Source: Terrisporobacter glycolicus ATCC 14880 = DSM 1288
GTDB lineage: Bacteria > Bacillota > Clostridia > Peptostreptococcales > Peptostreptococcaceae
Length of the DNA: 64,000 nt
Reading direction: 5' to 3'
Assembly: GCF_036812735.1 (NCBI RefSeq)
Contig: NZ_CP117523.1
Location: 1,364,001 to 1,428,000 of the forward strand
Below are positions 1 through 64,000 of the stretch, one piece after another (the stretch's first letter is position 1; each line of letters begins with the position of its first letter). A model generated the notes under the pieces. That model made no database searches. It saw only the letters and a list, made by a program, of their open reading frames with translations, and had not been told where the DNA came from. The position numbers were made by a program, and so were the translations under genes.

Positions 1-104
1 AGTCACTATCTTTTGTATATAAAAAATTTATTAATACCTTTCAACTGTTTTGCTAAAATTTTTTATAAAGGTATTTGGTAAAGATAGAAAAAGATGTAAT
101 ATAT

Positions 105-113
105 TGGTATAAT
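105..113 (+). promoter_or_regulatory. Extended -10 promoter of the pseudokinase gene
   Basis: TGGTATAAT is a perfect extended -10 element (TGnTATAAT) about 35 bases before the start codon. No good -35 hexamer is visible, which is usual for extended -10 promoters. Upstream, AATACCTTT and AAAGGTATT (about 34-76) could form a long-looped hairpin of unknown role. Confidence 0.5.
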
Positions 114-148
114 TTATATATGACATGCAATAAAGGGGGGTGTATATA

Positions 149-1102
149 TTGAGATATATTTCTAATAGATATGTGGTATTAGATAATGACGAAGAAATGG
201 TATTTGGTAAATTCTACAAAGCTAGAGATTTGCAAGAGGATATTTTAGTTTTTATTCAATTCATAAGAGATGATCAGTATATCAATGAAAAATTTTTGCC
301 TAATTTAATAGATGAGTCTATGACTTTGTTACAAATTAATTCTGTTAATATTGCTAAAATACTAGATTTGGGAACTTATTATACAGAAAATGAGAGGTGT
401 TATTATATAGTAAGTGAATTTTTTGCTGGAATTGAGCTTAGAAAAGTTATAAAAGGTAATTATATGGACTTAAATAGTATTGTAAAAATATCTAGAAAAA
501 TTCTAAGAGCACTAGACACATCTTATAACCATAAGCTTTATCATGGATCTTTAACAGAAGACAATATTTTTGTAGATGAAAATTATAATGTTAAAATATA
601 TGATTTTGGTATAACTCAAGCTAATAAAGGTGTTAATATTAGGAAAGATAATAGCATAGGATTTTTATGTCCTCATCAAATTAATATTAATTATACAGAT
701 ATGGAGAGTGATTTTTTTTCATTAGGTGTAATTCTATTTGATGCAATTTTTAAAAAAATGCCCTTTGGTATTGGTAAAAATGAGGATGAAATGTTAAAAT
801 TAATTGATAGAGGAATTGACTGGAATACTGTGGCTATTAATAATGAAAATATTGCTTTAGTAAATATGGTCAAGAAACTTATTAGAAGAACTGAAAAATA
901 TAATAATGTGAAAGAAGTATTAATTGATTTAAGCAAGTTTATGTATGTTAAAGCTGATATTGAAGAAAATAGTATAAGCACTTTACAAGAATATGAAAGC
1001 GATAAAAATAATAATAAACCTGGAGTAAAGTTTCTTCAAAAATCACTATTGCTTGTTCTAACATTAACAATTTTAGTCACTGCTATTATTTGGTTTCAGT
1101 AG
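149..1102 (+). CDS. Membrane-anchored Ser/Thr protein kinase homologue, probable pseudokinase
   Basis: Protein-kinase-like fold followed by a Lys/Asn-rich linker and one C-terminal transmembrane helix (about residues 296-316), so the kinase domain should face the cytoplasm. The catalytic loop reads HGSLTEDN (about 132-139) where active kinases have HRDLKPEN, so the catalytic Asp is gone. The beta-3 lysine position appears to be Gln (FIQF), and the glycine loop is degenerate, while DFG (about 152-154) is kept. It is therefore likely a non-catalytic or weakly active scaffold. I prefer the TTG start at 149, giving 317 residues: the AAAGGGGGG ribosome site lies 8 bases before it but overlaps the alternative GTG at 140. 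An AI-2E-type transporter gene follows 32 bases downstream. Confidence 0.75.
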   Translation: MRYISNRYVVLDNDEEMVFGKFYKARDLQEDILVFIQFIRDDQYINEKFLPNLIDESMTLLQINSVNIAKILDLGTYYTENERCYYIVSEFFAGIELRKVIKGNYMDLNSIVKISRKILRALDTSYNHKLYHGSLTEDNIFVDENYNVKIYDFGITQANKGVNIRKDNSIGFLCPHQININYTDMESDFFSLGVILFDAIFKKMPFGIGKNEDEMLKLIDRGIDWNTVAINNENIALVNMVKKLIRRTEKYNNVKEVLIDLSKFMYVKADIEENSISTLQEYESDKNNNKPGVKFLQKSLLLVLTLTILVTAIIWFQ

Positions 1103-1134
1103 CATGAAAATAATTATTTATCAGGAGAAAAAAT

Positions 1135-2310
1135 ATGAAAGTAAATTGGAATTCAAAGTATAATACTGTATCAGTATATGCATTAATAGTAATCTGCTGT
1201 AGTATAATTTTTTATTTTGTAGCATCTCAAATAGGATCTTTTAGCGAAAAGATAAGTATTGCAATTGGGATATTATATCCATTTATTATAGGATTTGCAA
1301 TTGCTTATTTGCTTAATTTTATTTTAGATTTTTATGAAGTAAAAATATTAGGAAAAGCTCAGTGGTTTAGTAATTTAAGAAGAGGACAAAAAAGAAGTAT
1401 AGGGTTATTGTTAACATATTTAACAGCAGCAGGTATATGCTACTTATTCATACACTTTATAGTTCCTCAATTAATAGAGAGTATAATGGGGTTCGTTAAT
1501 GAGGTTCCTCAATATGTAGATAATGTTACTAAATTATTTAATGATTTAATAAACGAAACAAATGTAAGCCCAGAATATGCTTCACTAATACAAGAACAAA
1601 TGGATAAATACATACAAATTGTTATGGATTTTGCAAAGGAAATAATTCCTATTGTAGGTAATATGTTAAAATCAATTGCGTCAAGTATATGGAATATAGT
1701 TCTTGGAATTATTATTTCAGTATATTTATTAATAGATAAAGAAAACTTCTTTGCTATAAATAGAAAAATAACGCGTGCATTATTCTCCACTAAAACTGCA
1801 AATAGAATATTTGAATTAGCTTATAGAAGTAATGAAACTTTTGGTAAATTCCTAAGTGGTAAAATAATTGACTCAGCTATTATAGGAGTATTAAGTTTTG
1901 TGGTATTCTCGATATTTAAGATGCCATATACATTACTAATTTCTGTAATAATAGGTGTGACTAATATAATTCCATTCTTTGGACCATTTATTGGAGCTAT
2001 ACCATCATTTATTATAATTTTATTTGTTTCTCCAACTAAAGCCTTAGTATTCTTGTTACTAGTATTCATAATACAACAAATTGACGGAAATATTATAGGA
2101 CCAAAAATACTAGGAGATTCAATTGGAATATCAGCGTTTTGGATATTATTTGCCATACTTGTGGCAGGTAAATTCTTAGGAATAGTGGGAATGATAATAG
2201 GTGTACCTTTATTTGCCATTGTTTATTCGATAATAAAAGAAGAAGTTGAATATAAGCTTAAGATTAAAGAATTACCAACAGATACCAAGGATTATATGGA
2301 TAGAGTGTAG
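1135..2310 (+). CDS. AI-2E family (PerM/YtvI-like) transporter
   Basis: A 391-residue polytopic membrane protein of the AI-2E/UPF0118 exporter family: two N-terminal helix blocks, an amphipathic stretch around residues 110-190 (QLIESIMGFVNEVPQY), then a run of C-terminal helices with the family-typical GVTNIIPFFGPFIGAIP and QQIDGNIIGPKILG segments. Family members act as exporters of small molecules or as Na+(Li+)/H+ antiporters; the substrate here cannot be read from the sequence. The length is normal for the family. It sits 32 bases after the pseudokinase gene and 28 bases before the bactofilin-like gene, consistent with one transcript ending at the hairpin at 3428. Confidence 0.85.
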   Translation: MKVNWNSKYNTVSVYALIVICCSIIFYFVASQIGSFSEKISIAIGILYPFIIGFAIAYLLNFILDFYEVKILGKAQWFSNLRRGQKRSIGLLLTYLTAAGICYLFIHFIVPQLIESIMGFVNEVPQYVDNVTKLFNDLINETNVSPEYASLIQEQMDKYIQIVMDFAKEIIPIVGNMLKSIASSIWNIVLGIIISVYLLIDKENFFAINRKITRALFSTKTANRIFELAYRSNETFGKFLSGKIIDSAIIGVLSFVVFSIFKMPYTLLISVIIGVTNIIPFFGPFIGAIPSFIIILFVSPTKALVFLLLVFIIQQIDGNIIGPKILGDSIGISAFWILFAILVAGKFLGIVGMIIGVPLFAIVYSIIKEEVEYKLKIKELPTDTKDYMDRV

Positions 2311-2338
2311 CAAGAAATTAATCAAGGGAGATGTTATT

Positions 2339-3427
2339 ATGAAGAAAAAAGGGGTTTTTATTTTAACGCTGTTAATGATGCTTTTGTTAACAGTTAATGC
2401 ATTTGCAGATAATATAGATAGTGCATCAAATTATTTTGCTTTAAATGAAGATATAAATATCTCAAAAGAAGTCTTAGGTGATATTTATTCTGCAGGTAAA
2501 AAGATTACTGTAAAGGATAATGTAAATGGTGATGTTGTAGCTCTTGCTGAGAGTATAGATATTACAAGTAATGAGGTAAATGGCAATATAAGATGTGGAG
2601 CACAAACTTTAAATATTAACAGCAAAAATGTAAAAAATATAACTTCTTTTGGTCAAAATATCAACATAGGTAAAAAAACTACTGCAAAGGCTATTTACGT
2701 ATCAGGTGAGAATATTAATTTTAAAGGCAATTGCGAAGGATTTTATGCCGCAGGTGACACAATAATAATTAATGGTAAAATTAATGGTGATGTTAACATA
2801 AAATGTAATGAGTTAATTATAGCCGATAATGGTGAAATTACAGGGAACATAAAGGTATACTCACCTAAAGAACCTATTGTAAACTCTAATGTATCTATGA
2901 ATGACATACAATATACTAAGATAGAAAATTCAACTAATGAGAGTAAACTAAAAGCTTTTTTAGGTTTTGGAACTATTCTATCGATTTTAGGATCTTTAAT
3001 ATTTGGGGTGCTTTTGTATTCTGTGTTTAAAAAATTCTTTATAAAAAGTAGTGATTTATTATTGAAAGAACCACTTCCAATAGTTTTAGGAGGCATGGCA
3101 TCATTTATATTAATGCCTATAGCTAGTTTGTTGTTATTTTTAAGTATAATAGCTTTACCTATTGGGGTAATATCATTAATTATGTATTTTATAGTAGTTT
3201 ATTTATCTCCTGTGATTGTGGGAATAGTAATTGGAAGATTGATACTTAAGAATAAAAATCCATACTTACAGCTTTTGGTTGGTATATTAGTTATAAGATT
3301 ACTAAGTCTTATACCAATGATAGGTGGTTTTGTATGGGTAGTAAGTGGAATGATAGCTCAAGGGCTAATAATATACTCATTTGTTCAATCAATAAAATAT
3401 AAAGAAAAAAGAATAGAAACAAACTAA
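2339..3427 (+). CDS. Secreted/membrane bactofilin-like (polymer-forming) protein
   Basis: 362 residues from the ATG at 2339, which has a GGGAG ribosome site. A longer in-frame ORF starts at 2246 inside the upstream gene, but it lacks a ribosome site and would bury the signal peptide. The signal sequence is MKKKGVFILTLLMMLLLTVNAFA. Residues about 30-190 form a right-handed-helix-like region with repeated GDI/GDV, NGNI and GENINFKG steps, as in the polymer-forming cytoskeletal (bactofilin) superfamily. The C-terminal 140 residues hold about four transmembrane helices. The arrangement suggests an extracytoplasmic beta-solenoid tied to the membrane, possibly organising the envelope. Function unproven. 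Confidence 0.65.
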   Translation: MKKKGVFILTLLMMLLLTVNAFADNIDSASNYFALNEDINISKEVLGDIYSAGKKITVKDNVNGDVVALAESIDITSNEVNGNIRCGAQTLNINSKNVKNITSFGQNINIGKKTTAKAIYVSGENINFKGNCEGFYAAGDTIIINGKINGDVNIKCNELIIADNGEITGNIKVYSPKEPIVNSNVSMNDIQYTKIENSTNESKLKAFLGFGTILSILGSLIFGVLLYSVFKKFFIKSSDLLLKEPLPIVLGGMASFILMPIASLLLFLSIIALPIGVISLIMYFIVVYLSPVIVGIVIGRLILKNKNPYLQLLVGILVIRLLSLIPMIGGFVWVVSGMIAQGLIIYSFVQSIKYKEKRIETN

Positions 3428-3466
3428 TAAGAAATATGGGTTATTTTAACCCATATTTCTTATTTA
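3428..3466 (+). terminator. Intrinsic terminator after the bactofilin-like gene
   Basis: A 16-bp perfect stem (TAAGAAATATGGGTTA with its complement), a 2-base loop and a following TATTTATT tract. It starts at the base after the stop codon. Confidence 0.85.
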
Positions 3467-3592
3467 TTAAAAATAATGTAATAAATCAATTATTTAATAA
3501 TAAATTTTTATAATAAAAATTAGGAGAGATAATTTTAAAAAATGCTTTTATTTGAATCAAATAATTTTATATGAAAATTTAAATTAATCTAT

Positions 3593-3621
3593 TTGACAAG
3601 TATTAGAAGATAATATACTAT
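3593..3621 (+). promoter_or_regulatory. Sigma-A promoter of the glycine riboswitch transcript
   Basis: TTGACA (3593-3598), 17 bases, TACTAT (3616-3621): a near-consensus housekeeping promoter about 30 bases upstream of the riboswitch. Confidence 0.8.
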
Positions 3622-3649
3622 TATTGTTACAAGTTAACAAGTCAATAAT

Positions 3650-3822
3650 CTGATGAAGCTTTACAGAAGAGTTGTCTTAGGACACGCCGAAGGAGTCATA
3701 CTCTCAGGTACTTTTTACAAAGGTGGGACTGTAAAGAATAGGAAACTCTGGAGAGACCCGTAAAGGGAGCCGAAGGGGCAAGGCTTAACTGCTCAATCTC
3801 TCAGGCAAAAGGACAGAGAATA
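3650..3822 (+). promoter_or_regulatory. Tandem glycine riboswitch
   Basis: Two aptamer-like halves are visible. The first has CGCCGAAGGAG, ACTCTCAGGTAC and GGTGGGACTGT. The second has GGAGAGACCC, GCCGAAGGGGCAAGGC and AATCTCTCAGGCAAAAGGACAGAG, the hallmark core of the glycine riboswitch. A terminator hairpin lies just downstream at 3868-3901 and the regulated gene is a sodium/amino-acid symporter. The likely mode is transcription control of glycine/alanine transport. Whether glycine turns the gene on or off is not decidable by eye. Confidence 0.93.
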
Positions 3823-3867
3823 TATATAAAGCATATTTATGCTTTTCTTTAATATGTATGAAATCCT

Positions 3868-3901
3868 ATACTAAATCATCTTTATGATTTAGTATTTTTT
3901 A
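3868..3901 (+). terminator. Riboswitch-linked intrinsic terminator
   Basis: TACTAAATCAT pairs with ATGATTTAGTA, followed by a run of six T. It lies between the riboswitch and the symporter start (240 bases further on), so it is the probable expression platform. A second weaker hairpin (AAAGCATA/TATGCTTT, 3828-3845) lies immediately after the aptamer. Confidence 0.8.
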
Positions 3902-4143
3902 ATTACTAAGATATTATAATACTTTTATATATATGAAAAACTTATATGTTCTTGTATTATCAATACATTTCTATAAGAGTAAAAAAGCAATTTTTTTATA
4001 GTTCATACATATTCAAAATTATTATATTTTTAGCAAGCTGCATATTGTTACTGTATGCAGGATGCAATTTATTCTTGTCTTTATTCATAAATGATTATAT
4101 GATTTTGTACTTAAATTATTTAATTACAAAAGGAGTGTTTTTT

Positions 4144-5514
4144 ATGGATTTTCTTAACTTATTAAACCAAGTGGATAGCTTTATATGGGGACCACCATTA
4201 TTAGTTTTACTAGTAGGTACAGGTATTTATCTTACAGTAAGACTGGGACTAATACAAATTGTCAGATTACCTAAAGCATTAAAATTAATTTTTAAAGCTG
4301 AGAATGAAGGTAATGGAGACATCTCAAGTTTTGGAGCTTTATGCACAGCTCTTGCAGCAACAATAGGAACAGGTAATATAGTTGGAGTCGCTACGGCAAT
4401 CAAAGCTGGTGGACCAGGCGCATTATTTTGGATGTGGCTTGCTGCCTTCTTTGGAATGGCAACTAAGTATTCAGAAGGTTTACTTGCTATAAAATTTAGA
4501 ACTAAAGATAAAAATGGTCAAGTATCTGGTGGTCCAATGTACTATATAGTAAATGGTATGGGGGAAAAATGGAGACCTTTAGCATCGTTCTTTGCTGTAA
4601 GTGGTATATTAGTAGCGCTTTTAGGTATTGGGACATTTTCACAAGTTAATTCAATTACAGATGCAGTACAAGGCTCTTTTAATATAGACCCTAAAATAAC
4701 AGGAGTTATATTATCAATTTGTGTTGCTTTAGTTGTATTTGGAGGTCTACAAAGTATATCAAAGGTGGCAACTAAAATAGTTCCTTTTATGACAGTAGCA
4801 TATATATTAATATGTCTTGCTATTTTAGGTAAATCTTATACATTAATACCAGAAACATTTGTATTAATATTTAAAAGTGCTTTTACTGGTCAAGCAGCTG
4901 CGGGAGGTTTTATTGGAGCAACAGTGTCAATGGCTATTAGAAATGGTATAGCTCGTGGCGTATTTTCAAATGAATCAGGTCTTGGTAGTGCCCCTATTGC
5001 AGCTGCTGCAGCAAAAACTAAGTGGCCAGCAGAGCAAGGTTTAATATCAATGACAGGAACATTTATAGATAGTATAATAATTTGTACCTTAACAGGAGTA
5101 TCTTTAATAATTTCAGGTGTTTGGCAAAGTGATTTGAATGGAGCAATAATGACTCAATCAGCTTTTGCATCAGTACTCCCAAATTTAGGTCCAATATTTC
5201 TAACAATAAGTTTAAGCTTATTTGCATTTACAACTATCCTTGGATGGAGTTATTATGGAGAAAGATGTTTTGAATTTTTATTTGGAGTTAAAAAAATAAA
5301 TTTGTTTAGAGGTTTATTTGTACTTATGGTGTTGCTTGGCGCATTTTTAAAATTAGAAATGGTTTGGATTATAGCTGATATTGTAAATGGCCTTATGGCA
5401 CTACCAAATTTAATTGCTTTACTTGCGCTATCTCCAATAATCATATCTGAAACTAAATTATACTTAGATTATTTGGATGAAAAAAATAAATCAGATAAGG
5501 AAAAAATAAGCTAA
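4144..5514 (+). CDS. Sodium:alanine/glycine symporter (AGCS family)
   Basis: Imports alanine or glycine with Na+ across the cytoplasmic membrane. 456 residues with about ten hydrophobic helices. Family signatures: GTGNIVGVATAIKAGGPGALFWMW in the first third and GGPMYYI after it, then NESGLGSAPIAAAAA and the C-terminal GWSYYGERCFEFLFG. The start at 4144 follows AAAGGAG by 9 bases; an upstream in-frame extension to 3946 has no ribosome site and runs over the riboswitch leader. The upstream glycine riboswitch supports glycine/alanine as substrate. It stands alone on its transcript. Confidence 0.92.
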   Translation: MDFLNLLNQVDSFIWGPPLLVLLVGTGIYLTVRLGLIQIVRLPKALKLIFKAENEGNGDISSFGALCTALAATIGTGNIVGVATAIKAGGPGALFWMWLAAFFGMATKYSEGLLAIKFRTKDKNGQVSGGPMYYIVNGMGEKWRPLASFFAVSGILVALLGIGTFSQVNSITDAVQGSFNIDPKITGVILSICVALVVFGGLQSISKVATKIVPFMTVAYILICLAILGKSYTLIPETFVLIFKSAFTGQAAAGGFIGATVSMAIRNGIARGVFSNESGLGSAPIAAAAAKTKWPAEQGLISMTGTFIDSIIICTLTGVSLIISGVWQSDLNGAIMTQSAFASVLPNLGPIFLTISLSLFAFTTILGWSYYGERCFEFLFGVKKINLFRGLFVLMVLLGAFLKLEMVWIIADIVNGLMALPNLIALLALSPIIISETKLYLDYLDEKNKSDKEKIS

Positions 5515-5651
5515 AATGGCAAGTTTTCAATATTTTATTGTAATTTTTAAAAACTTTTTAAAAAAATTTTTATTTTTTTATAAAAAAGGTACCCAAAATA
5601 GAACTTAACCTTTGTATATATAGTGTAAAAAATAAAAAAGGAGAGATTTCA

Positions 5652-6353
5652 ATGAAATTAAACAAAATGATAGCAGTAGCTTTAGGTGTAGTTCTTACAT
5701 CATCAACAGTATTATCACAAGTAGGGTTGGCAGATGCAGCATCTAAACTTATAGGAAGTGCAAAAGCAAAGGAAATAATGTTAAAGAAAGTTCCGGGAGC
5801 AAAAATAGTTAAGTTTAGATTAGATAATGATAAGACTCCAGAGTACGAAGGAGAATTAACAAAAGGAAGTTATAAGTACGAAATAGATATAAATGCTAAG
5901 AGCGGAAAAATAACAGATTACGAAAAGGAAAAAATAAAAACATCTTCTTCAAAATACATAGGAGAAGCTAAAGCAAAAGAGATAATGCTAAAGAAAGTTC
6001 CAGGAGCAAAAATAGTTAAATTTAAATTAGATAAAGATGATACAGCTGAATACGAAGGTGAATTAAGAAAAGGTAACTATGAATATGAAATATCAGTAAA
6101 TGCTAAAAGTGGAAAAATAACAGAATTTGAAAAAGAAAAAATAAAAACATCTTCTAAGAAATTAATAGGAGAATCTAAAGCAAAAGAAATAATGTTAAAG
6201 AAAGTTCCAGGAGCAAAAATAGTTAAATTTGAATTAGATAATGACAAAACACCAGAATATGAAGGTGAATTAAGAAAAGGTAACTATGAATATGAAATAA
6301 CAGTTAACGCTGTAACTGGGAAAATAATAGAATTTGAAAAAGATATTAATTAA
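5652..6353 (+). CDS. Secreted protein with three PepSY-type repeats
   Basis: 233 residues. A signal peptide (MKLNKMIAVALGVVLTSSTVLSQ..., cleavage near residue 30) is followed by three copies of a 69-residue unit beginning at residues 32, 101 and 170. Each has AKAKEIMLKKVPGAKIVKF, YEGEL(R/T)KG.Y.YEI and NAKSGKI segments, the pattern of PepSY domains. PepSY proteins are extracytoplasmic and often inhibit peptidases or modulate envelope processes; the target here is unknown. It has a good GGAGAG site and is flanked by a terminator, so it is monocistronic. Strong Lys/Glu charge and near-identical units suggest recent internal duplication. Confidence 0.8.
   Translation: MKLNKMIAVALGVVLTSSTVLSQVGLADAASKLIGSAKAKEIMLKKVPGAKIVKFRLDNDKTPEYEGELTKGSYKYEIDINAKSGKITDYEKEKIKTSSSKYIGEAKAKEIMLKKVPGAKIVKFKLDKDDTAEYEGELRKGNYEYEISVNAKSGKITEFEKEKIKTSSKKLIGESKAKEIMLKKVPGAKIVKFELDNDKTPEYEGELRKGNYEYEITVNAVTGKIIEFEKDIN
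5745..6350 (+). repeat. Three in-frame 207-bp coding repeats
   Basis: Units at 5745-5951, 5952-6158 and 6159-6350 keep an exact 207-bp (69-codon) period and share long identical stretches, such as the segment coding for KKVPGAKIVKF. The last unit is a few codons shorter and ends at the stop. Confidence 0.9.
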
Positions 6354-6398
6354 TAAAAAATAATTTTTAGTAGTAAAATATAAATAATGTCAATAAGA

Positions 6399-6439
6399 AA
6401 CCTTAGATTGAAGTAAAATTCAGTCTAAGGTTTTTATTT
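6399..6439 (+). terminator. Intrinsic terminator after the PepSY gene
   Basis: AACCTTAGATTGAA pairs with TTCAGTCTAAGGTT (one G-U pair), followed by TTTATTTTT. Confidence 0.85.
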
Positions 6440-6524
6440 TTAGTAGAAAACTAATAGTTTTAAAAGAGAGATATAAGGTAAAATATATAGTATAAATAAT
6501 TATAAAATATAAAGGAATAATCAT

Positions 6525-8285
6525 ATGAAAAAAGAGAGAAGACGTATAATTATTGATTTTGAAGTATTGTCCAAAGGTGGATTTTGGATGTGCTGTATGA
6601 AAGATTACAAAACAAAAAAAGAACATATTATTGTCAATAATAGGGAAGAGTTTCTTAGGGTTTTTAATAAAAATAAAGATTCTATTTGGGTAGGATATAA
6701 TATAAAGGGATATGATCAATGGATAATGAAGGCAATAATTGCTGGAACAGATCCTTGTTCTATATCAGAAAAGATAATTGAACATAATATCTCCCCTTAT
6801 GCAGTAGACAGAAGTTTAAATAGGATTCCCATATATATATTTGAACTAAATGACAGTTATAGAAGCTTAAAAGAATTAGAATTGTTTATGGGAGAAGATA
6901 TAAGAGAAAGTACTATTTCTTTTGATTTAAATAGATATCCTACAAAAGAAGAAATTAAAGAACTTACTACTTATTGTCTTCACGATGTTAGGATGACTTT
7001 TAAAGTGTTTCAAGAGGTCTATTATAAGTATGAAGCACAACTGGGATTAATAGAATATTTTAACTTAGATGAAAGTATGATCAACAAGACGGAGGCTCAG
7101 TTAAGTGCATATATTCTTGGGGCTAAAAAGCCTAACTATCCTAGAGAAGATGTAGCAGACTTTGAAATAGTTAATACTATAGAACTTAGTAAGTATAATA
7201 ATATAAAACATTGGTATGAAGATTATAATAATAGAGATTTTAAAAAATATTTAAGAGCCAATGTATATGGAGTTGACACAGATTTTGGATGGGGAGGTCT
7301 TCATTCTGCAAGAAAAAAATATGAATGTGAAAATTTCATTGTAAATTCTGATGTTAGTTCCTTTTATCCATCTATTATGATAGAATATGGACTTCTTAGT
7401 AGAAACGTGCAAAATCCAGGCAAATTTAAAGAAATAAGAGATGCAAGATTCAAATTTAAAAGAGAAAAAAATCCTATAGAAAAATCACTTAAACTTGTAC
7501 TTAACTCCACGTATGGTGCATGTTTAGATATAAATAATGATTTATATGATCAAAGACAAGGTATAGCTATTTGTGTTAATGGGCAATTATTACTTCTTGA
7601 TTTAATAGAAAAAGTTGAATTAACCTTTGGTGATAGAGCAGAATTTATACAAGGAAACACAGATGGTGTTATGTTTAAATTTAACTCTAAAGAAGATGTA
7701 GATAAATATTTAGAAATATGTCAAGAGTGGAGCAAAAGAACAAAAATGAACTTAGATCATGATTTTATAAAAAAAATAATTCAAAAAGATGTAAATAATT
7801 ATGTTTACGTTAAAGAAGATAAAAGTGTAAAAAGCAAGGGTGCTTATGTAAAAAAACTAAGCTTAATAGATAATGATTTACCTATTGTGAATAAAGCTAT
7901 TAAAGAAAAGTTAATCAATAATATAGAAATAGAAAGAACTGTTAATAATAGTAATGATTTAATAGATTTTCAAAAATGTGTAAAAATCACAGGTAAGTAT
8001 AGTCATGCAGTTTATGGTAAAGAAAATATAAATCTTAAAGTTCTTAGAGTATTTGCAAGTAAATTAAGTATTGATAATGCCATAATGAAAATGAAAAGTG
8101 ATGGAAAATTAGAAAAGATAAGCTATACACCTGATAGAGTTTTTATTGATAACAGTCAGGTTATTAATAAAGAAATACCACAGAAGCTGGATAAGTCATG
8201 GTATATTCAGTTGGCAAAAGATAGGCTGGAAAGTTTTATTCCAGAAAATTCATTTACTTTATTTGATTATTTTAATATGATTTAA
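6525..8285 (+). CDS. Orphan phage-type family B DNA polymerase with 3'-5' exonuclease motifs
   Basis: 586 residues, short for family B. Exonuclease motifs: Exo I D11-F-E13, Exo II N59...D64 (GYNIKGYD), Exo III Y150-CLH-D154. Polymerase motifs: A = D276-VSSFYPS, B = K320...N327-STYG, C = N-T-D380-G, where the second Asp is the metal ligand. The NTDG form is typical of phage and plasmid enzymes. All catalytic residues needed for proofreading and synthesis appear intact, so it is likely active rather than decayed. AAAGGA precedes the ATG. It sits between two terminators among chromosomal genes with no primase, helicase, integrase or capsid genes nearby. It could be a domesticated phage polymerase used in repair. 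The role is inference. Confidence 0.8.
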   Translation: MKKERRRIIIDFEVLSKGGFWMCCMKDYKTKKEHIIVNNREEFLRVFNKNKDSIWVGYNIKGYDQWIMKAIIAGTDPCSISEKIIEHNISPYAVDRSLNRIPIYIFELNDSYRSLKELELFMGEDIRESTISFDLNRYPTKEEIKELTTYCLHDVRMTFKVFQEVYYKYEAQLGLIEYFNLDESMINKTEAQLSAYILGAKKPNYPREDVADFEIVNTIELSKYNNIKHWYEDYNNRDFKKYLRANVYGVDTDFGWGGLHSARKKYECENFIVNSDVSSFYPSIMIEYGLLSRNVQNPGKFKEIRDARFKFKREKNPIEKSLKLVLNSTYGACLDINNDLYDQRQGIAICVNGQLLLLDLIEKVELTFGDRAEFIQGNTDGVMFKFNSKEDVDKYLEICQEWSKRTKMNLDHDFIKKIIQKDVNNYVYVKEDKSVKSKGAYVKKLSLIDNDLPIVNKAIKEKLINNIEIERTVNNSNDLIDFQKCVKITGKYSHAVYGKENINLKVLRVFASKLSIDNAIMKMKSDGKLEKISYTPDRVFIDNSQVINKEIPQKLDKSWYIQLAKDRLESFIPENSFTLFDYFNMI

Positions 8286-8292
8286 ATATGAA

Positions 8293-8323
8293 AAAAGAGC
8301 CGTATAAAATACGACTCTTTTAT
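8293..8323 (+). terminator. Bidirectional terminator between polymerase gene and CarD gene
   Basis: AAAAGAGCCGTA pairs with TACGACTCTTTT (one mismatch). T-run on the plus strand and A-run upstream, so it can serve both convergent transcripts. The following 140 bases hold three further short inverted repeats (for example CTTATAC/GTATAAG near 8339-8357) of unknown meaning. Confidence 0.75.
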
Positions 8324-8464
8324 TTGGGCTAGCGTCATACTTATACTAGATGTATAAGTTCCCACTTATGAATATAATTATAAGTTATCCATTCACAAAA
8401 GTAAATGGAATTATTTGTAAAATAAGCCGTAATTTTAAATAAGATAAGGTTAAAAAATTCTACT

Positions 8465-8965
8465 CTACTGTGGAATATTATTTAAGATAAAAGAAGGTAC
8501 GTCTTGGACAGGTATATTTAGAACTGTGGCAAATTCCTCATCTATTAATTTTTCAGCAGTTTTTTTAAAATCTTCATCCGTTTTAGATATTTTTTTCCCA
8601 ATAGATAATTTCTCTTGTTCGATAAGAGCAATACTTTTTACTAACTGAGCTAGTTCTTCACACTCGTTATTTTTTATTACTGATTTAAAGTGCTCACTTC
8701 TTTGTCTATCGTTTTCAATTTTAAGTACATCTAGATTAGGTATACTTTTTATTATTGATAGTACTTCTTTTTCTGATAGAAGGTGTCTCATAAGTACTTT
8801 TTTATTGTCGGTAGGAACTTTGATGATAGTATTTTTATCAGAATAAACTGGTTGTATTACATAATAGGATTTACGGCCTATGTAGATGTTTTCTTCCTCT
8901 ACAATATCTAATATTTTACAAACACTCATTGAACCATAAATTACATAATCATTTTTGCTAAACAT
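8465..8965 (-). CDS. CarD/CdnL-family RNA polymerase-binding regulator
   Basis: 166 residues. The N-terminal 60 residues (MFSKNDYVIYGSMSVCKILDI...YYVIQPVYSDKNTIIKVPTDN) match the CarD/TRCF RNA-polymerase-interacting domain. The rest is helical and charged, like the CdnL C-terminal domain. Such proteins bind the RNA polymerase beta subunit and stabilise or modulate open promoter complexes. The start ATG is preceded by AAGGGGTGA on the minus strand. An 11-bp inverted repeat lies 25 bases upstream of the start (8990-9022) and may be an operator. It is a single-gene unit. Confidence 0.85.
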   Translation of the reverse strand: MFSKNDYVIYGSMSVCKILDIVEEENIYIGRKSYYVIQPVYSDKNTIIKVPTDNKKVLMRHLLSEKEVLSIIKSIPNLDVLKIENDRQRSEHFKSVIKNNECEELAQLVKSIALIEQEKLSIGKKISKTDEDFKKTAEKLIDEEFATVLNIPVQDVPSFILNNIPQ

Positions 8966-8989
8966 GTAAGAATCACCCCTTATAATAGT

Positions 8990-9022
8990 AATTTTGATAA
9001 ATGGGATTAACTTATCAAAATT
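8990..9022 (-). promoter_or_regulatory. Inverted repeat in the 5' region of the CarD-family gene
   Basis: AATTTTGATAA (8990-9000) and TTATCAAAATT (9012-9022) are perfect complements separated by 11 bases. The repeat lies just upstream of the ribosome site of the CarD-family gene. It could be an operator or a leader hairpin. Confidence 0.45.
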
Positions 9023-9085
9023 TTACGCTATACTTATATTCTATCATACTTTGCATTGTGTATGTAAGATTTATAAAATACACAA

Positions 9086-9125
9086 AAATAAACCTATGGC
9101 TAGTTAGCTATAGGTTTATTTTTTG
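9086..9125. terminator. Orphan hairpin terminator with no adjacent gene
   Basis: A 17-bp stem (AAATAAACCTATGGCTA / TAGCTATAGGTTTATTT, one mismatch) with a 3-base loop and a T-run on both strands. On the plus strand no gene lies between the CarD start and here. On the minus strand it would shield the CarD promoter from readthrough. Confidence 0.65.
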
Positions 9126-9204
9126 AAGAACTTCATAATTAATAATGCATATAAAAATCCTATTTATAAAAACTAATAACAGATTTTATTGATAGGAGGC
9201 AAAA

Positions 9205-10260
9205 ATGAATTGTAAGTGGGTTTCTAATGAAGATAGAAATTTAAGTTGTTGTAGAGGTGCTGACTCATCTGGATATTGTCTTTTTCATAAAGAAAATAAA
9301 AATAAAAGAGAAAGAGCTTTATTTAAGGCTTATATAAAAAAAGGTAAAATTAGCGATTTTACAGGATTTTATTTTGAAGATAAATTTGATATTAATGAAA
9401 TAGTAAATTTTGAGTATGAAAAGTTAAAATTCTGTGAGTCTATATTTAAAGAAGAAGGCAATTTTAGTAATTTTATATTTAAAAGCACTGTAGATTTTAC
9501 AAATGTGAAATTTGAATCTTGCGTTTATTTTAATCAATCGACTTTTTTAGGAGATTGTATATTCAATAAAACTATTTTTAATTATAAATATATAAATGAA
9601 GAAGTATTTGAAAAATTACATTGTAATGGACAAAAATTTGTAGTAAGAAAATGTGTTAATTTTCCTCGTTTAGATGGAATTGTTTTTTCTCCATATACGA
9701 AATTTATTTTAAAAGATACATATTATAATGAAAAAAATTATTTATGCGGAAGGAATAATTATAAAATAGCGAGAATACAGGCAAAAATAATAGAAGATAA
9801 CGAAAATATTGGTTATTATTATTATAATGAAAGAAATTATGCTAGTAATTTCTTGAAAATCAATAAATATAAGGGATACATGGATTATTTAGCTAATGAT
9901 TTTTTTGACTTTTTATCAAAATATTTTATAGGTTATGGTGAAAAGCCTATAAAGCTACTATTAATAAGCTTTTCAATTATAAGTTTATTTGCTTTTATAT
10001 ATTTGTTTACAGGAATAAATAGTCTTTATCACGGATTAATAAAGATAAATTTATTAAATAATACATACTCACTTTATGAACTTGTTACTTTTTATATGGA
10101 AGCTTGGTATTTTTCAATGATGACATTTAGCACTGTAGGATACGGTGATTTTATTGCATTTGGTTTATTGAGCAAAATATTAGTATGTATAGAAGTTTTT
10201 TTGGGAATAACAATACATGCCACATGGACGTCTGTATTATTCTCAAGAATGATAAAATAA
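9205..10260 (+). CDS. Pentapeptide-repeat potassium channel
   Basis: 351 residues. N-terminal Cys-rich patch (CKWVSNEDRNLSCC...YCLFH) that could bind a metal. Residues about 50-150 are pentapeptide-like (FSNFIF, VDFTNVKF, CVYFNQSTFLGDCIFNKTIF), suggesting a beta-helix. The C-terminal third is a two-helix ion channel: first helix about 252-275, pore loop with selectivity filter TVGYGD at about 310-315, last helix about 320-345. The filter is that of K+ channels. The pentapeptide domain is presumably a cytoplasmic sensor or scaffold. GATAGGAGG lies 7 bases before the ATG. Gating signal unknown. Confidence 0.82.
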   Translation: MNCKWVSNEDRNLSCCRGADSSGYCLFHKENKNKRERALFKAYIKKGKISDFTGFYFEDKFDINEIVNFEYEKLKFCESIFKEEGNFSNFIFKSTVDFTNVKFESCVYFNQSTFLGDCIFNKTIFNYKYINEEVFEKLHCNGQKFVVRKCVNFPRLDGIVFSPYTKFILKDTYYNEKNYLCGRNNYKIARIQAKIIEDNENIGYYYYNERNYASNFLKINKYKGYMDYLANDFFDFLSKYFIGYGEKPIKLLLISFSIISLFAFIYLFTGINSLYHGLIKINLLNNTYSLYELVTFYMEAWYFSMMTFSTVGYGDFIAFGLLSKILVCIEVFLGITIHATWTSVLFSRMIK

Positions 10261-10340
10261 TTCTAGAAAATAATTCAAGATTATTACGCAATTAAAGGGG
10301 GAAAATAATTTAGACTAAAGTTACCAAGAAGGTGAGAATT

Positions 10341-11522
10341 TTGAAAAAGGGAGCACAAGTATTACTAGTTTTACTAATCATTATAAGTATTGTTACTCCT
10401 AGTATTTCTTATGGCGAGAATACGAATGTGGACAAGTTTTCTAAGTCATCCATACTAATTGATCAAGACACTGGTAGAGTTTTATATGGGAAAAATCCTG
10501 ATGAAAAAAGGCCTTTAGCCAGTCTTAGTAAAATGATGACCTTTTTAATTGCTATAGAGGCAATTAATAATAAGGAGGTAAATCCTCAAGATGTTATTGT
10601 AGTAGACAAAGATATAGCAAAAGTAAGAGGATCTTCTTATAAGTTAAAAGAAGGAGAAGAGGTACCACTTATAGAGCTTATGAAGGGTTTAATGATAGTA
10701 TCAGGAAATGATGCAGCAGTAGCAATATCAAAACATATTGGAAAAAGTGAAGAAAAGTTTGTAGAGAGAATGAATAAAAAAGCAAAAGAAATAGGAATGA
10801 CAAACACCTCATTTGTAAACTGCAATGGTCTTCCAATATATAGTTTATCAGATCCTAAAAAACCACCAAAAGAAAATATTTCTACAGCAAGAGATATTGC
10901 TAAACTAGGTAAATTTATGATGGATAACTATGAAAAAGAAGTAACAGCCATAACAGATATGCAAACTTACACTTATTCCAAAAGAGGTTTTTGTAAAAAT
11001 AATACCAATGGACTTCTTTCCATAATACCTGAAGTAGATGGAATAAAAACAGGGTATACAGGAAATGCAGGATATTGTTTAGCTTTTTCCATGAAAATTA
11101 ATGAAGATACTAAAAATATAGAAAATAGGTTGATAGGGGTATCTCTTGGAGCTAATCATAAAAATAAAAGAATTCAAGCGTGTCTTGCAATGCTTAAGTA
11201 TGGAAAGGAAAACTTCACCACTCAAAAAGTTATGAGTAAAGAAGATTTAATTGGTAAAAAATATTTAAAAGGACTAGAAGAGTTAGAAATAACTTTAGAA
11301 AGTGAAGAAGATTTAATAATTGTGAAAAAAAACGATGAAAATATAAACACACAACTCACTTTCAAAGAAATTAAATTACCAATTAAAAAAGGTGATGTAT
11401 TAGGTGTAATTAAATATTATAATGATGATGGAGAAATTTTAGGTGATAGTAAAATTGTAAGTAGAGAAGATTTATGTGATATTTCATTAAAAACAAGAAT
11501 AAAAATTTTGTTTGCAGATTAA
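10341..11522 (+). CDS. dacF: D-alanyl-D-alanine carboxypeptidase (penicillin-binding protein 5/6 type)
   Basis: Trims the terminal D-Ala from peptidoglycan pentapeptides outside the membrane. Signal peptide at the N-terminus, mature part starting near ENTNVDKF. Serine-peptidase S11 motifs: SxxK as SLSK, SGN as VSGNDAAVA and KTG as GIKTGYTG. A C-terminal beta-rich PBP5_C-like domain follows (about 290-393), without an obvious membrane anchor helix. The TTG start at 10341 is preferred over the GTG at 10332 because AGAAGGTG lies 6-7 bases before the TTG and overlaps the GTG. The symbol is family-level; dacA-type paralogues are equally possible. Confidence 0.88.
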   Translation: MKKGAQVLLVLLIIISIVTPSISYGENTNVDKFSKSSILIDQDTGRVLYGKNPDEKRPLASLSKMMTFLIAIEAINNKEVNPQDVIVVDKDIAKVRGSSYKLKEGEEVPLIELMKGLMIVSGNDAAVAISKHIGKSEEKFVERMNKKAKEIGMTNTSFVNCNGLPIYSLSDPKKPPKENISTARDIAKLGKFMMDNYEKEVTAITDMQTYTYSKRGFCKNNTNGLLSIIPEVDGIKTGYTGNAGYCLAFSMKINEDTKNIENRLIGVSLGANHKNKRIQACLAMLKYGKENFTTQKVMSKEDLIGKKYLKGLEELEITLESEEDLIIVKKNDENINTQLTFKEIKLPIKKGDVLGVIKYYNDDGEILGDSKIVSREDLCDISLKTRIKILFAD

Positions 11523-11571
11523 TATCTAAAAATTAGTTAATAATTATAATGTAAGGTTATATTAAATTATA

Positions 11572-11600
11572 TTGAAATTTATTTTTTCCTATGTTATACT
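11572..11600 (+). promoter_or_regulatory. Promoter of the rpsB-tsf operon
   Basis: TTGAAA (11572-11577), 17 bases, TATACT (11595-11600). Near consensus, followed by a leader of about 115 bases. Confidence 0.85.
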
Positions 11601-11605
11601 ATCAG

Positions 11606-11715
11606 AGGTGAAAAAATAAAATATAAAGATCACACACGGCGATGGGATCCTTAAAAGGTGCCATAAATGGTTTTTTAGGGAGTTGATCATGCCGGAGGTA
11701 CAAAACCAAGGAGGT
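11606..11715 (+). promoter_or_regulatory. Structured rpsB mRNA leader (probable S2 autoregulatory element)
   Basis: The leader holds GATCA (11628-11632) complementary to TGATC (11684-11688) and CGGC (11637-11640) complementary to GCCG (11691-11694). These pairings cross, which suggests a pseudoknot close to the ribosome site. GGATCC...GGTGCC gives a further internal stem. Bacterial ribosomal-protein operons are often controlled by the product binding such leaders; S2 as the ligand is inference. Confidence 0.5.
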
Positions 11716-11720
11716 ACAAA

Positions 11721-12443
11721 ATGGCAGTAATATCAATGAAACAATTATTAGAAGCTGGTGTTCACTTTGGACATCAAACAAGAAGATGGAATCCTAAAAT
11801 GTCAAGATTCATCTTCACAGAAAGAAACGGAATCTATATAATAGATTTACAAAAAACAGTTAAAAAAGTTGAAGAAGCTTACAAATTCGTTAAAGAAGTA
11901 GCTGAAACTGGAAAGCCAATCTTATTCGTAGGAACTAAGAAACAAGCTCAAGAAGCTATAAAAGAAGAAGCTGAAAGATGTGGAATGTTCTTCGTAAACG
12001 AAAGATGGTTAGGTGGAATGCTAACTAACCACCAAACAATTCAAACAAGAATTAAAAAATTAAGAGAATTAGAAAAAATGGAAGCTGAAGGTGTATTCAA
12101 CGTTCTTCCTAAAAAAGAAGTTATAAAATTAAACGCTGAAAAAGAAAAATTAGAAAAATACTTAGGCGGAATAAAAGACATGCCTGAATTACCAGGAGCT
12201 ATATTCGTAGTTGACCCAAGAAAAGAAAATATAGCTATACAAGAAGCTCACAGATTAGGTATACCAGTAGTTGGTATAGTTGATACAAACTGTGACCCAG
12301 ATGAATTAGATTTCCCAATACCAGGAAATGATGATGCTATAAGAGCTGTTAAATTAATAACTGGTGCAATGGCTACTGCTGTAATAGAAGGTAGACAAGG
12401 TGCTGAAGAAGAAGTTGTTGAGGAAGAAGCTCAAGAACAATAA
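11721..12443 (+). CDS. rpsB: 30S ribosomal protein S2
   Basis: Primary small-subunit protein. 240 residues with the diagnostic start [27 protein letters not shown], then [21 protein letters not shown] and the [23 protein letters not shown] region. The acidic C-terminal tail ([14 protein letters not shown]) is usual for clostridial S2. It starts with a strong AAGGAGG site, follows its own promoter and leader, and is separated from tsf by 59 bases that hold a hairpin. Confidence 0.98.
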
Positions 12444-12451
12444 AAAAAAAT

Positions 12452-12480
12452 AAATGGTAAGGGGGGTTCCCTTACCATTT
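12452..12480 (+). other. Intercistronic hairpin between rpsB and tsf
   Basis: AAATGGTAAGGG pairs perfectly with CCCTTACCATTT across a 5-base loop. No T-run follows, so it is more likely an mRNA-stability or attenuation element that sets S2:EF-Ts ratios than a full terminator. Confidence 0.6.
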
Positions 12481-12502
12481 AGAATATATAGGAGGAATAA
12501 TA

Positions 12503-13414
12503 ATGGCTAACATAACTGCACAAATGGTTAAAGAATTAAGAGAAACTACTGGAGCTGGAATGCTTGATTGTAAAAAAGCTTTACAAGAAGCTGAAGCTAA
12601 CATGGAAAAAGCAATAGATTTATTAAGAGAAAAAGGTTTATCAAAAGCTGCTAAAAAAGCTGATAGAGTTGCTGCTGAAGGTTTAGTAACTATAGAAGTA
12701 AATGCTGATAATACTGCTGCTGCAATAGTAGAAGTAAACTCAGAAACTGACTTCGTTGCTAAAAACGAAGATTTCAAAGTATTCGTTAAAGATGCTGCTG
12801 AAATGGCATTAGCTACTGAAGCTACTGAAATAGAAGCATTATTAGCTGAAAACCACAAAGAAGGAAAAGCGTTAAAAGACGTATTAAACGATAGAATAGC
12901 TAAAATAGGTGAAAAATTAGACTTCAGAAGATTCGAAAAATTAACTACTGAAGGCCAAATAGCTGGATACATACATGGAGCTGGAAAAATAGGTGTTTTA
13001 GTTGAATTATTAACTGAATCAAGAGATGAAAAAGTATTAGCAATGGGTAAAGATATAGCTATGCAAGTTGCTGCTATGAACCCAAAATACGTTTCAAGAG
13101 ATGATGTTGATCAAACTTATATAGCTCATGAAACAGAAGTTTTAACTGCTCAAGCGTTAAACGAAGGAAAACCTGCTAACATAGTTGAAAAAATGGTTAA
13201 AGGTAGATTAGAAAAAGAATTAAAAGAAGTTTGTTTATTAGAACAAACATTCGTAAAAGATTCTGATTTAACTATAAAGAAATTAGTAGCAAACACTGCT
13301 AAAGAAGTTGGTTCAGACATACAAGTTGGTAGAGTTGTAAGATTCGAAGTTGGTGAAGGTATAGAAAAGAAAGAAGAAAACTTTGCTGAAGAAGTTGCTA
13401 AGCAACTTAAGTAA
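12503..13414 (+). CDS. tsf: Elongation factor Ts
   Basis: Guanine-nucleotide exchange factor for EF-Tu. 303 residues. The N-terminal UBA-like domain has the signature ELRETTGAGMLDCKKAL; VNSETDFVAKNEDF is the EF-Tu-contacting TDFV motif; two core domains follow, then LLEQ.FVKD near the C-terminus. AGGAGG lies 7 bases before the ATG. It is co-transcribed with rpsB and followed by an intrinsic terminator. Confidence 0.98.
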   Translation: MANITAQMVKELRETTGAGMLDCKKALQEAEANMEKAIDLLREKGLSKAAKKADRVAAEGLVTIEVNADNTAAAIVEVNSETDFVAKNEDFKVFVKDAAEMALATEATEIEALLAENHKEGKALKDVLNDRIAKIGEKLDFRRFEKLTTEGQIAGYIHGAGKIGVLVELLTESRDEKVLAMGKDIAMQVAAMNPKYVSRDDVDQTYIAHETEVLTAQALNEGKPANIVEKMVKGRLEKELKEVCLLEQTFVKDSDLTIKKLVANTAKEVGSDIQVGRVVRFEVGEGIEKKEENFAEEVAKQLK

Positions 13415-13423
13415 TAGTTAACC

Positions 13424-13453
13424 AAAAGAGAACACTTATGTGTTCTCTTTTTT
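13424..13453 (+). terminator. Intrinsic terminator of rpsB-tsf
   Basis: AAAAGAGAACAC pairs with GTGTTCTCTTTT around a TTAT loop, ending in six T. Confidence 0.92.
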
Positions 13454-13487
13454 GAAAATGAAATAAATAATAAAAAAATATATATGA

Positions 13488-14210
<723 letters not shown>

Positions 14211-14242
14211 TAAAAAACTAATTAAACGAAGGAGGAGTAAAA

Positions 14243-14797
14243 ATGAAAGAAGTACAAAACAAATTACAACAACAAATGGATAAAACAATTGAAGCTTTAA
14301 AATTTGAATTTTCAACTATAAGAGCTGGTAGAGCTAATGCACAAATGTTAGACAAAATAAGAGTAGATTATTATGGAACTCCAACTCCAATTAATCAAGT
14401 TGGATCTATCTCAGTACCAGAACCAAGAACTTTAATGATAAGTGCTTGGGACAAAAGTGCAATGAAAGAAATAGAAAAAGCTATAAGAAACTCAGATTTA
14501 GGCTTAAATCCAACTAATGATGGAGAGGTTATAAGAATAAACGTTCCAGCATTAACTGAAGAAAGAAGAAAAGATCTTTGCAAGCAAGCTAAAAAAGCTT
14601 CGGAAGAATTTAAAGTAAGAATAAGAAATGAAAGAAGAGACGCTAACGATAGACTTAAAAAGTTAGAAAAAGAAGGCGAAATAACTGAGGACGAATTAAA
14701 AAAAGCACAAGATAATGTGCAAAAAATGACTGATAAATATATTAAAGAAATAGATGTATTATTAGATGCTAAAGAAAAAGATATAATGGCGGTATAA
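14243..14797 (+). CDS. frr: Ribosome recycling factor
   Basis: Splits post-termination ribosomes together with EF-G. 184 residues, exactly family size. Signatures: EFSTIRAGRANAQMLD..RVDYYGTPTPINQ near the N-terminus and IRINVPALTEERRKDL...VRIRNERRDAND in the second half, with the long helical bundle expected. It has a GAAGGAGGAG ribosome site. The next ORF starts 5 bases after its stop. Confidence 0.98.
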   Translation: MKEVQNKLQQQMDKTIEALKFEFSTIRAGRANAQMLDKIRVDYYGTPTPINQVGSISVPEPRTLMISAWDKSAMKEIEKAIRNSDLGLNPTNDGEVIRINVPALTEERRKDLCKQAKKASEEFKVRIRNERRDANDRLKKLEKEGEITEDELKKAQDNVQKMTDKYIKEIDVLLDAKEKDIMAV

Positions 14798-14802
14798 TAA
14801 CT

Positions 14803-15006
14803 TTGAAAAAGTACTATGAGCTATTAGGCCTTCCTTTGGATGAAGTTAAAGAATATTTCGATAATAAAGAAATAAAATATACGACAACAATTCTTCAAGG
14901 TAAGAAAGATAAGGATAAGTTAATTTATCCCAGAGTAATCAAAATTTCACAAAAAGAAAATAACGTAGAGTTATTTGTAACTTACTTTTCTGGCTCCTTA
15001 ATATAA
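14803..15006 (+). CDS. Small conserved-looking protein with PASTA-like features
   Basis: 67 residues, TTG start 5 bases after frr, with a weak GGCGG site inside the end of frr, suggesting translational coupling. The sequence LGLPLDEVKEYFDNKEIKY...YPRVIKISQKENNVELFVTYFS resembles one PASTA domain (GLxxxEAxxxLxxxGL ... VIxQxPxxGxxV...VTVxVS). It has no signal peptide or membrane helix. Position inside the essential frr-uppS operon supports a real gene. The function is unknown and the PASTA resemblance is by eye only. Confidence 0.6.
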   Translation: MKKYYELLGLPLDEVKEYFDNKEIKYTTTILQGKKDKDKLIYPRVIKISQKENNVELFVTYFSGSLI

Positions 15007-15036
15007 GGAGTCAGAAATAATATTTGGAGTATGAAT

Positions 15037-15771
15037 ATGAAAAACAATTTGTTTTATGATATAGATTTAAACAGAGTACCCAAGCACATAGCCATCATAA
15101 TGGATGGTAACGGGAGATGGGCTAAAAGCAAGTTTTTGCCTAGAACTGCAGGACATAAAGCTGGTGTAGAAACTATAAGAACAGTACTTAGAGAATGTAA
15201 AAAGCTAAGTGTTAAGCATGTTACCTTATATGCATTTTCAACAGAAAACTGGAAAAGACCTAAATTAGAAGTAGATACATTGATGAATTTATTATCTACT
15301 TATTTAAAAAATGAAGTAGCTACATTACATAAAGAAGATGTTAAGTTAACAGCAATAGGAGATATAGATAATTTACCAAACCAATGTGTAAAAGAATTAA
15401 ATAAGGCCATAGAATTAACTAAAAATAATACAGGATGCAATTTAAATTTAGCTTTAAACTATGGTGGAAGATTAGATATAAAAAATGCACTAGTTGATAT
15501 TATAAAAGATGTTAAAGTTGGTAAAATAAACTTAGATGAAATTGACGAAAATACTATAAGCAATCATTTAAGCACAAAAAGTATTCCAGATCCAGATTTA
15601 GTAATAAGAACTAGTGGAGAAGAAAGGCTTAGTAATTTTTTATTATGGGAAGTTGCATATGCAGAGTTTTACTTCACAAATGTTCATTGGCCTGATTTTG
15701 ATGAAAAAGAACTTCAAAAAGCTATTTTCACATATCAAAATCGAGATAGACGATTTGGTGGAATAAAATAA
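15037..15771 (+). CDS. uppS: Isoprenyl (undecaprenyl) diphosphate synthase
   Basis: Condenses isopentenyl units onto farnesyl diphosphate to make the C55 carrier for cell-wall polymers. 244 residues. Signatures: HIAIIMDGNGRWAK with the catalytic Asp, GHKAGVETIR, YAFSTENWKRP, and the C-terminal IRTSGEERLSNFLLWEVAYAEFYF. The ATG at 15037 has TTGGAG at the correct 7-base distance; the earlier ATG at 15031 is only 1 base from it. One cis-prenyltransferase residue set is complete. It is followed 11 bases later by cdsA. Confidence 0.96.
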   Translation: MKNNLFYDIDLNRVPKHIAIIMDGNGRWAKSKFLPRTAGHKAGVETIRTVLRECKKLSVKHVTLYAFSTENWKRPKLEVDTLMNLLSTYLKNEVATLHKEDVKLTAIGDIDNLPNQCVKELNKAIELTKNNTGCNLNLALNYGGRLDIKNALVDIIKDVKVGKINLDEIDENTISNHLSTKSIPDPDLVIRTSGEERLSNFLLWEVAYAEFYFTNVHWPDFDEKELQKAIFTYQNRDRRFGGIK

Positions 15772-15782
15772 GGAGAATACCT

Positions 15783-16562
15783 ATGAGAACAAGAGTTATA
15801 GCAGGATTATTATTAGTTCCATTATTTATCCTTATAATATTTGGAGGAACACCTTTATATATAGGAGAAGCTATAATAATCTCAATTGCCTTAAATGAAT
15901 TTTATAAGGCATTTGAACAAAAGGATATTAAGCCATTATATTATATAGGTTATATTTTTTCTATTTATTTACTAATTAAAAACTATCTTCAATTACCAAT
16001 ATTTTATACTTATACATTAATATTTATATTATTCTTAATATCGATAATACCCATGTTAACTGTAAAAATAAATATTATAGATATAGTAGTTACCTTCTTT
16101 GGAGTTTTTTATGTGGCAGTATTAATAGACTTTATAGTGCTAACTATGGATAATTTCTCAAAAGGAGATATTTATGTTTGGTTAATATTTATAATTGCAT
16201 TTATGACAGATACATTTGCCTATTTTGCAGGTTATTTATTTGGAAAGCATAAGCTAATTCCTAAAGTAAGTCCTAAAAAGACTGTAGAAGGAAGTGTAGG
16301 AGGAATATTAGGCTCTACATTAATATGTTTGGCATTTGGGTATTTCTTTAATATTGATTTAAAAGTAATAGTATTTTTAGGTTTCTTTGGAAGTATTGTT
16401 GCTCAATTTGGAGATTTATTTGCCTCTTCAATAAAAAGATATGTTGGAATTAAAGATTATGGGAAATTAATACCAGGACATGGTGGAATACTAGATAGAT
16501 TTGATAGTGTAATATTAGTCGCACCATTCGTATATAGTGTAATAAACTTATTTATAAAATGA
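15783..16562 (+). CDS. cdsA: Phosphatidate cytidylyltransferase (CDP-diglyceride synthase)
   Basis: Makes CDP-diacylglycerol from phosphatidic acid and CTP, the branch point of phospholipid synthesis. 259 residues, about eight membrane helices. The family signature near the C-terminus is complete: SSIKRYVGIKDYGKLIPGHGGILDRFD. FAGYLFGKHKL..KVSPKKTVEGS is also typical. It is the last gene before a terminator, so dxr is on a separate transcript. Confidence 0.96.
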   Translation: MRTRVIAGLLLVPLFILIIFGGTPLYIGEAIIISIALNEFYKAFEQKDIKPLYYIGYIFSIYLLIKNYLQLPIFYTYTLIFILFLISIIPMLTVKINIIDIVVTFFGVFYVAVLIDFIVLTMDNFSKGDIYVWLIFIIAFMTDTFAYFAGYLFGKHKLIPKVSPKKTVEGSVGGILGSTLICLAFGYFFNIDLKVIVFLGFFGSIVAQFGDLFASSIKRYVGIKDYGKLIPGHGGILDRFDSVILVAPFVYSVINLFIK

Positions 16563-16564
16563 TT

Positions 16565-16593
16565 TAGCTTCAGTTAGGACTGAAGCTTTTTTG
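16565..16593 (+). terminator. Intrinsic terminator after cdsA
   Basis: AGCTTCAGT pairs with ACTGAAGCT around TAGG, ending in TTTTTT. Confidence 0.92.
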
Positions 16594-16599
16594 CTTACA

Positions 16600-16755
16600 A
16601 TAATAATTATAAATTTTGAACTAAGAGAATTTTGAGCAAGGTCGTTGTATGAAATTTTATAGCGCTCACACAGTGGCTTAAAGAGATATCAAAATTGTTC
16701 ACTGACATGTCGATGGAGCAAAGCGAATTTTTTATTTGAAATTTTGATGAATATT
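16600..16755. other. Structured intergenic element between cdsA and dxr, possible small dispersed repeat
   Basis: About 155 bases of unusually GC-richer, partly self-complementary sequence between a terminator and the dxr promoter. ATCAAAATT (about 16688) pairs with AATTTTGAT (about 16739), and GAGC and GCTC pieces recur. No ORF with a ribosome site is seen. Its composition is unlike neighbouring spacers, as expected for a MITE-like or REP-like repeat. Copy number elsewhere cannot be tested here. Confidence 0.35.
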
Positions 16756-16775
16756 ACAAATAATAATAGTAATAA

Positions 16776-16784
16776 TGATATAAT
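16776..16784 (+). promoter_or_regulatory. Extended -10 promoter of dxr-rseP-ispG
   Basis: TGATATAAT matches TGnTATAAT; a weak -35 (TTACAA, 16754-16759) lies 19 bases upstream. Confidence 0.55.
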
Positions 16785-16832
16785 ACATAAGTAAAGACAA
16801 ATTATAATATATGACTGAGAAAGGAATTTTTT

Positions 16833-17984
16833 ATGAAAAAAATTACTATACTAGGTTCTACAGGATCTATAGGTACTCAAACTTTAGATGTAGTTAGAAA
16901 AAATAAAGATAAGTTTGAAGTAGTTGCTATTTCTGCAAATAGCAGTGTAGATTTATTATTAGAACAAATATTAGAATTTAATCCTAAATATGTTGCAGTT
17001 TATAATGAAGAAAGTGCAAACAAATTAAAGAATATGATTCCAAATAATATATATATAGAAGTGTTAAGTTCTATGGAAGGATTAGTTAGGATATGTGAAT
17101 TAAAAGAAGTAGATATCGTATTAACTGCTGTTGTTGGAATGATAGGACTTGTGCCAACTATGGCTGCAATAAAAGCAAAAAAAACAATAGCACTTGCCAA
17201 TAAGGAAACACTAGTTACAGCTGGTGAGATTGTAATGGAAGAAGCCAAGAAAAATAATGTGGATATTTTACCAGTGGACAGCGAGCATAGTGCTATATTC
17301 CAATGTTTAAATGGTGAAAGAAAAAAGGATGTCGAAAAGATAATATTAACAGCTTCAGGTGGTCCTTTTAGGGGTAAAAATAAAGAAGAGTTAATTAATG
17401 TTACAAAAAATCAGGCGCTTAAACATCCAAACTGGGATATGGGAAGAAAAATAAGTATAGACTCGTCAACACTTATGAATAAAGGCTTGGAAGTAATAGA
17501 AGCAAAATGGTTATTTGATGTGGATGTGGAAGATATTGATATAGTAGTTCATCCACAAAGTATAGTTCATTCCATGGTATCTTTTAAAGATAGTTCAGTA
17601 ATGGCTCAACTAGGATGCCCAGATATGAGATTACCAATAGAATATGCTCTAACTTATCCAGAAAGATCTGAAACAGATTTTAAAAGATTAGATTTAGCTA
17701 AAATAGCTACTTTAACTTTTGAAAAGCCAGATATGGAAACATTCCCTTGCTTACAATTGGCATTTAAAGTATTAAAGTTATGTGGAACGTACCCAACAGT
17801 ATTAAATGCTGCCAATGAAGTTTTAGTAAATGAATTTTTAGATGATAAAATTGGATTTTATGACATACCATATTACATAGAAAGAAGTTTAGAGCAGCAT
17901 AATAATAGAAGTAATCCAACTTTAGAAGATATTTTAGAAGTTGACAAAGAAACTAGAGAATTTTTATCTAACTTACTTAAATAA
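16833..17984 (+). CDS. dxr: 1-deoxy-D-xylulose 5-phosphate reductoisomerase
   Basis: NADPH-dependent conversion of DXP to methylerythritol phosphate, the committed MEP-pathway step. 383 residues. [14 protein letters not shown] is the NADPH loop; [11 protein letters not shown] and [11 protein letters not shown] carry the metal/substrate Asp and Glu; SGGPFRG and [27 protein letters not shown] are the catalytic and flexible-loop regions. Full length. It is the first gene of a three-gene transcript with rseP (27 bases downstream) and ispG. Confidence 0.98.
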
Positions 17985-18011
17985 TAGTATTAGAATTAGG
18001 AAGGTGAATGT

Positions 18012-19034
18012 ATGACTATAATAGCAGCTTTATTACTTTTTGGAGTAATAATATTAATACATGAATTTGGTCATTTTATTTTTGCAAAGAAAAATGGAAT
18101 TACAGTTCATGAGTTTGCAATAGGTATGGGACCAAAATTATTTAGTAAAGAAAAAAATGGAACGATGTATTCAATTAGGATTTTACCAATAGGTGGATAT
18201 GTATCTATGGAAGGTGAAGATGAAGACTCGAATAAACCAGGTTCATTCGGGACAAAATCCATACTTCAAAGAGCCAGTGTTATATTTGCAGGACCATTTT
18301 TCAACTTAGTTTTGGCTGTGATTTTTTTAATACCGGTGTATATTTACATGGGATCTCCAACAACTACTTTAGAAATATTAGATAATACTCCAGCATCTAA
18401 GGCAAATTTACAATCTGGAGATATAGTAAAAAGTGTAAATGGAAAAGAGATAAATTCATGGAATGAATTTACTAAGGTAATATCTTCTTCTAAGGGAGAA
18501 GAATTAAACATCGCTGTTGATAGAAACAATAAAACAGTAAAAGTAAATGTTGTGCCAGAAAAAAATGAAGATGGAACATACAAGATAGGTGTAACCTATA
18601 AAAAAGATAGAAACATAATTAATGCAATAAAGCAATCATTTATAGCCACAGGACAAATGACAATGCAAATGATAACTTTCTTAAAACAAATGATAACAGG
18701 AACTGTGCCAGGTGGATTTACAAATTCTGTTGCAGGTCCAGTAGGTGTAATTAGTATAGTATCAGGAGCAGCTAAAACAGGTATAATGAACTTACTATAC
18801 TTAGGTTCAATAATAAGTTTAAACCTTGGAATAATAAACTTAGTTCCATTCCCTGCGTTAGATGGAGGAAGATTATTATTACTTTTCATTGAGTGGATAA
18901 GAGGTGGAAAGAAAATAAATCCAGACAAAGAAGCTATGATTAATATGATAGGTTTTTGTGCATTAATGGCATTTATGGTTTTCATCACTTATAATGATGT
19001 AACTAAATTATTTAAAGGCATAATTAAATTCTAA
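18012..19034 (+). CDS. rseP: Site-2 intramembrane zinc protease RseP/RasP
   Basis: Cleaves membrane proteins such as anti-sigma factors and remnant signal peptides within the bilayer. 340 residues. HEFGH in the first helix supplies the zinc histidines and catalytic Glu; a PDZ domain lies at about residues 115-190 (LEILDNTPASKANLQSGDIVKSVNGKEI); the C-terminal NLVPFPALDGGRL carries the third zinc ligand (the NPxPxLDG motif). Its place between dxr and ispG is the standard Firmicutes order. Confidence 0.95.
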   Translation: MTIIAALLLFGVIILIHEFGHFIFAKKNGITVHEFAIGMGPKLFSKEKNGTMYSIRILPIGGYVSMEGEDEDSNKPGSFGTKSILQRASVIFAGPFFNLVLAVIFLIPVYIYMGSPTTTLEILDNTPASKANLQSGDIVKSVNGKEINSWNEFTKVISSSKGEELNIAVDRNNKTVKVNVVPEKNEDGTYKIGVTYKKDRNIINAIKQSFIATGQMTMQMITFLKQMITGTVPGGFTNSVAGPVGVISIVSGAAKTGIMNLLYLGSIISLNLGIINLVPFPALDGGRLLLLFIEWIRGGKKINPDKEAMINMIGFCALMAFMVFITYNDVTKLFKGIIKF

Positions 19035-19057
19035 ATAGATAAGCAGAAGGTGAAATT

Positions 19058-20119
19058 TTGAGTTATAATAGGAAAAAAACGAGAGAAGTATCTTTAGGTA
19101 ATATAAAAATTGGAGGAAATAATCCAATTGCAGTTCAGTCTATGACAACAACAGATACTAGAGATGCTGTGAAAACAATAGAACAAATAAAAAGATTAGA
19201 AGAAGCAGGATGTGACGCAGTAAGAGTTGCTGTTCCTGATATGGAAGCTGCTGAAAATTTAGGTAAAATAAAAGCAGGAATACATATACCTTTAATCGCA
19301 GATATACATTTTGACTACAAGTTAGCTTTAAAAGCCATAGAAGAAGGCGTAGACGGTATTAGAATAAATCCAGGGAATATTGGAAGTATTGATAGAGTAA
19401 AGGCTGTAGTTGAAAAATGTAAAGAAAGAAACTTGAAAATAAGAATTGGAGTAAATGGTGGTTCTTTAGAAAAACATTTACTAGAAAAATATGGCCATGC
19501 CACACCAGAGGCTCTTGTTGAAAGTGCTTTAGCACATATTAAGATTCTAGAAGACCTAGATTTTTATAACATAGTAATATCTTTAAAATCTTCAGACATA
19601 TACACTGCAGTAGAAGCGTATACCCTTATGAGTGAAAAAGTTGATTATCCTCTTCACTTAGGTATAACTGAGGCTGGTGGAATTAAAAAAGGAACTATTA
19701 AGTCATCTATAGGTGTTGGTTCCCTTTTAATGAATGGAATTGGTGATACTATAAGAATTTCATTAACAGGAGATCCTGTAGAAGAAGTTCATGTGGGTAA
19801 AGATATACTTAGAAGTTTGAATTTATTAAATGATAAAATAAAAATAGTATCTTGTCCAACTTGTGGAAGATGTAATATTGATTTAATAAGTGTAGCAAAT
19901 GAAGTAGAAGAAAAAATAAAAGATATAAATAAAAATATGACAGTAGCTATTATGGGATGTGCTGTTAATGGTCCTGGTGAAGCTAGAGAAGCTGATATAG
20001 GCATTGCTGGTGGAAAAGGAGAAGGTCTTTTATTTAAAAAAGGTGAAATTGTTAGAAAAATAAAAGGTGATTCACTAGTAGAAGAGTTACTAGAAGAAAT
20101 AAATAAATTTGATAAATAG
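19058..20119 (+). CDS. ispG: 4-hydroxy-3-methylbut-2-enyl diphosphate synthase
   Basis: [4Fe-4S] enzyme of the MEP pathway that converts methylerythritol cyclodiphosphate to HMBPP. 353 residues with the short bacterial domain set: an N-terminal TIM barrel ([23 protein letters not shown]) and a C-terminal cluster domain with SCPTCGRC and [17 protein letters not shown] providing the cluster cysteines. The TTG start follows AGAAGGTG by 5 bases. A terminator follows. In many Firmicutes polC comes next; here it does not. Confidence 0.97.
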
Positions 20120-20128
20120 AATTTGTAG

Positions 20129-20159
20129 AAGGCGAACTTTAATTAGTTCGTCTTTTTTA
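20129..20159 (+). terminator. Intrinsic terminator after ispG
   Basis: AAGGCGAACT pairs with AGTTCGTCTT (one G-U) and runs into TTTTTT. Confidence 0.88.
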
Positions 20160-20209
20160 TTTTAAAAATCCATTTTAGCACAAAATTAATTAGAAGTTTT
20201 ACTAAATTG

Positions 20210-20238
20210 TTGAATGTTGAGAAGATGAGTGGTACAAT
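20210..20238 (+). promoter_or_regulatory. Promoter of the quaternary-amine-type ABC operon
   Basis: TTGAAT (20210-20215), 17 bases, TACAAT (20233-20238), with TGG directly before the -10 giving an extended form. Confidence 0.65.
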
Positions 20239-20293
20239 ATATGATAAACAACTTTAGAATATATATAAGTTGTTTGTATGGGAGGGAGATATT

Positions 20294-21430
20294 ATGATAG
20301 AAATAAAAAACATATCTAAAAAAGTAGGAAAGAAAACTATATTAGATGATGTTTCCTTGAAAATAGAGGATGGTAGTTTTGTTGTTCTAATAGGGCCTAG
20401 TGGTTGTGGTAAAACTACTACCTTAAAATTAATAAATAAATTAATTGAGCCTACAAAAGGAGAGATATTCATAAATGACAGGCCTATATCTAAGGAAAGT
20501 CCTATAAAGTTAAGAAGAAATATTGGGTATGTAATACAAAGTGTAGGATTATTTCCTCATATGACAATAAAAGAAAATGTAGAATTAATTCCGAAATTAA
20601 AAAAAGAAAAGGCAGACGAAGAGATTGAAGAAAAAACAATAGAGCTGATGAATATGGTAGGCTTAGATCCTAAAGAGTTTTTAGATAAATATCCAAGTGA
20701 ACTTAGTGGTGGACAGCAACAAAGGATAGGTCTTGTAAGAGCTATTGCAACTGATGCAGAAATTATATTAATGGATGAACCATTTAGTGCATTGGACCCA
20801 ATAACTCGAACTCAACTACAAGAATGGTTATATTCACTACAAGAAGAATTAAAGAAAACTATTATATTTGTTACTCATGATATGGATGAGGCATTAAAAT
20901 TGGCAGACAAAATATGTATTATGAAGGATGGAAAAGTTCAGCAATATGATACAGTTGAAAATTTACTAAGAAATCCTGTTAATGAATTTGTTAAAAACTT
21001 TATTGGTAGTGATAGATTGTGGAATGCGCCAGAGTATATAAAGGCCAGAGACATAATGATTAAAAATCCTATAAGTGTAAAAAAATCAAGAACTGTTATA
21101 CAGGGTATGGAAATTATGAGAACGAATAAAGTCGATAGTTTATTAGTTGTTGATAGAGATGAAAATTTCCTTGGTATTGTAACAATAAAAGGACTAAGAA
21201 GAAATGGTATTCAAAATCATTGCTTAAGTGAGATTATGGATAATGAGCCTGTATTCGTATATGATGATAATAATTTAGTTGAAATATTAGAAGTAATGAA
21301 TAGAGAGGGGATTGGCCATGTACCTGTAGTCACGCGTTATAATAAATTAGCAGGTCTGATAACAAGAAGTAGTTTACTTTCTGTTTTAAGTGAGCAATTC
21401 CTTGAAATGGAGGTGAGTGTACTTGACTAA
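20294..21430 (+). CDS. OpuCA-type ABC transporter ATPase with CBS pair
   Basis: Drives uptake of a quaternary amine (glycine betaine, carnitine, choline) or related compound. 378 residues. Walker A GPSGCGKTT, Q-loop VIQSVGLFPHM, signature LSGGQQQR, Walker B IILMDEPFSALD, switch His in FVTHDMDEA. Residues about 255-370 are two CBS domains, which in OpuA-type pumps sense ionic strength or nucleotides. The start at 20294 follows GGAGGGAG by 5 bases; the in-frame ATG at 20270 is poorly placed. The gene overlaps the next by 8 bases. Confidence 0.9.
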   Translation: MIEIKNISKKVGKKTILDDVSLKIEDGSFVVLIGPSGCGKTTTLKLINKLIEPTKGEIFINDRPISKESPIKLRRNIGYVIQSVGLFPHMTIKENVELIPKLKKEKADEEIEEKTIELMNMVGLDPKEFLDKYPSELSGGQQQRIGLVRAIATDAEIILMDEPFSALDPITRTQLQEWLYSLQEELKKTIIFVTHDMDEALKLADKICIMKDGKVQQYDTVENLLRNPVNEFVKNFIGSDRLWNAPEYIKARDIMIKNPISVKKSRTVIQGMEIMRTNKVDSLLVVDRDENFLGIVTIKGLRRNGIQNHCLSEIMDNEPVFVYDDNNLVEILEVMNREGIGHVPVVTRYNKLAGLITRSSLLSVLSEQFLEMEVSVLD

Positions 21431-22982
21431 TCTTATAAATTATTTATTAGCACAAAAGGGACAAATTATATCTTTGTTAATACAACATATTCAATTGACT
21501 GTAGTAGCAATTGTTGTAGCTATAATTATTGGTATACCTCTTGGAATATTAGTTTCAAAGAACGAAAAACTTAGAAAGTATATTGTAGGTATAATAAATG
21601 TGTTTCAAGCAATACCATCTATGGCATTACTTGGACTGTTAGTTCCGGTACTAGGAATTGGAAGTAAACCTGCCATAATGATGGTTGTATTGTATTCTTT
21701 ATTACCGATAGTAAAAAATACTACAACAGGAATTCTTGGCATAGATAAAAATATAATTGAATCTGCAACAGGAATTGGTCTTACTTCAAAGCAAATTTTA
21801 TATAAAATACAGTTGCCATTAGCTCTTCCAATAATTATGGCAGGGATAAGAATTTCGGCAGTAACTGCTGTTGGACTTATGACTTTAGCCGCATTTATAG
21901 GGGCAGGCGGTCTTGGTTATTTAGTATTTTCTGGTGTTCAAACTGTAAATAATATTATGATTTTAGCAGGTGCTATTCCAGCTTGTATTTTAGCTCTTAC
22001 AGTTGACTATATATTTTCAAGAGTAGAAAAAGCTGTTATGAGTAAATATTCATCTCAAAAATCATCTACTGAAAAAAGAAAAGGTACTCATACTGGTATA
22101 AAAGTATGCACAGCTATAGTTGTAGTGGTTATATTAATCACATCCATAGTGCCTAGCTTTGGAAAAAAAGATACTATAGTAGTAGGTTCAAAGGACTATA
22201 CTGAGGGGCTTATACTTGGAAACATGTATGCAGATTTACTAGAAGAGTATACTGATTATAATATTGAGAGAAAATTAAATATGGGTACAACAGTACTTTG
22301 GAGTTCCATAGTAAGTGGTGAAGTTGACATGTGTGCTGATTATACAGGAACTATTTTAATGAATATTATGAAAGAAGAAGCAACAGGAGATGCTAATGAT
22401 GTATATAATCGTGTGAAAAATAATCTTGATAAAGAATATGGTATTAAAGTATTAGATCCTATTGGATTTAATAATACTTATACTTTAGCAATGGATTCTG
22501 ATGTTGCAAAGAAATACAATATAGAAACTTATTCTGATTTAACTAAACACTCAGAAGGTTTTGTATTTTCGCCAACATTAGCATTCCAAAATAGAGAAGA
22601 CGGTTTACCTGGATTACAGAAATATTATAATATGAAATTTAAAGAAATTAAAAGTATGGATGGAGCTTTAAGATATCAAGCCTTAAAAAGAGGAGATGCT
22701 CAAGTAATAGATGCATTTTCTACTGATGGATTATTAAAAAAATTTAATTTGAAAGTGTTAAAAGATGATAAAGAATTTTTCCCGCCTTATTATGCTGTAC
22801 CATTAGTTAGGGAAGATTTAATAGCGAAATACCCTGAAACAGAGGAAGTTTTAAATAAACTAAGTGGTGTAATAAATGAAGAGGAAATGATTGAATTAAA
22901 CTATAAGGTTGATGAAAAAGGTCAAACTCCAGAGAAAGTAGCTCACGATTATTTAGTAGAAAAAAATTTAATAAAGGATTAA
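21423..22982 (+). CDS. Fused permease/substrate-binding protein of a quaternary-amine-type ABC transporter
   Basis: 519 residues. Residues about 1-215 are the six-helix permease with the EAA-like loop ESATGIGLTSKQILYKIQLPLALPIIMAGIRI. A further helix (about 225-245) leads to an external binding domain beginning VVGSKDYTEGLILGNMYADLLEE and including ADYTGT, as in OpuBC/ProX. Fusions of this kind occur in OpuF, BilE and the ergothioneine transporter EgtU, so betaine/choline, carnitine or ergothioneine are all possible substrates. TTG at 21423 is preferred over GTG at 21417 because GGAGGTGA lies 6 bases before it. Confidence 0.88.
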   Translation: MTNLINYLLAQKGQIISLLIQHIQLTVVAIVVAIIIGIPLGILVSKNEKLRKYIVGIINVFQAIPSMALLGLLVPVLGIGSKPAIMMVVLYSLLPIVKNTTTGILGIDKNIIESATGIGLTSKQILYKIQLPLALPIIMAGIRISAVTAVGLMTLAAFIGAGGLGYLVFSGVQTVNNIMILAGAIPACILALTVDYIFSRVEKAVMSKYSSQKSSTEKRKGTHTGIKVCTAIVVVVILITSIVPSFGKKDTIVVGSKDYTEGLILGNMYADLLEEYTDYNIERKLNMGTTVLWSSIVSGEVDMCADYTGTILMNIMKEEATGDANDVYNRVKNNLDKEYGIKVLDPIGFNNTYTLAMDSDVAKKYNIETYSDLTKHSEGFVFSPTLAFQNREDGLPGLQKYYNMKFKEIKSMDGALRYQALKRGDAQVIDAFSTDGLLKKFNLKVLKDDKEFFPPYYAVPLVREDLIAKYPETEEVLNKLSGVINEEEMIELNYKVDEKGQTPEKVAHDYLVEKNLIKD

Positions 22983-22986
22983 TTAT

Positions 22987-23020
22987 AAAGCCCTTCTAAG
23001 TTGTCTATTAGAAGGGCTTT
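22987..23020 (+). terminator. Strong hairpin after the ABC operon
   Basis: AAAGCCCTTCTAA pairs perfectly with TTAGAAGGGCTTT (13 bp). The downstream tract is ATAATGG rather than T-rich, so termination may be incomplete or assisted. Confidence 0.65.
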
Positions 23021-23181
23021 ATAATGGATAAAAAACTAAATGATTTTTTGAATAATAAATCAATGAGTACAAAATATATTAATATGAAATTAATAAATAA
23101 TAAAGTACATAGTATATATGTAATAAAAATAAATTAAATGTAAATGAAGCAATTTAAATAAAATATTTAGGAGCAAAAATT

Positions 23182-25308
23182 ATGATTAAAGTATCTAAAA
23201 GAGATGGAACAATAGAAAAATTTGATAAAAGAAAAATTTTTAATGCAATATATAAATCCTCAATTAATAGTAAATTTGGAACAGATAGAGAATTGGCTAA
23301 TTCTATAGCAACAATGATAGAAGAAAAAATACAAAATAAAGAAATAGAGGCAACAGCAGAAAACATACAAGATGAAGTAGAAGACTTATTAATGTCATCA
23401 AATAGAAAAGATATTGCGAAAAAATATATTATTTATAGGGATAGAAGAACTGAAATTAGAAATTCTAAGTGGAATATGGACGAGTTACAAAAGTCTATTT
23501 GGAAAAATAAATATCAGTATAAAGATGAAAGTTTCAATGAATGGGTTGCTAGAATTAGTGGTGGAAATCCTAAAATTGCAAAATTAATAAGAGAAAGAAA
23601 ATTTTTATTTGCAGGAAGAATTTTAGCAAATAGAGGATTGTATAGAGATAATATAAAAGTTACTTATTCAAACTGCTATGTATTAGAACCACCAGAAGAT
23701 AATATAGAAAGCATATTTGATACAGCTAAAAATTTAGCAAGGACTTTTTCTTATGGTGGAGGTGTGGGAATAGATATTTCCAAACTTAGACCAAATGGAG
23801 CAGCAGTTCATAATGCAGCAAAAACCACATCAGGTGCTGTATCATTTATGGATTTATATTCAATGACAACAGGTCTTATTGGGCAAAAGGGACGACGTGG
23901 GGCATTGATGATTTCCATGGATATAAGTCATCCTGATATTGAAGAATTTATAGATGTGAAAACTGATTTAGAAAAAGTTACTAAGGCAAACATATCTGTA
24001 AGAATAAGTGATGAATTTATGGAAGCTGTTAAAAATAAAGAAAAATATACTTGTAAATTTGTAGTGGAAGCAACAAAAGAAGAAATAATAAAAGAAGTTA
24101 ATGCTTATGATTTATTTATGAAATTAGTAAAAAATAATTGGGACTATGCAGAACCAGGAATGTTATTTTGGGACAACATAAGTAAATATCACTTATTAAG
24201 CGAAGATAAGGAATTTAAACATGATGGCGTAAATCCTTGTGCAGAAGAGCCTCTTCCAGCAGGAGGAAGTTGTTTGCTTGGTTCCATAAACCTATCGGAA
24301 TTTGTTGTGGAACCATTTACAGATAATGCCATATTTGATATGGAAAAATTCAAAGCTTGTGTAGCAGATTGTATACTAGGATTAAACGAGGTTTTGGAAG
24401 AAGGACTTTCCCTTCATCCTCTAAAACAACAACAAAAGAGTGTTTCTGAATATAGACAAATAGGTCTTGGTGTTATGGGCATAGCTGATATGCTTATAAA
24501 ATTAAAGATTAGATATGGTTCACAAGAATCAATTAATCTATGTAATGAAATTTCAAAAAATATGTTAAATAGTGCAGTGAAAAAATCAGCCTTATTATCA
24601 AAAGAACGAGGGGCTTTTGAAAAATACAATGAAGAAGAAGTGTTTAAATCACCTTTCTTTATAAACAACATAAATGAAGATGTTAAAGAATTAGTAAAGA
24701 AATATGGACTTAGAAATTCACAAATATTAACAATACCACCAACAGGCTCCATATCTACCATGCTTGGCATAAGTGGAGGAATAGAGCCTATGTTTAATAT
24801 TTCATACACAAGAAAAACAGAAACACTTCATTCACAGGATGTTTACTACAAAGTATATACTCCAATAGTAAAAGAATACATGAATTTAAAAGATATTACT
24901 GATGAAAATGAACTGCCAGATATATTTGTAACAGCTATGAGTCTTAAACCAGAAGAAAGAATAGCTATGCAAGGAATTTGGCAAAAACATATTGATGCAT
25001 CCATATCATCAACTATAAATTTACCCTATGAAGCTAAAGTAGAAGACATTTATAATATTTATATGTCTGCTTGGGAAAATAAGCTTAAAGGTATAACGAT
25101 ATACAGAGATGGTTGTGAAAGAAGTGGCGTATTATTAAATGATAAAAAAGATAAAAATAAGAAAGAAGAAAAAATAGAAAAGTCTGATGAAAACCATGTT
25201 GAAGACGGACATGAAAAATTTATTTGTCCAGAGTGTGGAAATGAATCTATTATTCCAACAGGTGGTTGTACAATATGTCTTCAATGTGGTTATAGTAAAT
25301 GTAACTAA
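23182..25308 (+). CDS. nrdJ: Adenosylcobalamin-dependent (class II) ribonucleotide reductase
   Basis: Reduces ribonucleotides to deoxyribonucleotides using a B12-derived radical, with no oxygen requirement. 708 residues. N-terminal ATP-cone (KRDGTIEKFDKRKIFNAIYKS), TYSNCYVLEPPEDNIESIFD at the first active-site region, NPCAEEPLPAGGSCLLGSINLSEF with the radical-site Cys and Glu, and PPTGSISTMLG for phosphate binding. A C-terminal zinc-ribbon-like tail has CPECG...GGCTICLQCGYSKC. The architecture is the vitamin-B12-dependent NrdJ form rather than NrdA or NrdD. It links to the cobalamin-regulated locus at 44-51 kb by metabolic demand only. Confidence 0.94.
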   Translation: MIKVSKRDGTIEKFDKRKIFNAIYKSSINSKFGTDRELANSIATMIEEKIQNKEIEATAENIQDEVEDLLMSSNRKDIAKKYIIYRDRRTEIRNSKWNMDELQKSIWKNKYQYKDESFNEWVARISGGNPKIAKLIRERKFLFAGRILANRGLYRDNIKVTYSNCYVLEPPEDNIESIFDTAKNLARTFSYGGGVGIDISKLRPNGAAVHNAAKTTSGAVSFMDLYSMTTGLIGQKGRRGALMISMDISHPDIEEFIDVKTDLEKVTKANISVRISDEFMEAVKNKEKYTCKFVVEATKEEIIKEVNAYDLFMKLVKNNWDYAEPGMLFWDNISKYHLLSEDKEFKHDGVNPCAEEPLPAGGSCLLGSINLSEFVVEPFTDNAIFDMEKFKACVADCILGLNEVLEEGLSLHPLKQQQKSVSEYRQIGLGVMGIADMLIKLKIRYGSQESINLCNEISKNMLNSAVKKSALLSKERGAFEKYNEEEVFKSPFFINNINEDVKELVKKYGLRNSQILTIPPTGSISTMLGISGGIEPMFNISYTRKTETLHSQDVYYKVYTPIVKEYMNLKDITDENELPDIFVTAMSLKPEERIAMQGIWQKHIDASISSTINLPYEAKVEDIYNIYMSAWENKLKGITIYRDGCERSGVLLNDKKDKNKKEEKIEKSDENHVEDGHEKFICPECGNESIIPTGGCTICLQCGYSKCN

Positions 25309-25350
25309 AGAAAAACAGTTGTTATGTAAATAACAACTGTTTTTCTTATT
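25308..25350. terminator. Bidirectional terminator between nrdJ and hydE
   Basis: A 17-bp perfect stem (AAGAAAAACAGTTGTTA / TAACAACTGTTTTTCTT) between convergent genes, T-rich on both strands. Confidence 0.88.
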
Positions 25351-25383
25351 TATTCAAAATGAAAAGTTTAAAGTATTTTAAAC

Positions 25384-26442
25384 TTATAAGGGACTATTCC
25401 AGTTTATATTATCTCCTCTAGATGTATCTAATACAAATCCAGCCATATTTATTCTTTTTTCTATGCAATTTCTACATTCAGCAGCCTCATCACCCATGCA
25501 AATTTTATTATCATACAAAGCGTATTTAGAACGAACATCTGTAGGTGAAAGATTTGGCATAACTACATTACATCCAGCATTTAAACCTGCTTCACGCCCC
25601 TTTGGATTAATAGTACCAAGTGCAGTAGTTGCAGGTAGAAGCACAGATGGAAGTAAAAGTCGTGTAAGAGCTAAAACAATAATAGATTTTTCAAGAGAAC
25701 CAGTAGGTTCATCTTTAAAAATAGTATCATGATGAGGAATGAAAGGACCTATACCAACCATTTCTGGATTTAAATCTTTTAAAAAAATTAAATCTCCAGC
25801 TATATTTTCATTAGTTTGGTATGGAGAATCAACCATTAATCCTGCACCAACTTGATATCCAATTTCTTTTAAATCTCTAAGACAATTAATTCTATTTGAT
25901 AATTTTAAATTTTTAGGATGTAGCTTTTTATAATGTTCTTCTGTGGCAGTTTCATGCCTTAACAAATATCTATCAGCTCCAGCATGAAAAAATTTTTTAT
26001 AAGAGTCATAAGATTTTTCGCCTATAGACAAGGTTATAGCACAATCAGCATATTTATATTTTATTGATTTTATAACCTCAATAATTTTATCATCAGTAAA
26101 ATAATTATCTTCCCCACCTTGTAATACAAAAGTTCTGTATCCTAATTTATATCCCAAATCTGCACATTCCAGAATTTGTTCTAAACTTAGTCGATATCTC
26201 GAAATATTTTTGTTTGAGCATCTTATACCGCAGTAGTAGCAATCATTTTTACAGTAGTTTGTAAATTCAATCAAACCCCTCATATATACCTTATTATCAT
26301 AAAACTTTCTTCTAGTAGTTACAGCTTTTTCACATAAATAATCAACCTCATCACCCTTAATATTATCAAGTATATAGAGGAGCTCATTTTTATTTAATGA
26401 ATTTTCTTCATATAGTTTGTCAATTAACTTTATTATATTCAT
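25384..26442 (-). CDS. hydE: [FeFe]-hydrogenase H-cluster radical SAM maturase HydE
   Basis: Radical SAM enzyme that helps build the diiron subcluster of [FeFe]-hydrogenase. 352 residues. The cluster motif CKNDCYYCGIRC lies at about residues 63-74, preceded by RGLIEFTNYC as in HydE and BioB relatives. FVLQGGEDNYFTD, LRHETATEEHYKKLHP and GLMVDSPYQTNENIAGDLIFLKDL are HydE-typical, and a C-terminal Cys patch (CMGDEAAECRNC) is present. hydF, hydG and the hydrogenase genes are not in the window, so the maturase gene is unlinked. AGGAGG precedes the ATG. Confidence 0.93.
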   Translation of the reverse strand: MNIIKLIDKLYEENSLNKNELLYILDNIKGDEVDYLCEKAVTTRRKFYDNKVYMRGLIEFTNYCKNDCYYCGIRCSNKNISRYRLSLEQILECADLGYKLGYRTFVLQGGEDNYFTDDKIIEVIKSIKYKYADCAITLSIGEKSYDSYKKFFHAGADRYLLRHETATEEHYKKLHPKNLKLSNRINCLRDLKEIGYQVGAGLMVDSPYQTNENIAGDLIFLKDLNPEMVGIGPFIPHHDTIFKDEPTGSLEKSIIVLALTRLLLPSVLLPATTALGTINPKGREAGLNAGCNVVMPNLSPTDVRSKYALYDNKICMGDEAAECRNCIEKRINMAGFVLDTSRGDNINWNSPL

Positions 26443-26886
26443 ATTTTCCTCCTAATATTTTCATATGAATTCAACAAATAATGCTAAATTTTTAATTAAA
26501 AAAGAGACAACAAAAGTACATAATTAACTATTATTTTAAATAAAATAAAGTCAAATTTAATCTAATAAGGTCTACTTATAATTTAAGAAAATACAACTTT
26601 ACAATAAAAAAACTTTTCTCAAAAGTAATTAAACTAATGAAAGAAAAGTTAGTATTTTTGTAAATAAAGTTATGTATTGATATAAACTAATTTCCTTACA
26701 GATCAGTCAATACTTTTCTGGTAGGTAGTAAATTTTTATTAAATTGTATCTAAAGAAAATCTCTAAATACAATGATTAAAAACATATATACAAAAAGTAT
26801 AATATGAAAATAAATAAAAAGCCATAATTATTTTAAAAAAGATGTTTTAAAATAGTTTTGGCAAGAAAAATATGTTTAAATATTAT
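26443..26886. other. AT-rich gene-free spacer
   Basis: About 440 bases with no ORF carrying a ribosome site. It holds an imperfect hairpin around 26606-26653 (AACTTTTCT / AGAAAAGTT) and short GC-richer islands near 26698-26730. I see no recognisable RNA gene. Divergent promoters are not needed here because both flanking genes are on the minus strand. Confidence 0.4.
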
Positions 26887-26926
26887 AAAAAAGACTACTA
26901 AGCTTTAAACTTAGTAGTCTTTTTTG
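26887..26926. terminator. Perfect 16-bp terminator hairpin
   Basis: AAAAAAGACTACTAAG pairs perfectly with CTTAGTAGTCTTTTTT around a 7-base loop. It ends the minus-strand gene at 26935 and could also end any plus-strand transcript from the preceding spacer. Confidence 0.85.
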
Positions 26927-26934
26927 TAATAAAT

Positions 26935-27420
26935 CTAAGTGTTTGATTCTTCTAATTCTTTTAAATATATAGTATATCCTATAGCAGCCCCAAAATAACC
27001 TAGTACTTTTACTAAGGAAAAAACAGTAATAATCCTCAATCCCTGGTTACTATTTTCATTAAATATTTCAAAATTAGAACTATCGTCAGATGGGTCTGAA
27101 GTAACTATGCCTAATTCTAACATATAATTTATTAAGTTGTCGCCTGCAAATATAATCATAGCAAGTAAAAATATTACACTTACCATTTGTGCTATTTCTG
27201 CAGATTTTAATTCATTATCCAGTATAACTGGATTATATTTTTCTACATTTGATGCGGACTCTAGTATGGCTTTTTCCGAATAGTTATACTCAATAAAGTT
27301 AAGAAAACATCCGATCATAAAAAGCATAGTAGCAAATCTTCCATTTTGAAGAAGTTTTATTTGAATGTTTGTTTCATCAGATAAATTTTTTTTACTAATC
27401 CTGGATTTAGATAATGCCAT
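26935..27420 (-). CDS. Small two-helix membrane protein of unknown function
   Basis: 161 residues, not recognised. The N-terminal 25 residues are basic and polar (MALSKSRISKKNLSDETNIQIK). Hydrophobic helices lie at about 29-45, 83-101 and 127-150; the third includes FSLVKVLGYFGAAIGYTIYL. The loop between the last two is acidic. GGAGG precedes the ATG on the minus strand and a perfect terminator lies just beyond its stop, supporting a real single-gene unit. No signal peptide or catalytic motif is seen. Confidence 0.7.
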   Translation of the reverse strand: MALSKSRISKKNLSDETNIQIKLLQNGRFATMLFMIGCFLNFIEYNYSEKAILESASNVEKYNPVILDNELKSAEIAQMVSVIFLLAMIIFAGDNLINYMLELGIVTSDPSDDSSNFEIFNENSNQGLRIITVFSLVKVLGYFGAAIGYTIYLKELEESNT

Positions 27421-27684
27421 ATTTTAACCTCCACAAATTATAGATTTGGATAAATAGTTATAAATATTATATGAATACTATATTAAGATAATGTTTATTA
27501 GAGATATATTTTATTATAAAAGGCGATATAATTATAGAAAATTTTTAAAAAATAAATTTTACAAAAACTACCTAATTTTACAGATAATTTTTTTTGCTTT
27601 AGAAAATTATTCTACACAAATAAAAAATTTAAAAATAGAGATAATAGTATTTAAAGACATAACTTAAAATGGAGGGTAATTTAA

Positions 27685-28275
27685 ATGAAAAAATTTTTAA
27701 CACTAACTTTGTCTTTACTTTTACTTTTTACTGCAGTAGCTTGTAGTAACAAAACTAAAACAGAAACAAAAACAGGAACTAAAACAGAAACTACAGATAA
27801 AGTAGCGGATAAAACTTATTTAAACACTTATACAGGATTATACGACAAAAATCTTGGAACATTATCTGACTATAACATGTATACAGATGTTAATACAGTG
27901 ACTAACACTTATAAAGAAAAAAAATATCCTGGTAATGAAAAATATTTAAATGATGTAAAAGCTGCTTACAAAGATAGCAAAGAAAAAATTCAAGCATTTG
28001 TAGATGGATTAAAAAATGATGGAAAAACTGAAGATTCAGAATTAAAGAAAATGCATGAAAGTTTAATTGCTGAGGGTGAAAAATCAATAAAAGATATAGA
28101 TGCTAAAATAGCAAAATTAGATAAAATATCTAAAGATGATTACAATAAAACACAAGATGAATTTATTAAATTAGTAGATGATACAGTAAGAGCTGGAGAA
28201 AATGTTACTAATAATTTCGTAAAAATGTTAAAAGACATGGACACAAAATTAGGTATTACTAGAAATACTAAATAA
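27685..28275 (+). CDS. Putative lipoprotein, unknown function
   Basis: 196 residues. Type II signal peptide with lipobox FTAVAC at residues about 15-20, then a Lys/Thr-rich linker (KTKTETKTGTKTETTDK). The body is helical and highly charged (residues 60-190, KAAYKDSKEKIQAFVDGLKNDGK ... EFIKLVDDTVRAGENVTNNFVKML), probably a helical bundle on the outer face of the membrane. GGAGGG precedes the ATG. It lies directly upstream of the SAM riboswitch but on its own unit. No homology-based function can be given. Confidence 0.75.
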   Translation: MKKFLTLTLSLLLLFTAVACSNKTKTETKTGTKTETTDKVADKTYLNTYTGLYDKNLGTLSDYNMYTDVNTVTNTYKEKKYPGNEKYLNDVKAAYKDSKEKIQAFVDGLKNDGKTEDSELKKMHESLIAEGEKSIKDIDAKIAKLDKISKDDYNKTQDEFIKLVDDTVRAGENVTNNFVKMLKDMDTKLGITRNTK

Positions 28276-28308
28276 TAAAAAAATTATTTGTAAAAATAAA
28301 ATAAATGA

Positions 28309-28337
28309 TTGACATTCAAAAAGAAAATGGTTAATAT
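28309..28337 (+). promoter_or_regulatory. Promoter of the SAM-riboswitch metNIQ operon
   Basis: TTGACA (28309-28314), 17 bases, TAATAT (28332-28337). Confidence 0.8.
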
Positions 28338-28361
28338 TTATAACATAATAAAAATTAAAAA

Positions 28362-28468
28362 GACTCTTATCAAGAGAGGTGGAGGGACTGGCCCTATGAA
28401 ACCCGGCAACCAGTACGTTTGTACATGGTGCTAAATCCTGCAACTATTTTTAGTTGAAAGATGAGTAT
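28362..28468 (+). promoter_or_regulatory. SAM-I (S-box) riboswitch
   Basis: Contains the S-box core: CTCTTATCAAGAGAGGTGGAGGGA, CTGGCCCTATGAAACCCGGCAACC, GGTGCTAAATCCTGCA and the closing GAAAGATGAG. A Rho-independent terminator follows at once. The regulated genes encode a methionine ABC importer, so SAM binding should switch the operon off by termination. Confidence 0.96.
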
Positions 28469-28481
28469 AAATTAGTTATTT

Positions 28482-28509
28482 AGCCTAAGTTTATACTTAG
28501 GCTTTTTTA
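28482..28509 (+). terminator. S-box expression-platform terminator
   Basis: AGCCTAAG pairs with CTTAGGCT around TTTATA, followed by TTTTTT. Confidence 0.9.
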
Positions 28510-28554
28510 ATACCATTTTTAGACAAAATTAAGAGACTTTTAAGGGGGAATAAT

Positions 28555-29520
28555 ATGATACAAATATGTGAAGTAAATAAATATTATGGAAAAACAAAAG
28601 TTTTAAATGATATTAATATGCATATAAAAGAAGGCGAGATATTTGGAATAATAGGCCATAGTGGGGCAGGTAAATCCACATTACTAAGATGCATAAATAG
28701 ACTAGAAACTTATGAGGACGGAAGTATAACAGTACAAGACAGAGAAGTGAAAAATTTAGATGAAAGAGAACTTAGATTTTTAAGAAAAGATTTGGGAATG
28801 ATATTTCAACATTTTTCATTATTGGAAAGAAAAACAGTATCTGAAAATGTGGCCCTACCACTAGAATGCTTTAAATATTCAAAAAATGAAATAAATAAAA
28901 GAGTAGACGAGCTTTTGTCATTGGTAGGAATTCAGGATAAGAAAAACATGAAACCCAGAAATTTAAGTGGAGGTCAAAAACAAAGAGTGGCAATAGCAAG
29001 AGCTTTAGCACTAAACCCAAAAGTACTTTTATGCGATGAAGCAACTTCAGCTTTAGATCCAAACACAACAAAATCAATATTAAGTTTATTACAAGATATA
29101 AACAAAAAGCTTAATATAACAATAATTATGGTTACTCATCAAATGGAAGTAATAAAACAAATTTGCTCTAGAGTGGCTATTATGGAAAATGGAGAAGTGT
29201 TAGAGATAGGAGATACAGAAGAATTATTTTTACAAAATTCTAAAAACTTACAAAAATTAGTGGGAGAAGATGATATCGTACTTCCAAAGGGAACTAATAT
29301 CAGAATAATCTTCCCAAAAGAAATCTCTAATGACTCCATAATAACTTCTATGGCAAGGGATTTGGACATAAATTTCTCCATTATATGTGGAAAGTTAGAA
29401 AAATACAGAGAAGATATACTTGGATCATTAATTATAAATGTTGATAATGATAATAGAGAAAATATAAAAGATTATCTAGATTGGAAAAAGGTTAGATGGG
29501 AGGAGATTATAAATGAATAA
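28555..29520 (+). CDS. metN: Methionine ABC importer ATP-binding protein
   Basis: ATPase of the D/L-methionine importer. 321 residues. Walker A GHSGAGKSTLLRC, signature LSGGQKQRVAIARAL, Walker B VLLCDEATSALDP, switch His VTHQME. Residues about 240-320 form the C-terminal NIL domain, which binds methionine and inhibits transport. AAGGGGG precedes the ATG. It overlaps metI by 8 bases. Control by the S-box leader fits the assigned substrate. Confidence 0.95.
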   Translation: MIQICEVNKYYGKTKVLNDINMHIKEGEIFGIIGHSGAGKSTLLRCINRLETYEDGSITVQDREVKNLDERELRFLRKDLGMIFQHFSLLERKTVSENVALPLECFKYSKNEINKRVDELLSLVGIQDKKNMKPRNLSGGQKQRVAIARALALNPKVLLCDEATSALDPNTTKSILSLLQDINKKLNITIIMVTHQMEVIKQICSRVAIMENGEVLEIGDTEELFLQNSKNLQKLVGEDDIVLPKGTNIRIIFPKEISNDSIITSMARDLDINFSIICGKLEKYREDILGSLIINVDNDNRENIKDYLDWKKVRWEEIINE

Positions 29521-30175
29521 AACTAGTTTATATACTTATTTAGCTGAAATACTTGGAGATGCTTTACTTCAAACATTATACATGATAATTGTGCCTACTA
29601 TAGTAGCAACAATTTTAGGATTTATAATGGCAATAATTTTAGTGGTTACCAAGCCAAAAGGACTTAAGCCAAATAAAGTCGTATACAGTATTCTGGGATT
29701 TATAGTGAATATGGTTAGAAGTTTTCCATTTATTATTTTACTAATAGCATTAATTCCTTTCACAAGATTTATTGTTGGAACGTCTATTGGAGAAACAGCA
29801 GCCATAGTTCCTATTACCATAGGTGCTGCGCCATTTATTGCTAGAGTAATTGAAAATGCATTAAACGAGGTAGATGAAGGGCTGATAGAAGCTGCAAAAT
29901 CCTTTGGAGCTACAAACTTACAAATAATATTCAAAGTAATGGTAAAAGAAGCGATGCCGTCAATAGTATCTGGTATTACTTTATCCATAATTTCCATATT
30001 AGGATGTACAGCCATGGCAGGAACTGTAGGAGCAGGAGGTCTTGGAAAAGTTGCCATAGTGTATGGGCATCAAAGGTTTGATACTTCAGTTATGATATAT
30101 GTTGTAATTACACTTATTATAATGGTACAGCTAATACAAAGTGTAGGAGACTATGCATATAAAAAACTAAAATAA
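29513..30175 (+). CDS. metI: Methionine ABC importer permease
   Basis: 220-residue inner permease with five membrane helices. The EAA loop that docks on MetN is EVDEGLIEAAKSFGATNLQIIFKVMVKEAMPSIV (about residues 119-152). MVRSFPFIILLIALIPFTR and GAGGLGKVAIVYGHQRF are typical of MetI. Translation is coupled to metN through an 8-base overlap, and metQ follows 29 bases downstream. Confidence 0.95.
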   Translation: MNKTSLYTYLAEILGDALLQTLYMIIVPTIVATILGFIMAIILVVTKPKGLKPNKVVYSILGFIVNMVRSFPFIILLIALIPFTRFIVGTSIGETAAIVPITIGAAPFIARVIENALNEVDEGLIEAAKSFGATNLQIIFKVMVKEAMPSIVSGITLSIISILGCTAMAGTVGAGGLGKVAIVYGHQRFDTSVMIYVVITLIIMVQLIQSVGDYAYKKLK

Positions 30176-30204
30176 AAAATAATAAATATAAGGGGGATTT
30201 CAAA

Positions 30205-31008
30205 ATGAAATTAAAAAAATTAATAGGATTAACATTAGTAGGAGTTATAAGTGCATCATTATTTGTAGGATGCTCAAAGTCTAGTAAAGAGGAAGATAAA
30301 ACTATAAAGGTGGGAGCATCTCCAACACCACATACAGAAATTTTAGAGGTTGTAAAACCGCTATTGAAAGAAAAAGGATATGAATTAGAGGTAATACAAT
30401 TTGATGATTATGTACTTCCAAATACATCTTTGGCAGAGGGAGAACTGGATGCAAATTACTTTCAACATGTTCCTTACTTAGAAGAAATGAATAAAGAAAA
30501 AGATTTAAAATTAACTTATACAGCTAAAGTTCATATTGAGCCAATGGGAATTTATTCTAAAAAACATGATAAATTAGATGACTTAAAAAATGGAGCAAAA
30601 ATATCTGTACCAAATGATGCAACAAATGAAGCAAGAGCATTACAATTATTAGCTGATAATGGTATTATTGAAGTTGCTGATAAAGAATTAATAACAGCAA
30701 AAGATATAACTAAAAATCCTAAGAATGTGGAGATAGTAGAAGTTGAGGCAGCTCAAGTACCATCTACTTTACAAGATGTGGACTTTGCTGTTATAAACAC
30801 TAACTTTGCTTTAAATGTTAACTTAAATCCAACTAAAGATGCTTTAGCAATAGAATCTAATGACTCACCATATGCTAACATATTAGCTTGTAGAGAAGAC
30901 AATAAAGATAGTGAAAAAGTAAAAGCATTAACTGAAGCACTAACAAGTGATAAAGTTAAGTCATTTATAGAAGAAAAATATAAAGGAAGTATAGTTCCAA
31001 CATTTTAA
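30205..31008 (+). CDS. metQ: Methionine-binding lipoprotein
   Basis: 267 residues, NlpA/MetQ family. Signal peptide with lipobox LFVGC (Cys at about 23). The binding fold begins KVGASPTPHTEILEVVKPLLKEKGYELEV and includes ANYFQHVPYLEEMN, PMGIYSKK and ISVPNDATNEARALQLLADNG, all diagnostic for MetQ. It delivers methionine to MetI at the outer membrane face of the cytoplasmic membrane. It ends the S-box operon and is followed by a terminator. Confidence 0.96.
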   Translation: MKLKKLIGLTLVGVISASLFVGCSKSSKEEDKTIKVGASPTPHTEILEVVKPLLKEKGYELEVIQFDDYVLPNTSLAEGELDANYFQHVPYLEEMNKEKDLKLTYTAKVHIEPMGIYSKKHDKLDDLKNGAKISVPNDATNEARALQLLADNGIIEVADKELITAKDITKNPKNVEIVEVEAAQVPSTLQDVDFAVINTNFALNVNLNPTKDALAIESNDSPYANILACREDNKDSEKVKALTEALTSDKVKSFIEEKYKGSIVPTF

Positions 31009-31030
31009 TTTATAATATGTGAATTTTAAT

Positions 31031-31060
31031 AAAAAGGAAGGATTAATATCCTTCTTTTTT
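31031..31060. terminator. Bidirectional terminator between metQ and ppx
   Basis: AAAAAGGAAGGAT pairs with ATCCTTCTTTTT; T-run follows on both strands. Confidence 0.88.
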
Positions 31061-31063
31061 AGT

Positions 31064-31984
31064 TTAAAATAAATAATTATTTTTTACATAGTCATTAATA
31101 ATACCTTCCCTAATTGTAAACTTACTAATAATTATTTTTGATGATTGGAAATATGATATAAGGCTATTTAAAATAATTAAAGCACCTAAAAGAATATCTC
31201 CTCTACTTTTGGATATACCTGTGTTATTAACGATTTCCTCCAAAGATAGATGACTGATTTTTTTCAAAAGAATTTCTATATCATTATGATTTAACTCATA
31301 ACCATGAATATTTGACATAATGTTATATTCCTTTTGATGAATTCTACCAATAGTCTTTATTGACCCACCAATTATAACTGTAGGCAAATTTTTGCATTCA
31401 TTAATCCATAAAATATTTTTTAATTTCTCAAAGAGATATTCTTTAATTTGGCTTATTTCTTCATCACAAATACCATCTTTAATATGAAATTTGTTTGTAA
31501 TTATTAAAGCACCCATAGGGATACTAACACTTTTTATAAGTATTTTATCTTTTACTAATCCTATCTCTACGCTTCCTCCTCCTATATCTAAATGAACATA
31601 GTTATTTAATTTATCTGGAATAGAAGAAACATAACCATAGTAACATTCTTCACTTGGTGATAATACTCTTATGCGTACTTCTAAAGAATTAGAAATATGA
31701 TTTATAATCTCTGTGGAGTTTTTAATTTGTCTAAGGGATTCTGTAGCTACAGCAATTATTTCATCACAATTAAAGTCGTCACAGAATTTTTTAAAAGTAA
31801 ATATAATTCCAAAGAAGTTTTTCATACCTTCAGAGGATAATTCTTTGTTTTCTCTTCCTACGAAATCAGATAATCTAGTTTGGAATTTCTTATGAAAAAT
31901 CTCATTATGTAAATTATTATTTATCTCTACGATTATTAATTTTATTGAATTAGAACCAATATCAATTATTCCTAAAGTTTTCAA
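31064..31984 (-). CDS. Ppx/GppA family phosphatase
   Basis: 306 residues, actin-like ATPase fold. Phosphate-1 motif GIIDIGSNSIKLIIVE at the N-terminus, ATESLR(Q) in the middle, and LDIGGGSVEIGLV as phosphate-2 loop. Members hydrolyse inorganic polyphosphate and/or pppGpp. At 306 residues it is the short form with only the two catalytic domains and no C-terminal HD-like extension. AAGGGGGG precedes the start on the minus strand. Which substrate it prefers cannot be seen. Confidence 0.88.
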   Translation of the reverse strand: MKTLGIIDIGSNSIKLIIVEINNNLHNEIFHKKFQTRLSDFVGRENKELSSEGMKNFFGIIFTFKKFCDDFNCDEIIAVATESLRQIKNSTEIINHISNSLEVRIRVLSPSEECYYGYVSSIPDKLNNYVHLDIGGGSVEIGLVKDKILIKSVSIPMGALIITNKFHIKDGICDEEISQIKEYLFEKLKNILWINECKNLPTVIIGGSIKTIGRIHQKEYNIMSNIHGYELNHNDIEILLKKISHLSLEEIVNNTGISKSRGDILLGALIILNSLISYFQSSKIIISKFTIREGIINDYVKNNYLF

Positions 31985-32110
31985 TTTAATCCCCCCTTTA
32001 TATGTCTATAAATAAATTATAGTTTAATATAATTACTTCATCAATAATTGAAAAAAATAGAGTTATACTAATATTAATAAAGAGAAAAGCATAAGTAAGG
32101 AGGATTTAAT

Positions 32111-32722
32111 TTGGATAAAAAATTTTATAGTGCAGATGGAATAACTTTAGCTAGAAATCTTTTGAATAAATATTTAATTAGGGAGTATGATAATAAAAAA
32201 ATTGTGACTAAAATAGTGGAGACAGAAGCTTATATGGGAGCTATTGATAAAGCTGCCCATGCCTACAAAAATAGAAAAAGTACTAGAACATATCCTCTAT
32301 ACTTAAGCGGAGGACATATTTATGTTTATTTAATTTATGGTATGTATAATTGCTTAAACCTTTCAGCTAATAAAAAAAACATACCAGAATGTGTTTTGAT
32401 TAGAGCAGTTGAGCCCATAAGTTATATGGATGAAATATCTTATAATAGGTTTTTGAAACCATATAATGAATTGACTAATTATCAAAAAAAGAATCTGACA
32501 AATGGTCCAGGTAAACTTTGTAAAGGTTTAAATATAGACAGAAGTTTAAGCGGGGAAAATATATTTGGAAGTAAACTTTATATAGAAGATAATACAGATA
32601 ATGATTTTGAAATTGTGCAAGACAAAAGAATTAATATAGATTATGCACAGGAAGATAAAGACAAATTATGGAGATTTTACATTAAAAACAATAAAAATGT
32701 TTCTGTTATAAATAAGCAATGA
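32111..32722 (+). CDS. 3-methyladenine DNA glycosylase (Mpg/AAG family)
   Basis: Removes alkylated or deaminated purines in base-excision repair. 203 residues, normal for bacterial AAG. VETEAYMGAIDKAAHAYKNRKSTRTYPLYLSGGHIYVYLIYGMYNCLNLS contains the catalytic Glu and the Tyr intercalation loop; NGPGKLCKGLNID is the second signature. TTG start with AAGGAGG at the right spacing. proC follows 37 bases downstream and may be co-transcribed. Confidence 0.94.
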   Translation: MDKKFYSADGITLARNLLNKYLIREYDNKKIVTKIVETEAYMGAIDKAAHAYKNRKSTRTYPLYLSGGHIYVYLIYGMYNCLNLSANKKNIPECVLIRAVEPISYMDEISYNRFLKPYNELTNYQKKNLTNGPGKLCKGLNIDRSLSGENIFGSKLYIEDNTDNDFEIVQDKRINIDYAQEDKDKLWRFYIKNNKNVSVINKQ

Positions 32723-32759
32723 TATAATTTAATAGTATTATGAAAAAGGAGGACACATT

Positions 32760-33560
32760 ATGAAAAAAATAGGCTTTATAGGTGCGGGAAATATGGGAGG
32801 TGCAATTTTAGGAGGAATATTAAATTCTAAAATAATTGATAATGACCATATTATTGCTTCTGCAAAAAGTGACAGAACAATTGAAAGAATAAAAAGAGAT
32901 TATAATGTTAATGTAAGTAAAGATTCTAAAGAAGTAGTTGAATTTTCAGACCTTATAGTAATAGGTGTCAAGCCAGAAATATATGACGAAATATTAGAAG
33001 AAATAAAAGATTTAATAGATGATAAGATAATAATAACAATAGCAGCAGGAAAAACTATTGAAGCAATGGAAAAAATTATTGGAAATGATAAAAAAATAGT
33101 AAGAACAATGCCAAATACTCCTTCCCTTGTAGGAGAAGGGATGACTTCTTTATCTCCAAATAAAAACATAAGTGAAGAAGAATTAGGTTTTGTAAAATCA
33201 ATATTTAATTCTTTAGGAAAGAGTGAAGTAGTAAAAGAAGATTTAATACATGCAGTAATAGGTGCTAGTGGCTCATCAACTGCTTATGCTTTTATGTTTA
33301 TAGAAGCAATAGCCGATGGTGCAGTTCGTGCTGGAATGCCAAGAGATAAGGCCTATACATTTGCTGCACAAGGAGTATTAGGAGCTGCGAAAATGGTTTT
33401 AGATACACAAAAACATCCCGGAGAGTTGAAAGACATGGTATGTTCACCAGGTGGAACAACAATAGAAGCTGTGAAAGTACTTGAAGAAGAAAAATTTAGA
33501 GGTGCTGTATTAAAAGCTATAGATTCTTGTATTAAAAAAAGTATAGAAATGAGTAAATAA
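32760..33560 (+). CDS. proC: Pyrroline-5-carboxylate reductase
   Basis: Last step of proline synthesis, NAD(P)H-dependent. 266 residues. Nucleotide loop KIGFIGAGNMGGAILGG at the N-terminus, VIGVKPEIYDEIL, VRTMPNTPSLVGEGMTSL, and the C-terminal signature PGELKDMVCSPGGTTIEAVKVLEE. Full length. AAAGGAGG precedes the ATG. It is followed by a strong bidirectional terminator. Confidence 0.97.
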   Translation: MKKIGFIGAGNMGGAILGGILNSKIIDNDHIIASAKSDRTIERIKRDYNVNVSKDSKEVVEFSDLIVIGVKPEIYDEILEEIKDLIDDKIIITIAAGKTIEAMEKIIGNDKKIVRTMPNTPSLVGEGMTSLSPNKNISEEELGFVKSIFNSLGKSEVVKEDLIHAVIGASGSSTAYAFMFIEAIADGAVRAGMPRDKAYTFAAQGVLGAAKMVLDTQKHPGELKDMVCSPGGTTIEAVKVLEEEKFRGAVLKAIDSCIKKSIEMSK

Positions 33561-33563
33561 TAT

Positions 33564-33597
33564 AAAAACTCCCATTATAAAATGGGAGTTTTTTTAT
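33564..33597. terminator. Bidirectional terminator between proC and the DUF1002 gene
   Basis: AAAACTCCCATT pairs with AATGGGAGTTTT around ATAA, followed by TTT. Confidence 0.92.
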
Positions 33598-33603
33598 GAA
33601 AAT

Positions 33604-34905
33604 TTATTGATTTGTATTTTGTGAATCAAAATGTTCTTCGTTTTCACTTTGAACATTTAAAGAATTATCATCAGTATTTTTGTTACTATTTTGAGTATTA
33701 TCAGTACTTTGACTATCTTGTTTATTATCAGTACTATTTGTATTATTTTCTACGTTGTTATTAGTAGGTTCTTCTTTTGATGGTGTTTGAGTATTATTTT
33801 CTTTAGATTCTTCACTGTTTGCATCCTTATTTACATTCTCGCTATTGTTATTTTTATCAGAGTCATTATTAAATAAGTTTGTAAACCAGTTAATTATCTT
33901 TTGGAAGAAACCATCAACTTCTTCACTAGAAGGTAATTTTTCAGCAGCTTTGTCTGTAGCATTTATAACTGCATTGCTTCCTAACATATTATCTTTAGTT
34001 TCACCAAGAATACCTAAATCTTTGCTTCCACCAAATAAGTTAGAGAACCAATCTCCTATAGAAGAGAATAAACCTCCTACAGAATCCATTATTCCAGAAT
34101 TACCAACTTCTTTACCAGCTTCTTTTAAGTTGTCTTGAACAACATCAGAAACATTGTTTAATGTTTGTTTCATTGAATTATAGTCATATTTTTGAGCCGC
34201 TATTTTTTCCATTAAGTCAGTTATTTGTTTAATTTGAGCATCTGTTAATGTAACATTGTAATTATTAGTTACATTATTGATTATATCAGCTATTTGGGTA
34301 ACATCACTTGTACCGTTTTTAATAACTTCTGCTTTTATATCATTAACAACACCAGTTGCTTCATTTTTACCTATTTTATCACCAAGATCTCCCGTAGTTA
34401 TTAATTCTTCAGAAGCTAGTTCTTTTTTATCTTCATCTAATTTTTTACCAGAAGCATCTTCAAAAGCCTTCATAACACCTGTCAAAGCACCAGTACCACT
34501 TACAGGGAATACTGCAGCTATTACAGCGTTGGCATTAGTCATACCAGCAGTTGATAAGGTAGATGCCACCATTGAAGAAGTAACCCAAGTTATATTTGCA
34601 GTTTTTACATTTATTCCACCACTATTAGTTGGTTCTACGTAAGAACAAGAGTATGTTTTAGTTCCAAGTTGTGCTTCTGTAGCAACTCCCCCTAAATATT
34701 CTCTCTCTTCTTTATTATTTACCTCTAATACTTGAACTTCATTTTCCTTTACACCGAAATAACTAAATATTTTTTGTCTTTGCTCAGCTGTATTGTTGAC
34801 ACCTATAGTCACTACTCTAGTACCATCAGCAAAAGAAGGCACAATGCTACTTGCTATTATTGTCATTGCTACTAACAGAGAGCTAACTTTCTTTTTAAAT
34901 TTCAT
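33604..34905 (-). CDS. Secreted DUF1002 (YpuA-like) protein with long Asn/Ser-rich tail
   Basis: 433 residues from the ATG at 34905, which has TAGGAGG; an in-frame extension to 34929 is not needed. Signal peptide ends near PSFADG. Residues about 25-270 match DUF1002: GVNNTAEQRQKIFSYFGV, NKEEREYLGG, GGINVKTANITWVTSSM and FPVSGTGALTGVMKAFEDASGK, as in B. subtilis YpuA. Two similar amphipathic segments follow (SIGDWFSNLFGG and KIINWFTNLFNN). The last 85 residues are Asn/Ser/Asp/Glu-rich and presumably unstructured. No anchor or sortase motif is seen. Function unknown. Confidence 0.82.
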   Translation of the reverse strand: MKFKKKVSSLLVAMTIIASSIVPSFADGTRVVTIGVNNTAEQRQKIFSYFGVKENEVQVLEVNNKEEREYLGGVATEAQLGTKTYSCSYVEPTNSGGINVKTANITWVTSSMVASTLSTAGMTNANAVIAAVFPVSGTGALTGVMKAFEDASGKKLDEDKKELASEELITTGDLGDKIGKNEATGVVNDIKAEVIKNGTSDVTQIADIINNVTNNYNVTLTDAQIKQITDLMEKIAAQKYDYNSMKQTLNNVSDVVQDNLKEAGKEVGNSGIMDSVGGLFSSIGDWFSNLFGGSKDLGILGETKDNMLGSNAVINATDKAAEKLPSSEEVDGFFQKIINWFTNLFNNDSDKNNNSENVNKDANSEESKENNTQTPSKEEPTNNNVENNTNSTDNKQDSQSTDNTQNSNKNTDDNSLNVQSENEEHFDSQNTNQ

Positions 34906-35031
34906 AATATTTCCTCCTAAAATTCCCACCTAAAATAATTACATTACTCTTCTAAGTAGGTTTATGTAAAGATTTAATATAGAGTAAAAATACCCTGTGA
35001 ATATAGTATAATATTTAGAAACTTAATGCGA

Positions 35032-35058
35032 TTACAACATTGTAACTGTCATTACAAT
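35032..35058. promoter_or_regulatory. Nested TTACAA/TTGTAA inverted repeats, candidate operator
   Basis: TTACAA (35032-35037), TTGTAA (35040-35045) and TTACAA (35052-35057): adjacent elements are inverted, and ATTGTAA/TTACAAT (35039-35045 and 35052-35058) is a perfect 7-bp pair with a 6-base spacer. It lies about 130 bases upstream of the DUF1002 start. Confidence 0.4.
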
Positions 35059-35315
35059 TTATACTTAAATCTTTACTAAATTATTATTAGATACCTATTA
35101 ATTATATTATAAAAAAAAATATTTGTGGCTGTTTTAAGAAAATTGTAAGATTTATATAAGAAGTGACAATAAATAAAAATGTGGAATATTTATTTATTAT
35201 GGGAAAAAGGGTTTTAATTATATAAAGAATAATACATTAAAGGAATATAATATTTTTAATGTGAAAAATAATTATAAATTAAATGAAGGCGTAATATATT
35301 ATTAGGGGGGATTGT

Positions 35316-35388
35316 ATGAAAGGTTAAGTTTTTAGGAACAGAATTTTTAGGTAAGGTCTTAAAAGATGCTAAAAGAACTTTTGCATAA
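35316..35388 (+). pseudogene. Possible small peptide gene interrupted by a single-base frameshift
   Basis: A strong AGGGGGG site is followed at 7-8 bases by ATG AAA GGT TAA, a three-codon ORF. Shifting one base at the stop opens 20 protein-like codons: KFLGTEFLGKVLKDAKRTFA, ending in TAA at 35386-35388. This looks like a short amphipathic peptide lost by frameshift, a programmed frameshift or a sequencing error. No start exists in the downstream frame. Confidence 0.3.
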
Positions 35389-35527
35389 GAAACTCTTGTT
35401 AATATATTTGTTTCTTATTAAAGTAGGAAGATGATTGAAAAATGATGAAATGTATTATACTATATAAAGGAAATAAAATATAATAATGTTTTACAATGCA
35501 AACTTAAGCATTGAAAGGAGAATAGTA

Positions 35528-36034
35528 ATGTCACAAGAACTAGTTAAAGAAAGAGTTTTAAAATATTTAATAGAAGATTTATTAGTACCTCAAGATATGA
35601 TAGATACAAATGTATTATTAAGTGAATTTGAAGAAGGTGCTGAAGGAATATTAGACATAGTTGTAAACGTAAAAGATAAAGAAGAATATTTTGCACCAGT
35701 ATTAATCGTAAGATGTACAGACGATGATGTAGAATTAGAAGGAGATGTACTCCAAAAGGAAATAGAGTTCTTAGAGTATGTTGATAATATAACGATGGCT
35801 GGTAGAATGATACTTACAAATGGAGATCAAATGATGTATGCAGATTGGACAGGAGAAGAATACGATACAGAAGCATCTCTACCTACATACGAACAAATGG
35901 AAAAAGAGTTCTTCGAAGCAGAAGAAAGTATAGAATTAGAACACCATCACCACGACGGATGCGGATGCGGTCATGACCATCACGAAGAAGGACATAATTG
36001 TGGATGTGGGGATGATTGTGGTTGTTCAAAATAA
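35528..36034 (+). CDS. HsdR-N-like domain protein with His/Cys metal-binding tail
   Basis: 168 residues. Residues 1-130 (ERVLKYLIEDLLVPQDMIDTNVLLSEFEEGAEGILDIVV.....PVLIVRCTDDDVELEGDVLQKEIEFLEYVDNITMAGRMILTNGDQMMYADW) resemble the N-terminal domain found alone or in type I restriction HsdR subunits. It retains D/E and xVxVxC/K-like positions, but the usual PD-(D/E)xK lysine is not evident. The tail (about 140-168) is packed with His and Cys: HHHHDGCGCGHDHH...CGCGDDCGC, like nickel/zinc-storage tails of SlyD or HypB. The ATG at 35528 follows AAAGGAG by 6 bases. No restriction genes are nearby. Metal handling is inference. Confidence 0.75.
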   Translation: MSQELVKERVLKYLIEDLLVPQDMIDTNVLLSEFEEGAEGILDIVVNVKDKEEYFAPVLIVRCTDDDVELEGDVLQKEIEFLEYVDNITMAGRMILTNGDQMMYADWTGEEYDTEASLPTYEQMEKEFFEAEESIELEHHHHDGCGCGHDHHEEGHNCGCGDDCGCSK

Positions 36035-36312
36035 ACAAAAAGTTAGATATAATAATATAATTATTCGTAATGAAAAATAGATTTGTAAATATTTTTTATT
36101 AGTTGTAAAATAGGATATATTTTTATAATTTGTAAAATTAAATAACTTAAATAAAGGTTTTTATGTTATTTTGTTGAATGTTTAATGAATTAGAAAATAT
36201 ACAAAGAACATGCATTTTTTCATGGAGTAAAACATACTATAGTTGATATAGACAAAATATGTTTTTACCGATTTTTTAATGAACAATATGTATAAAGAAG
36301 GGGTTAGATTAT

Positions 36313-37197
36313 ATGGGGGCTAACAAAGAGCATACTTACGAAAATTATGTTTTTGGAGATTCATCATCTGCATCAAATGCTATGAAAATGTATTTAAAAG
36401 AAATTGAAGAATACAAAATGCTAACACCGAATGAAGAAATAGAATTGGCAAAAGATATAAATGATTCTATTCCTGAGGCAAAAGAAAAATTTATTAATGC
36501 CAATTATAGACTAGTTGTCAGTATTGCAAAAAAATACAGAAAAGAAAATGTAGATATGCTAGACTTAATTCAAGCTGGAAATATAGGCTTAATAAAAGCA
36601 GTTGAAAAATATGACTACAAAAAAGGATTTAAGTTTAGTACCTATGCTACTTGGTGGATAAAACAAAGCATCACTAGATATATTGATGATTGCGAAAACA
36701 CTATAAGAATTCCAGTACATCTTCATCAAAGAATAAACTACATTAAAAGAAAAAAACAAGAATTGTCTAATGAGTTACAAAGAGAGCCGTCATTAGATGA
36801 GCTAGCAGAAGTATGCGATATGGAGCCTGATAAAATTCTTGAAATATTAAAAAGAGATAAAAATGTAGTATCTTTAGATACTCCTATCAAAGAGGATGAA
36901 GATAGTTCTTTAGTTGAATTTATACCATCAGATGCCAACTTAGATGATGTTGTAATTCATGAAGTGGAGCAAAAGAATCTTAGAGAAAAGATAGATGAAC
37001 TTCTTACAGGGCTTAATGATCAAGAACAAAGAGTATTAAGAATGAGATTTGGATTAGATGATGATGATCCAAAAACTCTTGAAGAAATAGGCAAAGTATT
37101 TGGGGTAACAAGAGAGAGAATTAGACAAATTGAAGCTAAGGCTATTAGGAAACTGAGACATCCTAGTAGACTTAAGCAACTAAAAAATTTTTATTAA
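36313..37197 (+). CDS. Group 2 sigma-70 factor (RpoD-like, no region 1.1)
   Basis: 294 residues. Region 1.2 ([26 protein letters not shown]), 2.1-2.4 ([13 protein letters not shown].....[44 protein letters not shown]), region 3 ([16 protein letters not shown]) and 4.2 ([31 protein letters not shown]) are all present. The long acidic N-terminal region of the main sigma A is missing, and 2.4 differs slightly from housekeeping sigma, so this is probably an alternative factor reading similar promoters under stress or in stationary phase. AGAAGGGG precedes the ATG. It stands alone with a 278-base upstream spacer. Confidence 0.88.
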
Positions 37198-37216
37198 ATT
37201 TGATTAATATTAAATG

Positions 37217-37247
37217 GGTGATTATAAATTTGTAATCACCTATTTTT
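37217..37247 (+). terminator. Intrinsic terminator after the sigma factor gene
   Basis: GGTGATTA pairs with TAATCACC around an 8-base loop, followed by TATTTTTAT. Confidence 0.8.
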
Positions 37248-37297
37248 ATGTAGAAAATTACTTTTCACAATAATATACGCATATTATATAGTAAAGG

Positions 37298-37531
37298 TTA
37301 GACCTTTTTATTTGATAAAATATATAGCTGCATAGCAGACTTTTTTATTAAATAATTAAAATAATAATCATCTTCTTCATGATCATCATCAATATTATAA
37401 AGTTTTGTAACATCCATGCCAAGTAATAAGTTTAACTTATTTATACGATTAAACTGGATACAAACTTTTAACAAGAAATAAACAAGACTTAAGGATAGTA
37501 AGGAAAAAATAACAATAACAGTAGTACTCAT
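37298..37531 (-). CDS. Small single-helix membrane protein, unknown function
   Basis: 77 residues, not recognised. One N-terminal helix (STTVIVIFSLLSLSLVYFLLKV, about 2-25) and a cytoplasmic tail with an acidic cluster (NIDDDHEEDDYY) followed by LIKKSAMQLYILSNKKV. GGGGAGG lies 7 bases before the ATG on the minus strand, which supports translation. It is convergent with the sigma factor gene. Confidence 0.6.
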   Translation of the reverse strand: MSTTVIVIFSLLSLSLVYFLLKVCIQFNRINKLNLLLGMDVTKLYNIDDDHEEDDYYFNYLIKKSAMQLYILSNKKV

Positions 37532-37744
37532 AATAAAACCTCCCCATGAAATCTTTTATTAAGAAAATTGTACTATACTTATTCCTTACTTTCACTATAA
37601 AAAAAACTACATTAATTTTGCAATTATTAAATAAAAACATAATAACCTTTAAAATAGTACAAGAAAATATAAAATTCTACATAAGAAATTTGTAAATAAT
37701 TATATTTCTATTATGAAAAAATTATTTGTTTAATGATATTTAAT

Positions 37745-38632
37745 CTACAAAGTTAAAACAAAATCTTTTAATTCTCTAATAAATAAGTCATTTGCTTTGG
37801 AGTGGGTAATATTATTAGCAAGAATATAAGAAAAGTTTCTAGTAAAGCTGTAATCCAATGAAATAATTTTTAATTCCTTGTTACAATATGATGGATAAGC
37901 TATTAAACTAGACACAATAGTAACTCCAAGATTATTTTTTACAGCTTCTTTCACAGCGTAATTACTTCCAAATACCATAATATTTTTAGGTTGGATTTTA
38001 GAAGTATTCAAAAACATATCTAAATATTCTCTTGTACCAGATCCCTTTTCTCTACCAATCCAATTATATTTTTTTAATTTATCTAAAGTGAAATTATCTT
38101 CGCTTATATCACTATCGTATGGCAATGCTAAAACCATTTTATCTTCATAAAAATATGTTTGATTCAAATTAGGAGAAGAAACAGTTCCCTCAACTAGACC
38201 TATGTCCAAAGATATATTTGATAATTTGTCACAAATAGACTTTGTATTTTCAATAAGAACTTCAATTTGTATATTGGGATATTTGGTACAAAACTCCTTA
38301 AGAAAGTGAGGTAAAATATATTCTCCTATTGTTAAGGAAGCACCAATTTTTAAATGACCCTCTACATTTTGTGTAGTGTTATGTAATTCATCCATAGTCA
38401 TATCTAATAAGTTTAATATTTCTTTAGCTCTTTTATATAGTATTTCGCCATTTTCTGTAATGTATATATTTTTTTGTTTAATAGATCTATCTATTATTGT
38501 AGTATTAAAATATCTTTCTAAGTTTTTTATATGATTACTAACGCTAGGTTGAGATAAATTAAGATGTTTAGCAGCCTTAGTAAAGTTTTTAAACTCAACA
38601 ACAGATATAAATGTTTTTAATTCTTCAATCAA
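37745..38632 (-). CDS. LysR-family transcriptional regulator
   Basis: 295 residues. Winged-helix DNA-binding domain at the N-terminus (ELKTFISVVEFKNFTKAAKHLNLSQPSVSNHIKNLERYFNTTIIDR) and a type 2 periplasmic-binding effector domain (about 90-290) with GREKGSGTREYLD, as in CysL/YwfK-type regulators, which respond to sulfur compounds. TTG start with GGGAGG upstream on the minus strand. It is divergent from the glycosyltransferase operon across 243 bases that hold two 15-bp direct repeats. The target genes are not known. Confidence 0.9.
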   Translation of the reverse strand: MIEELKTFISVVEFKNFTKAAKHLNLSQPSVSNHIKNLERYFNTTIIDRSIKQKNIYITENGEILYKRAKEILNLLDMTMDELHNTTQNVEGHLKIGASLTIGEYILPHFLKEFCTKYPNIQIEVLIENTKSICDKLSNISLDIGLVEGTVSSPNLNQTYFYEDKMVLALPYDSDISEDNFTLDKLKKYNWIGREKGSGTREYLDMFLNTSKIQPKNIMVFGSNYAVKEAVKNNLGVTIVSSLIAYPSYCNKELKIISLDYSFTRNFSYILANNITHSKANDLFIRELKDFVLTL

Positions 38633-38650
38633 AATATCTTTCCTCCCAAT

Positions 38651-38723
38651 ATTAATATTAATAATAAGACATTATAATAAGTATAACGTTAATTTATATA
38701 TTTTAACCATTAATATTAATAAT
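38651..38723. promoter_or_regulatory. Paired 15-bp direct repeats in the LysR/glycosyltransferase intergenic region
   Basis: ATTAATATTAATAAT occurs at 38651-38665 and again at 38709-38723, 58 bases apart. Its core ATTAATATTAAT is palindromic. Position just upstream of the LysR start fits autoregulatory binding sites, although plain AT-richness is an alternative. Confidence 0.4.
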
Positions 38724-38875
38724 TATTATCATAAGAAAAATGAATGAAAAACTAATGTGACAAAAATGTAAGCTAAAATACCCTTTATCTTGCGTAACCT
38801 TACGAAAATGTAAAGGCAGTATGAAAATAATTAATGTATACTTAAAATTAGTTAATAGATTGTGAGGTAATTAAT

Positions 38876-39952
38876 ATGAAAGCATTAATATTTACAGGCG
38901 CATTTGGAATGGGTCATTATTCAGCAGCAGAAGCTGTAAAAGAAGAAATATTAAGAGAAGAACCAGAAGCAACAGTCATTATAATAGATATGATAGAGTA
39001 TATATTTCCAAAACTTAGTGAATTAATATATTTAATTTTTAACTTTATGGTTAATAAATTCTCCTTAATTTATAATTTTTTTAATAGAATTGTAGCCAAA
39101 AGGACTAGTGTACCACTAAAAAAATCCGTTATGAAAAAAGTAGATTTATTATTAAAAAATAATGATGTTGATCTGGTAATTTCAACTTTTCCAGCTTGCT
39201 CTCAATATTTTTCAGCATATAAAAAAATGAGAAATTGTAATATTCCTCTTTATACTTATGTTACGGATATATCTGTAAATGAGGAATGGATTAGTGAACA
39301 AACAGATTTATATTTTGTAGGCAGCGACATAACAAAAAATTCACTTTTGAGTAAAAATGTAGATAGTGATAAAATAGTAGTTAGTGGTATTCCTGTTAAA
39401 CAAAATTTTAAGAAAGAAAAAATAATAGAAAAGTCAAAGGATAAAAAAGAAGTATTAATAATGGGTGGAGGCTTAGGTCTTATACCTTGTGCAATGGATT
39501 TTTTAGAAAAACTTTCAAAAGATGATAATATAAAAATAACATTTATAGCAGGAAAAAATAAAAAACTACTAGAACATGTAAAAGAAAAGTATCCTAATGT
39601 GGAATCAATTGGATATACAGATAAGGTTGATCAATATATGAAAAAAGCAGACTTAATAATTTCAAAATCTGGTGGAATAACATTATTTGAAGCTATTTTT
39701 AGTGGAACACCATTATATGTCATTAGACCATTTTTATATCAGGAAATAGGAAATGCTCTATATATACAAGACAGTTGTATTGGTAAGGTAATATGGACAA
39801 ACGGAACGGATGTTTATGAAGATGTAACATCTTTATTAAATAATGAATTACTTTTAAAAAGTATGGAAGAAAATATAGTAATTGAAAAAGAAAAATTACA
39901 AAGTACATCACCACTTAATTACTATTATGGAGGTATAACAGCTTGCTATTAA
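38876..39952 (+). CDS. Processive diacylglycerol glycosyltransferase (UgtP/MGDG-synthase type)
   Basis: Transfers sugars from UDP-sugar to diacylglycerol, making membrane glycolipids and the lipid anchor of lipoteichoic-type polymers. 358 residues, two Rossmann domains: the N-terminal MGDG-synthase domain starts GAFGMGHYSAAEAVKEEI, and the C-terminal donor domain has GGGLGLIP and SKSGGITLFEAIFSGTPLY. Slightly shorter than B. subtilis UgtP. First gene of a five-gene operon; it overlaps the next by 10 bases. Confidence 0.88.
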   Translation: MKALIFTGAFGMGHYSAAEAVKEEILREEPEATVIIIDMIEYIFPKLSELIYLIFNFMVNKFSLIYNFFNRIVAKRTSVPLKKSVMKKVDLLLKNNDVDLVISTFPACSQYFSAYKKMRNCNIPLYTYVTDISVNEEWISEQTDLYFVGSDITKNSLLSKNVDSDKIVVSGIPVKQNFKKEKIIEKSKDKKEVLIMGGGLGLIPCAMDFLEKLSKDDNIKITFIAGKNKKLLEHVKEKYPNVESIGYTDKVDQYMKKADLIISKSGGITLFEAIFSGTPLYVIRPFLYQEIGNALYIQDSCIGKVIWTNGTDVYEDVTSLLNNELLLKSMEENIVIEKEKLQSTSPLNYYYGGITACY

Positions 39953-40632
39953 AAATTATAATAATATTGGTTATAATATTGTTGTGTTATAGTATTGTGC
40001 CAACTTATTTATATAAACTTCAATATAAACTAACAAAGAAAAATAATTCAAATGATAAAGTACTATACTTAACTTTTGATGATGGACCAGATGAAAAGTA
40101 TACACCTTGTCTTTTAGATTTGTTAAAAAAACATAATATAAAGGCAACTTTCTTTATGGTAGCAACTTTTGCCAATGATAATCCTATAATAGTAAATAGG
40201 ATGAAAGAAGAAGGACATTGCATAGGTATTCACTCTTATGAACACAAAAATGCTTTATATCAAAGTAAATCTTATACTTCATATGATTTTGAAGAAAGTG
40301 TAAAAACGATGGAAAAACTAGGTGTTAACGTGAAGTTTTATAGGCCGCCTTGGGGGCATTGCAATATATTTACAAATCATGAAGCAAAGAAATATAATTT
40401 AATCAAAGTACTATGGGATGTAATGGCGCAAGACTGGGAAAAAAACACAACAGATCATGTTATATGTGATAAATTATTAAGAAGAAGTAAGGATGGTAGC
40501 ATAATATGTTTGCATGATGGACGTGGCAAAGATGAAGCGCCATCTAGGACAATAAAAGCCTTAGAAAAAGCAATTCCGCTTTGGCAGAAAGAAGGCTATA
40601 AATTTTTGACTATGGAGGATTATTATGAGTAA
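39943..40632 (+). CDS. Polysaccharide deacetylase (carbohydrate esterase 4)
   Basis: 229 residues. N-terminal membrane helix (about 1-22) anchors an extracellular NodB domain: motif 1 TFDDGPDEKYT, motif 2 IGIHSYEHKN (H-S-x-x-H), motif 3 FYRPPWGH and motif 5 IICLHDGRG. All metal and catalytic residues are seen. It likely removes N-acetyl groups from peptidoglycan or another wall glycan. TTG start with TGGAGG 9 bases before, inside the preceding gene. It overlaps the next gene by 8 bases, consistent with translational coupling. Confidence 0.92.
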   Translation: MLLKIIIILVIILLCYSIVPTYLYKLQYKLTKKNNSNDKVLYLTFDDGPDEKYTPCLLDLLKKHNIKATFFMVATFANDNPIIVNRMKEEGHCIGIHSYEHKNALYQSKSYTSYDFEESVKTMEKLGVNVKFYRPPWGHCNIFTNHEAKKYNLIKVLWDVMAQDWEKNTTDHVICDKLLRRSKDGSIICLHDGRGKDEAPSRTIKALEKAIPLWQKEGYKFLTMEDYYE

Positions 40633-41701
40633 AAAAGTTTCTCCAAAAAATATGCTAAAAAACGGTGGTTTATTTATTGGGTTAATATTATTAACTTTTT
40701 ATATGATTTTTAAAAATAATAATATAGAAGAGATTATAAATGCAATCTCTACTTTAAATATAAATTATATAACAATAAGCATAATTTGTAGTTTTACTTT
40801 TGTTATTTGTGAAGGTATAAATATAGGCAGAAGTTTAAAACTTATGGAGTATGAAATTAATTTTCTAACTTCTATAAAATATGCAATTGTAGGCCTATTT
40901 TTTAGTTCTGTAACTCCTTCTGCAACAGGAGGTCAACCAATGCAAGTTTACTATATGCATAAAGATGGAATTCAAGTATCGCATTCATCTTTAGCACTTC
41001 TTATGGACCTTGCCAGTTTTCAGTTCGTTACAGTTACTATGGCTATAATAGGATATATAACTCAACATGAATTATTAGTTAATACTTTGGGTAATATTAA
41101 ATATTTTGTTGCACTAGGTATTTTTTTAAATACATTAGTAATGATATTTATATTAACAGCAATTTTTTCAAAAAGATTTATAGGAAAGTTTATTGATTTT
41201 ATTTGTTTTATTCTAGTGAAAATTAAATATAAAAAAGTAGATAAATTTAAAGAAATGGCATTATGCCAAGTGAAAGAATATAAAGATAGTGCTAAATATT
41301 TTAAAGAAAACAAACTAACAGTTTTAAAAATTGTATTAACTACAACAACACAAATAATAGCTCTTCATAGTATTTCGTTTTGGATATACAAGGCATCTGG
41401 TTTAAGTGGGTATTCTTTTTTAACAGTAGTTATGTTACAATCCGTTTTATACATTAGTGTATCTGCATTACCACTCCCTGGAGCTGTAGGAGCTAGTGAA
41501 AGTGGCTTTATGCTCATTTACAAAACTTTATTCCCAGTTCAACTTTTGAGTTCAGCTATGCTTGTAAGTAGAGGGATAAGTTTTTATTTATTAGTACTGT
41601 TAAGTGGCATTGTTCTTGCAGCTACTTATCTTTTAAACATTAGAGGGAATCATTACATCAAAGTTACGAGAAAAAGAAGAGGTGAAAATTTTGACATATA
41701 A
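40625..41701 (+). CDS. Flippase-like UPF0104 / MprF-N-type membrane protein
   Basis: 358 residues with about eight to nine helices and no soluble domain. SSVTPSATGGQPMQVYYMHKDG in the middle and SVSALPLPGAVGASESGFMLIYKTLFP near the C-terminus are hallmarks of the lysylphosphatidylglycerol synthetase transmembrane (UPF0104) family. That family includes the flippase half of MprF. Without the MprF synthetase domain it may flip a glycolipid made by the first gene of this operon. TATGGAGG precedes the ATG. Confidence 0.85.
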   Translation: MSKKVSPKNMLKNGGLFIGLILLTFYMIFKNNNIEEIINAISTLNINYITISIICSFTFVICEGINIGRSLKLMEYEINFLTSIKYAIVGLFFSSVTPSATGGQPMQVYYMHKDGIQVSHSSLALLMDLASFQFVTVTMAIIGYITQHELLVNTLGNIKYFVALGIFLNTLVMIFILTAIFSKRFIGKFIDFICFILVKIKYKKVDKFKEMALCQVKEYKDSAKYFKENKLTVLKIVLTTTTQIIALHSISFWIYKASGLSGYSFLTVVMLQSVLYISVSALPLPGAVGASESGFMLIYKTLFPVQLLSSAMLVSRGISFYLLVLLSGIVLAATYLLNIRGNHYIKVTRKRRGENFDI

Positions 41702-42398
41702 TATACTTGTTGTAGAAGATGATATAGATATAATAAAACTACTAAAAATTTATCTTGAAAATGATGGACATAGAGTGATTTCTGCTCAGAACGGATTGGA
41801 CGCATTACAGATAATAGAAAATATAAAAGTTGATTTAGTAGTAATGGATATTATGATGCCAAAAATGGATGGCTATGAATTAACCATGAGAATAAGATCG
41901 AAATATACTATTCCAATAATAATTTTATCGGCTAAAAATGAAGATAATGATAAGATAATGGGATTAAATTTAGGTGCAGATGATTATATAACAAAGCCAT
42001 TTAATCCATTGGAAATAGTTGCAAGAATTAATTCTAATTTAAGAAGATTTTATGATTTTAATAAAGTAGTAGTGCCAAAAGATGAAGAAAGACAATTAAT
42101 AGTAGGCGACTTAATTTTAGATACCCAAAAGTTAGCTCTTTATAAAAAAGGAGAAGAAGTTGTAGTAACACCTACAGAATATAAAATTTTGGCTCTTCTT
42201 ATGAAAACACCAGGAAAAGTATATACAAAGTTGCAGATATGTGAAGCAATTAATGGAGATTATATTGAAAGTGACAATAATACTATGATGGTTCATATCT
42301 CTCGATTGCGTGAAAAAGTTGAAGATGATTCTAAAAATCCTAAGTATATAAAAACTGTGAGAGGGATTGGATATAAAATTGCGAAAAAAGAAAAGTAA
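41691..42398 (+). CDS. OmpR-family response regulator
   Basis: 235 residues. Receiver domain with EDD (acid pair), phospho-acceptor Asp in LVVMDIMMPKMDGYEL, T/S in IILSAKNE and K in DYITKPFNPLE. C-terminal winged helix about 135-235 (LTPTEYKILALLM-like VTPTEYKILALLMKTPGKVYTKLQI, RLREKVEDD...IKTVRGIGYKI). TTG at 41691 is chosen because AGAGGTG lies 7 bases before it; the GTG at 41682 overlaps that site. Paired with the histidine kinase immediately downstream. Confidence 0.93.
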   Translation: MTYNILVVEDDIDIIKLLKIYLENDGHRVISAQNGLDALQIIENIKVDLVVMDIMMPKMDGYELTMRIRSKYTIPIIILSAKNEDNDKIMGLNLGADDYITKPFNPLEIVARINSNLRRFYDFNKVVVPKDEERQLIVGDLILDTQKLALYKKGEEVVVTPTEYKILALLMKTPGKVYTKLQICEAINGDYIESDNNTMMVHISRLREKVEDDSKNPKYIKTVRGIGYKIAKKEK

Positions 42399-43971
42399 AT
42401 TTTTCACTATTTTAGTTAGAAATTATATTGCTTTTACAGGCATTATTATAATTTCTATTATATGTATATTACATGGTATAAATCATAGAATAAAAGATGT
42501 TATTAGTGAACCTAGAATTAATGAATTAGTGGATTATGCAAGTTTGATTACAGAGAATGGTAACAATGGAATTAATAAATCGCGTATAAAAAAATTAGCT
42601 GGTAAATATACTTTCATTCAATTATTAGATGAAAATAATAAGGTTATATATGAGAGTGAGCCTGGAAAATTCAATAAAGAATTTACAAAGGGAGAGCTAA
42701 GTTGTATACATGATTATTATGATGATCCTTATATTGATATTCAAAAATATAAAAATGATAAAAATAAACAAAACATATCAGTATCAATAACTTATTATGA
42801 TGAAAATGACGATATTCATAATAAAATTTACGTTGTAGATGATAAATTAAATTTAATATATACAAATACAGGAGATACTAGAAAATCTTTTACTAAAAAT
42901 GAGTTTAAATATTTAACAGGAACTTATCTAAAAGGATATGATATTAGAAAATATTCTTTTAAGGACAAAGATAATAAGAAGCTAACGCTTTTAATCAATA
43001 CTCCTTCTCTTACTAATGAAATATACAAAAAGATTTTAATTACTGGTATATGCGCATTTGCATTATTTATACTAATATATATTATTCTAATTATAATATT
43101 TATAACCTGGCTTAATCATAAAGTAAAAAGACCTATTAATATTTTAAATGAAGCCATTGTTAAGTTTAAAAACGGTGAGCGTGAAAATTATTTAGATTAC
43201 GATGGACCACAGGAATTTTGTGATATTTGTAGTAGTTTTAATGATATGTCAAGGAAGTTGTATAATAGTGAGAAAAAGCGTGAAAGTTTAGAAGAAGAAA
43301 AACAAAAAATGCTTGCTGATATATCTCATGATTTAAAAACGCCAATAACCGTTATAAAGGGATATTCGAAAGCTGTTTGTGATAATATAGTCTCAGAAGA
43401 AGAAAAAGATCAATATCTAATGACTATATATAAAAAAGCAGATCACTTAGATGAATTGATTAATACTTTTTATGAATACAGCAAATTAGAACACCCAGAC
43501 TACAAATTTTTATTTGAAAAAATAGATTTATGTGAATATGGTAGAGTTTATCTTGCAGGAAAATACGAAGAATTAGATATAAATGGAGTAGAGCTGGAAG
43601 CGGATATACCAGATGATCCTATTTATTGTAAGTTAGATAGATTTCAACTAAAACGTGTTTTTGAAAATATTATATCAAATTCACTAAAGCATAATAAAAA
43701 AGAATTATGTATATTATTTGAAATAGAAGAATATTTCGATAAAGTGAAAATAAACATTGCAGACAATGGATATGGAATTTCCGAAGAAATACGTAAGAAT
43801 ATTTTTAACCCATTTGTTGTGGGAGAAAAATCTCGTACAACAAAAGGCTCAGGACTGGGCCTTGCCATAAGTAAAAAAATAGTAGAAGCCCACGGCGGAA
43901 GTATAAAAATTGTGGACGCTAGAAAAAATTATAAAACAGAATTTGAAATTATACTTCCAAGAGAGGTTTAA
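42379..43971 (+). CDS. Sensor histidine kinase
   Basis: 530 residues. Helix 1 at about 10-30, an extracellular sensor region of about 190 residues, helix 2 (about 220-245), HAMP (about 250-300), then HisKA with MLADISHDLKTPITVIKGYSK (H-box), N-box NIISNSLKHN, G1 DNGYGISEE, and G2 GSGLGLAISKKI. Resembles VanS-type wall-stress kinases in context, with glycolipid and deacetylase genes upstream. The start is uncertain: TTG at 42367 or 42379; the latter gives a basic start MRKKKSKFF. It overlaps the regulator gene by 20 bases. A terminator follows. Confidence 0.9.
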   Translation: MRKKKSKFFTILVRNYIAFTGIIIISIICILHGINHRIKDVISEPRINELVDYASLITENGNNGINKSRIKKLAGKYTFIQLLDENNKVIYESEPGKFNKEFTKGELSCIHDYYDDPYIDIQKYKNDKNKQNISVSITYYDENDDIHNKIYVVDDKLNLIYTNTGDTRKSFTKNEFKYLTGTYLKGYDIRKYSFKDKDNKKLTLLINTPSLTNEIYKKILITGICAFALFILIYIILIIIFITWLNHKVKRPINILNEAIVKFKNGERENYLDYDGPQEFCDICSSFNDMSRKLYNSEKKRESLEEEKQKMLADISHDLKTPITVIKGYSKAVCDNIVSEEEKDQYLMTIYKKADHLDELINTFYEYSKLEHPDYKFLFEKIDLCEYGRVYLAGKYEELDINGVELEADIPDDPIYCKLDRFQLKRVFENIISNSLKHNKKELCILFEIEEYFDKVKINIADNGYGISEEIRKNIFNPFVVGEKSRTTKGSGLGLAISKKIVEAHGGSIKIVDARKNYKTEFEIILPREV

Positions 43972-43995
43972 ATTTCAATTAAAAATATTTATTGA

Positions 43996-44029
43996 TGCTA
44001 GGTATGAATTTTAATACCTAGCGTTTTTA
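43996..44029 (+). terminator. Terminator of the glycolipid/two-component operon
   Basis: GCTAGGTAT pairs with ATACCTAGC around an 8-base loop, followed by GTTTTTAA. Confidence 0.85.
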
Positions 44030-44239
44030 ATTATATAAAAATATAAGTACTATATTTTGAAGTATGTAGAAGGTATTACTATCATAGTACTACTTGGTTA
44101 GAAAATAACTATACTTAAGTTTCAGTAAATATATTGTATAATAAGTATAAGGTAATAATTTGTAAACTCATTCAATATTATAGATAATAAAAAATAATAA
44201 TGTAAATATATAATATATGTAGAAAAATAAAAAATATTT
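44030..44239 (+). other. Promoter-bearing spacer before the cobalamin riboswitch
   Basis: About 210 AT-rich bases without an ORF. TATAAT at 44137-44142 is the best -10 candidate, but no convincing -35 is paired with it. Another gene-free stretch (44391-44507) follows the riboswitch and holds a hairpin TTTCCGA/TCGGAGA near 44397-44418, which may be its expression platform. Confidence 0.35.
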
Positions 44240-44390
44240 TTTATTTTGGAAGTGCGGTGAGATTCCGCCACAGATTATCCCTGCTGTAATAAGTTACGAA
44301 ATTTGCTATTACCACTGGAAGCATCTCTGGGAAGGAGCAAAGAGTAGGTTTGAGCTTTAGTCAGAATACAGGCATATTATAAGCTTATGG
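44240..44390 (+). promoter_or_regulatory. Cobalamin riboswitch
   Basis: GGAAGTGCGGTGAGATTCCGCCACAG, then CCCTGCTGTAA, ACCACTGG, CTGGGAAGG and AGTCAGAATACAGGC: the ordered core blocks of cobalamin riboswitches (GGTGNNAATCC, GCCACTG, GGGAAGG, AGTCAGGANACCTGCC). The sequence after it (GCTTATGG...TCCGAAGGCATAATCGGA) can fold as an expression hairpin. The downstream genes encode secreted DUF4430 proteins rather than a usual Btu transporter. B12 binding should repress them. Confidence 0.92.
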
Positions 44391-44507
44391 TGAAAGTTTC
44401 CGAAGGCATAATCGGAGATTTATTTTGCATGTGATTTTTGATAATTATATGTAAATTAATCTTCATTATAAAAAATATTATTTTTAATAAAGAAGGGGAT
44501 GTTTTTT

Positions 44508-45383
44508 ATGAACCAAAGATTTAGAAAATTTGCAACAACAGGAATGGCGGCAGCTATAATGTTATCTATGGGGGCAACATCATTTGCAACTGATTTTTTC
44601 ACAGAGTATCCTAATTTGACTAATTATAATACTGATTATAATTATACTGTTGAGAAAGGAAGTGGAACAAAGGATCAAGCTTTAATGGTTCAAGGTGCAA
44701 CAAGTAATTGGTATGGAACAAGTCTTTTTAATAATTTAGCAGATGCAGATTCTATTAATTGGAATATTGTACAAGGAAGTACAGATGCCGTAAGTGTTAG
44801 CAAACAAGCTCCAGAATCAGTAGCCAATCAATTTGCAGCTAAGGGAAATGCTACGATTGATAAGTCAAAGAATGCAGGAGTGGCAGTTGTAGAAGCAACA
44901 AATAAAACAAATGGATATATGGACTTTACTGTAGTATTAAATCCAACTAGTGCACAACAAGATGTTTCAGGTGTAAATGTAAGAGCATATGATGCTTCAA
45001 GTGGTAGCTTTAAATTTTTAAAGACTAATACAGGTAATGTATCAACAAGTGCTGTAAAATCTAAAATAAATTATCCAACAGCAATGGATGCAATATCAGT
45101 GGTAGCTGATAGTTTTACTTATGATGTACAGTGGGGAAGTGAATTCTTAAAGAATGTGACTATAAATAATAAAAACTATACATATATGGAAAATGAACTT
45201 GGTTGGATGTATAGAGTGTATGATTCTACTGGAACTGCAACATCTGAACAAAAAATGGTAGATGTTTCTGAAAAAGTTGGTGGGGAAACATTTGATGTGG
45301 AATCAGGACAAACTGTTGTTTGGGCATATGGAGACTATAGAGTACAATTCCCAGAAAACTTGTCAGAGCTACCTAATAAATAG
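44508..45383 (+). CDS. Secreted DUF4430-type protein under cobalamin riboswitch control
   Basis: 291 residues from the ATG at 44508, 9 bases after AAGGGG; an in-frame ATG at 44499 touches that site. Signal peptide ends near TSFATD. Residues about 30-180 are a beta-rich domain I do not recognise. Residues about 185-280 fit DUF4430: YPTAMDAISVVADSF, then LGWMYRVYDS and FDVESGQTVVWAYG. Pfam DUF4430 is the C-terminal domain of vertebrate intrinsic factor and transcobalamin. There is no lipobox, membrane helix or sortase motif, so it is free or non-covalently held. Corrinoid binding is inferred from riboswitch plus fold. Confidence 0.75.
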   Translation: MNQRFRKFATTGMAAAIMLSMGATSFATDFFTEYPNLTNYNTDYNYTVEKGSGTKDQALMVQGATSNWYGTSLFNNLADADSINWNIVQGSTDAVSVSKQAPESVANQFAAKGNATIDKSKNAGVAVVEATNKTNGYMDFTVVLNPTSAQQDVSGVNVRAYDASSGSFKFLKTNTGNVSTSAVKSKINYPTAMDAISVVADSFTYDVQWGSEFLKNVTINNKNYTYMENELGWMYRVYDSTGTATSEQKMVDVSEKVGGETFDVESGQTVVWAYGDYRVQFPENLSELPNK

Positions 45384-45479
45384 TTATACAATTAGATCAT
45401 TTTTGCTAATAAATATATAAAATATTATTACAATAAGAGAAAGTATAGATTTATTACATAAATGAAAGTTTGTTATAAA

Positions 45480-45507
45480 TGGGGTGCTCTTATAGCACCC
45501 TTTTATA
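45480..45507 (+). terminator. Terminator between the two DUF4430 genes
   Basis: GGGTGCT pairs with AGCACCC around CTTAT, followed by TTTTATAT. Partial readthrough would place the large surface gene under the same riboswitch; no strong new promoter is evident in the 31 bases between it and the next start. Confidence 0.7.
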
Positions 45508-45538
45508 TATTTATAATATTTTAATTTGGGGGAGTAAT

Positions 45539-48500
45539 ATGAGGAATAAAAACACTAAGAAATTAATTAAAAAATTTGTTAGTTCTTTTCTTGCATTTAT
45601 TATGGTATTTACCCTATCTACAGTATCATCAATAAAATCTTTTGCCGAAGAAGTATTAACAGAAAAAGTACATGTGATAGTAGAAAATACTACGTGCTCT
45701 AAAAAAGATGGAGCAGCATGGGATGGAACTTTAGTAGATGATTGGGTAAAAATTGAAGACAATATGACTATGATGGATGCAATAGTTGAGGCATTAGATA
45801 GTGTAGGAGCTACACAAACAGGTGCAGAAAATAATTACATAAGTGAAATCAATGGACTTAAAGAATTTGACGGTGGATCTAGTTCAGGATGGATGGGAAC
45901 AAAAAATGATTGGTTTGTTAATCAAGGATTTGGGGCATTTAAGGTAAAAGCTAATGATGAAATTAGAGTAATGTATACTATTAACTTTGGAGCAGATATA
46001 GGTGGAGATTATAGTAAAAATGATACATCATTAAGAACTATTGATTTTAGTAAAGGAAGTTTATCGCCTAAATTTAGCAGTGAAACGAAGGAATATACAC
46101 TAACACTTGAAGATACTGATAAAATAAATGTAAAACCTACAGCGACTAATAAAAACTATCAAGTAAGAGTATATAAAGGTGAAGATGTAGATACATCAAA
46201 AGAAGGATATAAAAGAAGTGAAGAAATTAAAGTATCAGATGGAGAAACTATAATAGTTATATGTGGTGATAAGTCTTGGCCTGGTTCAAATGCAAGTATC
46301 AAATCTAGTACGTATACATTTAAAATAAAATCAAATATCAAACCAAACACAGCTCCAGTGCCTAACAAAGAAAGTGATAGTGCAAGCATTAATTTAGGTG
46401 AAACTTATTTACTAGATTTGTCTAAAATATTTAGGGATGAGGAAAATGACAAATTAACATATACAGTATCAGTTAATAATAATGAAGAAGTTGACGCAGA
46501 TTCAAATTATTCATTTAAACCAGAAAAAGCAGGAAATTATAAACTAGAATTTAAAGCAAGTGATGGAAGAAAAGCGTCAAAACCTTATATATTAAATCTA
46601 TCAGTAGATGATGGAAAAGCATATGAAATAAAGACTTTAGATACAGAAAATGGACAAATATCAGTAGATGTAAAAGAAGGTAAATTAAATACAAAAGTTA
46701 CTCTAACTGTAAAACCAAATGAAAATTTTGCAATGGATACATTGGAAATAAAAGATAAAGATGGAAATGATATAGAAAGAGAAATAAATCAAGATAAATC
46801 TGATGGTATTAACTATATATATACATTTGAAATGCCTGCTTCCCATGTGAAGGTAAAAGCTACTTTTGGTAAAGCATATACATATAAAATTGAAGGTCAT
46901 GATTGGTATAATATGTTTGCTTTAGAGGTATACAATAGGTATGGTGAAATAGTAAAACCAAAAGAACTTGTAGAAAAATCTTGGGGAGAAAAATATGGTA
47001 ATGGATTTGAGAAAGGATATTACCATCTGACAGCAGGTGAATATAAATATATTTTTTATGGATACGAAAAAAATATAGGAAGAAAAGGAACGTTCAAAGT
47101 AGAAAAAACTAACGAAGAACAATCAAAAACTTTTTTCCCGTTTGAAATATATATAAACGAAAATAAATTAAATGAAAAAGATAGTAATGAAGTAAATATA
47201 GAAATAACAGATCCAGATGGAAATGTACTTGATATAAAGCCAGGATATAAAGAGGAAACATATCAGGATTATTATTATGTGTTAGAAGCTAAAGGAGAAG
47301 ATAAGAAATATAAAATAAAAGTTACTCCAGTAGATGATAATGTAAATTATAGTTTTACTACTCAAAATTGTGACTCAAGCGATCAAATATATGCATATGT
47401 AAGCGCTAGACTTAATGGATCAAATTGTACAAGTACTAGAACAATCAAAGTTTATTTACAATCTAAAGCTGAAGATCCTGTTGAATATAGAGTAAATAAA
47501 GGGGCAGGTCTTCATCTATACAATACATATGGAGAAGCATATAGAGAACTTTTCGAAGTTAAGTCTCTATCAGTAGATACATCAAACAAAGAATATGATA
47601 GTTATAAATTCCAAGTACCTTCAAATAACTATATGTTAGTAGCTGGTGGAGGAGATACGGAATATGTTAAGACAACTAAACCATATTTTTATTTAGATAC
47701 AGAGAAAGTAAAAGAAGCTATTACTATAGATTTAGTAAAAAAAGAAGACTATGAAGAAAATCCATATTCTCGATATAAGGTGGATGATATCTATACAAAT
47801 ATAGTTGACGAAGGTAGCTATATAAATATGAATGTGGGGGATACCCAAAGACTAGAGACATTTCGTGTATGGCAGGGCATGACAAGTCCCGTTTCAAACA
47901 AATTCTTTGAACCAGATAAACATTATGAAGTTATCTATGGAAAAGAATGCTTATCTATAGAAGAAAAAGGTGGAGAAGGTAGAAAATATGTAAATATGAC
48001 TGGTAAAAAAGATGGGATAGCAGTAATTAAATTTACATACGATTCTTTAATTGAAGGTCAAGAAGCAACTAATAACCCTGGATTTGATAAATCAAATATA
48101 TATGGATTTAACGCAATAGATAAGGAGCAAACAGGAATAGTTATAGTAAATGTAGGCGGTAGTAGAGGAGATATAGATCCTAATTTTAAAGTAAGAAATA
48201 GAGACTGGACAAAATACGATACAGTATATTTTACTGGAGATACAACATATCCAGATGGAACAGTAGTAAAAGGTAAGGGATATGGAGAATATAATTTTAC
48301 ACCATCTAAGGGTGTTACAGTAGAAACACATGATCCAATACATATGGATAGTGATTTTGCAAATAATTGGACAAAATACGAAGCAGATAAAAATGGTTCA
48401 TATACTATTAAAGTTAAGACTGGTAGAAATATAGTAAGAATGACATCTGGTGATAATGTAGTATACTATGTATTAGATGCTATGGAAAGTGATATAAGCA

Positions 48501-51500
48501 TATCTAATGATAGCAATAAAGGTAAGGAGCTTAAAGTAGGAGATAAAGCAAGTGTAAGCTTTACAAATTTAGAAGTTCCAATTTATAAAATGGCCGCTAT
48601 ATATAACCCAGGTTTCCCTGATAGAACATACTTAGTATATGACTTAAACGGAGAAACTATAGAAGGTCCTCATAAGCAATATTCTGTAAATAGTCCTTTA
48701 ACATTTACAATAGATAAAAAGGGTACTTATAAATTATCTAAAGGAAAAGTACATGCAGAGCATATGGGAAGTCCTTTAAATACTCATTGTAGTATACCAG
48801 AAGAAGGTCTACCGCCAGACTTTAATGCAGGATATGGAGATAATGATATTTATTTTAATACTATGCCGGATATAGAAATAAGTGTAGATGATGAAGATAC
48901 ATCAATACTAAGAGCGAAAGTATCAGTTAATGATGAAGAAGGCGGAAAGGCGGCAGTAGAAAAAGTAAGTGAAGATACAGAAAAAGGAACAGCAAAATAT
49001 AAATTAACAGCAATAGCAAATGAAAACTATAAATTTGAAGGATGGAGTGTAAAAGGATCAGATAAAATAATATCAACAGATGCAGAATACGAAGTAGAGA
49101 TAGATAAAAATACAGAGTATGTGGCAAACTTTAAGGTAGCATATATAGAAGATAAAACATTAAGATACACAGTATTAGAAGATGGAACATTATCAGTAAA
49201 AGAGCCGTTGGATGAAAATGTTACAGAAGTTATAATTCCATCACAAGTAAAAGGAAGAAAAGTTGTAGAAATAGAAGATAGAGCATTTTATTCTTGTCAA
49301 GAACTAACTAAAGTAGAATTATCCGAAGGGTTAAAAGAAATAAAAGCAAGAGCATTTATGACTTGTATGTTATTAGAGAGTATAGAAATACCAGAAACAG
49401 TAGAAGTAATAGGTCAATCAGCATTTGCCGGTTGTGAAAACATGAAGTCAGCAAAACTACCAAGTAAATCATTAAAAACAATACCAAAATCATTGTTTAA
49501 TGGTTGTAAGTCATTGGAGAGTATAGAAATACCTGAAGGAATAACAGTACTAAAAGATTCAGTGTTTATAAATTGTGTAAGCCTGAGAGAAATAACATTA
49601 CCAAAAAGTTTGACAAATATAGAATATCCTGAAATGGTATTTAGATATTGCGAAGCATTAAAAACGGTAAAAGGATATAAAGGAACATATGCAGAAGAAT
49701 TTGCAAAAAAATATAAATATACATTTATAGACTTAGATGTAAAAATGCCAGTAGCAACAGTATCAGTTAATGATGAAGAAGGTGGAAAGGCGACAGCAGA
49801 AAAAGTAAGTGAAGATACAGAAAAAGGAACAGTAAAGTATAAATTAACAGCAATAGAAAATGAAAACTATAAATTTGAAGGATGGAGTGTAAAAGGAGCA
49901 GATAAAATAGTATCAACAGATGCAGAATACGAAGTAGAGATAGATAAAAATATAGAGTATGTGGCAAACTTTAAGGTAGCATATATAGAAGATAAAACAT
50001 TAAGATACACAGTATTAGAAGATGGAACATTATCAGTGAAAGAGCCGTTGGATGAAAATGTTACAGAAGTTATAATTCCATCAGAAGTAAAAGGAAGAAA
50101 AGTTGTAGAAATAGAAGATAGAGCATTTTATTCTTGTCAAAAACTAACTAAAGTAGAACTACCAGAAGGGTTAAAAGAGATAAAAGCAAGAGCATTTATG
50201 ACTTGCATATTATTAGAGAGTATAGAAATACCGGAAACAGTAGAAGTAATAGGTCAATCAGCATTTGCCGGTTGTGAAAACATGAAGTTAGCAAAATTAC
50301 CAAGTAAATCATTAAAAACAATACCAAAATCATTGTTTAATGGTTGTAAGTCATTGGAGAGTATAGAAATACCAGAAGGAATAACAGTACTAAAAGATTC
50401 AGTGTTTATAAATTGTGTAAGCTTGAGAGAAATAACATTACCAAAGAGTTTAACAAATATAGAGTATCCTGAAATGGTATTTAGATATTGCGAAGCATTA
50501 AAAACGGTAAAAGGATACAAAGGAACATATGCAGAAGAATTTGCAAAAAAATATAACTATACATTTGTATACTTAGATGTAAAAATGCCAGTAGCAACAG
50601 TATCAGTTAATGATAAAAAAGCTGGAAAAGCAACAGTAGAAAAAATAAGTGAAGATTCGGAAAAGAAAACAGTAAAATATAAATTGACAGCAACAGCAAA
50701 TAAAGAATATATATTTATGGGATGGGCATCTAAAGAAGATGAAAGTAAAATAATATCAGAAGATGAAACATACTCAGTAACTATATTAAAAGATAGTGAA
50801 TATGTAGCAATTTTCAAAGAAGAAGGTAAAGACCCACAAGCTACAATTACTGTGACTCCTAAAAAAGGTGGAAGTGCAAAAGCTGAAATGAAATCAATTG
50901 ATAAAAAGGAAGAAACAGCAATATGGACTTTAACAGCAAAAGCTAATACACATTATGAATTTGTAGGATGGATGCTAAAAGGTAAGGATAAAGTAGTATC
51001 AACAAATGCAACATATGAGGTAAAGATAGACAAAGACACAGAATATGTTGCAAAATTTAAATATGTAGGAGAATATCCACAAGTAAGTTTAAATACAAAT
51101 GAAGAAAAATTCGGAAATGTAAGTTTTGAACTAGTAAATCAAAATGAAGACGACTTAACATCTCAGTGGAAGTTAACAGCGACACCAAATAAAGGATATA
51201 AGTTTGTAAAATGGGTAAAATCAGGAAACAAAGATACTATTTTAAGTGAAGATACAGAATATATTGTAACTATAAGTGAGGACACAACATTTATAGCAGT
51301 CTTTGAAAAAGAACAATCAGACAATACGGATGATAATGGACCAACAGATAACGATGATAAGGATGACAACAATAATAATCAATCAAGTGATAATGATAAA
51401 GATAAAGATAATAATAACAACCAATCAGACAATGAAGATAATGACCAATCAAATAACAATACTAATCAAAACACTAATAATGACAATAATTCAAATTCTA

Positions 51501-51607
51501 TAGTTAAAACAGGAGATCAATCATCAATATGGCTTTACAGTGGAATTTGTATTATATCAGTTTGTATATTAGGATTTGTTATATTTAACAGAAGAAAGAG
51601 AAGATAA
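45539..51607 (+). CDS. Giant wall-anchored surface protein: DUF4430, cadherin-like, InlB-B and BspA leucine-rich repeats
   Basis: 2022 residues from the ATG at 45539 (GGGGGAG site). Signal peptide to about residue 37 (KSFAEE). About 38-150: DUF4430 (MTMMDAIVEALDSVG, SSGWMGTKNDWFVN, VKANDEIRVMYT). About 155-260: cadherin-like beta-sandwich. Then Ig/cadherin-like and a long unassigned region. About 1125-1690: two copies of InlB B-repeat (YKLTAIANENYKFEGWSV) plus BspA leucine-rich repeats (SIEIPETVEVIGQSAFAGC). Three or more further InlB-type repeats follow, then an Asp/Asn-rich stalk and a sortase signal IVKTGD, hydrophobic helix and RRKRR. Likely adhesin and corrinoid-binding surface protein; ligand unproven. 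Confidence 0.82.
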   Translation: MRNKNTKKLIKKFVSSFLAFIMVFTLSTVSSIKSFAEEVLTEKVHVIVENTTCSKKDGAAWDGTLVDDWVKIEDNMTMMDAIVEALDSVGATQTGAENNYISEINGLKEFDGGSSSGWMGTKNDWFVNQGFGAFKVKANDEIRVMYTINFGADIGGDYSKNDTSLRTIDFSKGSLSPKFSSETKEYTLTLEDTDKINVKPTATNKNYQVRVYKGEDVDTSKEGYKRSEEIKVSDGETIIVICGDKSWPGSNASIKSSTYTFKIKSNIKPNTAPVPNKESDSASINLGETYLLDLSKIFRDEENDKLTYTVSVNNNEEVDADSNYSFKPEKAGNYKLEFKASDGRKASKPYILNLSVDDGKAYEIKTLDTENGQISVDVKEGKLNTKVTLTVKPNENFAMDTLEIKDKDGNDIEREINQDKSDGINYIYTFEMPASHVKVKATFGKAYTYKIEGHDWYNMFALEVYNRYGEIVKPKELVEKSWGEKYGNGFEKGYYHLTAGEYKYIFYGYEKNIGRKGTFKVEKTNEEQSKTFFPFEIYINENKLNEKDSNEVNIEITDPDGNVLDIKPGYKEETYQDYYYVLEAKGEDKKYKIKVTPVDDNVNYSFTTQNCDSSDQIYAYVSARLNGSNCTSTRTIKVYLQSKAEDPVEYRVNKGAGLHLYNTYGEAYRELFEVKSLSVDTSNKEYDSYKFQVPSNNYMLVAGGGDTEYVKTTKPYFYLDTEKVKEAITIDLVKKEDYEENPYSRYKVDDIYTNIVDEGSYINMNVGDTQRLETFRVWQGMTSPVSNKFFEPDKHYEVIYGKECLSIEEKGGEGRKYVNMTGKKDGIAVIKFTYDSLIEGQEATNNPGFDKSNIYGFNAIDKEQTGIVIVNVGGSRGDIDPNFKVRNRDWTKYDTVYFTGDTTYPDGTVVKGKGYGEYNFTPSKGVTVETHDPIHMDSDFANNWTKYEADKNGSYTIKVKTGRNIVRMTSGDNVVYYVLDAMESDISISNDSNKGKELKVGDKASVSFTNLEVPIYKMAAIYNPGFPDRTYLVYDLNGETIEGPHKQYSVNSPLTFTIDKKGTYKLSKGKVHAEHMGSPLNTHCSIPEEGLPPDFNAGYGDNDIYFNTMPDIEISVDDEDTSILRAKVSVNDEEGGKAAVEKVSEDTEKGTAKYKLTAIANENYKFEGWSVKGSDKIISTDAEYEVEIDKNTEYVANFKVAYIEDKTLRYTVLEDGTLSVKEPLDENVTEVIIPSQVKGRKVVEIEDRAFYSCQELTKVELSEGLKEIKARAFMTCMLLESIEIPETVEVIGQSAFAGCENMKSAKLPSKSLKTIPKSLFNGCKSLESIEIPEGITVLKDSVFINCVSLREITLPKSLTNIEYPEMVFRYCEALKTVKGYKGTYAEEFAKKYKYTFIDLDVKMPVATVSVNDEEGGKATAEKVSEDTEKGTVKYKLTAIENENYKFEGWSVKGADKIVSTDAEYEVEIDKNIEYVANFKVAYIEDKTLRYTVLEDGTLSVKEPLDENVTEVIIPSEVKGRKVVEIEDRAFYSCQKLTKVELPEGLKEIKARAFMTCILLESIEIPETVEVIGQSAFAGCENMKLAKLPSKSLKTIPKSLFNGCKSLESIEIPEGITVLKDSVFINCVSLREITLPKSLTNIEYPEMVFRYCEALKTVKGYKGTYAEEFAKKYNYTFVYLDVKMPVATVSVNDKKAGKATVEKISEDSEKKTVKYKLTATANKEYIFMGWASKEDESKIISEDETYSVTILKDSEYVAIFKEEGKDPQATITVTPKKGGSAKAEMKSIDKKEETAIWTLTAKANTHYEFVGWMLKGKDKVVSTNATYEVKIDKDTEYVAKFKYVGEYPQVSLNTNEEKFGNVSFELVNQNEDDLTSQWKLTATPNKGYKFVKWVKSGNKDTILSEDTEYIVTISEDTTFIAVFEKEQSDNTDDNGPTDNDDKDDNNNNQSSDNDKDKDNNNNQSDNEDNDQSNNNTNQNTNNDNNSNSIVKTGDQSSIWLYSGICIISVCILGFVIFNRRKRR
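48920..49759 (+). repeat. 840-bp tandem coding unit, copy 1
   Basis: Encodes one InlB B-repeat plus one set of BspA leucine-rich repeats (280 residues). It is followed immediately by copy 2; I count about 30 mismatches by eye, near 96 % identity, with no gaps. Confidence 0.92.
49760..50599 (+). repeat. 840-bp tandem coding unit, copy 2
   Basis: Exact 840-bp register with copy 1. A third, diverged start of the unit (InlB-B part only) begins at 50600. Confidence 0.92.
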
Positions 51608-51650
51608 ATATAGGAGATTAATCTAAGTATAGTTATTGAATTAAAAATAA

Positions 51651-51697
51651 GAACGATAGATAAATTTGGCTTTATACAAATTTATCTATCGTTTTTC
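51651..51697. terminator. Bidirectional terminator between surface protein gene and feoB
   Basis: A 17-bp perfect stem (AACGATAGATAAATTTG / CAAATTTATCTATCGTT) with TTT tract; it sits at the stop of the convergent feoB. Confidence 0.88.
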
Positions 51698-53817
51698 TAA
51701 ACAATAATATTATAAATAGTTGTAGTAATGAAACATACTATAAAGGCTATAGCTGTAGGAATTAAAAATCCTAAAGCAGTCCATTTAACACTATTTGTTT
51801 CTTTTTTTATAGTTAGCAGTGTGGTAGCACATGGCCAATGAAGCAAACTAAATAACATCATATTTAAGGCTGTTAAATAAGTCCAACCATTATTTTGAAG
51901 TAATTCACCTAATGCTGATAGTTGATCAAATTCAATCATTTTACCAGTAGCCATATAACTCATAATTAATATAGGTACTACGATTTCATTAGCAGGAAAA
52001 CCTAAGATAAATGCCAGTAAAATAAAGCCGTCAAGTCCTATTAGCTTTCCAAGAGGATCTAAGATATTTGCAGCATGAAATAATATACTCATATCTCCAA
52101 TATATATATTGGCAAAAATCCATGTAATAATTCCTGCTGGAATTGCCACTACAATAGCCCTTCTTAGTACAAATAAGGTTCTATCTATAATAGATGTATA
52201 AATTACTCTCCCGATTTGTGGTGGTCTGTAAGGCGGTAACTCAAGTGTGAAAGTTGAAGGAATTCCTTTTAACAAAGTTTTAGACAATATAAATGAAACA
52301 AGTAAAGTAGTAAGAACACCAACAATTATTAATAGAGTAATAGATAGAGCAGTAACGCTACTAGACATAAAATTACTGCTAATAACTGAGCTAAAAAATA
52401 TGGTCGATATAGCAATTAAAGTAGGAAATCGTCCATTACAAGGAACAAAGTTATTAGTAATTATGGCAATTAATCTCTCTCTTGGGGAGTCAATTATTCT
52501 ACAACCAATAACTCCAGCAGCATTACAACCAAACCCCATACACATAGTTAAACATTGCTTTCCATGACAACAAGCTTTTTTAAATAAATGATCAAGGTTA
52601 AAAGCTACTCTAGGAAGATACCCTAAATCCTCAAGCAATGTAAATAATGGGAAGAAAATAGCCATAGGGGGAAGCATTACTGATACAACCCAAGCTAATG
52701 TTCTATACATTCCATAGGTTAGCATTTCATTTAGCCATATTGGCAATCCAATACTATTTAAAATGTCATAAATTTTTGGTTCTATGGAAAATAGGAGATC
52801 GGAAAGCATGGATGAAGGGACATTTGCACCTTCAATGGTAATCCAAAGCACTCCACAAAGTAAAAGTAGCATAAGAGGAATGCCAAATACTTTAGATGAG
52901 ACAATCTTATCGATTTTTTCATCTCTATCCATGGCGTTTTTATCTGTAATTGTTACAACGTCATCACTTATAACTTTTGCATAGTCATAAGTAGTTTTTG
53001 TAAAGTGGCTTCTTATTTTACTTTTATCAAAAATATCTGGAATTTTACCTTTAACATTATTTAACTCATCTAAAATGTCATTTTCTGTGTAATCATTTAA
53101 AGAAGTCAAAAGACTCTCATCTCCATCAATTAATCTAAGGCCCAACCATCTAGGATTAATTGATGGAACTATACTATATAAATCTTTTGTAATGGAGTTA
53201 ATTATACTTTCAATTTCTTCATCATAATATACTGGTTTATTTTGAAAATTATATTCTCCCTTTGCAACTGTGTTTAGAGTTTCCTTAAGATCATCCATAC
53301 CTAGGCCGCTTCTGGCTGCAGTCAGAACTACAGGAATGCCAAGTTTATCTTCTAGTTTATCTTTGTCAATTTTGATACCTTTTTTCTTCGCTTCATCTAA
53401 TAGATTTAAGCATAAAATTACATTATCTGTAAGTTCCATTACTTGAAAAACAAGATTTAGATTTCTTTCAATACAAGTACTATCACAAACAACAATAACA
53501 GCGTCAGGATTTCCAAAACAAATAAAATCACGAGCTACTATTTCTTCTTGTGATAGAGGAAATAAGGAGTAAGTACCAGGTAAATCTATAAGAGAGTAGT
53601 TAATATCATTATAAGAAAAATCCCCCCTGGCAGTACAAACGGTTTTACCAGGCCAGTTGCCTGTATGTTGCTTTAATCCAGTTAAATAATTAAAAACAGT
53701 ACTTTTACCTGTATTTGGATTGCCAGCTAAAGCAATCATAATTTCGTTATCTTTTTTTTCTATATGGAAAATATCTTCTAAAGATTTTATTTTAGTAGAT
53801 TGTTGCGTTAACCCCAT
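51697..53817 (-). CDS. feoB: Ferrous iron transport protein B
   Basis: GTP-driven Fe2+ importer. 706 residues. N-terminal G domain: G1 GNPNTGKSTVFN, G3 DLPGTYSLFPLS, G4 NLLDEAKKKG; then a helical GDI-like part, then about ten membrane helices with the family's CCHGKQCLTMCMGFGCNAAGVIGCRI cysteine region and NNFVPCNGRFPTL. Full length. It is downstream of feoA by 28 bases on the same strand, with ribosome site GGGGGAT. Divergent from a DtxR/MntR-type regulator. Confidence 0.96.
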   Translation of the reverse strand: MGLTQQSTKIKSLEDIFHIEKKDNEIMIALAGNPNTGKSTVFNYLTGLKQHTGNWPGKTVCTARGDFSYNDINYSLIDLPGTYSLFPLSQEEIVARDFICFGNPDAVIVVCDSTCIERNLNLVFQVMELTDNVILCLNLLDEAKKKGIKIDKDKLEDKLGIPVVLTAARSGLGMDDLKETLNTVAKGEYNFQNKPVYYDEEIESIINSITKDLYSIVPSINPRWLGLRLIDGDESLLTSLNDYTENDILDELNNVKGKIPDIFDKSKIRSHFTKTTYDYAKVISDDVVTITDKNAMDRDEKIDKIVSSKVFGIPLMLLLLCGVLWITIEGANVPSSMLSDLLFSIEPKIYDILNSIGLPIWLNEMLTYGMYRTLAWVVSVMLPPMAIFFPLFTLLEDLGYLPRVAFNLDHLFKKACCHGKQCLTMCMGFGCNAAGVIGCRIIDSPRERLIAIITNNFVPCNGRFPTLIAISTIFFSSVISSNFMSSSVTALSITLLIIVGVLTTLLVSFILSKTLLKGIPSTFTLELPPYRPPQIGRVIYTSIIDRTLFVLRRAIVVAIPAGIITWIFANIYIGDMSILFHAANILDPLGKLIGLDGFILLAFILGFPANEIVVPILIMSYMATGKMIEFDQLSALGELLQNNGWTYLTALNMMLFSLLHWPCATTLLTIKKETNSVKWTALGFLIPTAIAFIVCFITTTIYNIIV

Positions 53818-53845
53818 AATTCTATCCCCCTAAAATAATTAATTA

Positions 53846-54073
53846 TTAAATATAAGACACTAAAATTAAATTACTTTCTTCTTCACGCAAAGCAATCTTA
53901 CTACCACGGATGTTATAAACTGTTAAATTATTCTTAGGACCCTTTCTAAGTACATCTATTTCGGCTCCTTCGGTTAAACCTAAAGCTAGCATTCTTTCTT
54001 TTAAATTTCCTGTAGAAAGTAATCCCTCCACTTTAACAGTATTTTTTATTTGAATGTCTGTAAGTTTTTTCAT
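53846..54073 (-). CDS. feoA: Ferrous iron transport protein A
   Basis: 75 residues, SH3-like FeoA. MKKLTDIQIKNTVKVEGLLSTGNLKERMLALGLTEGAEIDVLRKGPKNNLTVYNIRGSKIALREEE carries the family pattern (LxxxGLxxGxxIxVxxxxP..xPxxVxxxGxxIALR). It supports FeoB activity at the membrane. TTGGAGGTG lies before the ATG. First gene of the feoAB operon; regulation is likely by iron through the intergenic palindrome at 54201. Confidence 0.95.
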   Translation of the reverse strand: MKKLTDIQIKNTVKVEGLLSTGNLKERMLALGLTEGAEIDVLRKGPKNNLTVYNIRGSKIALREEESNLILVSYI

Positions 54074-54200
54074 ATTGCACCTCCAATTATTTATATCTAA
54101 AAATTTAGAAAAGTCATTACCTAAGATGATTCTAAAACATAAAAATTTTGTGCTACAAACTTATCTGAAATAAAGTAAAGATGTGTCGTTGCACTGAGTT

Positions 54201-54214
54201 TTAGCTTAAGCTAA
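54201..54214. promoter_or_regulatory. Perfect palindrome between feoA and the DtxR/MntR-type gene, candidate metal-regulator operator
   Basis: TTAGCTTAAGCTAA is a perfect 14-base palindrome. Its TTAG...CTAA ends and AT-rich centre resemble DtxR/IdeR boxes (TTAGGTTAGCCTAACCTAA). It lies 113 bases before the regulator start and 128 bases from feoA, where a shared control site is expected. Confidence 0.55.
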
Positions 54215-54313
54215 CATTCTTAATTTAAACTATGCGCCTTGTGCTAAAAGTGTTCAAAAAAGATAGTAATATTTAAAACTTATTAGAAATATAAAATTAT
54301 AGGAGGGGTTTTT

Positions 54314-54781
54314 GTGAGTAGAAGAGAGGATTATTATACGTTTAATGAATACATGAAAAATAATAAATTGACACCTAGTGAAGAGGATTATATTGAGATG
54401 ATTTATAGATTAAATCTTGAAAATGATAAGGTACAAGTTAAAGATATCTCTAATAAACTCAATATTAAACCACCCTCAGTTACAAAAATGATAAAAAAAC
54501 TAAATGATAAGAACATGTTGATTTATAAAAAGTATGATAGTATTGAACTAACTTCTTTGGGAGAAAGCGTAGGAGAAAAACTATTAAGCAGGCATAATAC
54601 CATAAAAGAATTTTTAACTATTCTTGGTATAAAAGAATCTATTCATGAGGAAACAGAAACTATAGAACATACAATAAATGTTGAAACATTGATGAAAATT
54701 GAAGAGCTAATAAACTTTTTTAGAAATAATGAAGATGTTTTAAGTAGGCTTAAATCATATCAAGAGGAAAATAAAAATTGA
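54314..54781 (+). CDS. DtxR/MntR-family metal-dependent repressor
   Basis: 155 residues. Winged helix at about 15-75 (VQVKDISNKLNIKPPSVTKMIKKLNDKNML) and metal-binding dimerisation domain. Residues matching the MntR ligand set are visible: Asp and Glu in EDYIEMIY, His in SRHNTIKEF, and Glu/Glu/His in EETETIEHT. The Glu in EDYIEM is MntR-like; DtxR/IdeR has Met there. It lacks the SH3 tail of DtxR. Adjacency to feoAB suggests iron control, while the ligand set allows Mn. GTG start after AGGAGGGG by 5 bases. Confidence 0.88.
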   Translation: MSRREDYYTFNEYMKNNKLTPSEEDYIEMIYRLNLENDKVQVKDISNKLNIKPPSVTKMIKKLNDKNMLIYKKYDSIELTSLGESVGEKLLSRHNTIKEFLTILGIKESIHEETETIEHTINVETLMKIEELINFFRNNEDVLSRLKSYQEENKN

Positions 54782-54792
54782 AGGGTGATATC

Positions 54793-56256
54793 ATGAAATT
54801 AGAAGATCTTTTAAAAGATATAGAAATAATTTTGTTATCAGGCCCCAAAGATGTGGAAATAAAAGGACTAGAATATGATTCAAGAAATGTAAAAGAAGGG
54901 GATTTATTAGTTTGTATTAATGGAGCTAATGTTAATGGTCATAAATTCATTGAAAGTGCAAAGGCTAAAGGAGCAGTAGCATTTGTAATTGAAGAAGAAG
55001 TACAAAAAGATGATAAATTAACTTATATAAAAGTAAAAAGTACAAATGAAGTAATCTCTACTTTAGGAAGAAATTTTTATAAAAATCCAAGTGAAAAAAT
55101 TGAATTAATAGGTGTAACAGGTACTAATGGAAAGACGAGTGTTGCGTCTTTTTTAAAAGATATACTTAGCCAAGATGAAAAATGTGGCTTTATTGGAACT
55201 ATAGGCATATTTGATGGAAAAAATGACTATTTAAATAAAAATACAACACCAAATAATATTGAGATACAAAAAAGTTTAAATAGTATGATAAATAATAACT
55301 GTAAGTATTGTACTATGGAAGTTTCTTCTCATGCCCTTGCCTTGAAAAGAGTAGAAAATTTGAAATATAAAATAGGTATATTTACAAACTTGACAGAAGA
55401 TCATCTAGACTTTCATAAAACATTTGAAAATTACAGAAAAGCCAAAGAATCTTTATTTTATATGACTACAAGTGCCAATATTATTAACATAGATGATGTA
55501 AATGGAAGAATAATACTTGATAATATTAAAAATTGGGGCGTTCCTTATTATACTTATGGTATAAATTATGATGCTACATTTAGAGCTAAATACGTAAAAC
55601 TTTATGAAGATAAGACAGCATTTACTTTACTTGGACCTAATGATTTTGAAAGAGAGGTAACACTAAATATGGTAGGGCAATTTACAGTTTATAACTGTCT
55701 TGCTGTTATTTGTGCTTGTTATATATTAAATATGGATGTAGATAAAATAGTAAACAGAATAAGCAAATTAAAAGGTGTAAATGGAAGGTTTGAAAAAGTG
55801 GAAAACAGCAAAAACATTCACGTATTTGTAGACTATGCACACACGCCTGATGCCCTAGATAACGTACTAAATAGTATAAAGATTTTTGCAAGAAAAAGAA
55901 TAATCACAGTTTTTGGATGCGGAGGAAATAGAGAAAAAGAAAAAAGACCCCTTATGGGAAAAATTGCACAAGGGTATTCAGATCTTGCTATAATAACTTC
56001 AGATAATCCGAGATATGAGGAACCAAATGAAATAATAAAAGACATATTAATAGGCATAGATAAGGAAAAAGAGAATTATGTTGTTATAATAGATAGAAAA
56101 GATGCTATTAAAGAAGCTATTTACAGAGCAAAAGAAGGGGATATAGTGCTTATTGCAGGTAAAGGACATGAAAACTATCAAATAATTAAAGATGAAATAG
56201 TAGAATTTGATGATAAACTAGTGGCAAAAGAAATTTTGAATAATTTAGACAAATAG
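54793..56256 (+). CDS. murE: UDP-N-acetylmuramoyl-tripeptide synthetase (meso-DAP-adding)
   Basis: Adds the third amino acid to the peptidoglycan stem peptide in the cytoplasm. 487 residues. N-terminal Mur ligase domain (YDSRNVKEGDLLVCINGANVNGHKFI), ATP loop GVTGTNGKTSVASF, central domain with TEDHLDFHKTFENYRKAKESLF, and C-terminal domain with VDYAHTPDALDNVL and GCGGNRE.KRPLMGKIA. SDNPRYEEP matches the DNPR motif of meso-diaminopimelate-adding enzymes. The start is ATG 54793 after AAGGGTGA. It lies 11 bases after the repressor stop, an unusual linkage. Confidence 0.94.
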   Translation: MKLEDLLKDIEIILLSGPKDVEIKGLEYDSRNVKEGDLLVCINGANVNGHKFIESAKAKGAVAFVIEEEVQKDDKLTYIKVKSTNEVISTLGRNFYKNPSEKIELIGVTGTNGKTSVASFLKDILSQDEKCGFIGTIGIFDGKNDYLNKNTTPNNIEIQKSLNSMINNNCKYCTMEVSSHALALKRVENLKYKIGIFTNLTEDHLDFHKTFENYRKAKESLFYMTTSANIINIDDVNGRIILDNIKNWGVPYYTYGINYDATFRAKYVKLYEDKTAFTLLGPNDFEREVTLNMVGQFTVYNCLAVICACYILNMDVDKIVNRISKLKGVNGRFEKVENSKNIHVFVDYAHTPDALDNVLNSIKIFARKRIITVFGCGGNREKEKRPLMGKIAQGYSDLAIITSDNPRYEEPNEIIKDILIGIDKEKENYVVIIDRKDAIKEAIYRAKEGDIVLIAGKGHENYQIIKDEIVEFDDKLVAKEILNNLDK

Positions 56257-56345
56257 TATAAATCATTAAATATATGAAACAAAAGTATAGAAAACTAAAA
56301 AGTAATTTTTAATTTTATAAATAAAAATGAATAAATAATTATAAT

Positions 56346-56385
56346 AAAAAACAAGAAGAATAACAAGTTCTTCTTGTTTTTTATT
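56346..56385. terminator. Bidirectional terminator between murE and the LysR gene
   Basis: AAAAAACAAGAAGAA pairs perfectly with TTCTTCTTGTTTTTT around a 7-base loop. Confidence 0.9.
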
Positions 56386-56393
56386 ATAATTAT

Positions 56394-57317
56394 TTATTTT
56401 GTTAATAATTTGCAAGGCGTTTTATCTGTTTCAAACCATTTAGTAGCAAACTCCTTGAAAAGATGTTCATTCTTACTAAGTCGTCTGTTTTTTAATTGTG
56501 CTAAAAAAATATTTGCTGAGAATGAATTTTGCAAATGACAAATATGTATGCTGTTATCAATATTTTTTTTGTAAGATAAAGCAACACTATATGGAAGTAG
56601 TGTAATACCAATATTTTCGCAAACTAAAGCTAAAAGTGTTTTTGTCTGGGAGTCTATATATAAAGTGTTTGGAAAATAATTAAGATTGCCCCAAGTATTT
56701 AAAAATACATTATGTAAATAATAATCACCATTGACGCAAACATATTTTTCCTTAGCAGTATCAAAAATATCCACGGAGGATCTCATTGATAAAGGGTGTT
56801 TCTTTGATGTTACAAGAACTAACTCATCATCAACTATTTTATGCAGGTTTAAAATATTTTTATGCTCATAATGGGAATTAATAAACCCTAAATTTACTAT
56901 AGAGTCACTAATGTATTCTATTATTTTACTGTTGGACCTTTCAATTAAATCTACTTGAATATTAGGATATTCCTTTTGAAAGTCTCCAATAAGAGATGCT
57001 ACACCGTATTCAACCATGGTATCTATCACACCAATGGAGATAGAACTACTTTCTTCACAAGAGTATTTTTTCATATCTAACAAAATATTTTTGTAATCTG
57101 CCATAGATTTGTGTGCAAACTTGTAGAACTCTTCTCCTGCATCAGTGAGTTTTATACTTCTATGCTGTCTATTAAATAACTCAACTCCAAGTTCTTTTTC
57201 CAAAGATTTTATATGTTTTGAAATGGAAGATTGAGAAATATATAATTCTTGTGATGCTAGGGTAAAATGATTATACTTTACTATGGCTAAAAAAGACTTT
57301 ATTTGTTCAAAAGTCAT
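56394..57317 (-). CDS. LysR-family transcriptional regulator
   Basis: 307 residues. Helix-turn-helix TFEQIKSFLAIVKYNHFTLASQELYISQSSISKHIKSLEKELGVELFNRQHRSIKLTDAGEEF, followed by an effector-binding domain (about 90-290). AGGGGGAT precedes the start on the minus strand. Divergent from the DUF2232 membrane protein gene 103 bases away, which may be its target. The inducer is unknown. Confidence 0.9.
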   Translation of the reverse strand: MTFEQIKSFLAIVKYNHFTLASQELYISQSSISKHIKSLEKELGVELFNRQHRSIKLTDAGEEFYKFAHKSMADYKNILLDMKKYSCEESSSISIGVIDTMVEYGVASLIGDFQKEYPNIQVDLIERSNSKIIEYISDSIVNLGFINSHYEHKNILNLHKIVDDELVLVTSKKHPLSMRSSVDIFDTAKEKYVCVNGDYYLHNVFLNTWGNLNYFPNTLYIDSQTKTLLALVCENIGITLLPYSVALSYKKNIDNSIHICHLQNSFSANIFLAQLKNRRLSKNEHLFKEFATKWFETDKTPCKLLTK

Positions 57318-57377
57318 AAAAAATCCCCCTAACCTTAACCTATATCATATATTATAACAGATAAATTTCCTAAAAAG

Positions 57378-57386
57378 TGGTATACT
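57378..57386 (+). promoter_or_regulatory. Extended -10 promoter of the DUF2232 gene
   Basis: TGGTATACT matches TGnTATAAT except one base; 34 bases upstream of the start codon, in the LysR/DUF2232 spacer. Confidence 0.55.
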
Positions 57387-57420
57387 AGATTTAATTTAAA
57401 AGTTTTTGGAGGCATGAAAA

Positions 57421-58446
57421 TTGAATAGTTCAGTAAAAAAATTAACAGAAGCAGCCATATTATCATCAACTTTCATCGTAATTACAATGATTGCTCTTTC
57501 AACTGGTTTAGGATATGGATTGTATTTAGATTTTGGAGTGCCAATTATATTTGCGCTAATATATTTTAGGTGTGAATTCAAATACACATTAATGTGCGGC
57601 ATTAGTAGTGTAACTTTAATATTACTTGTTTTGGGAAACTTTGCTGCTGCAATATTAGTAAGCCAAAGTTTTCTTCTAGGCATTTTATGCGGTTATTTAA
57701 TTACTAAAGCATCAGATATTTTTGATGATTTATTTTTAGGCTCCATAGTAGGAGTTATTTTTATGATATTAATAGATATTTATGCCAGAAATATTATAGG
57801 ATATAGCTTTATGGAAGAGTTTCAAGGATACATAGACTACTTTAACAGTAATCCAACAATACTTAAAAATATATCTAAGTTACTGCCATTTATTAAAATT
57901 AATTTACAAGTTATTTATTATTTGTTTATAGCAGTATTTCCTTTTGGAATGATATTCTCTATATATTTTATATCAATTATGCTTGGAAAGAAACTTAGAA
58001 TATTAAATGAAAATGGAAAAAGAAAATATTTTATGATGAGGTCAATAAGAAATTATAGTAACTTTATGTGTATGAAAAAAGAATATTTTTATTATGCTTT
58101 AGGATATGTTGTATTAGTAAGTTTATTGAGATTTTGTAATATACAAATTAACAATGTTTATTTAGATACCATAATAACTTGTGTAGAATATTTATCATTA
58201 TATTTTATTTTTAGAGACGGGAATATATTAATAGGAAATTATATAAACATAAAATATAAGAAGAAAAGTTTAAGTCTATTATATTTTATTATCACGATAG
58301 TTTCCTTTTTCAGTATATTCAGAGTTGCATTTTTAGTATATGCAATTGTGGCAATATTTATGGATGAAAGGTTTAATTTAAGAGAAAAGCAGAAATATAT
58401 TGTTGATACTCATACGGAAAAATTGATGATTAAGTATAAAATATAA
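57421..58446 (+). CDS. DUF2232 (YybS-like) multi-helix membrane protein
   Basis: 341 residues, about eight helices. The N-terminus (VKKLTEAAILSSTFIVITMIALSTGLG.GLYLDFGVPIIFALIYFRCEFK) and the pattern of helix pairs resemble YybS/DUF2232. That family is structurally related to ECF-type S components and is often near DHH phosphatases or replication genes, but not here. TTG start with TTGGAGG 8 bases before. An overlapping five-codon ORF (ATG at 57414) lies at the ribosome site but is probably fortuitous. Function unknown. Confidence 0.72.
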   Translation: MNSSVKKLTEAAILSSTFIVITMIALSTGLGYGLYLDFGVPIIFALIYFRCEFKYTLMCGISSVTLILLVLGNFAAAILVSQSFLLGILCGYLITKASDIFDDLFLGSIVGVIFMILIDIYARNIIGYSFMEEFQGYIDYFNSNPTILKNISKLLPFIKINLQVIYYLFIAVFPFGMIFSIYFISIMLGKKLRILNENGKRKYFMMRSIRNYSNFMCMKKEYFYYALGYVVLVSLLRFCNIQINNVYLDTIITCVEYLSLYFIFRDGNILIGNYINIKYKKKSLSLLYFIITIVSFFSIFRVAFLVYAIVAIFMDERFNLREKQKYIVDTHTEKLMIKYKI

Positions 58447-58486
58447 ATCTTACTTTCTTTATAAAATAAAAAATATTTAATATATG

Positions 58487-58515
58487 TTGAAAATAAGGAA
58501 AAGTAGTGTTATAAT
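58487..58515 (+). promoter_or_regulatory. Promoter of the dipeptide/nickel-type ABC operon
   Basis: TTGAAA (58487-58492), 17 bases, TATAAT (58510-58515). Very close to consensus. Initiation near 58522 leaves a leader of about 40 bases before a terminator. Confidence 0.85.
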
Positions 58516-58556
58516 TTTATCATAATTTGAACATGAAATGGATCTATGAAGATCAA

Positions 58557-58597
58557 AAAAAGCCATGAAGGTTAATAAACTTTCGTGGCTTTTTTTG
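58557..58597 (+). terminator. Attenuator-like terminator in the leader of the ABC operon
   Basis: GCCATGAAGGTT pairs with AACTTTCGTGGC, then TTTTTTT. It lies between the promoter and the first gene, so transcription must read through it. The leader before it has a small stem GATC/GATC and an 11-codon ORF (MKWIYEDQKKP) without a clear ribosome site, ending inside the stem. Confidence 0.8.
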
Positions 58598-58667
58598 TCA
58601 AAAAGTGCGAATTATAGGGAAAAATGAAAAACTATAGGGAAAATAAATACTGGGGGGCTAAAGAAAA

Positions 58668-60302
58668 ATGAAATTAAAGAAAAATATTGCTAAGCTATTA
58701 TCAATGGTATTATTAGTAGGTACCTTAGCTGGATGTTCTAATTCATCTAATTCAGAATCAGGCTCAAGTTCTAAATCTGGTGTTGAACAAAGAAAAGAAA
58801 AGAATGAGTTAGTAGTTGCTGTTGGAGCAGAACCGGAAGCTGGATTTGATGCCATAACAGGTGGGCACGGATCTATAACAAAGGTTTTCTTCTCGACATT
58901 AATGAAAAGAGATAAAGAGCTAGGATGGGAAAATGATTTAGCAACTGATTATAAAATATCAAAAGATAAATTAACTTGGACAGTTAAAATAAGAGACGAT
59001 GCTAAATTTACTGATGGAAAGCCTGTAACAGCGCAGGATGTTGCATTTACATATGAAACAACTAAGAAAAGTTCTACAGAAATAGATTTAACAATGATAA
59101 AAGAAGTAAAAGCAAAAGATGATACAACTGTTGAATTTAAATTAGAAAGACCAATGTCTACATTTGTAGAGAAATTAGGTGCTTGTGGTATAGTTCCTAA
59201 ACATGCTTATAATGACTCATTTAAAGATAAGCCAATAGGATCTGGACCATACAAATTTGTAGATTGGGCAAAAGGACAACAAGTTATAGCAGAAGCTAAC
59301 GCAGATTATTATGGAGACAAACCAAGTATAAAAAAATTAACTATGGTATTTTTAGATACTGATGCTGCTTATGCTGCTGTAAAATCAGGTGATGTTGACA
59401 TGGCAACTATAAACGGAGATCTTGCTAAAGAAAAAGTTGAAGGTACTAAAATTTTAGACATACCAAGTATAGAGACTTATGGTGTTGAATTCCCGATGGT
59501 TGCAAACACTGGCAAGAAAACTAAAACTGGTTATGAAATAGGAAATAATGTTACAAGTGATGAATCAATAAGAAAAGCGTTAAATACTGCTGTTGATAGA
59601 CAAGGAATGGTTGATGGAGTTTTAAATGGATATGGTTCAGTATCTACAACTGGTCTTGAAAAAATGCCTTGGTTAAATAAAGAAACAGTTCTTAAAGAAT
59701 CTGACTACAATAATTTGGAAGAAGCTAAAAAAATATTAAAAGATGGTGGATGGAAAGATAGTGACAATGATGGAATACTAGAAAAAGATAAAACTAAAGC
59801 ATCTTTCAAAGTATTATATACTCCAGGAAACTATAGACAAGCATTAGGATTAGAATTCCAAAAGATAGCTAAAGAATTAGGAATAGAGATAACTTTAGAA
59901 GAAAGAACTTGGGATACTATAGTAAAAGACATACATAAAGAAGCAGTATTATTTGGATTTGGTTCAGGAGATCCATCAGAATTATACAACTTATATTATG
60001 GTGGAGCTGCAAATACACCAGTTGAATGGGATAATGCAGGATTCTATGATAATAAAACTGTAAATAAATATATAGACAAAGCTTTAAATAGTGAAGGTGA
60101 AAAAGAAGCGCTACCTTACTGGCAAAAAGCTCAATTTGATGGAAAAACTGGAGCTTCTGTAAAAGGTGACGCTCCATACTGTTGGTTAGTTAATGCAAAT
60201 CACGTTTATATAGTAAGTGAAGGATTTGATATAGGAAAACCAGTTGTTCAACCTCATGGTGGAAGAATTTTTGACAATGTTACAGAATGGGCATGGAAAT
60301 AA
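58668..60302 (+). CDS. Family 5 substrate-binding lipoprotein (dipeptide/nickel type)
   Basis: 544 residues. Type II signal peptide with lipobox GTLAGC (Cys about 23), Ser-rich linker, then SBP_bac_5 fold: LATDYKISKDKLTWTVKIRDDAKFTDGKPVTAQDVAFTYET is the family signature, followed by GSGPYKFVDW and, near the C-terminus, VQPHGGRIFDNVTEWAW. Captures a peptide, nickel complex or other small ligand. The sequence does not fix the ligand. First gene of a five-gene operon; a hairpin separates it from the permeases and could favour higher expression of this gene. Confidence 0.9.
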   Translation: MKLKKNIAKLLSMVLLVGTLAGCSNSSNSESGSSSKSGVEQRKEKNELVVAVGAEPEAGFDAITGGHGSITKVFFSTLMKRDKELGWENDLATDYKISKDKLTWTVKIRDDAKFTDGKPVTAQDVAFTYETTKKSSTEIDLTMIKEVKAKDDTTVEFKLERPMSTFVEKLGACGIVPKHAYNDSFKDKPIGSGPYKFVDWAKGQQVIAEANADYYGDKPSIKKLTMVFLDTDAAYAAVKSGDVDMATINGDLAKEKVEGTKILDIPSIETYGVEFPMVANTGKKTKTGYEIGNNVTSDESIRKALNTAVDRQGMVDGVLNGYGSVSTTGLEKMPWLNKETVLKESDYNNLEEAKKILKDGGWKDSDNDGILEKDKTKASFKVLYTPGNYRQALGLEFQKIAKELGIEITLEERTWDTIVKDIHKEAVLFGFGSGDPSELYNLYYGGAANTPVEWDNAGFYDNKTVNKYIDKALNSEGEKEALPYWQKAQFDGKTGASVKGDAPYCWLVNANHVYIVSEGFDIGKPVVQPHGGRIFDNVTEWAWK

Positions 60303-60327
60303 GACAAAATAAGCTATAATATATTAT

Positions 60328-60354
60328 GAGGACATTCTTTTTTAGGATGTCCTC
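60328..60354 (+). other. Intercistronic hairpin after the binding-protein gene
   Basis: GAGGACATTC pairs with GGATGTCCTC (one G-U). No strong T-run follows, so it is a likely mRNA-stabilising stem or partial terminator. Confidence 0.6.
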
Positions 60355-60396
60355 ACATTTGAATTATAAGAAATATAAAAAAGGGGAGTTTATTGG

Positions 60397-61389
60397 ATGA
60401 AAAATAGCAAAAGTATAGGAGTTTTCCTATCTAAAAAAATAATAAGACTAATCACCTTATTAGTTGCCCTTTGTATAATAACTTTTGTATTAATGGAGCT
60501 ATCTCCAATAGACCCAGTTACAGCTTATGTGGGAGCTAGTACAAAGGTAAGTGCGGCGCAAAGAGAATTAATTGCAGAACATTGGGGTTTAAATCAACCA
60601 CCTTTAGAAAGATTTATGTGTTGGTTTAAGTCTATAATTCAGGGAGACTGGGGAACTTCGTTAATATATAGAAGACCAGTTTTGGAGGTTATAGGACAAA
60701 AATTTAAAGCATCTTTATACTTAATGATTATAGCCTGGATTATTTCAGGTATTTTAGGCTTTGTAATGGGAATAATCAGTGGAAGTAATGAAAATAAAGT
60801 AATAGATAAAATAATACGTGGGTATTGTTATATTGTTATATCAACACCAACATTTTGGCTAGGTATTTTATTTATTATGGTATTTTCTGTTTCTCTTGGA
60901 TGGTTCCCAGTAGCTCTGGGAGTTCCAATAGGTGTAAGTACAACGGATGTAACCTTTATGGATTTACTCAGTCATATTGTACTACCTGCATTTACTTTAA
61001 GTCTTATAGGTGTTTCTAATATTTGTTTGCATACAAGAGAAAAAGTAATAGAAGTTATGAATAGTGATTATGTTTTATTTGCAAAAGCTCGTGGAGAAGG
61101 TAAAAAGAGTATAATTTTTAATCATGTAATAAAAAATGTTTCACTTCCTGCCATTACATTACAGTTTTTATCATTTAGTGAGTTGTTTGCAGGAACTATA
61201 TTTGCAGAACAAGTATTTTCATATCCAGGACTTGGTCAAGCCACAGTTTCAGCAGGTCTTAAAGGAGATTTACCTCTTTTAATGGGAATAGTAATAATAA
61301 GTTGTATTTTTGTTTATAGTGGAAATGTAATAGCAGATTTACTATATCGAGTAATAGACCCAAGAATTAAAGGAGGGGAAATGGCATAA
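60397..61389 (+). CDS. ABC transporter permease (DppB/NikB-type)
   Basis: 330 residues, six helices. N-terminal RLITLLVALCIITFVLMELSPIDPV and the EAA loop (about 215-245: VMNSDYVLFAKARGEGKKSIIFNHVIKN) are typical of the B-type permease of dipeptide and nickel importers. GQATVSAGLKGDLPLLMGIVII and PRIKGG close the chain. AAAGGGGAG precedes the ATG. Its stop overlaps the next start by one base (TAATG), showing coupling. Confidence 0.93.
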   Translation: MKNSKSIGVFLSKKIIRLITLLVALCIITFVLMELSPIDPVTAYVGASTKVSAAQRELIAEHWGLNQPPLERFMCWFKSIIQGDWGTSLIYRRPVLEVIGQKFKASLYLMIIAWIISGILGFVMGIISGSNENKVIDKIIRGYCYIVISTPTFWLGILFIMVFSVSLGWFPVALGVPIGVSTTDVTFMDLLSHIVLPAFTLSLIGVSNICLHTREKVIEVMNSDYVLFAKARGEGKKSIIFNHVIKNVSLPAITLQFLSFSELFAGTIFAEQVFSYPGLGQATVSAGLKGDLPLLMGIVIISCIFVYSGNVIADLLYRVIDPRIKGGEMA

Positions 61390-62252
61390 TGAGTGAGCTA
61401 AAGAGCATTGTAAAAAGAAAATCTCCATCCTTTGAATTTGGAATTAGAGAAAAAACCATACTTTCCTTAGGAATATTTATAGCATTTTTTATAGCTATCT
61501 TAGTTGCAGGAAGTGTTATTGACCCGGATAAGTTTAGTATAGATTTAATTAATAAAAATCAAGCACCATCCCTAACTCATATATTTGGTACAGACTGGAT
61601 AGGGCGAGACATGTTCTTTAGAACATTAAAAGGCCTTAGTATAAGTATGAAAATAGGAGTTTTATCTTCTGTTATAAGTGGAATAATTGCTGTAATATTG
61701 GGAATAATCGGACCTACTTGTGGCAAAAAAGTAGACTCTGTTATAACTTGGTTTATAGATTTAGTTTTATCAGTACCTCATACTTTAATAATAATCTTAA
61801 TATCTATGGCAGCAGGAGGAGGTCTAAAAGGGATAGTTCTTGGAGTATCCTTAACTCATTGGACTTCACTTACTAGAGTAATAAGAGCAGAAGTTATGCA
61901 AGTAAAAGAATCTGACTATACAAAGATTGCAAAGAATTTTGGAAAATCAAATTTATATATAGCTAAAAATCATATTTTACCTCATGTAATACCTCAGCTT
62001 TTAGTTGGAATTGTATTAATTTTCCCTCATGCTATTTTACATGAAGCTTCAGTTACCTTCTTAGGATTTGGCTTACAATCTCACGAACCAGCCATAGGAA
62101 TAATTTTATCAGAATCCATGAAATACTTAACAAGTGGAAAATGGTGGTTAGCATTCTTCCCAGGATTATCTTTAGTTTTAGTTTCTATGATGGTGGATAA
62201 TATGGGTAAAAAAATAGGAAAATTAATTGATCCTAAAACAGCTTATAATTAG
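61389..62252 (+). CDS. ABC transporter permease (DppC/NikC-type)
   Basis: 287 residues. An N-terminal helix after a Lys-rich start, the external loop with HIFGTDWIGRDMFFRTLKGLSISMKIG (family-typical GTDxxGRDxxSR), and the EAA loop VKESDYTKIAKNFGKSNLYIAKNHILPHVIPQLL. ASVTFLGFGLQSHEPAIGIILSES is the C-type signature. It forms the transmembrane pore with the preceding gene product. The next gene starts 9 bases downstream. Confidence 0.93.
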   Translation: MSELKSIVKRKSPSFEFGIREKTILSLGIFIAFFIAILVAGSVIDPDKFSIDLINKNQAPSLTHIFGTDWIGRDMFFRTLKGLSISMKIGVLSSVISGIIAVILGIIGPTCGKKVDSVITWFIDLVLSVPHTLIIILISMAAGGGLKGIVLGVSLTHWTSLTRVIRAEVMQVKESDYTKIAKNFGKSNLYIAKNHILPHVIPQLLVGIVLIFPHAILHEASVTFLGFGLQSHEPAIGIILSESMKYLTSGKWWLAFFPGLSLVLVSMMVDNMGKKIGKLIDPKTAYN

Positions 62253-62261
62253 GAGGTAGCT

Positions 62262-63197
62262 ATGGATAAGGAACCAATTTTAAATGTTAGAAATTTGGAG
62301 ATATGTTTTAGTCAGTATACAAAGGGATTAAATAGAATAGATTCAAAGGCTATAAATAATTTAGATATAGATTTATACAAAGGAGAAATATTAGCAGTTG
62401 TTGGATCTAGTGGTTCAGGTAAAAGTTTACTTGCTCACTCCATACTGGGAATACTACCTAGTAATGCGGTGACAAAGGGAGATATAATTTATAAAAATGA
62501 ACAATTGGATGAAAAAAGAAAAGAAAAACTTAGAGGAAAAGAAATTGTATTTATTCCTCAGTCAGTAAATTATTTAGATCCACTGATGGAAGTGGGAAAA
62601 CAAGTTAAGATTTCAATAAAAGATAAAAAGAAAAGCAATAGTATACTTAGAAATGTATTTAGAAAATATAACTTAGAAGAAAAAGTAGAAAAGTATTATC
62701 CTTTCCAACTATCAGGTGGAATGGCAAGAAAAGTTCTTTTATCAAGTGCTTTAGTTAGTGACTGTGAAGTAATAATAGCAGACGAGCCAACTCCAGGCTT
62801 AGATGAAAAATCTTTAAATGAAGTTTTAAAAGATTTTAGAGATTTGGCTGACAGTGGCTGTGCAATACTTATAATTACCCATGACATATCTGCTGCTTTA
62901 AAAATTGCAGATAGGGTGGCAATTTTCTATGGAGGAACTACTTTGGAAATTGCAAAAGCAGAAGACTTCAAAAACGGTGGAGAAAACTTAAGACATCCAT
63001 ATACAAAGGCACTGTTTAATGCACTGCCAAATAACAGTTTTAAACCAATAAAAGGTAGTCAACCACTAGCCAGTGAGTTACCTGTAGGATGTTTATTTTA
63101 TGATAGATGTGGAAAAAGAACACCTGATTGTGAAAACATAAAACCTGAAATGAAAGAAATAAGAGATGGAAAGGTGAGATGTTTATATGCTACTTAA
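62262..63197 (+). CDS. ABC transporter ATP-binding protein (DppD/NikD-type)
   Basis: 311 residues. Walker A GSSGSGKSLLAHSILGI, Q-loop FIPQSVNYLDPLM, signature LSGGMARK, Walker B VIIADEPTPGLD, switch His ITHDIS. The C-terminal oligopeptide-type extension has Cys residues CLFYDRCGKRTPDCE and a final RCLY, a pattern that may bind an iron-sulfur cluster in this family. AGGAGG precedes the ATG. It overlaps the partner ATPase gene by 11 bases. Confidence 0.93.
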   Translation: MDKEPILNVRNLEICFSQYTKGLNRIDSKAINNLDIDLYKGEILAVVGSSGSGKSLLAHSILGILPSNAVTKGDIIYKNEQLDEKRKEKLRGKEIVFIPQSVNYLDPLMEVGKQVKISIKDKKKSNSILRNVFRKYNLEEKVEKYYPFQLSGGMARKVLLSSALVSDCEVIIADEPTPGLDEKSLNEVLKDFRDLADSGCAILIITHDISAALKIADRVAIFYGGTTLEIAKAEDFKNGGENLRHPYTKALFNALPNNSFKPIKGSQPLASELPVGCLFYDRCGKRTPDCENIKPEMKEIRDGKVRCLYAT

Positions 63198-63831
63198 AGC
63201 TGAAAATATTAACTTTAAATATAGAGGAGATAAATATATATTAAAAGATATAAATTTATCTGTGAATACTAATGAAGTGGTTGGAATAGTAGCTCCTAGT
63301 GGGTTTGGAAAAACTACTTTTGCCAAAATTTTAGCTGGATATATTAAACCAGACAAAGGAAATGTAATACTAGAAGGTTGTGAGAAAAAGAAAAATGCTT
63401 TCAACCCTATACAATTAATTTTCCAACATCCAGAAAAATCAGTAAATCCTAAGTGGAAAATGAAAAAAATTCTAAATGAAGCTTATGAACCAAGTGATGA
63501 AATGATAGAATCCATGGGAATTAAGAAAGAATGGCTAAATAGATGGCCAAGTGAACTTTCTGGTGGAGAGTTACAAAGATTTTGTGTTCTTAGAGCTCTT
63601 AGTCCTGAAACAAAGTTTCTTATAGCTGATGAGATGACTACCATGTTAGATGCCATAACGCAGGCTCAGATTTGGAATGTGGTTATTGATTATTGCAAGA
63701 AAAATAGTATTGGACTTATTGTTATTAGTCATGATAAAGACTTGGTTAATATTGTTTGTGATAGAGTTATTAACTTGGAAGATAATAAAGAAGAAGATAC
63801 TGTGATGGAAGTTAAAGAGAATATAGTTTAG
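63187..63831 (+). CDS. ABC transporter ATP-binding protein (NikE-type, short)
   Basis: 214 residues, short compared with about 260-330 for DppF/NikE because the C-terminal oligopeptide extension is absent. Walker A APSGFGKTTFAKIL (S to F in the usual GSGKT position), signature LSGGELQRF, Walker B FLIADEMTTMLD, switch His VISHDKD. All catalytic residues are kept. AAAGGTGAG precedes the ATG. It ends the operon before a terminator. The short form is seen in nickel/metallophore-type systems, but that is not proof of ligand. Confidence 0.9.
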   Translation: MLLKAENINFKYRGDKYILKDINLSVNTNEVVGIVAPSGFGKTTFAKILAGYIKPDKGNVILEGCEKKKNAFNPIQLIFQHPEKSVNPKWKMKKILNEAYEPSDEMIESMGIKKEWLNRWPSELSGGELQRFCVLRALSPETKFLIADEMTTMLDAITQAQIWNVVIDYCKKNSIGLIVISHDKDLVNIVCDRVINLEDNKEEDTVMEVKENIV

Positions 63832-63836
63832 ATTTC

Positions 63837-63869
63837 AAAGAGTAGAGAAGAAATTTTCTACTCTTTTTT
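63837..63869 (+). terminator. Terminator of the ABC operon
   Basis: AAAGAGTAGA pairs with TCTACTCTTT, followed by TTTTG. Confidence 0.88.
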
Positions 63870-63914
63870 GTTATAGATTAAGACACTTTACAATGATGTA
63901 TATAAGAATTATGC

Positions 63915-63960
63915 AATAGTAAGAACTTGACAAATAATGTTAAGTTCTTACTATTATAAA
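63915..63960 (+). promoter_or_regulatory. Promoter overlapped by a perfect 14-bp inverted repeat
   Basis: AATAGTAAGAACTT (63915-63928) and AAGTTCTTACTATT (63942-63955) are perfect complements 13 bases apart. TTGACA (63927-63932) lies between and across the arms, and TATTAT (63952-63957) could be the -10, giving a long 19-base spacing. The arrangement fits a repressor operator covering the promoter of the next gene. Confidence 0.65.
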
Positions 63961-63987
63961 TATAATCTAAAAACTTAAGGAAACGCT

Positions 63988-64000
63988 ATGAATATTATAA
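63988..64000 (+). CDS. Start of a downstream gene, cut by the window end
   Basis: ATG AAT ATT ATA preceded by AAGGAA at about 7 bases and by the palindrome-covered promoter. Only four codons are visible, so no product can be named. Confidence 0.35.

Follow-up and report, generated by a model that had tools for sequence, protein, structure and literature searches.

A cobalamin riboswitch precedes a putative corrinoid-capture pair of DUF4430 proteins in Terrisporobacter glycolicus

Introduction

To our knowledge, the capture of cobamides outside the Gram-positive membrane is largely unexplained; we know of no extracellular binder for the transporter CbrT, and the BtuG/BtuH systems belong to the Gram-negative outer membrane. 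Transport of B12 in gut genomes has been called an open problem (PMC6593275). The closest described systems are surface transcobalamin-like SLBB (soluble-ligand-binding β-grasp) proteins of low-GC Gram-positives, which Burroughs et al. (2007) proposed as B12 scavengers (PMC1796856); according to that paper, such proteins usually occur in bacteria lacking key B12 enzymes, and the toroid half supplies a large share of the B12 contact in transcobalamin; the word "riboswitch" is absent from the text. On the import side, CbrT is placed in group II, where it shares an ECF module with other S-components (PMC5997447), and the B12 domain of BtuH from Bacteroides was reported without a known structural homologue (PMC8941943).

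Here we analyze a locus in a 64,000-nt stretch of the T. glycolicus genome (contig NZ_CP117523.1, positions 1,364,001 to 1,428,000; hereafter the window). We read it, with a probability of roughly 0.7, as a cobalamin-riboswitch-controlled, transporter-less putative corrinoid capture pair, P1 and P2, with uptake via transporters encoded elsewhere (Table 1).

Table 1. Features of the riboswitch–P1–P2 locus, in window coordinates.
Feature	Position	Strand	Basis or remark
Cobalamin riboswitch aptamer RF00174	44200..44391	+	Rfam
Terminator-like hairpin, weak T-rich tail, directly 3′ of aptamer; candidate expression platform	44394..44421	+	Pattern scan
P1, secreted, 294 aa, divergent C-terminal DUF4430	44499..45383	+	Signal peptide by eye; no wall anchor seen
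P1 divergent DUF4430 segment, residues about 192–281	45072..45341	+	hhalign with 8-member family; relative L181
Terminator-like hairpin between P1 and P2	45481..45501	+	8 pairs, 5 G–C, then T-rich tail
P2, surface protein, 2022 aa	45539..51607	+	Signal peptide, DUF4430, recurrent core, BspA-type LRR blocks, InlB-B-like repeats, sortase-type tail
P2 N-terminal DUF4430, transcobalamin β-domain-like, 123 residues modelled	45647..46015	+	PF14478; predicted fold
P2 core region	47456..48898	+	blastp; common to certain large DUF4430 proteins encoded in riboswitch/ECF operons and to proteins near 5/5 distant P1 homologues
P2 first BspA-type LRR block (approximate)	49217..49675	+	
P2 second BspA-type LRR block	50108..50500	+	PF13306
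P2 sortase-type sorting signal: VKTGD, hydrophobic stretch, basic tail	51500..51604	+	By eye

Results

A preliminary description of this DNA, made from the sequence alone, had claimed a cobalamin riboswitch, and the Rfam search bears this out: RF00174 matches over the full length of the model (1–189) and, with 59.4 bits, clears the gathering score of 31.5 (E = 3.4e-12 over the 64,000-nt window), on the coding strand upstream of both genes. The locus had been said to begin at 44240, a position that falls within the aptamer, which starts at 44200. This aptamer is the sole cobalamin riboswitch of the window and the lowest scoring of the seven in the genome, and it is near-identical in T. mayombei and T. 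petrolearius; the E value and the conservation across three species led us to reject a chance match. The sequence of the hairpin that follows it is likewise near-identical in the three species, and the pattern scan found three terminator-like sites in the stretch scanned against a mean of 0.4 in shuffles.

P1 has a signal peptide and no anchor, as judged by eye, in agreement with the earlier view that it is secreted. The C-terminal DUF4430-like segment proposed for it proved real but divergent. Pfam, PF14478 included, gave no match to P1 at a limit of E 10 (HMMER filters drop most weak matches), but a profile of three P1 C-terminal sequences aligned to a DUF4430 profile (hhalign 75.9%, E 2.3e-5), with a re-run score of 32.7, compared with 100 column shuffles that averaged 11.5 and reached 17.5 at most. 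The alignment to a P2-type profile was weaker (33.5%, score 27.0, shuffle maximum 22.3), and a profile with eight family members reached 95.7% and E 1e-8 against DUF4430. Among five distant members of the P1 family scanned, one (L181:6668-7597) scores 29.1 bits, above the Pfam DUF4430 cut-off of 23.8, and four fall below it. As judged from these profiles, P1 is homologous to DUF4430 at the family level, in a divergent form. Its single-sequence AlphaFold model, with a pLDDT of 36, was set aside, and P1 has no match among PDB sequences at E up to 1.

Translation of P2 from 45539 gives exactly the 2022 residues described before, and the sortase-type tail reads by eye as VKTGD, a transmembrane stretch and RRKRR; the genome has three sortase genes. 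The DUF4430 domain expected at the mature N terminus matches PF14478 at 2.3e-11 (44.4 bits, cut-off 23.8). The 123-residue model, which covers residues 57–179 as numbered in the 2042-aa frame, has a pLDDT of 92.9, and the best solved-structure matches are intrinsic factor, haptocorrin and transcobalamin, so the suggested likeness to the transcobalamin β domain also held up: in the predicted structure, the domain has the fold of the transcobalamin C-terminal β-grasp domain. By blastp, the core region is 36–37% identical to L177 and L178 and 27–29% identical to L082 and L115. Neither P1 nor P2 gave a match to an α/α toroid family up to E 1, and this missing toroid counts against the capture reading; other large DUF4430 operon proteins do show toroid matches, most of them below the cut-off.

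P1 and P2 are present in only three of the six Terrisporobacter genomes. In another family, all five distant P1 homologues have a P2-core protein nearby, two are preceded by a cobalamin-class riboswitch, and the order riboswitch–P1–P2 recurs at two of the five places; the three P1 copies of genome G282 gave no riboswitch match. In T. glycolicus the riboswitch was thought to drive both proteins. Its position upstream of P1–P2 agrees with this, but the hairpin between the genes is also conserved in T. mayombei and T. petrolearius, three species in all, and with this terminator in the way P2 may be reached by read-through alone. The riboswitch might then control P1 alone, with P2 transcribed separately and no riboswitch-driven pair, as would fit the conservation of the hairpin and the approximately 155 extra bases that T. 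petrolearius has between it and P2. Against this, a scan of the + strand from the end of P1 to the start of P2 yielded no promoter-like site, a riboswitch lies directly before P2-type matches in seven loci of other Clostridia (L076, L079, L082, L083, L085, L087 and L088), and P1 accompanies a P2-core protein at every one of the five places in the other family. We regard separate transcription as doubtful.

The linkage between riboswitch and DUF4430 recurs across loci. Among the best 80 of 107 DUF4430 loci found, which are those that we named, 44 contain cobalamin-riboswitch matches at E ≤ 0.001, 49 in total, and 36 have no match at that threshold; three of the 44 (L073, L074 and L104) contain sequences used in building the riboswitch model. 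All 49 matches in these best 80 of 107 loci are on the DUF4430 strand, the gene next after the riboswitch encodes a DUF4430 protein in 32 of them, and the order riboswitch, DUF4430, EcfT on that strand is found in 31 of the 44 riboswitch-bearing loci; EcfT occurs in 63 and EcfS in 59 of the 80. Rfam alone placed a cobalamin riboswitch in 14 of 21 loci examined, always on the DUF4430 strand (14/14), and none in the other seven, and it recovered three (L079, L085 and L089) of the 36 loci lacking a match at E ≤ 0.001. Across 20 genomes of the family, every riboswitch within 12 kb of a DUF4430 gene (19/19) precedes such a gene in the same orientation; 19 of the 33 DUF4430 loci there, some of them near contig ends, have no riboswitch listed within that distance.

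These loci also bear on the alternative that P2 is mainly an adhesin, that its DUF4430 domain binds a non-corrinoid, and that B12 control is merely an environmental signal. Much of P2 consists of LRR_5 and Flg_new_2 repeats, its only matches among PDB sequences at E up to 0.01 are to LRR proteins, through its LRR part, and NCBIfam gives a weak match to the adhesin HupY (66.8 bits, cut-off 1250). Yet close matches to the LRR part are confined to the Terrisporobacter P2 proteins, with weak ones in three other loci (L112, L116 and L149), whereas the N-terminal residues 60–290 are kept in 20 distinct proteins, the window's included, at more than 90 bits (22 rows, two of them duplicates). Moreover, the DUF4430 proteins of riboswitch/ECF operons adjoin differing anchors (SLH, CWB2), and the predicted fold of the P2 domain is closest to B12 carriers, which together make a primary role in adhesion improbable.

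The preliminary description saw no Btu-type transporter next to the pair, and we find no transporter beside it: a response regulator, named by eye, and a histidine kinase are encoded upstream and a convergent FeoB downstream, and neither EcfT nor EcfS has a match among window frames of at least 100 aa. An EcfA profile matches four other ABC ATPases of the window, far from the pair. Candidate importers are encoded elsewhere in the genome. A CbrT-like ECF/DUF4430 cassette, which includes a DUF4430 lipoprotein, is located at 3.125–3.139 Mb, 1.7 Mb from the window pair, and is among the loci without a riboswitch listed within 12 kb; two riboswitch-preceded BtuFCD-like operons (named by eye) are near 3.50 Mb. 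The S-components of the two DUF4430/ECF cassettes sampled are, by sequence comparison, homologous to CbrT (6FNP; E 5.9e-12 in the G052 cassette and 3.9e-10 in that of T. glycolicus). Cobalt or a different tetrapyrrole is very unlikely to take the place of a cobamide or cobinamide as the ligand: cobalt transporters are also found under cobalamin riboswitches, as in a cbiMNQO-like operon at 643 kb of this genome (names by eye), and PDB entry 3U7Z is titled "putative metal binding protein", but both S-components examined resemble CbrT, which transports B12 and cobinamide, no CbiM-type match appeared, and the fold matches of the P2 domain are B12 carriers. That entry, RUMGNA_00854 of Ruminococcus gnavus, was compared by its title only, and we know of no ligand for it.

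The genome also encodes CbiD, and T. glycolicus is therefore probably able to build corrin rings. Given the pattern described in PMC1796856, the presence of CbiD counts against scavenging.

Discussion

Sequence, predicted fold and genome context, the last including the riboswitch/DUF4430/EcfT order and the CbrT-like S-components, all point to probable corrinoid capture outside the cell, the function that the preliminary description had proposed as extracellular B12 scavenging. In such a scheme, low intracellular cobalamin would lead the riboswitch to permit transcription, and the cell would produce P1 and release it as a soluble binder of the DUF4430 type. P2 would be expressed from its own promoter or by transcription that runs past the conserved terminator, exported and presumably fixed to peptidoglycan by sortase, with DUF4430 at its free N terminus. 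Outside the membrane, the two proteins may then jointly capture cobamides or cobinamides and concentrate them at the cell surface, from which the ligand could be handed over for uptake either to the CbrT-like ECF transporter, whose cassette includes a DUF4430 lipoprotein, or to the BtuFCD-like systems. Besides the missing toroid and the presence of CbiD, several observations count against this scheme: the low rank of the aptamer among the seven of the genome, the terminator between the genes, the restriction of P1 and P2 to half of the Terrisporobacter genomes, the DUF4430 loci for which no riboswitch was detected, the P1 copies of G282, likewise with no riboswitch match, and the single distant P1 homologue above the DUF4430 cut-off.

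Haemophores are free proteins that do for haem what a "cobalophore" would do for cobamides. We tentatively speculate, while considering it unlikely, that P1 is a secreted putative cobalophore that binds cobamides away from the cell and passes them to wall-bound P2 and then, via the DUF4430 lipoprotein, to the CbrT-like ECF transporter. If true, this would be a riboswitch-switched three-step relay of transcobalamin-type domains in the Gram-positive wall.

The riboswitch linkage provides independent regulatory support for the structural prediction of 2007; among the open-licence papers searched we found none that tests that prediction or links it to riboswitches. The linkage also connects the B12 carriers of animals with a putative system for nutrient capture in Clostridia and Paenibacilli, and the 123-residue domain of P2 offers a small, well-predicted target for B12-binding work. 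A "categorically new" class was considered and rejected, since Burroughs et al. had already predicted it (PMC1796856). What is common to the clade as described in that paper is a secreted or wall-anchored SLBB protein, often two paralogues per operon, and CbiO/CbiQ-like transporters; the window pair differs in having neither transporter genes nor a toroid and in bringing in the P1 family, whose Terrisporobacter members match nothing in Pfam. With regard to ECF-CbrT, a homologous S-component is present in two DUF4430/ECF cassettes and the window itself holds no T, A or S component; these cassettes keep T, A and S together with DUF4430 proteins, unlike CbrT in group II (PMC5997447). BtuG and BtuH of Bacteroides are likewise surface proteins, with a presumed role in retaining B12 for an importer (BtuH: PMC8941943), and the analogy to BtuG drawn earlier stands as a likeness in function but not as homology: PDB sequence searches matched no BtuG/BtuH-type sequence to P1 (E up to 1) or P2 (E up to 0.01), and together with the different cell envelope this led us to reject a BtuG homologue. 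Intrinsic factor and transcobalamin are bipartite, with toroid and β domain sandwiching B12, unlike P1 and P2, in which no toroid was found. P2 shares the predicted fold of the β domain of intrinsic factor, haptocorrin and transcobalamin at 12–18% identity (Z-ranked rows) and, unlike all three, appears to be anchored to the cell wall.

Results

A preliminary description had a cobalamin riboswitch driving both P1, a secreted 294-aa protein, and P2, a 2022-aa surface protein; the order riboswitch, P1, P2 stands, but a conserved hairpin before P2 makes it probable that P2 is not driven in the same way as P1, and this is our main correction. Upstream of the three elements a response regulator (by eye) is paired with a histidine kinase; downstream lies feoB, in convergent orientation. 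Three terminator-like hairpins lie around them, against 0.4 expected, and the one between P1 and P2 is conserved in each of the three Terrisporobacter species carrying both genes, suggesting that P2 probably receives attenuated read-through or has its own transcription start.

Features of the window and other cobalamin riboswitches of the same genome (G000)
Feature	Position	Strand	Remark
Cobalamin riboswitch	44200-44391	+	precedes P1 and P2
P1 gene	44499-45383	+	3′ of riboswitch
P2 gene	45539-51607	+	3′ of P1
Terminator-like hairpin	43994-44025		before riboswitch; pattern scan
Terminator-like hairpin	44394-44421		after aptamer; pattern scan
Terminator-like hairpin	45481-45501		between P1 and P2; pattern scan
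SAM riboswitch	28364-28467		then MetNIQ-like transporter (by eye); ordinary
Glycine riboswitch	3738-3826		ordinary
Strong cobalamin riboswitch	G000:C1:3549802-3549990	-	upstream of RseC-like gene (by eye); unusual target
Strong cobalamin riboswitch	G000:C1:224412-224586	+	upstream of PcrA/UvrD-like helicase gene (by eye); unusual target

For the C-terminal DUF4430-like domain proposed for P1, a Pfam search with P1 returned no match; the similarity emerged at the level of family profiles. We base the assignment on hhalign of an 8-member P1 profile to DUF4430 (95.7%, E 1e-8), on column shuffles, in which a 3-row C-terminal profile scored 32.7 against a maximum of 17.5 in 100 shuffles (27.0 against 22.3 when compared with the P2-type profile), and on the homologue at L181, the sole one of five distant homologues above the Pfam DUF4430 cut-off.

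P1 occurs in 3 of 71 genomes of the host family, and a 3-row profile found it in six of 393 genomes of the order, three Terrisporobacter and three of another family, where it occupies five places. At L177, an AdoCbl riboswitch (RF01482) is followed by a P1 homologue and a 1198-aa protein with a P2-type N-terminus (33% over 304 aa) and a core matching that of P2 (33% over 642 aa). The order at L178 is cobalamin riboswitch, 260-aa frame, P1 homologue and 1910-aa DUF4430/SLH protein. The small genome G282 carries three P1 paralogues (L179, L180 and L181), each near a P2-core protein; these P1 copies had no cobalamin riboswitch match, and the P2-core proteins scanned there had no DUF4430 match over the cut-off. 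Since a P2-core protein lies near every one of these homologues, the pairing holds in 5/5 distant places, with one frame in between at L179 and L181.

The window (G000:C1:1364001-1428000) belongs to a Terrisporobacter genome; among the matches listed, the named records closest to the P2 domain were from T. mayombei (97%) and T. petrolearius (91%). P1 and P2 are present in three of six Terrisporobacter genomes examined. In two pair-less genomes (L167, L170), the corresponding side of feoB holds one gene without a window match and then genes orthologous to those at 32-38 kb of the window, so that the block at ~38876-51607 (about 38.9-51.6 kb), regulator pair included, is accessory; the remaining pair-less genome (L168) has a contig end within feoB. 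The block, missing from the same place in those two genomes, contains glycosyltransferase-like, deacetylase-like and flippase-like genes, the regulator pair, P1 and P2 (names mostly by eye).

Beyond this pair, DUF4430 was found in 20 genomes of the host family (55 matches, 33 loci), with a riboswitch upstream within 12 kb at 14 of the 33 loci, and all 19 nearby riboswitches were upstream of a same-strand DUF4430. A model built from 23 riboswitches, to which L073, L074 and L104 (3 of the 44 loci matched) contributed sequences, was run on the window and 80 named DUF4430 loci (the best 80 of 107). It gave 57 matches at E<=0.1, all 57 on the + strand, that of DUF4430, and 50 at E<=0.001, of which the window has one and 44 loci share the other 49. 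After 32 of these 49, the next + strand frame of at least 120 aa encoded a DUF4430 protein; the other 17 were followed by something else, P1 itself in two cases and another signal-peptide protein in several. Independent Rfam runs on 21 loci placed a cobalamin-class riboswitch in 14, all on the + strand. Counting against the proposed capture role, 19 of the 33 family loci, some close to contig ends, had no listed riboswitch within 12 kb, and the model at E<=0.001 missed 36 of the best 80 of 107 loci, although Rfam did find a riboswitch in three of the 36 (L079, L085, L089). DUF4430 on its own is no proof of B12, because it also occurs far from any riboswitch, at 408 kb and 896 kb in G000. At L053, L055, L058 and L123, two cobalamin riboswitch matches ~1.5 kb apart or less precede the DUF4430 gene.

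Ecf profiles made from the host family's cassettes detected (E<=0.001; best 80 of 107 loci) EcfT in 63/80, EcfA, whose profile also picks up other ABC ATPases, in 65/80, and EcfS in 59/80. Of 44 riboswitch-bearing loci, 31 show the + strand order riboswitch, DUF4430, EcfT, and in 22 EcfT is preceded by at least two DUF4430 frames and both EcfA and EcfS are present. Examples of DUF4430 loci come from Clostridia, Paenibacillus and Propionibacteriaceae. PDB comparison took in two S-components, which matched 6FNP, identified as CbrT in passages of PMC5997447, at 5.9e-12 (L055; next S-component 0.077) and 3.9e-10 (own genome; next 0.53). The large first genes of the riboswitch/ECF operons at L094, L124 and L088 combine DUF4430, squalene-cyclase/prenyltransferase-type toroid matches (over the cut-off in L094 only) and SLH anchors; L104 and L055 have CWB2 anchors instead.

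The organism's own cassette (G000:C1:3124819-3138627, 3.125-3.139 Mb; L014, L015) comprises a CbrT-like S-component, fused EcfA, EcfT and a DUF4430 lipoprotein. A search of 2.7 kb around its start found no riboswitch, and none of the genome's seven cobalamin riboswitches lies there; two BtuFCD-like operons (named by eye) near 3.50 Mb each follow one. The genome encodes CbiD, and thus the organism probably makes corrinoids besides catching them. Two further proteins are encoded beside the cassette. One is a membrane cohesin (PF00963, 1.9e-11); the other is toroid-like and belongs to a family with a C-terminal dockerin (two orthologues, but not the own copy, match Dockerin_1 below the cut-off; family profile against PDB dockerins ~1e-3). 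The locus as a whole looks like a two-chain split intrinsic factor joined by cohesin-dockerin.

Discussion

The presence, order, homology and predicted fold of the components come from the data, whereas the ligand, the switching, the sortase wall attachment and the relay are inferred parts of the proposed capture mechanism. Weighing against it are the weak window aptamer and the confinement of P1 to 3 + 3 genomes of 393.

In the open-licence literature, preprints excluded, the available text of the papers retrieved linked no DUF4430 or transcobalamin-like protein to riboswitches, and the portions examined of PMC2667541, PMC12751083 and PMC4350170 contained nothing that alters this picture of prior work; the last places DUF4430 in fish transcobalamin-like proteins. 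Excerpts of PMC6593275 describe identifying the B12 transport systems of many gut genomes as an open problem, and according to excerpts of PMC8941943, three Firmicutes have BtuH homologues, one of which lies close to an ECF-like cobamide transporter. The word "riboswitch" is absent from Burroughs et al. 2007 (PMC1796856), passages of which describe the transcobalamin-like clade, including wall-anchored members, fusions to toroids, paralogues in pairs and neighbouring CbiO/CbiQ genes, and already propose that this clade scavenges B12.
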